The position numbers and the translations under genes were made by a program. A stretch of DNA of 22,607 nt. It comes from a virus. The notes under the pieces were generated by a model. That model did not search any database, was not told the origin of the DNA, and saw only the letters and a list, made by a program, of their open reading frames with translations. The DNA lies in the IMG/VR virus record IMGVR_UViG_3300042445_000960, positions 1 through 22,607 of that record. The stretch is one strand, 5' to 3'. Below, piece by piece: positions 1 to 22,607 of this stretch (the first letter of the stretch is position 1; each line of letters begins with the position of its first letter).

Positions 1-297
1 AATGCAATAGAGATAGAAAAAGATGCAGCTTTGAATGACTTAGATGTAATGATGAAAAAAAGTCAGAGTGAGCTAATAAAAATAATTGTTAAAGTTGCAT
101 TAGCTGTTATAGTAGGAGTAGGACTTGTAACTACAACATTATACTGGATGGCTATTGTTACAAAACAAGATACACAAATAATAGGATCAACTTGGAGTAA
201 TATGTTTAGTGTATTATTAACTAATGCCTTTTCAATAGTAGGCACAATTATGGGTATCAAGTATGCTACTCAAGAACCTAGTAAACAAACAAAATAA
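1..297 (+). CDS. Small two-helix membrane protein, holin candidate (5' end cut by window edge)
   Basis: The reading frame is open to the left edge of the window, so the true start is probably outside. Internal candidates are TTG at 31 and ATG at 49 or 52, and none has a convincing leader. The visible part begins with a charged stretch and then has two hydrophobic segments, counted from the TTG at about residues 16-43 and 54-80. The tail is short and polar and ends in lysine. Two membrane helices in a small protein directly before a second small membrane protein and an endolysin suggest a holin or other lysis accessory protein acting in the inner membrane. The lysis role is inferred from position and topology only, because holins share little sequence. 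Confidence 0.6.
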   Translation, partial: NAIEIEKDAALNDLDVMMKKSQSELIKIIVKVALAVIVGVGLVTTTLYWMAIVTKQDTQIIGSTWSNMFSVLLTNAFSIVGTIMGIKYATQEPSKQTK

Positions 298-303
298 AAT
301 AAT

Positions 304-588
304 ATGAGAAAGTTTTTTAGAGAATTAATTTCAGATGATAATAACATAAACGAGCAAGCATTTGTAGGAGTAATATCTTTCTTTGCTATGGTAGTTGTAT
401 TGCTTGTTGATGTTGTTACAGGAATTTTTACCAAAGAATTAATCATCAAAGAGTTTATCTTTGATGGTTTTATGATCTTAACTTTAGGTGCTTTTGGTAT
501 TACTACAGCAGGTAGAATACTAAGCCTAAAAAAGAAAGCAGAGAATAATAATAAAGAAGAAGAAAGTAATAACGAAGAATTAGGATAA
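304..588 (+). CDS. Small two-helix membrane protein, holin candidate
   Basis: A 94-residue protein starting six bases after the preceding stop. It has a charged N-terminus, a hydrophobic segment at about residues 19-41, a second at about 53-75, and a strongly charged Lys/Asn/Glu tail. This is the usual outline of a phage holin: short, two transmembrane helices, charged C-terminus. The endolysin gene follows after only two bases (stop, TT, ATG), so the two are probably co-translated. The inferred role is to permeabilise the inner membrane so the endolysin reaches the cell wall. Which of the two membrane proteins is the holin, and whether the other is an antiholin or a spanin-like partner, cannot be decided here. 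Confidence 0.65.
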   Translation: MRKFFRELISDDNNINEQAFVGVISFFAMVVVLLVDVVTGIFTKELIIKEFIFDGFMILTLGAFGITTAGRILSLKKKAENNNKEEESNNEELG

Positions 589-590
589 TT

Positions 591-1400
591 ATGGTACTTA
601 AAAGAGGAGACAACAACGAGGTTGTTAAAAAAGTTCAAGTAGTATTAGGTGTAGATCCAGTAGGAAACTTTGGACCTAAAACAGAAGAAGCAGTAAAAGC
701 TTGGCAGACTAAGAATGGATTAACTCCTGATGGAGTAGTAGGTCCTGCTACACTAGCTAAAATGGGTATTGTTGTAGATAGTACACCAGCACCAGCTAAA
801 CCAAAAGCAGCACCTAAGTATACAGCAGCTCAAGTAAAAACTGCAGTAGCATCTAAAGGTTACAAATGGTTTGAAGGTAAAGACTTAATGCTTAACATTA
901 TAGGAGTACGTAACTCTGCTACAGGGCAAAAAGTAACTAACCTATTTGATGACCATTTAACTTTAACTTACACTGTTGATGGTGTAGAGCACTTCCATTG
1001 TTGGCCGGCAACAACTGACCCAGGAACAAAAGGTGTTATGAAGTTTGGTAACAAAGCAGGAGTTGCAAGACTTGTTGAAGGTCAGTATATAGATTCTCAC
1101 ATTATCAGACTTCACGCAGGTAAGTATGAAGCATTAGGGCAAAATAAAGCTGTTAAAGTTTTCCGTGATGCTGACCGTAACATGGTATATGCTGAGGATA
1201 AAACACAAGAAGGTTTATTTGGTATTAACATACACAAAGCAGGTTCAGATTCTACATTTGTAGAGAACTGGTCAGAAGGTTGTCAAGTGTTTAAGAAATC
1301 TAAAGACTTTGAAGAATTTATGGCTATCTGCCGCAAAGCTAGAACTGTTAATGGAAACAAGTTCACTTATACATTAATTGAATCAAATGATATAGTATGA
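591..1400 (+). CDS. Endolysin: peptidoglycan-binding domain plus L,D-transpeptidase (YkuD)-like catalytic region
   Basis: A 269-residue protein. Residues 3-60 match the PG_binding_1 pattern: LKRGD near the start, a FGPKTEEAVKAWQ helix and DGVVGPATL. A Pro/Ala/Lys-rich linker covers about 63-76. The C-terminal part carries HKAG at 215-218 followed by SEGC at 228-231, which resembles the His...Ser-x-Gly-Cys signature of the YkuD L,D-transpeptidase fold, with H215 and C231 as the likely catalytic pair. There is no signal peptide, so export would depend on a holin, and two holin candidates lie directly upstream. The expected role is cleavage or remodelling of host peptidoglycan at lysis. The binding domain is secure. 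The catalytic assignment rests on this short motif, and the bond attacked is unknown. Confidence 0.82.
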   Translation: MVLKRGDNNEVVKKVQVVLGVDPVGNFGPKTEEAVKAWQTKNGLTPDGVVGPATLAKMGIVVDSTPAPAKPKAAPKYTAAQVKTAVASKGYKWFEGKDLMLNIIGVRNSATGQKVTNLFDDHLTLTYTVDGVEHFHCWPATTDPGTKGVMKFGNKAGVARLVEGQYIDSHIIRLHAGKYEALGQNKAVKVFRDADRNMVYAEDKTQEGLFGINIHKAGSDSTFVENWSEGCQVFKKSKDFEEFMAICRKARTVNGNKFTYTLIESNDIV

Positions 1401-1555
1401 TAATTAGAAACAGTTGGAGAGTCCACAATAAACAGTGGGACAAATTTCAGATAAGATTTAGATTAGGCAAAATAGATGTATTTACTATTGAAGTAGATAT
1501 ATCTAGAGATTTTTACATGCTTACTCTTTTTAACTTCACAATCAAAAATAGATAA
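1397..1555 (+). CDS. Small unknown protein, 52 residues
   Basis: The ATG at 1397 overlaps the endolysin stop as ATGA, and the frame runs 52 codons to TAA at 1553-1555. The next gene follows after two bases. The predicted peptide starts MIIRNSWRVHNKQW and alternates hydrophobic and charged residues (IRFRLGKIDVFTIEVDI), suggesting a small beta-rich soluble protein. Without this gene, 1401-1557 would be a rare empty stretch in a tightly packed region, and the overlap is the same type used at 3174 and 4001. No family is recognised. Its position ties it to the lysis cassette. Confidence 0.6.
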   Translation: MIIRNSWRVHNKQWDKFQIRFRLGKIDVFTIEVDISRDFYMLTLFNFTIKNR

Positions 1556-1557
1556 TC

Positions 1558-1758
1558 ATGAAAAATTTTAAAGGATTAAGGCAATGTGCTTTAGGAGCTG
1601 TTATAAATACTGAAGACTTTATGAGCTCTAATGCAGCTCCTGGTTCTATCTTAGGAGGACCTGGAGATAAAAAGAAAAGAAGGTTTAAGCAAAGCAAGGT
1701 TGCAAGGAGAAATACTCCTTGTAGAGGAAGCAAATGTTATAAGCCAAATACACACTAA
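1558..1758 (+). CDS. Small basic unknown protein, 66 residues
   Basis: Starts two bases after the preceding stop in a TAATCATG junction that recurs at other genes here. The N-terminal half is neutral with a Gly/Pro/Ser-rich centre (about residues 27-36). The C-terminal half is strongly basic, with a KKKRR patch at about 38-42. Cysteines at 10, 54 and 59 are possible metal or disulfide residues. It is the last gene before a strong terminator and so ends the lysis transcription unit. No family is recognised and no function is proposed. Confidence 0.55.
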   Translation: MKNFKGLRQCALGAVINTEDFMSSNAAPGSILGGPGDKKKRRFKQSKVARRNTPCRGSKCYKPNTH

Positions 1759-1779
1759 AACCAGCTAATGCTACTACTT

Positions 1780-1811
1780 AAATCCAGGTACTTACAGTAT
1801 CTGGATTTTTT
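1780..1811 (+). terminator. Intrinsic terminator ending the lysis cassette
   Basis: A 12-base arm at 1780-1791 pairs with 1797-1808, with one G-T wobble, around a five-base loop TTACA. A run of T ends at 1811. This is a canonical rho-independent terminator. It lies 21 bases after the stop of the small basic gene and upstream of the next promoter candidate. Confidence 0.85.
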
Positions 1812-1841
1812 GTTTAAATCTGTTATGTTTAAACAAATATT

Positions 1842-1850
1842 GTATATTTG
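1842..1850 (+). promoter_or_regulatory. Candidate promoter box GTATATTTG before the packaging genes
   Basis: The box lies 30 bases upstream of the ATG at 1872 and just after a terminator, where a new transcription unit should begin. TATATTTG (1843-1850) fits the Bacteroidota -7 consensus TAnnTTTG, but no clear TTG or TTTG sits at the expected -33 distance. The same GTATATT core lies 27-31 bases before the genes at 9565 and 18907. Promoter activity is inferred. Confidence 0.4.
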
Positions 1851-1871
1851 TCTAAATAAAAAATATATATT

Positions 1872-2171
1872 ATGGAAAACCAACAAGAAGAAATGAATTT
1901 GAGTCCAGAAGAATTGACTCAAAGAAAAGAGGAAATGAAAAAGTTTTTTGATGATTCAATTCCTTATTTAGAATCTCAATCACAGTATGAAAAATTACTT
2001 ACTGATATTGAAGAAGCAAGATTTAAAAGAGCAACATTTCAGTATCAGTTTGCAATGATGGCTCAGAATACAAATTCATTCCCAGATGCAGAAGGTGAAG
2101 AAGAAGATAAAGATGATTTTCCAGTACCACCACCAACACAAAACTCTGGTAAAAAATTGAAAAAGAGCTAA
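1872..2171 (+). CDS. Acidic helical unknown protein, 99 residues
   Basis: First gene of the packaging transcription unit. The N-terminal two thirds (about residues 8-65) are rich in Glu, Lys, Gln and Leu with helical periodicity and look like a coiled coil. A Glu/Asp cluster follows at about 73-82 (EGEEEDKDD), then a proline-rich segment and a short basic tail. No signal peptide or membrane segment is present. No family is recognised. The next gene starts after a two-base gap, so the two are probably translated together. It may act as a small adaptor or assembly factor, but nothing in the sequence specifies that. Confidence 0.7.
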   Translation: MENQQEEMNLSPEELTQRKEEMKKFFDDSIPYLESQSQYEKLLTDIEEARFKRATFQYQFAMMAQNTNSFPDAEGEEEDKDDFPVPPPTQNSGKKLKKS

Positions 2172-2173
2172 TC

Positions 2174-2551
2174 ATGGCTTTAGTAAATCAGGTACAGAAA
2201 AAAGTTAAAATGCCCAAATGGGACATTGTAAAGTTTCAGATATTAACTCATTGCTATATTAACCGTATAGCAATGAGTGAGTCTGATCTTAACTGTCTGA
2301 CTTTACTAAGTTTTAATGAGCCAATTGAACTTACTAACTTTTGTTTAGATGCTTCTGCAGAAGAAGGTTGGATTTTTAAATCTCCTCAAACTGTAAGAAA
2401 CTGTGTTAATAAAGCTGAGAAAAATGGATTAGTTGTAAAAGATACAAGCAATAAAAAACTAATCTTATTAAATCCTTTATTAAAAATACAAACTGAAGGA
2501 ACTGTGTTATTAGATTTTAAATTCTTAGGATATGATACCAAAGAAGATTAA
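2174..2551 (+). CDS. Unknown protein, possible winged-helix DNA-binding protein
   Basis: A 125-residue protein starting in a TAATCATG junction. After a short basic N-terminus (KKVKMPKW), residues about 70-100 read as a helix (SPQTVRNCVNKAEKNGL) followed by a hairpin-like VVKD...KKLILLN. This arrangement is common in winged-helix DNA-binding domains, with the helix as recognition element. The call rests on pattern alone. Its reading frame overlaps the next gene (HU-like) by 20 bases, and a nuclease and terminase follow, so a role in DNA recognition or packaging is plausible. A small terminase role is possible but no diagnostic feature shows it. Confidence 0.7.
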   Translation: MALVNQVQKKVKMPKWDIVKFQILTHCYINRIAMSESDLNCLTLLSFNEPIELTNFCLDASAEEGWIFKSPQTVRNCVNKAEKNGLVVKDTSNKKLILLNPLLKIQTEGTVLLDFKFLGYDTKED

Positions 2552-2945
2552 TAAATTATATCAACCAGTTGCAGAAGATTTAAATATTGAAGAAAGTTTA
2601 GTTGAGCATTTAATGGAGTTTTATTATAAAGCTTTAAAAAATCAACTTAGTAATTTATCACACCCTAGAATAAATGTAGAAGGATTAGGTCATTTTGTTA
2701 TAAGGCCAGGTATGGTTAAGAAGTCTATAACAAGATATTCTAAAGTATTAGAAAACCATGATACTTCTACATTTAGTGCTTACCATAATAAAAGAATAGT
2801 AGAGAATAAACTTGAACTATTAATAGAAATGGAAAGAAAGTTAATCTTACAAGAAGAAGACAAGCAGAAATTTAAAGAGAAAAAAGATGAGTATACTAAA
2901 AACAATCTGGGAGAACAGGAAGCAAATTCTGGAGGGGATAACTAA
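2532..2945 (+). CDS. HU/IHF-like DNA-binding protein
   Basis: A 137-residue protein. Residues about 5-65 follow the bacterial HU/IHF layout: N-terminal helices (INKLYQPVAEDLNIEESLV...), then a strand pair at 48-64 with GLGHFVIRPGMVKK, comparable to the GFGTF-type signature of HU. The domain is extended by a charged helical tail to the C-terminus that HU itself lacks. HU-type dimers bend and compact DNA, and related genes are known in crAss-like and other Bacteroidota phages. The start at 2532 overlaps the upstream gene by 20 bases. The end overlaps the next gene by 59 bases in another frame. It may serve genome compaction, replication or packaging. Confidence 0.72.
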   Translation: MIPKKINKLYQPVAEDLNIEESLVEHLMEFYYKALKNQLSNLSHPRINVEGLGHFVIRPGMVKKSITRYSKVLENHDTSTFSAYHNKRIVENKLELLIEMERKLILQEEDKQKFKEKKDEYTKNNLGEQEANSGGDN

Positions 2946-3177
2946 TTCAGTTATAAGAGATCAAACTGTTGAGGATATTGCTCAGTTAAGATATTCTATC
3001 TGTTATGAGTGCCCAAGCAAAGGAAGAAAGTGTGTAGTAAAAGGTACAGCTCCATGCTGTAATGAATGTGGTTGTTCTCTTGCTTTTAAAACTCGGTCTC
3101 TATCTTCTGAGTGTCCATTAGGTAAATGGGATGCTATTGCTACAGAAGAAGAAGAAGATAAACTAGAAGAGCTATGA
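2887..3177 (+). CDS. Cysteine-rich zinc-binding-type protein
   Basis: A 96-residue protein with cysteines at about 39, 42, 49, 57, 58, 61, 63 and 76, in the order C-x2-C, C, CC-x2-C-x-C, C. The core reads CCNECGCSL followed by KTR and CPLGKW, a pattern I recall from small phage proteins of unknown function. Two zinc sites are likely. The N-terminus (ILKTIWENRKQILEGITNSV) is a helix and the C-terminus is a Glu cluster. The start lies 59 bases inside the HU-like gene. I accept this start because the overlapped N-terminal helix looks like a real part of the protein. The stop overlaps the nuclease gene start (ATGA). Its function is unknown. Confidence 0.75.
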   Translation: MSILKTIWENRKQILEGITNSVIRDQTVEDIAQLRYSICYECPSKGRKCVVKGTAPCCNECGCSLAFKTRSLSSECPLGKWDAIATEEEEDKLEEL

Positions 3178-4004
3178 TAGTATTCAATGCACAGGATCAT
3201 AGTTATAGAAGCTTAGATGATGACTCTATAGATTGGATAAGTGTTACCACATTAGTGTCTCATTTTAAAACTCCATTTGATGCAAAAAAAATTGCAGCAA
3301 AAGTTTCTAAAAGCAAGAAGTCTAAGTGGTCTGGAATTGAACCAGAAATTATTCAACAGATCTGGGAGAATGAAGCTAATAGATCTACTACTCTAGGTAC
3401 ATGGTATCATAATCAAAGAGAAGCTGACCTATGCTCTTTAGCATCTATAGAGAGAGAAGGTGTTACTGTACCAGTATTTAAACCATCTGGTGAAAATAAC
3501 GGAATCAGAGTTGCTCCAGTTCAAAAACTTGAACCAGGAGTTTATCCTGAGCATATGGTTTATTTAAGATCTGCAGGTATTTGCGGTCAGTCAGATTTAG
3601 TAGAAATAGTTAATGGTAAAGTAAATATCATAGACTACAAGACCAATAAAGAAATTAAAAAAGAATCTTATGTAGATTGGGAAGGCAAGTCTGCTAAGAT
3701 GATGCCCCCTGTAGATTCTTTAGATGATTGTCATTTCTATCACTATGCTTTACAGCTTAGTATTTATATGTATATTATATTAAAGCATAATCCTAAACTT
3801 AAACCGGGTAGAATATTTATACACCATGTAGTATTTGAAGTAGAAGGAGAAGATAACTGGGGATATCCTATAAGTAAAAAAGATGCAAATGGAGATCCAA
3901 TTGTAAAAGAAGTTATACCAATAGCAATACCATACTTAGTAGATGAAGTATTAGCAATCATACACTACTTACACGATAACAAAGACAAAATTAAAAAGAA
4001 ATGA
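3174..4004 (+). CDS. PD-(D/E)XK superfamily nuclease
   Basis: A 276-residue protein with the motif order of the RecB/Cas4-like branch of PD-(D/E)XK nucleases. It has GTWYHN at 75-80, an acidic region near E126, GQSDLVE with D141, IIDYKT with D154 and K156 as the metal and catalytic residues, and a downstream QLSIY helix from Q194. Such enzymes are Mg-dependent DNA exo- or endonucleases used in phage recombination, replication or DNA processing. No helicase domain or Fe-S cysteine set is visible, so it is a stand-alone nuclease. It starts in an ATGA overlap and ends in another with the gene before TerL, so it is co-expressed with the packaging genes. Confidence 0.85.
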   Translation: MIVFNAQDHSYRSLDDDSIDWISVTTLVSHFKTPFDAKKIAAKVSKSKKSKWSGIEPEIIQQIWENEANRSTTLGTWYHNQREADLCSLASIEREGVTVPVFKPSGENNGIRVAPVQKLEPGVYPEHMVYLRSAGICGQSDLVEIVNGKVNIIDYKTNKEIKKESYVDWEGKSAKMMPPVDSLDDCHFYHYALQLSIYMYIILKHNPKLKPGRIFIHHVVFEVEGEDNWGYPISKKDANGDPIVKEVIPIAIPYLVDEVLAIIHYLHDNKDKIKKK

Positions 4005-4519
4005 TGCTAACTAAACTCTTTGATGTTCAGAATGGAAAAGTAATTCCTACAGAGCATTGTTATACATTAAAAGCTCTTAAAGATATTATGGATGAGTATC
4101 CGGAAGACTATCTTAAGATATATCAATATATATTTTACATGAGCTGTCCTAATCCAGATCTTAATCCATTTTTCTTTGCTCCAGATGTAGATAAAGAAGC
4201 ACTTATATTACAACAGATAGAAGCTGAATTTTCTACAGAAGATGATACTATATATGTAGCATTAGAGTTTTGTAAAAGACTATATGAAACTCCAACATTC
4301 AGAGCATATAAAGGTATTGCATCTATGTTAGATAGATTAGGAAGATATATGGAGAATACTCCTATTACACACGGTAGAGATGGTAGTATAAATTCAATAA
4401 TTGCTGCTGCTAAAAACTTTGAACAGATTAGAGCATCTTTTAAAGGAGTATATAAAGATCTACAAGATGAACAGCAAAGTAAAGTAAGAGGTGGTCAAGG
4501 ATTAGCATATGACATGTAA
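4001..4519 (+). CDS. Unknown protein directly upstream of TerL; candidate small-terminase substitute
   Basis: A 172-residue protein that is mostly helical. Overlaps join it to the nuclease (ATGATG at 4001) and to the large terminase (TAATG at 4519). The centre is acidic (about residues 57-85), and the second half has helices such as SIINSIIAAAKNFEQIRASFKGVYKDL-like segments ending in a Gly-rich tail. The small terminase subunit often lies directly upstream of TerL, and none is otherwise recognisable here, so the role is proposed by position. I see no clear helix-turn-helix, which weakens that idea. It could equally be another packaging accessory factor. Confidence 0.75.
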   Translation: MMLTKLFDVQNGKVIPTEHCYTLKALKDIMDEYPEDYLKIYQYIFYMSCPNPDLNPFFFAPDVDKEALILQQIEAEFSTEDDTIYVALEFCKRLYETPTFRAYKGIASMLDRLGRYMENTPITHGRDGSINSIIAAAKNFEQIRASFKGVYKDLQDEQQSKVRGGQGLAYDM

Positions 4520-6726
4520 TGAGTGAAATTTATCAAGATATACCAACCTATGACAATGGAGAATGGACAACAACAAGTTTTGAATCCAGAGAAGACTTCA
4601 GTAAGTTTATTTTTGAAATATTTAAAATACCAGGAAAATATAACTTCAATGAAACTACAAATAAGATATTTATATCTGAGTCAACCAACTTTAGAAAAAA
4701 CGGAATATACTGTACATCTCCATTTAAATCATTAGATTATGTAGCATATTGGGATGATCAAAAAATAAAATGCCGTAAAGGAGTTATAGTTAAAGATGCA
4801 GATAATACTTGGTTTATAGCTAGAGAGTATTATATGTGGTTAAACTTCTTACCAATCTTTGATAAAGAACAACAGAAGTTTGACTTTGCTAAAATACGTG
4901 ATGCCCAGTATCATTTAGCATTATATGAGTTACTTGCTGAGTTAAACTACAAACACTCTGCTATTTTAAAGAAACGTCAGATTGCATCCTCATACTATCA
5001 TATGGGTAAGCTTATTAATCAGCAATGGTTTGAAGCCGGTGTTACTTTAAAAATGGGTGCTAGTCTTAAAGATTACATTAATGAAAAAGGTTCTTGGAAA
5101 TTTTTAGATGAGTATGCTGCATTCTTAAATGAACACACTGCTTGGTATAGACCTATGAATCCACAGAAAGTAATGATGTGGCAGCAAAAGATTGAAGTAA
5201 GAAAAGGAGATAGAAAGAATGAAGTTGGTCTCAAAGGTACTATACAAGGTATGTCATTTGAGAAAGATCCAACAAATGGTGTCGGTGGTCCAGTTAAATT
5301 CTTCTTTCATGAGGAAGCAGGTATTGCTCCTAAAATGGATCAGACCTATGAGTATATGAGACCAGCAATGAGATCTGGTTTAATAACTACAGGAATGTTT
5401 ATTGCAGCCGGATCTGTGGGTGACTTATCACAATGTAATCCATTAAAGGATATGATAATGAATCCATTATCTAAAGATATTTATGCTGTAGAAACAGATC
5501 TTCTAGATGAAAAGAATACTGTTGGTATGTCAGGTTTATTTATTCCTGAACAATGGTCTATGCCACCATACATAGATGACTATGGTAATTCACTTGTAGA
5601 AGAAGCATTAAAAGCTTTAGATGAACAGTTTGCTCAGTGGAAAAAGGAGTTAGCTCCAGAAGAATATCAGTTAAGAATTTCTCAGCATCCTAGAAATATT
5701 AAAGAAGCATTTGCTCATAGAACGGTATCTGTATTTCCACCGCATCTTCTTGCTGCACAAGAAAGAAGAATAGAAGAAAAAGAATACTCTTATGAGTTTT
5801 TAGATATTACTACAACAGCTGAAGGAAAGCCACATGTTACTCTAAGTGCTAAAAGACCTATTATGGAGTTTCCTGTAAATAAAAAAACAGAAGATAAAAG
5901 AGGTTGTCTAGTAGTATGGGAAAGACCAATAAAAGAACCAATATTCGGAGTACACTATTATGCATCTATTGACCCGGTGGGTGAAGGTAAAACTACAACA
6001 TCAGAATCATTATGCTCTATTTATGTTATGAAAGCTGCTGTAGAAGTAACTAAAGTTATGGGCACAGAAACAGAAACATATATTGAGCAAGATAAAATAG
6101 TAGCTGCATGGTGCGGCAGGTATGATGATATAAATCAAACACATAAACAGTTAGAATTAATAATTGAATGGTATAATGCCTGGGCTATTGTAGAGAATAA
6201 CATATCTTTATTTATTCAGTATATGATTCAAAGAAAGAAACAAAGATATTTAGTACCTAAAGGTCAGATTATGTTCTTAAAAGATTTAGGTTCTAATGCT
6301 AATGTTTTTCAAGAGTATGGTTGGAAAAATACCGGTGTTTTATTTAAAGCACATCTCTTAAGTTATGCTATTGAATTTTGTAAAGAAGAATTAGATCAAG
6401 AAGTAAAACCTGATGGTACTGTTGTTAGAACAACATATGGTATAGAAAGAATTCCAGATCCTATGTTAATTAAAGAGATGAGAGAGTACTCTGATGGGGT
6501 CAACGTAGATAGGCTAGTTTCATTTGCAGCACTTGTTTCTTTTATGAAAATACAGAATTCAAATAGAGGTTATGCTAAGACAGTTATTATGGATGAAGCA
6601 GCTAAAAACTTGCAAAAGTCAGAAAATTTATATAAATTATCTCATAGCCCATTCCGTAATATAGGAAGAGGGCAAATAGTTAATGGACAAAAGTTTAAAA
6701 AATCTCCATTTAAAAACTTTAAATAA
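4519..6726 (+). CDS. terL: Terminase large subunit (packaging ATPase and nuclease)
   Basis: A 735-residue protein, long for a TerL but typical of large Bacteroidota phages. The ATPase half shows a degenerate Walker A (KKRQIASSY, about 151-159), a Walker B strand with acidic end (FFFHEE, 261-266) and a coupling motif AAGS at about 296-299. The nuclease half has RNase H-like acidic positions: D485 in YYASIDPVGEGK, E559 in WAIVENN and D664 in GVNVDRLVSF. It translocates genomic DNA into the prohead through the portal and cuts concatemers. The ATG overlaps the preceding stop (TAATG), and the portal gene follows after five bases. A 70-codon frame at 4523 is only a shadow of this gene. Confidence 0.95.
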   Translation: MSEIYQDIPTYDNGEWTTTSFESREDFSKFIFEIFKIPGKYNFNETTNKIFISESTNFRKNGIYCTSPFKSLDYVAYWDDQKIKCRKGVIVKDADNTWFIAREYYMWLNFLPIFDKEQQKFDFAKIRDAQYHLALYELLAELNYKHSAILKKRQIASSYYHMGKLINQQWFEAGVTLKMGASLKDYINEKGSWKFLDEYAAFLNEHTAWYRPMNPQKVMMWQQKIEVRKGDRKNEVGLKGTIQGMSFEKDPTNGVGGPVKFFFHEEAGIAPKMDQTYEYMRPAMRSGLITTGMFIAAGSVGDLSQCNPLKDMIMNPLSKDIYAVETDLLDEKNTVGMSGLFIPEQWSMPPYIDDYGNSLVEEALKALDEQFAQWKKELAPEEYQLRISQHPRNIKEAFAHRTVSVFPPHLLAAQERRIEEKEYSYEFLDITTTAEGKPHVTLSAKRPIMEFPVNKKTEDKRGCLVVWERPIKEPIFGVHYYASIDPVGEGKTTTSESLCSIYVMKAAVEVTKVMGTETETYIEQDKIVAAWCGRYDDINQTHKQLELIIEWYNAWAIVENNISLFIQYMIQRKKQRYLVPKGQIMFLKDLGSNANVFQEYGWKNTGVLFKAHLLSYAIEFCKEELDQEVKPDGTVVRTTYGIERIPDPMLIKEMREYSDGVNVDRLVSFAALVSFMKIQNSNRGYAKTVIMDEAAKNLQKSENLYKLSHSPFRNIGRGQIVNGQKFKKSPFKNFK

Positions 6727-6731
6727 GAACT

Positions 6732-9473
6732 ATGCAAATATATAATGCATTACAATTAAAAAAGGGAGCCAAGTCTGAACATAACAGAATGGGTAGTATT
6801 ACTCAACCCTTACAGTTTTTACCTAAGAAAGATAAAAATGAAGAATGGGCTGCTTGGAATTTAGACTGGTTGGAGTGGAATGGTATTAAACAGATCCGAA
6901 GAAATGCCAGAAGACTAATGAAAAACTATAAGTTAGCTAAAGGTATTATTGATAAGTCTGATTATATAATAGAAGAAGATAATGAATATAGAGATATTGT
7001 AGAAGTACTTACTAGAGAAGACCAGTCTGCACTAGAATTAAAATTCTATCCAATCATACCAAATGTTATTAATGTTTTAGTAGCTGAATTTGCAAAGAGA
7101 TCTACTAAACTTACATACCGTGCTATTGATGATTTCTCATATAATGATATGATGGAACAAAAGAGAAAGATGGTTGAGGATACATTAATGGCAGATGCAC
7201 AAACTAAAATTCTTGCTGCACTTATGGAGCAAGGTTTAGATCCTCAGTCTCAAGAGTTTCAACAGCAAATAAGTCCTGATAGTATTAAGTCTTTGCCAGA
7301 AATAGAAGGTTTCTTTAGAAAAGATTACCGGTCTATGGTAGAGCAATGGGCATCACATCAGCATCAAGTAGACACAGAAAGATTCAGAATGGATGAGCTT
7401 GAAGAAAGAGGATTCAGAGACATGCTCATTACAGATAGAGAATTCTGGCACATGAAAATGATGGAGGATGATTATGAAGTAGAGCTCTGGAATCCACCAG
7501 TATGTTTCTATCATAAATCTCCTGATGCAAGATACCTTTCACAAGGTAACTGGGTAGGTAAAGTTGATATGCTTACTGTTGCAGATGTTATAGATAAATT
7601 TGGATACGTACTTACCGAAGAACAACATGAAGCATTAGAAGCAATCTATCCTATTAGATCTGCTGGTTATGTTGTCGGAGGTTATCAAAATGATGGAACA
7701 TACTATGATGCTACTAAGTCTCATGATTGGAATGTTAATATGCCTTCTCTTGCTTATAGACAGTATACAACAATGATGGCCGGATCAGTATATGATGGCG
7801 GAGATATCATTAACCAAATACTATCTGAAGGAGAAGATTACTTTGATCAAGGTACAGCATACCTAGTAAGAGTAACAACTGCATATTGGAAGTCACAAAG
7901 AAAAGTTGGACACCTTACTAAGATATTAGATACAGGAGAAGTACTTACAGAAATAGTTACTGAAGACTATAAGATTACTGATAAACCAATTTATGATACA
8001 AGACTCTTTAAAAATAAAAACAAAGAGAATCTTTTATTTGGTGAACACATAGACTGGATCTGGATTAATGAAGTTTGGGGTGGAGTAAAAATTGGTCCAA
8101 ACTTACCATCATTCTGGGGTATGAACAACCCAGGTGGTTTTTCTCCAATATATATTGGTATAGATAAAAACCATATAGGACCATTAAAATTTCAGTTTAA
8201 AGGAGACTCAAGTTTATATGGATGCAAGCTTCCTGTAGAAGGAGCTGTGTTCTCTGATAGAAATACTAAGTCAACAGCTCTGATTGATCTAATGAAACCA
8301 TACCAGATTGGATACAACATTGTAAACAATCAGATAGCAGATATTTTAGTAGATGAACTTGGTACTGTTATCATGCTTGATCAAAATTCATTACCAAGAC
8401 ATTCTTTGGGAGAAGATTGGGGTAAAGGTAATTATGCTAAAGCATACGTAGCAATGAAGAACTTTCAGATTCTTCCATTAGACACATCTATTACTAATAC
8501 TGAGAATGCATTAAATTTTAATCATTTCCAGAAACTTGATCTAGAACAGACCAATAGATTGATGTCAAGGATTAACCTGGCTAATTACTTTAAGCAACAA
8601 GCATATGAAGTAATTGGTGTTAATCCACAAAGAATGGGTCAACAGATTTCTCAACAAACCGCTACCGGTGTTGAACAAGCTGTTAATGCTTCTTATGCAC
8701 AAACAGAGATGTACTTTATACAACACTGTGATTATCTAATGCCTAGAGTGCATCAGATGCGTACTGACTTATCACAGTTCTATCATTCTACTAAACCATC
8801 TGCAAGATTAAGTTATATGACTTCTGCAGATGAGAAAGTAAACTTTGAGATAAATGGTACTGATCTTTTGCTAAGAGACTTAAATATATTCTGCACTACT
8901 ACAGCTAATCATAGAGCTGTATTAGAACAATTAAAGTCTATGGCTATTCAGAATAACACTACTGGTGCATCTATCTATGATCTTGGTAAACTTATTCAGT
9001 CAGATTCATTAGCACAGCTTAATGATGTACTTAAAGACGCAGAACAAAAACAACAACAGCAGAAGCAACAAGAAATGCAACAAGCTCAGCAAATGCAGCA
9101 AGAACAACTTGCATCTCAAGAAAAACAAAAAGAGATGGATATTCAGGCTGCAGCAGATAGAGATGATAAGATGATTCAGAAAGATATAACCGTAGCTGAA
9201 ATTAGAGCTGCAGGTTATGGAGCTACAGCTGATGTTAATCAAAATCAGATGTCTGACTATGCTGATGCTATGAAAGACATAAGAGAAACTGAACAGTATC
9301 AAGAGCAAACTAATCTTCAGAGAGAGAAGGAAGTTAACCGGATGAATGCTGAATCTCAGAAAACTCAAATAGAGCGTGAAAAGATAGCAGCACAAAGAGA
9401 AATTGCAAATAAACAATTACAAATTGCACAAGAAAATAAAAACAGATTTGATAAAAAATCAGATAATGAATAG
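6732..9473 (+). CDS. Portal protein
   Basis: A 913-residue protein directly after TerL, within the size range of crAss-like portals. The centre resembles portal proteins: a stretch with DLMKPYQIGYNIVNNQIAD, then a helix leading to VNPQRMG and QQTATG at 641-646, and long helices after it (EMYFIQHCDYLMPRVHQM), as in portal stem and crown regions. From about residue 765 to the end it is a Gln/Glu/Lys-rich coiled coil that includes a glutamine run (QKQQQQKQQEMQQAQQMQQ). It forms the dodecameric ring at one capsid vertex through which DNA enters and leaves. The long coiled coil may form an internal barrel. The gene ends with TAG, and a promoter-like gap follows. Confidence 0.9.
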   Translation: MQIYNALQLKKGAKSEHNRMGSITQPLQFLPKKDKNEEWAAWNLDWLEWNGIKQIRRNARRLMKNYKLAKGIIDKSDYIIEEDNEYRDIVEVLTREDQSALELKFYPIIPNVINVLVAEFAKRSTKLTYRAIDDFSYNDMMEQKRKMVEDTLMADAQTKILAALMEQGLDPQSQEFQQQISPDSIKSLPEIEGFFRKDYRSMVEQWASHQHQVDTERFRMDELEERGFRDMLITDREFWHMKMMEDDYEVELWNPPVCFYHKSPDARYLSQGNWVGKVDMLTVADVIDKFGYVLTEEQHEALEAIYPIRSAGYVVGGYQNDGTYYDATKSHDWNVNMPSLAYRQYTTMMAGSVYDGGDIINQILSEGEDYFDQGTAYLVRVTTAYWKSQRKVGHLTKILDTGEVLTEIVTEDYKITDKPIYDTRLFKNKNKENLLFGEHIDWIWINEVWGGVKIGPNLPSFWGMNNPGGFSPIYIGIDKNHIGPLKFQFKGDSSLYGCKLPVEGAVFSDRNTKSTALIDLMKPYQIGYNIVNNQIADILVDELGTVIMLDQNSLPRHSLGEDWGKGNYAKAYVAMKNFQILPLDTSITNTENALNFNHFQKLDLEQTNRLMSRINLANYFKQQAYEVIGVNPQRMGQQISQQTATGVEQAVNASYAQTEMYFIQHCDYLMPRVHQMRTDLSQFYHSTKPSARLSYMTSADEKVNFEINGTDLLLRDLNIFCTTTANHRAVLEQLKSMAIQNNTTGASIYDLGKLIQSDSLAQLNDVLKDAEQKQQQQKQQEMQQAQQMQQEQLASQEKQKEMDIQAAADRDDKMIQKDITVAEIRAAGYGATADVNQNQMSDYADAMKDIRETEQYQEQTNLQREKEVNRMNAESQKTQIEREKIAAQREIANKQLQIAQENKNRFDKKSDNE

Positions 9474-9533
9474 CTAGTAGCTATATATTGCAAAAAATTA
9501 TCAAAGGGGTAATAAATTTTTCAAGTTTAATTT

Positions 9534-9541
9534 GTATATTA
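9534..9541 (+). promoter_or_regulatory. Candidate promoter box GTATATTA before the scaffold and capsid genes
   Basis: Lies 31 bases before the ATG at 9565 in a 91-base gap that otherwise holds only AT-rich sequence. It shares the GTATATT core and spacing with the boxes at 1842 and 18880. No independent -33 element is clear. A start of transcription here would drive scaffold and capsid synthesis as far as the terminator at 12539. Confidence 0.35.
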
Positions 9542-9555
9542 TATTGTAAACAAAA

Positions 9556-9564
9556 ACCAACAAA
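9556..9564 (+). promoter_or_regulatory. ACCAACAAA translation leader
   Basis: The nonamer ACCAACAAA abuts the ATG at 9565, and no Shine-Dalgarno box is present. The identical nonamer precedes the genes at 12574 (twice) and 21230, and related A/C-rich leaders precede 10874 and 18907. In Bacteroidota, A-rich unstructured leaders promote translation, so this is probably an efficient initiation signal for virion genes. Confidence 0.5.
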
Positions 9565-10845
9565 ATGGAAGATTTAAACAAAAAACTTGATGATCAAGTT
9601 CAAGACTCTACTGTTGTAGATCAGATTGACATCAATTTGGATGAAGTCTTTGGAATGCCAGGTGCAGAAAATGTAATGCTTCCTGACTCAGGCAAAGAAG
9701 AAGAAAAACCAAAATCTGTTTTTTCATCGGAGAATTCAGATTACACGTTCCTTGACAAGTCAGATGTTACTGCTGAAACTAAAGCAGAAACAGCTGAAAA
9801 GAAAGCAGAAGTTGAAGAGACTATTAGTGAACTAAATGAACTAATTTCTCAGGAAGAAGATGCAGGTAATAAAGGTAGACCTAAAGTAGATAAGTCAGGT
9901 CTTTTAGAACTAGCTCAGAAAATGATAGAAGATGGAGCTTTATTTCCATTTGATGATGACAAAGATCTAGAAGAATATACTACTAAAGACTTTAGAGAAC
10001 TATTTGAAGCTAACTTTAATCAGAAAGAAGCTGAGATTAGAGAAAACACACCAAGAGAATTCTTCCAAGCTCTTCCAGAAGAACTTCAAATTGCAGCTAA
10101 ATATGTTGCAGATGGAGGTCAAGATCTAAAAGGTTTATTTAGAACCTTAGCTCATGTAGAAGAAATGAGAGACTTAGATCCTTCTAATGAAAGAGATCAA
10201 GAAGAAATTGTAAGACAGTATCTATATGCTACAGGTTTTGCAGATGGTAATCCTGAAGAAATTGAGTCTGAGATCCAAGACTGGGCTGACATGGACAAGA
10301 TAGCTCAGAAAGCAAATCAGTTTAAACCTAAGCTAGATAAAATGCAAGAAGAGATTGTTGCAAGACAACTAGCAGAGCAAGAGTATAAGAGACAACAACA
10401 AGCAGAACAAGCTAGAGCATACCAAGATAATGTATACAGTACATTAGCTCAAGGAGAACTAGGTGGTGTTAAGCTTGATAAGAAGACACAAGGTTTACTT
10501 TTCTCAGGTTTAGTTCAACCTAACTATCCTTCAATTTCTGGTAAGCAAACAAATTTGCTTGGACACTTACTTGAGAAGTATCAGTTTGTAGAACCAAGAC
10601 ATGATTTGATTGCAGAAGCTTTATGGTTACTTGCAGATCCAGATGGATATAAAGGTAAGGTAAGAGAGCAAGGCTCAAAACAAACTGTAGAAAAAACAGT
10701 GAGACAACTTAAGACAGAAGAAAGTAGAAAACTAGCTTCATCTGGTACAGGTGTTTATAAAGAAGAAGAACCACAAAGAAAACCAGCAAGTAGTAAACAA
10801 CAAAGAACTATACCTAGAGCAGGTAATATGTTCAAAAGATTTTAA
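9565..10845 (+). CDS. Acidic protein upstream of the capsid gene, probable scaffold or head-assembly protein
   Basis: A 426-residue, strongly acidic, mostly helical protein. The N-terminal part (about 1-110) is low in complexity and rich in Asp, Glu, Lys and Ser. Predicted helices fill the middle, with a Gln/Arg/Glu-rich coiled-coil-like segment near 250-285. The C-terminus is Lys/Arg/Gln-rich and ends RAGNMFKRF. An acidic helical protein with a basic C-terminal end between portal and major capsid gene is the usual profile and position of a phage scaffold, which templates the prohead and is then removed. No protease domain or active site is seen in it. The gene has an ACCAACAAA leader. The scaffold role is inferred from position and composition. 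Confidence 0.75.
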   Translation: MEDLNKKLDDQVQDSTVVDQIDINLDEVFGMPGAENVMLPDSGKEEEKPKSVFSSENSDYTFLDKSDVTAETKAETAEKKAEVEETISELNELISQEEDAGNKGRPKVDKSGLLELAQKMIEDGALFPFDDDKDLEEYTTKDFRELFEANFNQKEAEIRENTPREFFQALPEELQIAAKYVADGGQDLKGLFRTLAHVEEMRDLDPSNERDQEEIVRQYLYATGFADGNPEEIESEIQDWADMDKIAQKANQFKPKLDKMQEEIVARQLAEQEYKRQQQAEQARAYQDNVYSTLAQGELGGVKLDKKTQGLLFSGLVQPNYPSISGKQTNLLGHLLEKYQFVEPRHDLIAEALWLLADPDGYKGKVREQGSKQTVEKTVRQLKTEESRKLASSGTGVYKEEEPQRKPASSKQQRTIPRAGNMFKRF

Positions 10846-10873
10846 TTAGTAACAAATAAACAAACAAATAAAA

Positions 10874-12493
10874 ATGGCAACTCCAGTTTTAAACAATGGT
10901 ATCTTTCTACGGGATACAGCCTATGCGGCAAGTTCACACGTAGATTCATACCACTTGGTTAACATGTTGAAGGATGCAGAACCAATGGACTTAGGTCCAG
11001 TAGACCTATGGGCTATGGCTCAGAAGGTGGAAATGCCTCTTTACCAAATGTCTAGCTTTGGTGGTAAGAATGTAATTATGGTAGATAATGCTCGTGGTGA
11101 GTATAAGTGGCAGACTCCAGTATCAGTGGATCTTCCTTATATCATTGAAGACATTGAACCAGACAACAGTTTTAAAGGTGTAGATGGTACTACATTCCGT
11201 ATCAAACTTAGCAGAAGAGAATTTGGACATGGTGATATCATCACATATGACAAATACAACGGAGCTGAGATGTACATTGTACCAACTGAAGACATCTTAC
11301 CTGTAGGTGATGGATTTATCTATACAGTACAACTTGTAGATAATGACAACAACCGTTTCTTAGATAACAGATACCTTTCTAACGGTACTAAAGTATTCCG
11401 TAAAGGTTCTGCTAGAGGAGAATATGGTGAGAGATTTTCTGACATCCAAACAAGAACTGGTTTCCGTGAATTCTACAACTTTGTAGGAGGTGCTGAAGCT
11501 CACGTACATTATTCTATTTCTAGCCGTGCAGATCTTATGATCAAAGGTGGTATGAATGCAGATGGTACAGTTCCTGTAACTGAGATCTGGAGAAACTTTG
11601 GAGCTACTAATGATCCTTCTATCACATCTTTAGAAGATATGGTAAAAGTTCTTGGTAAAGACAAAGTAAAGAAAGCTTTTGATAACGGAGACTTGTCAAG
11701 AACATTCTTGACTACTATGGAAGCTGCTCACCTTTCTAAAATTGCTACTGACATTGAGACTTACTTAATGTGGGGACAAGGAGGTAGAGTTAAGCAAGAT
11801 GGTCCAGATGATATCAGATTATCAGTAGGTCTTTGGAAACAGTTGGACAACTCATTTAAAAGAGTATACAACAAGAACAACTTTACATTAGATTTATTCC
11901 GTGGAGAAATCTACAACTTCTTCAATGGTAAGGTTGAGTTCCAAGGTCCAGATCCAAAAAGATCTCTAGTAGTTCAGACTGGTATGGGTGGTATGAGAAT
12001 GGTTAATGAAGCTATCAAAAGAGAAGCAGTATCTTCTGGTCTTTTGATCCAAGCTGCTGACATTGGTGCTATCACTGGTAAAGGTATGGATTTGAACTTT
12101 GGATTTGCATATACTTCATATGTAATTCCATTCTTGGCAAATGTTAAGTTTGTTCTTAACCCAGCATTTGACAATGTTCATACTAATGACATTGAGAATC
12201 CAATCATTGATGGTTTCCCATTATCTTCTTACTCATTCATTATCTTTGATATCACAGATAATACTAATGATAACATCTTCTTATTAAAGTTATCTTGGGA
12301 TAACCAACTTAAGTGGTGGTATCAGAATGGTACTATGGATTATATGGGTAGAACTCAAGGTTTCCAGTCTTCTGGACAATTCAATGGATACCGTGTAATG
12401 ATGTCTCAAACAATGCCAGCTATCTGGGTTAAGGATCCTACTAAGGTTCTTAAGATTGTTATGAGAAACCCAATTACAGGTGGATCATTCTAA
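10874..12493 (+). CDS. Major capsid protein (probable, HK97-fold type)
   Basis: A 539-residue protein with no signal peptide, membrane segment or Lys-rich tail. It is mixed alpha/beta with many Gly, Asn, Asp and aromatic residues. It follows TerL, portal and scaffold in the usual order, has an A-rich leader (AACAAATAAACAAACAAATAAAA), and is followed 13 bases later by a strong terminator, as expected for the most abundant virion protein. The N-terminus (MATPVLNNGIFLRDTAYAA) and the section around GMGGMRMVNEAIKRE are distinctive. A long C-terminal domain has repeated aromatic strands (LKWWYQNGTMDYMGRTQGF). It is expected to form the icosahedral shell. I identify it mainly by synteny and size, since the fold cannot be shown without comparison. 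Confidence 0.85.
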   Translation: MATPVLNNGIFLRDTAYAASSHVDSYHLVNMLKDAEPMDLGPVDLWAMAQKVEMPLYQMSSFGGKNVIMVDNARGEYKWQTPVSVDLPYIIEDIEPDNSFKGVDGTTFRIKLSRREFGHGDIITYDKYNGAEMYIVPTEDILPVGDGFIYTVQLVDNDNNRFLDNRYLSNGTKVFRKGSARGEYGERFSDIQTRTGFREFYNFVGGAEAHVHYSISSRADLMIKGGMNADGTVPVTEIWRNFGATNDPSITSLEDMVKVLGKDKVKKAFDNGDLSRTFLTTMEAAHLSKIATDIETYLMWGQGGRVKQDGPDDIRLSVGLWKQLDNSFKRVYNKNNFTLDLFRGEIYNFFNGKVEFQGPDPKRSLVVQTGMGGMRMVNEAIKREAVSSGLLIQAADIGAITGKGMDLNFGFAYTSYVIPFLANVKFVLNPAFDNVHTNDIENPIIDGFPLSSYSFIIFDITDNTNDNIFLLKLSWDNQLKWWYQNGTMDYMGRTQGFQSSGQFNGYRVMMSQTMPAIWVKDPTKVLKIVMRNPITGGSF

Positions 12494-12505
12494 TATATAA
12501 AAGAG

Positions 12506-12539
12506 CAGAGAGTGTCATTAGTGATACTCTCTGTTTTTT
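12506..12539 (+). terminator. Intrinsic terminator after the capsid gene
   Basis: CAGAGAGTGTC (12506-12516) pairs with GATACTCTCTG (12523-12533) across a six-base loop, with one G-T wobble. Six T residues follow (12534-12539). It starts 13 bases after the capsid stop and probably sets a high capsid-to-downstream transcript ratio. Confidence 0.88.
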
Positions 12540-12545
12540 ATTTTA

Positions 12546-12572
12546 ACCAACAAAAAAATAAAAACCAACAAA
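12546..12572 (+). promoter_or_regulatory. Tandem ACCAACAAA leader
   Basis: Two exact copies of ACCAACAAA start at 12546 and 12564, 18 bases apart, between the capsid terminator and the ATG at 12574. The second copy ends one base before the ATG. No convincing promoter box fits in the rest of the 80-base gap, so the gene may rely on readthrough of the terminator combined with strong initiation. Confidence 0.45.
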
Positions 12573-12573
12573 C

Positions 12574-13590
12574 ATGGAAAATTTCACAATGGTAGAAACC
12601 GGTAAAGGTAGTGTAAGAAAAACTGCAATTGCTATCAGACCGTTCTTTGACAGTGCATCTTCTAACATGGGATTAGAAGAATATGGTATGACTCTATTTG
12701 ATGGAGTTACACATACTGAGCAATTAGCTTGCTTAGAAAATAATGGTGTAGTAAGATATTTAACTGGGTTAAATGAATTTGCACCAGAAATTAAATTACT
12801 TGCTTCAGAGTTAAAAGAAGCTAAAGTAAAACAAATTAGAGAAGCTATAGTAGAGTTAGAAAAAGAACTTGCAGCTAATGTAATTGATCCTGAAGATAAA
12901 GACTTTTGGAATAAAGTAACATTACTAAGTCCAAGTAATGCTGACTTTTGGAATAAGATTACATTATCATGCGGTAATGAACCATTATATCTAAATACTA
13001 ATGACCCATATGATAGAATTAAACTTCATGCTATTGAAGCCGGAGGGTTTTCTATTGTAGCAAAAAGTTATGATGATGCTAGATCTAAATCAGTTCCACC
13101 AAAGTTTTATCTTGATAAAGAAGAAGAAACAGTAATGGTAAGAACTGAATACAAAAAGCTGCGTAACAAAGCACTTTCTGAGCTTCAGAAATTATTTGAT
13201 AAAAACAGTGTTAAGTTATTCTACATTGCAAAAGTTGTAGATAATGATAGCACACAATATAGAAAATCAACACCGAATGATATTATCTATGAGAACATGG
13301 ATATATATATTAACGGTGATGGTGCAGAAACTAATAAAGAAAGAGCTGCAAAATCTTTTATGGAAGCTGCAAACTTAGATATGGAAACATTAAAAATTAA
13401 AGCAATTGTTAGAGATTCCGTATTTTTTAAGTATATTATTAATAAGGCAGATGGATATATATACCATACTAAGTTAAATGCTTTACTTGGTAGAAACGTA
13501 TCTGATGTTATTGAGCATTTAAAAAATCCTTTAAATGAGGATATACTTAAGGATCTTAACAGTGCCTGTGAAAAGTATTGGAATTCTTAA
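12574..13590 (+). CDS. Unknown protein after the capsid gene, probable virion component
   Basis: A 338-residue soluble protein with no recognised family. Residues about 80-108 form a charged helix (ELKEAKVKQIREAIVELEKEL). Directly after it comes a 14-residue-period internal repeat, DFWNKVTL then DFWNKITL, at residues 110-131. The rest is mixed alpha/beta with many Lys and Asp. Its double ACCAACAAA leader and position directly after the capsid terminator point to abundant synthesis with the virion proteins, perhaps a head decoration, auxiliary or completion protein. No catalytic motif is visible. The function is inferred from context only. Confidence 0.75.
   Translation: MENFTMVETGKGSVRKTAIAIRPFFDSASSNMGLEEYGMTLFDGVTHTEQLACLENNGVVRYLTGLNEFAPEIKLLASELKEAKVKQIREAIVELEKELAANVIDPEDKDFWNKVTLLSPSNADFWNKITLSCGNEPLYLNTNDPYDRIKLHAIEAGGFSIVAKSYDDARSKSVPPKFYLDKEEETVMVRTEYKKLRNKALSELQKLFDKNSVKLFYIAKVVDNDSTQYRKSTPNDIIYENMDIYINGDGAETNKERAAKSFMEAANLDMETLKIKAIVRDSVFFKYIINKADGYIYHTKLNALLGRNVSDVIEHLKNPLNEDILKDLNSACEKYWNS
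12901..12966 (+). repeat. In-frame tandem duplication within the post-capsid gene
   Basis: A 24-base unit at 12901-12924 recurs at 12943-12966 with 21 of 24 bases identical and an offset of 42 bases. It encodes DFWNKVTL and DFWNKITL, separated by LSPSNA. The differences fall mainly in codons that keep the residue or change Val to Ile, so both copies seem to be maintained as protein. Confidence 0.75.
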
Positions 13591-13601
13591 TAAATTATAA
13601 A

Positions 13602-14054
13602 ATGAAAAAGTATAAAGATGGTGGTACACCAAAAAAAGCAAGATTAGAAGGTAGAGCAGCTAAAAAAATGGGCAAAGCTCAAAGAACTTACAAAGAAGCA
13701 GAAGCTACTTTATCTGAAGCTAAATCTTCTGGTATGAAGATGGACTATGCTGATGCAGAACAATTGTTTAATAGATCTGCTAGACAAGGTGATAGAGCTA
13801 AAAAATTAAAAGCTAAAGCTGCCATGATGAAAACTGGTGGAATGGTTAATGCTAATTCTAAAGTTAGCAAACAAACTGTTCCTGGATCTAAAGGTGTTAA
13901 GTCAGGAGTTAATCCTAAAGCTGCTGCATCTAAAGTAGCTAAAGGTAGAGTTGGTGGAACAAGTGCTGCTCCTAAGACTGCAACACCTAAAGCTATGTAT
14001 GGTATGACAATGAAGCCTACTATGAAAAGAGGTGGGTCAATGAAGAAAAAATAA
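13602..14054 (+). CDS. Lys/Gly-rich small virion-region protein with K-x-G-G motifs
   Basis: A 150-residue, very basic protein (about 38 Lys/Arg against about 9 Asp/Glu). I chose ATG 13602, which follows the previous stop by 11 bases, over an in-frame TTG at 13578 that would overlap the upstream gene. It has YKDGG at the N-terminus, a helical AEAEATLSEAK-type middle, MKTGGMV in the centre, an Ala/Lys/Gly/Pro-rich tail, and MKRGGSMKKK at the C-terminus. These K-x-G-G elements recur in the genes at 14397, 15927, 16535, 16906 and 17093. The composition resembles histone-H1-like or internal head proteins that coat DNA. No known family is recognised. Confidence 0.75.
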   Translation: MKKYKDGGTPKKARLEGRAAKKMGKAQRTYKEAEATLSEAKSSGMKMDYADAEQLFNRSARQGDRAKKLKAKAAMMKTGGMVNANSKVSKQTVPGSKGVKSGVNPKAAASKVAKGRVGGTSAAPKTATPKAMYGMTMKPTMKRGGSMKKK

Positions 14055-14055
14055 G

Positions 14056-14394
14056 ATGCCTAAAGATTCATGCTACCATAGTGTAAAAGCACGTTATGCT
14101 GTATTTCCTTCTGCTAGAGCTTCTCAAGCTATTGCAAAATGCCGTAAAGGTAAAGGGCAAGTGAGAAAGACTGAGAAAGGTACAGAGCTTAAAAGATGGC
14201 AAGCAGAAAAATGGCAAGATACAAAATCTGGAAAAGCTTGTGGAGCCGGTGGTAAAAATGAATACTGCCGGCCTACCAAGAGAGTTTCTAGTAAAACACC
14301 TAAAACTAAATATGAATTGACTCCTTCTAAACTATCTGCTAAGAAAGCTGAAAAGTCTAGAGTAGGTATGGGAAGAAGAGTTAAAAAAGTATAG
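14056..14394 (+). CDS. Basic protein resembling DUF5872
   Basis: A 112-residue basic protein starting one base after the previous stop. It begins MPKDSCYHSVKARYAVFPSARAS and continues with IAKCRKGKG, then EKWQDTKSGKACG at about 51-63 and YCRPTKRVSSKTPKT at 70-84. From memory this matches the DUF5872-type domain shared by phages and some large eukaryotic viruses: YHKVKARY-like start, CRK, WxD...CG and YCRPxxRVSxKTP. Cysteines at 6, 29, 62 and 71 with H8 could bind zinc. The C-terminal tail is Lys/Ser-rich. The biochemical role of the family is unknown. Its place among the small basic proteins suggests a virion or DNA-bound protein. Confidence 0.78.
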   Translation: MPKDSCYHSVKARYAVFPSARASQAIAKCRKGKGQVRKTEKGTELKRWQAEKWQDTKSGKACGAGGKNEYCRPTKRVSSKTPKTKYELTPSKLSAKKAEKSRVGMGRRVKKV

Positions 14395-14396
14395 TC

Positions 14397-14750
14397 ATGG
14401 CAAAGACCAGAGCACAACAAGCAGCAATAGCTATCTCTATGAAGAAAGCTGGTAAGAAACCTAAGATGAAATCTGGTGGTTCTACTCCTGCTTGGACTAG
14501 AAAAGAAGGCAAGAATCCAGAAGGGGGTCTTAATGCTAAAGGTGTAGCAAGTTATAGAGCAGCTAATCCAGGTTCTAAACTTAAGACAGCTGTAACTACT
14601 AAACCTTCTAAGCTTAAAGCTGGAAGTAAAGATGCTAAGAGACGTAAGAGTTTCTGTGCTAGATCTGCAGGGCAAATGGCTAATTTTCCAAAAGCAGCTA
14701 AAGATCCAAATAGTAGATTAAGACTTGCAAGAAAAAAATGGAATTGCTGA
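14397..14750 (+). CDS. Basic protein resembling DUF6321
   Basis: A 117-residue basic protein starting in a TAGTCATG junction. The body matches, from memory, the DUF6321 pattern: WTRKEGKNPEGGLNAKG at about 33-49, SYRAANPGSKLK, KRRKSFCARSAGQM at about 81-94, and the ending DPNSR...KKWNC. The N-terminus carries MKKAGKKPKMKSGGS, a K-x-G-G element shared with its neighbours. The family is widespread in environmental phages and has no assigned function. Conserved Cys87 and the terminal Cys117 may bind metal. The last 15 residues are partly copied by the microgene at 15821, on the other side of the fibre gene. Confidence 0.8.
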   Translation: MAKTRAQQAAIAISMKKAGKKPKMKSGGSTPAWTRKEGKNPEGGLNAKGVASYRAANPGSKLKTAVTTKPSKLKAGSKDAKRRKSFCARSAGQMANFPKAAKDPNSRLRLARKKWNC

Positions 14751-14752
14751 TT

Positions 14753-14768
14753 TAATTATATATAATTA
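14753..14768. repeat. Perfect 16-base AT palindrome touching the start codon of the fibre gene
   Basis: TAATTATA at 14753-14760 is the exact reverse complement of TATAATTA at 14761-14768. The last base is the A of the ATG. It includes TATAAT. It fills the whole gap between the DUF6321-like gene and the beta-helix gene. It may be chance in AT-rich DNA, a weak hairpin that limits initiation, or part of a promoter. Confidence 0.5.
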
Positions 14769-15817
14769 TGGCACTCAAAAAATATTCTCCTCAATCACCT
14801 AATCCTTTACTCCTAAGAAATAAAGGAGATAATGCATTAGCATTTTTAGGTCAATTAAATGACTTAGTTCTTCAATTAAATAACAGTAATATTCCTTTTA
14901 CTGGATATGCTTATGAGGTACACGTAAGTCAAGTGGATGGTAATGATACTACAGGTGATGGTGGTTTACTTACACCTGTTGCAACTATTACAAAAGCATT
15001 AACTTTGATAACAGCACAACGCAGAGTTATTGTTCTTCATCCAGGTGGGTATACAGAAAATCCTACAATTGCTTCTGGAAATATAACTTTACAAACTACT
15101 GAATTAACTGGTGGAAACACTGTTCTTTATGGAACTTTAACCATTAATACAGCAGGTTCAGGTGCTCGTATTTCAGGTTTTTCTATGAATAACCTTGCTA
15201 TTACAGGAACAGCTCAAGCTTATGTAAGTAATTGTACAATTAATACTAATTTAACCAAATCATCTAGTGGTTATGTAGAGATTATTAATACAGAAATGCA
15301 ATGTACTGGAGGTATTCAAATTTCAGGTTCAAACATCACTCTTATTAACGGTAATAAAAATGTTGCTGTATCAGTTAGTAATGCATCAGCACAGGTTATT
15401 ATAAAAGGATGTAATAGTGTAGTGACACCATCAGCAAGTGCAGGTAATTTAGCAATAGTTGATTGTATTGTAACAGCTTTAGGTGGTAATGGCATAACTA
15501 TTACTGGTGTTTCAACAACTTTAACTTTACTTAATAGCCAAGTTCTTGTTACAGCGGGGAATAGTGTAGCACCTATAAGTGTTGCAGGTATTTACTCAAT
15601 TATTAATACTATCTATGACAAACCAAGTTCTACGCTTACAGGAATTAGTACTAATTCTATTGATTATTTTCAATTTGTAAACGCAGATAGATTGCTAATG
15701 CAAAATGGAACAGCTCCTTCTGTAAGTCTTACCGGTGGAGGTATTCTTTATGTAGAAGCTGGAGCATTGAAATATAGAGGTTCTTCAGGAACAGTTACAC
15801 CAATTGCACCAGCATAA
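14768..15817 (+). CDS. Beta-helix fibre or spike protein
   Basis: A 349-residue protein. After an N-terminal helical anchor ([21 protein letters not shown], about 14-35), residues about 50-80 read [10 protein letters not shown]...[13 protein letters not shown], the entry typical of right-handed beta-helix (pectate-lyase-like) proteins. Residues 90-300 are short strands and Asn/Thr/Ser/Gly turns with stacked aliphatic rungs. The C-terminus, [20 protein letters not shown], resembles the end of many phage fibre proteins. Virion fibre or adsorption protein is the likely role. Its place among head genes allows a head fibre, and tail fibre is the alternative. There is no clear catalytic triad, so enzyme activity is not claimed. 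Confidence 0.78.
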
Positions 15818-15820
15818 AAA

Positions 15821-15913
15821 ATGAAAACTACTAAGAAAAAAATAACAAGCTCAAAGACAGCTAATGACCCTAACTCTAGGATCAACAAGTCTTTAAGAAA
15901 ATGGGACTGTTAA
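15821..15913 (+). CDS. 30-residue microgene copying the C-terminal tail of the DUF6321-like protein
   Basis: ATG at 15821 lies three bases after the fibre stop and the frame runs to TAA at 15911-15913. The peptide is very basic at the N-terminus (KTTKKK) and ends ANDPNSRINKSLRKWDC. Aligned with the last 18 residues of the protein at 14397 (AKDPNSRLRLARKKWNC), about nine positions are identical, including DPNSR, the Trp and the final Cys. The match, the start position and the lack of another gene in 15818-15926 argue that it is translated. It may be a shortened paralogue that keeps only the functional tail. Confidence 0.6.
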   Translation: MKTTKKKITSSKTANDPNSRINKSLRKWDC

Positions 15914-15926
15914 AAATTATATAGTC

Positions 15927-16532
15927 ATGAAAAAGAAAAGTTTAAAAAAAGCTCAGCTTGGAACCATTGCTAAAACAATAGCTGGTGCAACTAAAGGTGC
16001 TGTTAGAGGTGGAAAGACTGCTTATAAATCTGCTAAAAAAGCAGAAACTGCAAATCTCAAAAACATAGAAGATTGGGATGCTTATAGAGCAACTAAATCA
16101 GATAGAAGATTAAAAACAGCTCTAGCTGTACCTACTGCAGTTACTTTAGCTGCTATGACATATGATAAAAAAAATCAAAATAATAAAAAGAAAGTAGAAG
16201 CTAATAAAGCTAAAGTGCAGGCTAATAAACAAAAGGTTGCTGCTAATGCAGCAAAGTATAAAAAAGCTGGTGGTAGTGTAAAATCTTTAGAAAAAGCTCA
16301 ATTAGGTAAAATTGTTAAAATGGCTAGTACTGCATTAAAGGGTTCATCAAAATTTCCAGAACAAAAAACTCTTACTAAAGCAGATGCTTTAATTAATACT
16401 AAGAGTAAAAAAAATTTAAAAAACATTCAAAAGAATTATAATAAGCCTGTGCCAAAGTTTCCAGAACAAAAAACTATTACTAAAGAACAGGTAATGAAGA
16501 ATATGGCAAAAAGAAAATCTAAAAAGCAATAG
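15927..16532 (+). CDS. Lys-rich protein with K-x-G-G and KAQ-G motifs
   Basis: A 201-residue basic protein. It starts KKKSLKKAQLG (residues 2-12), and a related unit, YKKAGGSVKSLEKAQLG, recurs at 111-127. The same composite occurs in the gene at 17093. A hydrophobic stretch at about 64-78 (TALAVPTAVTLAAMT) could insert in a membrane or pack as a helix. A Lys/Asn/Ala-rich helix covers about 80-110. KFPEQKTLTK at about 142-151 is repeated as KFPEQKTITK at 177-186. The start has a TAGTCATG context in which TAG is not the stop of the preceding gene. No family is recognised. The composition fits a DNA-bound or internal virion protein. Confidence 0.75.
   Translation: MKKKSLKKAQLGTIAKTIAGATKGAVRGGKTAYKSAKKAETANLKNIEDWDAYRATKSDRRLKTALAVPTAVTLAAMTYDKKNQNNKKKVEANKAKVQANKQKVAANAAKYKKAGGSVKSLEKAQLGKIVKMASTALKGSSKFPEQKTLTKADALINTKSKKNLKNIQKNYNKPVPKFPEQKTITKEQVMKNMAKRKSKKQ
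16353..16485 (+). repeat. Two-copy in-frame direct repeat within the Lys-rich gene
   Basis: 28-base copies at 16353-16380 and 16458-16485 differ at one position (TTTCCAGAACAAAAAACT, then C or A, then TTACTAAAG). The offset is 105 bases, which keeps the frame. They encode FPEQKTLTK and FPEQKTITK. Near identity at DNA level points to a recent duplication. Confidence 0.8.
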
Positions 16533-16534
16533 TC

Positions 16535-16903
16535 ATGAAAAAAATGGGTTGTGCTCAATGTGGTGGAGCAAAGATGAAAAAAGGTGGTAAAGCACCAGCT
16601 AAAAAAATGCAGAAAGGTGGTTCAATGGGTATTGTTGGTATGCCTAAGTATGGTAACAATCCTATGACTGATGAAGGTAGAATGCTTCAGAAAGGTGGAG
16701 CATTTGCTCCTAACCGTGCAGTAAAAGCTTCTTGCAAAGGAGGTATGGTTACAGATGAGAATGGAAGATGTGTTATGCAACGCAAGATGGCTAAAGGTGG
16801 TTCAGCATTTGGTATGTTATCAGTTAAAGCTGGTATAGATAAAAATCCTAAACCAACTGCTGCAGATAGAATTGCTGGAGCTAAAATGAGAAAAAGAAAA
16901 TAA
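16535..16903 (+). CDS. Small Lys/Gly-rich protein with five K-G-G motifs
   Basis: A 122-residue basic protein starting in a TAGTCATG junction. It begins KKMGCAQCGG, a CxxC pair at C6 and C9, and has further cysteines at 67 and 79. Five K-G-G elements lie at about residues 16-18, 27-29, 53-55, 68-70 and 87-89. Most follow Met or Leu plus one residue and precede a small residue (MKKGGKA, MQKGGSM, LQKGGAF, SCKGGMV, MAKGGSA). The rest is flexible and rich in Gly, Pro, Met and Asn. It is the densest carrier of the motif shared by this cluster. No fold or family is recognised. A multivalent scaffold or DNA-coating protein is a reasonable hypothesis. Confidence 0.72.
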   Translation: MKKMGCAQCGGAKMKKGGKAPAKKMQKGGSMGIVGMPKYGNNPMTDEGRMLQKGGAFAPNRAVKASCKGGMVTDENGRCVMQRKMAKGGSAFGMLSVKAGIDKNPKPTAADRIAGAKMRKRK

Positions 16904-16905
16904 TC

Positions 16906-17088
16906 ATGGCTGAAAAGAAATGGATTCAAGGTGCAATTAAAAAACCTGGAGCTTTAAGAGAATCTCTTGGAGTTAAGAAAGGTCAGAAGATACCTAAAGC
17001 AAAACTTGAAGCTGCTTCTAAAAAAGGTGGTAAGCTTGGACAAAGAGCTAGACTTGCTATGACATTATCTAAAATGCGTAAAAAATAA
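16906..17088 (+). CDS. Conserved-type small basic phage protein, 60 residues
   Basis: Starts in a TAATCATG junction. The sequence KWIQGAIKKPGALRESLGVK and KGQKIPKAKLEAASKKGGKL, then GQRARLAMTLSKM, follows a pattern I recall in many environmental phage small proteins: KWIQ-AIKKPGALR-LGVKKG-KIP. It is basic and helical with one K-K-G-G element near 40-43. No enzyme motif is present. The function is unknown. The neighbours are all small basic proteins of the virion region, so a DNA-binding or structural accessory role is likely. Confidence 0.8.
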   Translation: MAEKKWIQGAIKKPGALRESLGVKKGQKIPKAKLEAASKKGGKLGQRARLAMTLSKMRKK

Positions 17089-17092
17089 TATC

Positions 17093-17617
17093 ATGAAAAA
17101 GACAGTTTCAAAGCCGAATGCTCTTAAGGTATTTAATGATAATAAAGCTGCTGCTTATAAGAAAGCTGGTGGTGCTATGAAAGACTTTAAGAAATCTTTA
17201 AAGAAAGCTCAGGATGGTATGTCTTTTAATAACACTTATTCGGGACCATTAACTGAATCTGATTCTAAAAGATTAGATAAAGAGTTTCCTTCTACAGCTG
17301 CTTCAAAAATTCCGTATGCTCAAAATAAACCAAGAATGGGTTATGGTGATGAAAACATGTATAGACAAAAAGAAAAAAGTGATAGATCTAACTTTGAAAA
17401 CTATCTTAGATCACCTGCAGTCAATGCAAACAATAAAATGTTTGGAACAGGATTAATGCCAAATACAGGTTTGTTAAATCAAGAAGGTAATGAAAGGGCA
17501 ACAAAGAATGTAATAAACAGAATGAATAATATAGATTGGAATTCAGAAGAAGGTAAGAATTACAAAAGTTTATATAATAGGCAGAAGAAAGGTGGGTCTG
17601 TAAAAAGCAAAAAGTAA
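17093..17617 (+). CDS. Lys-rich protein with K-x-G-G and KAQ-G motifs
   Basis: A 174-residue protein starting four bases after the previous stop (TAATATCATG). The N-terminal 42 residues carry AYKKAGGAMK (21-30) then KKSLKKAQDG (33-42), the same composite found in the protein at 15927. The middle is polar and rich in Asn, Ser, Pro and Arg, and less basic than its neighbours. The C-terminus ends QKKGGSVKSKK, close to the MKRGGSMKKK end of the protein at 13602. It is the last of the K-x-G-G group before the connector-like gene. No family is recognised. The shared end signatures suggest a common partner or process. Confidence 0.72.
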   Translation: MKKTVSKPNALKVFNDNKAAAYKKAGGAMKDFKKSLKKAQDGMSFNNTYSGPLTESDSKRLDKEFPSTAASKIPYAQNKPRMGYGDENMYRQKEKSDRSNFENYLRSPAVNANNKMFGTGLMPNTGLLNQEGNERATKNVINRMNNIDWNSEEGKNYKSLYNRQKKGGSVKSKK

Positions 17618-17620
17618 GAC

Positions 17621-18319
17621 ATGACTAACAGTGTAATTACAATAAAGATGAAACAAAGGCTGAACAAGCTTGACAGCAATGACTATGATAACATAGAGTG
17701 TTGGCAAGTAGTTGAGTCTTTTAATAAAGCTCAAGTAGAGTGGTCAAGAAGACAATTGCATGGTGTCAACATTGTCAAAGAAGGTGATGAGCAGTCTACT
17801 AGAAGAAAAGATGATTTACAAGTTTTATTAACTTCTCAGCCAATAAATACTTTTCCAAAAGATATCTACTACTTTGCAAATATTCCAGGAGATTATTTAC
17901 AGTGGAAAAGAGTAGATGTCTATGCTAAAAAAGGATGTTGTGAAAAAAGAAGAATGACAGTATACTTAGCAGAAGAAGGTAATTTAAATGTTTTACTTAG
18001 AGACAAAGCAAAGCAACCAAACTTTGAATGGGCGGAAACATTTGCTACTTTAATAAATGACACAGTTCATGTATATACTAATAATGAGTTTGAAGTACAA
18101 AATGCTTCTTTAACTTATTATAGACAACCAAGAAAAATTCAGATAGAAGGGTGCATTGATCCGTATACCGGTGTTGAATCTACTGCAGAAATAGAATCTG
18201 AGTTTAAAGATGATATAATAGAATTAATAATAGATGAAGCTGTGGCAATACTAGCAGGAGACATTGAATCAGGAAATCAATTCTCTAGAGGTACAGAAAC
18301 TGCAGAAAGAAATAACTAA
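17621..18319 (+). CDS. Structural protein, probable head-tail connector or adaptor
   Basis: A 232-residue protein. The N-terminus is helical (MKQRLNKLDSNDYDNIECWQVVESFNKA-like), the middle is beta-rich (about 80-165), and the C-terminus is an acidic helix (EFKDDIIELIIDEAVAILAGDIESGNQF). A helix with DEAxxILAGDIE after a beta region resembles adaptor or ring proteins that follow the capsid genes in crAss-like and related phages. In such phages these proteins close the capsid vertex below the portal. The assignment rests on general resemblance and position. CC at about 107-108 and other cysteines have no obvious role. Confidence 0.7.
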   Translation: MTNSVITIKMKQRLNKLDSNDYDNIECWQVVESFNKAQVEWSRRQLHGVNIVKEGDEQSTRRKDDLQVLLTSQPINTFPKDIYYFANIPGDYLQWKRVDVYAKKGCCEKRRMTVYLAEEGNLNVLLRDKAKQPNFEWAETFATLINDTVHVYTNNEFEVQNASLTYYRQPRKIQIEGCIDPYTGVESTAEIESEFKDDIIELIIDEAVAILAGDIESGNQFSRGTETAERNN

Positions 18320-18324
18320 AAGTA

Positions 18325-18843
18325 ATGGAATCAAAACCTAGAATGTTAAAAAGACCAGATGTGTCAAGTAAAGCTCCGGAGAGACCTGCAGTAACTGTAA
18401 CTCAACCTAAGTCTGAACCATCAAAGCCTAAACCTACCCCAGATACCGGAGTAGGTGGAAGTTCTGTAGATACAATGGTAGCAGCATGTGCTGTAGAACT
18501 TATGAATGCAAGAAACAGTTTTCATAAACTACATCTTAAAATTACAGGTGAAGGATCCTACGCTGCTCATGTTGCTATTGGAGATTTTTATGACGGTTTA
18601 CCAGGACAAGCTGATACTTTAATTGAAGGTTATCAAGGAGTTGCTGAAAAACTTTTAACATTAAAAGATGTTGCTCCAAGAACTTTAGACACTGTTGCCG
18701 ATGGTGTAGCATATTTAAGAGATATGTATGGCATGATAACAAAACTTCAAGGTAAGTTACCTTACTCAGAAATAGTAAATAATTTAGATTTAGTAAAGGA
18801 TGCTATTAATTCTACTAAGTATAAGTTGCTTTTCTTAAAATAA
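18325..18843 (+). CDS. Ferritin/Dps-like protein resembling DUF5856
   Basis: A 172-residue protein. The N-terminal 45 residues are basic and Pro-rich. The remainder is a likely four-helix bundle. Its first helices read NARNSFHKLHLKITGEGSYA, AHVAIGDFYDGL and ADTLIEGYQG, with H67, H70, H82, D87, D90, D97, E101 and Q104. This is the spacing of the ferritin-like family known to me as DUF5856, related in outline to Dps (HxxxW/H...H...FxxxYxxxxxxxDxxxE). Dps proteins bind iron and compact DNA. Whether the metal site is active here is not shown. It sits between connector and appendage genes, so it may be a virion component. Confidence 0.75.
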   Translation: MESKPRMLKRPDVSSKAPERPAVTVTQPKSEPSKPKPTPDTGVGGSSVDTMVAACAVELMNARNSFHKLHLKITGEGSYAAHVAIGDFYDGLPGQADTLIEGYQGVAEKLLTLKDVAPRTLDTVADGVAYLRDMYGMITKLQGKLPYSEIVNNLDLVKDAINSTKYKLLFLK

Positions 18844-18879
18844 TTTGGAAGATTAAAAATCTTTCATTATATTATATAT

Positions 18880-18888
18880 GTATATTAT
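18880..18888 (+). promoter_or_regulatory. Candidate promoter box GTATATTAT before the large structural gene
   Basis: Lies 27 bases before the ATG at 18907, within a 63-base AT-rich gap. It shares the GTATATT core with the boxes at 1842 and 9534. The gene that follows is closed by its own terminator, which fits a strongly expressed single-gene unit. The leader AATCAAAACAAAACAAA is a relative of the ACCAACAAA element. Confidence 0.35.
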
Positions 18889-18906
18889 TAATCAAAACAA
18901 AACAAA

Positions 18907-20589
18907 ATGGCTTATTTTAATCATGCTTTCAAAAAAAGCTTCCTGGCAACAGGACCGACACAAACAGCATTTCCTGTTACTCTTCCTAATGGAACTACAG
19001 TTAATGCTACAACAAATAGAGGTTACCTAGTATCAAATGGTGTACCTACTTATGGTTTAAATCAATTATCTGCAATTAATGTTGCTACTTATGGTGCAGC
19101 TACTACAGCTACTACCGATGGATACATTGGATGGTTTAACCCAAAAACAAATTTATCAGTTGATATCAATGATGAAGGATTTGCTCCTTGTTGTAATTTA
19201 TATCTTGCTGGTTCAGCAATTTATTCAAATGACAAGATTGGTCCTTTAGCAGGTGGTTACCAAGAGACTAACAAGTCTAAAATGGTTAACCCTAAATATG
19301 TATCTAGATTTTATCAAGTAAATCCATGTGCTCCACAAAATAATGTAATCCATGTAGGTTCTACTTATTGGACTGCAGGTGGTGGTGTATTAACAGTTGA
19401 TACACTAGTAGCTGGTACAGGTTATCCTAATGGTACTTATGCAGTTGAAGTAACTGGTGGTACTGGAACAGGTGCAATTTTAGAGATTGTAGTTACAGGT
19501 GGTACAGTTGATTCTGCTACTGTAATCAATCCAGGAAAAGGATATGTAGTAGGTGATACACTTACACTTGATGCTGGTAATGATGATGCTACTGTAGATG
19601 TAGCTACAGTAACAGATGCTCATGCACAAGAAGGATGTGGAATTACTCCAGATTGTTGTAAAGAATATTTATGTGGTGAGACTTACTCTTTACGTTTAGA
19701 TGTAAAAGGTTCTCCTGCATTAAGATTTTTAAATCACAATGCATACAACACTGTTGATGCTTACACAGGATGTTGTCCAGATGGTTCAATTGCACCTGTT
19801 GCTGTTGACTCTACAGAAGTAATGATCAAATGGGCAAATGGTTTAACTACTAATCCAATTGTTGGTCCTTTTGTACAAATTGTTGTACAAGCTGAAGACG
19901 GAACATTATTATATGCTCCAGGAACATCTGCTGCATTCTTAGCAGCTAATGGTGCTATTACTTGGGATCAATATCCTACAACTGCTCATGTTGATGGAGC
20001 TTGTGCTGGTTTAATTTTAAATGGTGCTTATGTTGATACTAAATTTGGTGACTGTACATTCCAATTAACTGACTTCTATGAAAAAGAGCCTGTTAGATTG
20101 TATGCATCAGAAGTTGACTTAAATGGTGATCCATGTGCATTTACTACTCTTTGTGTAGTAACTGAATGCCAAGGTCTTCAAGTTAATGGTTTAGGAGAAA
20201 CTGTATTAAGAGATTTAACATTGTCAGAATCTTACAGACAAAATTTCTTAGCAACTGATTTTAGAATTCGTGAGATTACTCAAGGAAACCAAATCGTCAG
20301 TTCTGTTGATAGAAATGCATTATACTACAGATATATGTTACAACACAATGTTCCAAGAAATTATAATCCTTCTGGTACATTTGATGCTGATCAGTATATG
20401 TTAGAGATTTTCTCTTTAGCTGCTCTTAATACTTTTGCAGATGATACTGCTGGTTGGTTAAAGGCTTGTGGAGTTTGTGAAATTAATGTAGGAGAAGATG
20501 CATATTCTTGTGATACAGTATGTGAGGTTCCAATTGCATTCCCTGCTATTCCAGTATATAATCCGTACAATGTAGTTTCTTGTAACTAA
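18907..20589 (+). CDS. Large cysteine-containing virion structural protein with an inserted beta domain
   Basis: A 560-residue, beta-rich protein with no signal peptide. Residues about 1-157 include GYLVSNGVPTYGLNQLSAIN and a CC pair. Residues about 159-238 are a Gly/Thr/Val-rich domain with GTGYPNGTY and GKGYVVGDTLTL, a form common in phage fibre and structural proteins. Then comes a cysteine-rich section (GCGITPDCCKEYLCGETY) and an extended domain to the end with more cysteines. Its own promoter box, A-rich leader and terminator imply abundant synthesis, as for a tail tube, sheath or other major structural protein. Which of these it is cannot be told from the sequence. Confidence 0.8.
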   Translation: MAYFNHAFKKSFLATGPTQTAFPVTLPNGTTVNATTNRGYLVSNGVPTYGLNQLSAINVATYGAATTATTDGYIGWFNPKTNLSVDINDEGFAPCCNLYLAGSAIYSNDKIGPLAGGYQETNKSKMVNPKYVSRFYQVNPCAPQNNVIHVGSTYWTAGGGVLTVDTLVAGTGYPNGTYAVEVTGGTGTGAILEIVVTGGTVDSATVINPGKGYVVGDTLTLDAGNDDATVDVATVTDAHAQEGCGITPDCCKEYLCGETYSLRLDVKGSPALRFLNHNAYNTVDAYTGCCPDGSIAPVAVDSTEVMIKWANGLTTNPIVGPFVQIVVQAEDGTLLYAPGTSAAFLAANGAITWDQYPTTAHVDGACAGLILNGAYVDTKFGDCTFQLTDFYEKEPVRLYASEVDLNGDPCAFTTLCVVTECQGLQVNGLGETVLRDLTLSESYRQNFLATDFRIREITQGNQIVSSVDRNALYYRYMLQHNVPRNYNPSGTFDADQYMLEIFSLAALNTFADDTAGWLKACGVCEINVGEDAYSCDTVCEVPIAFPAIPVYNPYNVVSCN

Positions 20590-20614
20590 TCAAGTAACTC
20601 AATTTTAAAAACAT

Positions 20615-20654
20615 AAAAGGGGAGAAGAGTTCTAAACTCCTATCCCCTTTTTTT
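20615..20654 (+). terminator. Intrinsic terminator after the large structural gene
   Basis: The arms 20615-20631 and 20635-20651 pair over 17 positions with two mismatches around a three-base loop CTA, including AAAAGGGG against CCCCTTTT. Seven T residues end at 20654. It is the most GC-rich hairpin in the window. Confidence 0.9.
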
Positions 20655-20666
20655 ATTAAATATCTC

Positions 20667-21209
20667 ATGGCAAATCATGTATTAAGTTTAGAAGTACCTA
20701 CTGTAATGAATCCTTGTATTCTAAAGATATTTGATACAAGTGTATACAGTAATCTTATTTCTATAAGTTGCCCAACATTAAATATTACAGTACCTGGATT
20801 TGGTTACTCTAATCAAATTGATGTTACTGCCAACTTTGCTGAAACTATTACTGCATGTGATTTGCAATTACAGACTACAGATTGCGGTAATACGTACTAT
20901 AATTTACCAGATGGTATTTATATCATTAAGTATAGTGTAGAACCCAAAGAACAAGTATATGTAGAATATAATCACATGAGAATTACAGAAGCATTAAATA
21001 AGTATTACAATGTTCTTTGTGATATAGATGCTAATGCATGTGATCCACCATTCAAAGTTAAGCAACAGTTAGAAGAACTTAGAATGATATTCATGTATCT
21101 TCAAGCTGCAAAAGCAAAAGTAGAGACTTGTCATGAACCACAGAAAGGTATGAGTCTTTATAATTATGCATTGAAGCTACTTAATAAAATGTCTTGTACA
21201 AATTGTTAA
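20667..21209 (+). CDS. Unknown virion-region protein: beta N-terminus, helical C-terminus, cysteine-rich
   Basis: A 180-residue protein starting 12 bases after the terminator T-run in a TCATG context. Residues 1-105 are beta-rich (HVLSLEVPTVMNPCILKIFD, then DLQLQTTDCGNTYYNLPDGI, YIIKYSVEP). Residues about 115-178 are helical (KQQLEELRMIFMYLQAAKAKV, YALKLLNKMSC). Cysteines are frequent and the protein ends CTNC. I recall this kind of protein from large environmental Bacteroidota phages, next to the preceding structural gene, but know no function. A fold with an N-terminal beta domain and a helical bundle would fit a tail or appendage connector. Confidence 0.75.
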   Translation: MANHVLSLEVPTVMNPCILKIFDTSVYSNLISISCPTLNITVPGFGYSNQIDVTANFAETITACDLQLQTTDCGNTYYNLPDGIYIIKYSVEPKEQVYVEYNHMRITEALNKYYNVLCDIDANACDPPFKVKQQLEELRMIFMYLQAAKAKVETCHEPQKGMSLYNYALKLLNKMSCTNC

Positions 21210-21218
21210 TCTTTTAAA

Positions 21219-21227
21219 ACCAACAAA
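21219..21227 (+). promoter_or_regulatory. ACCAACAAA translation leader
   Basis: Exact nonamer two bases before the ATG at 21230, in a 20-base gap with no Shine-Dalgarno box. It is the fourth exact copy in the window. Confidence 0.5.
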
Positions 21228-21229
21228 AA

Positions 21230-21421
21230 ATGGCAAAATGTCCAAACTGCGGAACAAATCTTACTTGTGGATGTCAGAAAAGAGTTGTTAATGGAGTATC
21301 CGGTTGCAGTAAATGTTTAAACAATGCACCAGCTAAAACAACAACTAAAATACAACCTGCAAAAGATTTAAATTCTTTTAGTAAGAATAGAAATAATACT
21401 TTAAATAAGTTTACAAAATAA
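21230..21421 (+). CDS. Small zinc-ribbon-like protein
   Basis: A 63-residue protein with CPNCG at 4-8, CGC at 13-15, and C-x2-C at about 26-29 (GCSKC). This makes seven cysteines in the first 30 residues, enough for one or two zinc sites of zinc-ribbon type. The rest is a Lys/Asn/Thr-rich tail that is probably unstructured. The ACCAACAAA leader marks it as a virion-region gene, and its stop overlaps the next start (TAATG). No family name is assigned. It may help fold or anchor the cysteine-rich repeat protein that follows, a guess based on coupling only. Confidence 0.75.
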   Translation: MAKCPNCGTNLTCGCQKRVVNGVSGCSKCLNNAPAKTTTKIQPAKDLNSFSKNRNNTLNKFTK

Positions 21422-22607
21422 TGGCGGCTACAGTAATATACTCATTTGTTCCTTGTTGTGATCCAACTGCAGAACCATTACAGTTTAATCAACATGGTGT
21501 GTTTTTACCAACTGTACCTGGAGTTTATACATTTACAGGAGTTCCACAACTAGGTTTAGAAAATGGAGTATGTTATACTGTAACTACTACACCGGCAACT
21601 GTTCCTAATCCAACATTGCCCAATATACCATCTGCAACTAATTTTCAATTAATAACTGAAGGATGTGAAGCAGAAGAATGCTTATGTACTCCACAATGTT
21701 TTCAATTAACTTCATGTAATGGTGTAGTAATATTTTCTGAAGATGATCTTATTCTTTACAATAATCAGTTTGTAAGTTTAGTTCAGTATCCTGGAGAATG
21801 CTTCTTTGTAGAACTTTTACCACAAGGTAGTTGCGGATCTTCACCACAGAAAGTAGATGTGGATCCAGATATACCTTGTAGCTGTTCTTGTATATGTTAT
21901 ATCATAACTGGTTCAGGAGTAGTAAGTTACCTTGAGTGTGGTGGTGAAACTCTTACGGCATTTGCACCAGCACAGTTTTGTTCTATATCATATCCAGAAG
22001 TTCTATCTGGTACAGAAACAATAGAAATATTTGATAATGGTCCATGTGATGATGTCAATGGTTGTCCAGAAAAATGTTTTCTGCTTACCAATTGTGATCC
22101 AACTATAACAGAAACTGTTACATCTAATTCATTTACTTTACTTACACATGCTCTTAATAATGAGATAGTAGTACTAGTAGGTTATGAAGGATGTTGGGTA
22201 GTTGAAGAAACAGAAGACTGTGAGTGTGCGGTAGCTGTTACAGTTATACAAAGTTTTAGTAGTTGTGAGACATGTTCTCCGCCACCTGCTTATAAACTTA
22301 CAAATTGTCAAAACTCTGCACAAATACTTTATACATATGAAGACTTAGCTTTATATGTAGATAAAGTAGTTGAGTTAGATTGTGGAGGATGTTGGAAAGT
22401 AGAACTTTTAACCATACCACCACCAAGTGTACAGAATGTTACGGTACTTGCAAACTTTGGTACTTGTGAAGAATGTTTAGCTATTTACTGGGAGCTTACA
22501 GATTGCACTGGAGTTAAAGATCCTATTTATACTTCTCAAGATTTATCTCTATATGAAGGTCTAATAGTACAATTAGATTTTTGTCCAGATGTGTGTTGGT
22601 CAGTAGA
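21421..22607 (+). CDS. Cysteine-rich tandem-repeat protein (3' end cut by window edge)
   Basis: ATG at 21421 overlaps the preceding stop (TAATG). The frame stays open for 395 codons to the right edge, so the gene is partial. From about residue 93 it is built of repeats of about 63-70 residues: an LT[SN]C-like start (CFQLTSC 93-99, a degenerate CYIITGS 159-165, CFLLTNC 219-225, YKLTNC 290-295, YWELTDC 356-362), then I.Y...DL..Y....V.L, and CW.V near the end (GCWVV, GCWKV, VCWSV). Extra CxxC pairs lie between units. Extended beta repeats linked by cysteines suggest a surface fibre or adhesin of the virion. No signal peptide is seen. The cysteines could form disulfides after lysis or bind metal. 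Confidence 0.8.
   Translation, partial: MAATVIYSFVPCCDPTAEPLQFNQHGVFLPTVPGVYTFTGVPQLGLENGVCYTVTTTPATVPNPTLPNIPSATNFQLITEGCEAEECLCTPQCFQLTSCNGVVIFSEDDLILYNNQFVSLVQYPGECFFVELLPQGSCGSSPQKVDVDPDIPCSCSCICYIITGSGVVSYLECGGETLTAFAPAQFCSISYPEVLSGTETIEIFDNGPCDDVNGCPEKCFLLTNCDPTITETVTSNSFTLLTHALNNEIVVLVGYEGCWVVEETEDCECAVAVTVIQSFSSCETCSPPPAYKLTNCQNSAQILYTYEDLALYVDKVVELDCGGCWKVELLTIPPPSVQNVTVLANFGTCEECLAIYWELTDCTGVKDPIYTSQDLSLYEGLIVQLDFCPDVCWSV

Follow-up and report, generated by a model that had tools for sequence, protein, structure and literature searches.

The last gene of the stretch of viral DNA analysed here, 22,607 bases that make up the entire virus record IMGVR_UViG_3300042445_000960 (the window), encodes a cysteine-rich protein built as a string of small domains in fixed order. 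We propose, with moderate confidence, that it is a disulfide-locked modular bead rod of the tail region, which in a large clade of crAss-like phages would serve as a rigid adaptor, sited at the collar of the tail or at the base of the fibres. The bead gene occupies 21421..22605 on the plus strand; the initial annotation had begun the feature at 21697, inside the gene. There are 395 codons present and no stop before the contig end, so the gene is cut and its 3' end lies beyond the contig. In L056, the nearest relative with the whole gene, the protein has 593 residues and is 66% identical to the window protein over 393 residues. Cysteine makes up 33 of the 395 residues (8.4%), compared with a mean of 0.93% for the 21 tallied window genes before position 18,000 and none in the window capsid protein; across the last four window genes the content is raised, to 3.4-9.5%. 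A separate 96-aa ORF at 2887-3177, just upstream of the terminase region, has 8.3% cysteine and gave no match in a Pfam search.

The initial annotation had described tandem cysteine-rich repeats that begin with LTxC and end near a C-W-x-V strand. The repeats are genuine, their similarity going beyond composition. Among the units R1, R3, R4 and R5, five of six pairs scored above every one of 500 shuffles (z 5.3-11.6), and the sixth, R3-R5, in which R5 is cut by the contig end, gave z 0.3 and did not beat them. Four LTxC motifs, with cysteines at residues 99, 225, 296 and 362, and C[WFY]xV strands at 51, 127, 258, 324 and 392 lie within one residue of where they had been placed. Profiles built from relatives join the four positions A1-A4 pairwise with hhalign probabilities of 98.0-99.5, making them one family. 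On the plus strand, the unit HMM finds A1 at 21697..21891 (residues 93-157, i-E 1.3e-12), A2 at 22075..22275 (residues 219-285, i-E 6.4e-16), A3 at 22291..22476 (residues 291-352, i-E 5.7e-21) and A4, cut by the contig end, at 22486..22605 (residues 356-395, i-E 6.3e-14). The part of the description that failed concerns residue 162, where a degenerate repeat had been read. This segment, R2, is no A-type unit: its z was at most 1.3 against every other unit, and its profile probability at most 2.4. It is a different domain, B (21889..22074, plus strand, residues 157-218), which recurs as B' after A4 in complete relatives (probability 98.0, E 1.5e-13, 65 columns). No kinship between A and B was detected at the profile-comparison sensitivity used. 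The array is thus not uniform, domain B interrupting the A units. At the N-terminus, R0 (21421..21693, plus strand, residues 1-91), of the type CC ... CYTV ... C..C, is perhaps one more, divergent A unit, on marginal evidence: it scored z 5.7 against R4, and its profile matched three of the four A positions with E-values, each from a single hhalign comparison, of 2e-4 to 1e-3 and probabilities of 21-46. The best of these matches, U3, had E 2e-4 and a probability of just 46. The complete layout is R0, A1, B, A2, A3, A4, B' and a helical hairpin.

As a direct query the window bead protein found no match in viral contigs, and a tblastn search with it and two long relatives against 50,697 phage records found nothing, so relatives were reached through a neighbouring gene at 18907..20589 on the plus strand, whose 560-aa product served as the anchor. 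Residues 158-228 of the anchor are an insertion that resembles phage baseplate or structural domains (phrog_438, E 6.3e-7). An anchor search in IMG/VR gave 507 pattern matches, 487 of them confirmed. The best 80 were retrieved, and scanning again with distant members brought the set to 115 distinct anchor sequences, the window's own among them. A unit-bearing ORF follows the anchor in 104 of these 115 distinct loci, at a distance of 500-1000 bases for 102 of 105 ORFs. Nine of the 11 loci that lack one have less than 1,500 bases downstream, and L035, also among the 11, has a cut ORF that is less cysteine-dense. L239 is the only locus with more than 2 kb past the anchor yet no sign of a bead gene. 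In the best 80 loci, a downstream ORF with at least three C[WFY]x[VIL] motifs was present in 75, and the complete bead proteins range from 421 to 1085 residues, the extra length of the longer ones lying mostly N-terminal of the four A units.

Comparison of repeat number between related phages, which the initial annotation had recommended, showed it to be nearly constant: exactly four A units were counted in 59 of 76 proteins, or in 62 of 104 when truncated proteins are included. Each unit of 57 complete four-unit proteins was compared with the units of non-close proteins, and for 211 of 228 units the top match held the same position, which places the A-unit duplications before the divergence of the sampled clade. 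Judged by these alignments, the A-unit array is old and fixed in order, and is no freely expanding repeat. The conserved portion of the protein comprises A2-A4, B' and the hairpin, with the hairpin, A3 and A4 among the best conserved parts. The A units are confined to the bead gene in all 23 whole records searched, which were chosen from the fetched set; two weak extra matches (E 5e-5 in G006 and 9e-4 in G002) lie inside another cysteine-rich ORF. A second cysteine-rich protein, with NCC ... CW ... C..C repeats, was seen beside a small lipoprotein-like gene in two of 23 large records (L359 1256-3136, 626 aa; L360 511-2403, 630 aa), and its sequence is perhaps that of a distant cousin of R0 and the A units. 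When A4 was searched against species-genome contigs, none of 20 pattern matches was confirmed, and hosts or prophages thus gave no evidence of the unit at that sensitivity.

The phage is crAss-like (Crassvirales) by its capsid match: the major capsid protein gene at 10874..12493 on the plus strand matches Pfam Crass_capsid (PF23898) with E 1.3e-30 and 106.7 bits, the cut-off being 27. Further along the same strand are a ring-protein-like gene (17621..18319), which shares phrog_15924 with phi-crAss001 gp34, the anchor gene, and a gene at 20667..21209 for a 180-aa protein with 5.0% cysteine, whose family accompanies 114 of the 115 anchor sequences. Between the ring-like gene and the anchor, the gene at 18325-18843 matches a starvation-inducible regulator family (phrog_858, E 1.8e-16; Pfam DUF5856). 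A 63-aa ORF with six cysteines (21230..about 21421, plus strand) lies between the 180-aa gene and the bead gene; its best Pfam score, E 0.019, is below cut-off, and it carries a CPNCG-type motif. Its stop shares one base with the bead gene start, which suggests coupled translation. The window ends before the R2 and R1 ring genes, and the evidence for these comes from L056, where two genes of fibre-like appearance, neither with a family match, come after the bead gene, and then a 193-aa gene, the R2 and R1 matches and a large structural gene. The two ring matches, CrAss_Ring_2 (E 1.7e-21) and CrAss_Ring_1 (E 4.3e-8), are both above cut-off. Paralogous tail ring genes are described as a conserved, defining feature of crassviruses (PMC10172136), and several are found here when those of L056 are taken with the window gene sharing phrog_15924. 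With R2 and R1 downstream in the closest relative, the bead gene belongs to the tail module. The earlier description of a probable virion protein draws its support only from this gene order, with Crass_capsid upstream and Ring_2 and Ring_1 downstream in L056.

By capsid protein the best phage record is Leptolyngbya phage Lbo-JY46 (PP438436; 28% identity over 99%). It encodes a 177-aa protein homologous to the 180-aa neighbour (hhalign E 5e-10), and the 560-aa neighbour also has a homologue there over part of its length (E 1.2e-4); tblastn found no A-unit bead protein in it. This best capsid-matching phage (L082 entry) infects the cyanobacterium Leptolyngbya boryana, not a Bacteroidota. Its genome has many tRNA genes, two of them for tRNA-Cys.

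In phi-crAss001, hub-hub, hub-ring and ring-ring disulfides have been described in the tail (PMC10172136). The initial annotation had considered the cysteine density unusual for such a particle; the density stands, and it is less striking than claimed given a known crassvirus whose collar and rings are disulfide-cross-linked (PMC10172136). The phi-crAss001 gene order is rings gp34/35, gp36, tail hub protein A (THA) gp38, tail hub protein B (THB) gp39, R2 gp40, gp42, R1 gp43 and muzzle gp44 (roles from PMC10172136), with the families THA PF25724, THB PF25711, R1 PF24228 and R2 PF25702. The clade studied here shares with phi-crAss001 the crassvirus tail module in the same general gene order, detectable R1 and R2 homologues in L056, and cysteine-rich protein in that module, the phi-crAss001 hub protein A having 11 cysteines in 215 residues. 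The two differ in that the phi-crAss001 hub proteins have no bead domains, and in that the disulfides predicted here mostly stay in a single chain, inside a bead or from bead to bead, whereas those of phi-crAss001 join hub and ring proteins (PMC10172136).

By its gene order the bead gene is placed in the tail module where hub genes are expected, the 180-aa gene holding the hub A position. The bead protein might replace crassvirus hub protein B functionally, its hairpin sitting in the collar and the beads having been grown onto that hairpin. The order ring-like gene, anchor, 180-aa gene, bead gene, fibre-like genes, R2, R1 parallels phi-crAss001 gp34-gp43, the hairpin is as noted among the best conserved parts, and in Lbo-JY46 the gene for the 177-aa homologue is followed by one for a 92-aa protein. 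Profile comparisons went against this reading. A hairpin profile from 81 of the 94 complete proteins gave E 0.39 against THB by hhalign, and no homology of the bead protein to THA or THB was found; the hairpin matched the 92-aa protein of Lbo-JY46 with E 0.012, over 9-11 columns only; and among 51 bead proteins there was no match to Pfam crAss_THB (PF25711) at E 0.1. Homology of the 180-aa neighbour to THA was likewise not supported (hhalign E 0.075). Each hub profile was built from 11 sequences, a scan with phi-crAss001 THA having found only three loci. Since profiles join neither the bead C-terminus to hub B nor the 180-aa protein to hub A, we treat replacement of the hub as a rival idea rather than a finding, and hold it as a tentative possibility.

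The AlphaFold2 model of L056 (mean pLDDT 83.7, pTM 0.47) shows strands along the whole chain, plus a pair of helices at 509-532 and 542-558, and a single A unit, A3, modelled with 46 aligned units (mean pLDDT 96.0, pTM 0.79) has five strands. Pfam and PHROG profiles gave no credible match over cut-off to the window protein and 51 aligned relatives, the best PHROG score being E 0.0034, in one of the 51. Against solved structures, the best Foldseek E for the A unit was 2.1, and a second structure aligner gave at best Z 3.3 (47 residues, rmsd 3.4), to an m1A58 tRNA methyltransferase. A full-length fold search, which mainly probes B, B' and the hairpin, returned no PDB chain at Z of at least 5. 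Among viral models in BFVD, A0A516LFR9 (1279 aa, in pieces) and A0A516LRQ9 (287 aa) have an A-unit-like fold with Foldseek probabilities of 1.00 and 0.99, TM-scores over the unit of 0.66-0.78 and identities of 23-36%, at E-values of only 0.10-0.15. The earlier remark that the repeat matches no nameable domain held across Pfam and PHROG searches, and no solved structure matched the unit well. Literature on crAss-like phage tails and virion disulfides was searched, and no description of the protein or the unit was found. Crassvirus tail parts stabilised by disulfides are already known as a kind; what appears to be new is the domain family, together with the bead architecture.

The cysteines of the A units fall into two classes. 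In a non-redundant set of 190 units (37 proteins with four units), four positions, 7, 37, 61 and 64, which form the LTxC, CW and CxxC motifs, are cysteine in nearly every unit. The presence of cysteines elsewhere depends on the position of the unit in the protein. A cysteine before strand 1 and a mid-unit cysteine after the CWxV strand were both present in 150 and both absent in 159 of 325 A units, with one unit having only the first and 15 only the mid-unit cysteine (309/325 concordant). The 325 were reached from 394 by setting aside 51 units (29 lacking core cysteine 7 or 37, and 22 lacking 61) and identical copies. Seven of the 15 mid-only units have a substitute cysteine in strand 2, compared with none of the 159 having neither; a strand-2 cysteine accompanies the first cysteine in four of 151 units. 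On a tree from the full-length alignment, few changes at this pair were shared: one of 4 and 4 for columns 355/400, one of 5 and 5 for 289/335, three of 17 and 10 for 92/137 and three of 7 and 7 for 218/266. This is partly because these columns align poorly, and the weak tree count indicates that the 150/1/15/159 distribution includes much shared ancestry.

Stronger pairing was seen in B'. In 93 of 94 proteins the cysteines C425 and C446 (L056 numbering) are concordant. The tree implies 9 and 10 changes at these two positions, and nine of them coincide in both branch and direction. When changes were placed at random on the 186 branches, with uniform draws that ignore branch lengths, never more than five were shared in 100,000 draws; the pairs reported are a selection from the 190 that 20 columns allow. 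For the paralogous pair in domain B, both cysteines are present in 37 of 76 proteins, neither in 31, and a single one in 7 and 1. That count leaves out 18 of 94 proteins, which lack the B start cysteine, and it overstates the mismatch, six of the eight disagreeing rows holding DC or NC just past the counted stretch. Between beads, C268 in A2 is concordant with C320 in A3 in 90 of 94 proteins, with four of their 5 and 6 changes shared, and by this covariation at least one predicted disulfide links bead A2 to bead A3. Carried over by alignment from L056 to window residues, the predicted pairs are C93-C138, C157-C173, C219-C267 and C269-C321. C320 and C387, which hold the same position in A3 and A4, disagree in 25 of 94 proteins and share no changes, and the covariation data revealed no partner for C387, the extra cysteine of A4. 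Among first units, none of 12 without the CW cysteine (position 37) retains all three cysteines of the next cluster, compared with 28 of 43 among those with it; the comparison covers 55 of 99 first units, as 44 could not be parsed. Where the CW cysteine is gone, one or two cysteines of the following cluster are missing as well, rather than four together.

Gain and loss of cysteines in pairs favours disulfides over metal. This pattern in the alignments suggests the trace that disulfides would leave, and is no proof of them, as relatives share history. The initial annotation had left oxidation and metal binding side by side as explanations of the cysteines; paired gain and loss now weights the choice toward disulfides for the varying cysteines, while the four near-invariant core cysteines vary too little for pair testing. 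The A units could be zinc modules, the LTxC, CW and CxxC cysteines holding one zinc and only the extra cysteines forming disulfides. The near-universal presence of the four core positions fits this, as do the 33 of 325 units that have none of the first, mid and pre-CW cysteines beside the core four. The varying pairs all change two by two, and the losses that track loss of cysteine 37 in first units involve one or two cysteines and no group of four. Zinc modules seem unlikely to us.

We also doubt that the beads form a receptor- or glycan-binding fibre that itself contacts the host surface. The gene adjoins fibre-like genes, the design is that of beads on a string, and complete proteins vary in length, as described above, mostly on the N-terminal side of the A units; the conservation of A2-A4, B' and the hairpin, in fixed order, is unlike that of a host-range tip, and no lectin or carbohydrate-binding family gave a credible match. 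That the protein is not part of the virion, for example a secreted protein or a chaperone located in the tail module by chance, is improbable given how consistently a unit-bearing ORF follows the same neighbour across the distinct loci.

The disulfide-locked rod that we favour would consist of some seven small beta domains, two of them type B and five type A if R0 is included, and would end in the conserved helical hairpin. Each bead would be held by its own disulfides, with A2 tied to A3. The protein would be synthesised reduced in the cytoplasm and probably oxidised on or after release of the particle; the C-terminal hairpin would anchor the rod, and the rod would carry or brace the fibres encoded alongside it. 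The tail disulfides of phi-crAss001 indicate that crassvirus particles can be oxidised (PMC10172136). Thioredoxin or glutaredoxin genes were found in none of 12 large records searched, with controls working; a phage-borne aid to oxidation was thus not seen, and we infer that oxidation after release is the simpler guess. Matches to tRNAs were present in 7 of 12 records, and ARAGORN identified six tRNA-Arg and one tRNA-Cys among eight loci, which gives no general link to tRNA-Cys. A more elaborate version, in which the A unit is a new disulfide-locked beta fold in a rod whose beads are cross-linked to each other like chain-mail, assembled reduced, locked after release and replacing hub B in the collar, strikes us as speculative and rather unlikely. 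To that version belongs the suggestion that partner switching, from the first-strand to the strand-2 cysteine, may be visible in the evolution of the units.

In sum, hundreds of IMG/VR stretches encode the anchor gene, and the bead protein behind it is unnamed in the libraries searched. If the paired cysteines are disulfides, these phages would offer naturally occurring data from which bonded cysteines could be recognised solely by how they are gained and lost. A testable question would also arise, namely how a particle built in the reducing cytoplasm of a bacterium gains dozens of disulfides. If our reading is true, the kind of tail stabilisation by disulfides found in phi-crAss001 would reach a distant branch whose architecture differs.
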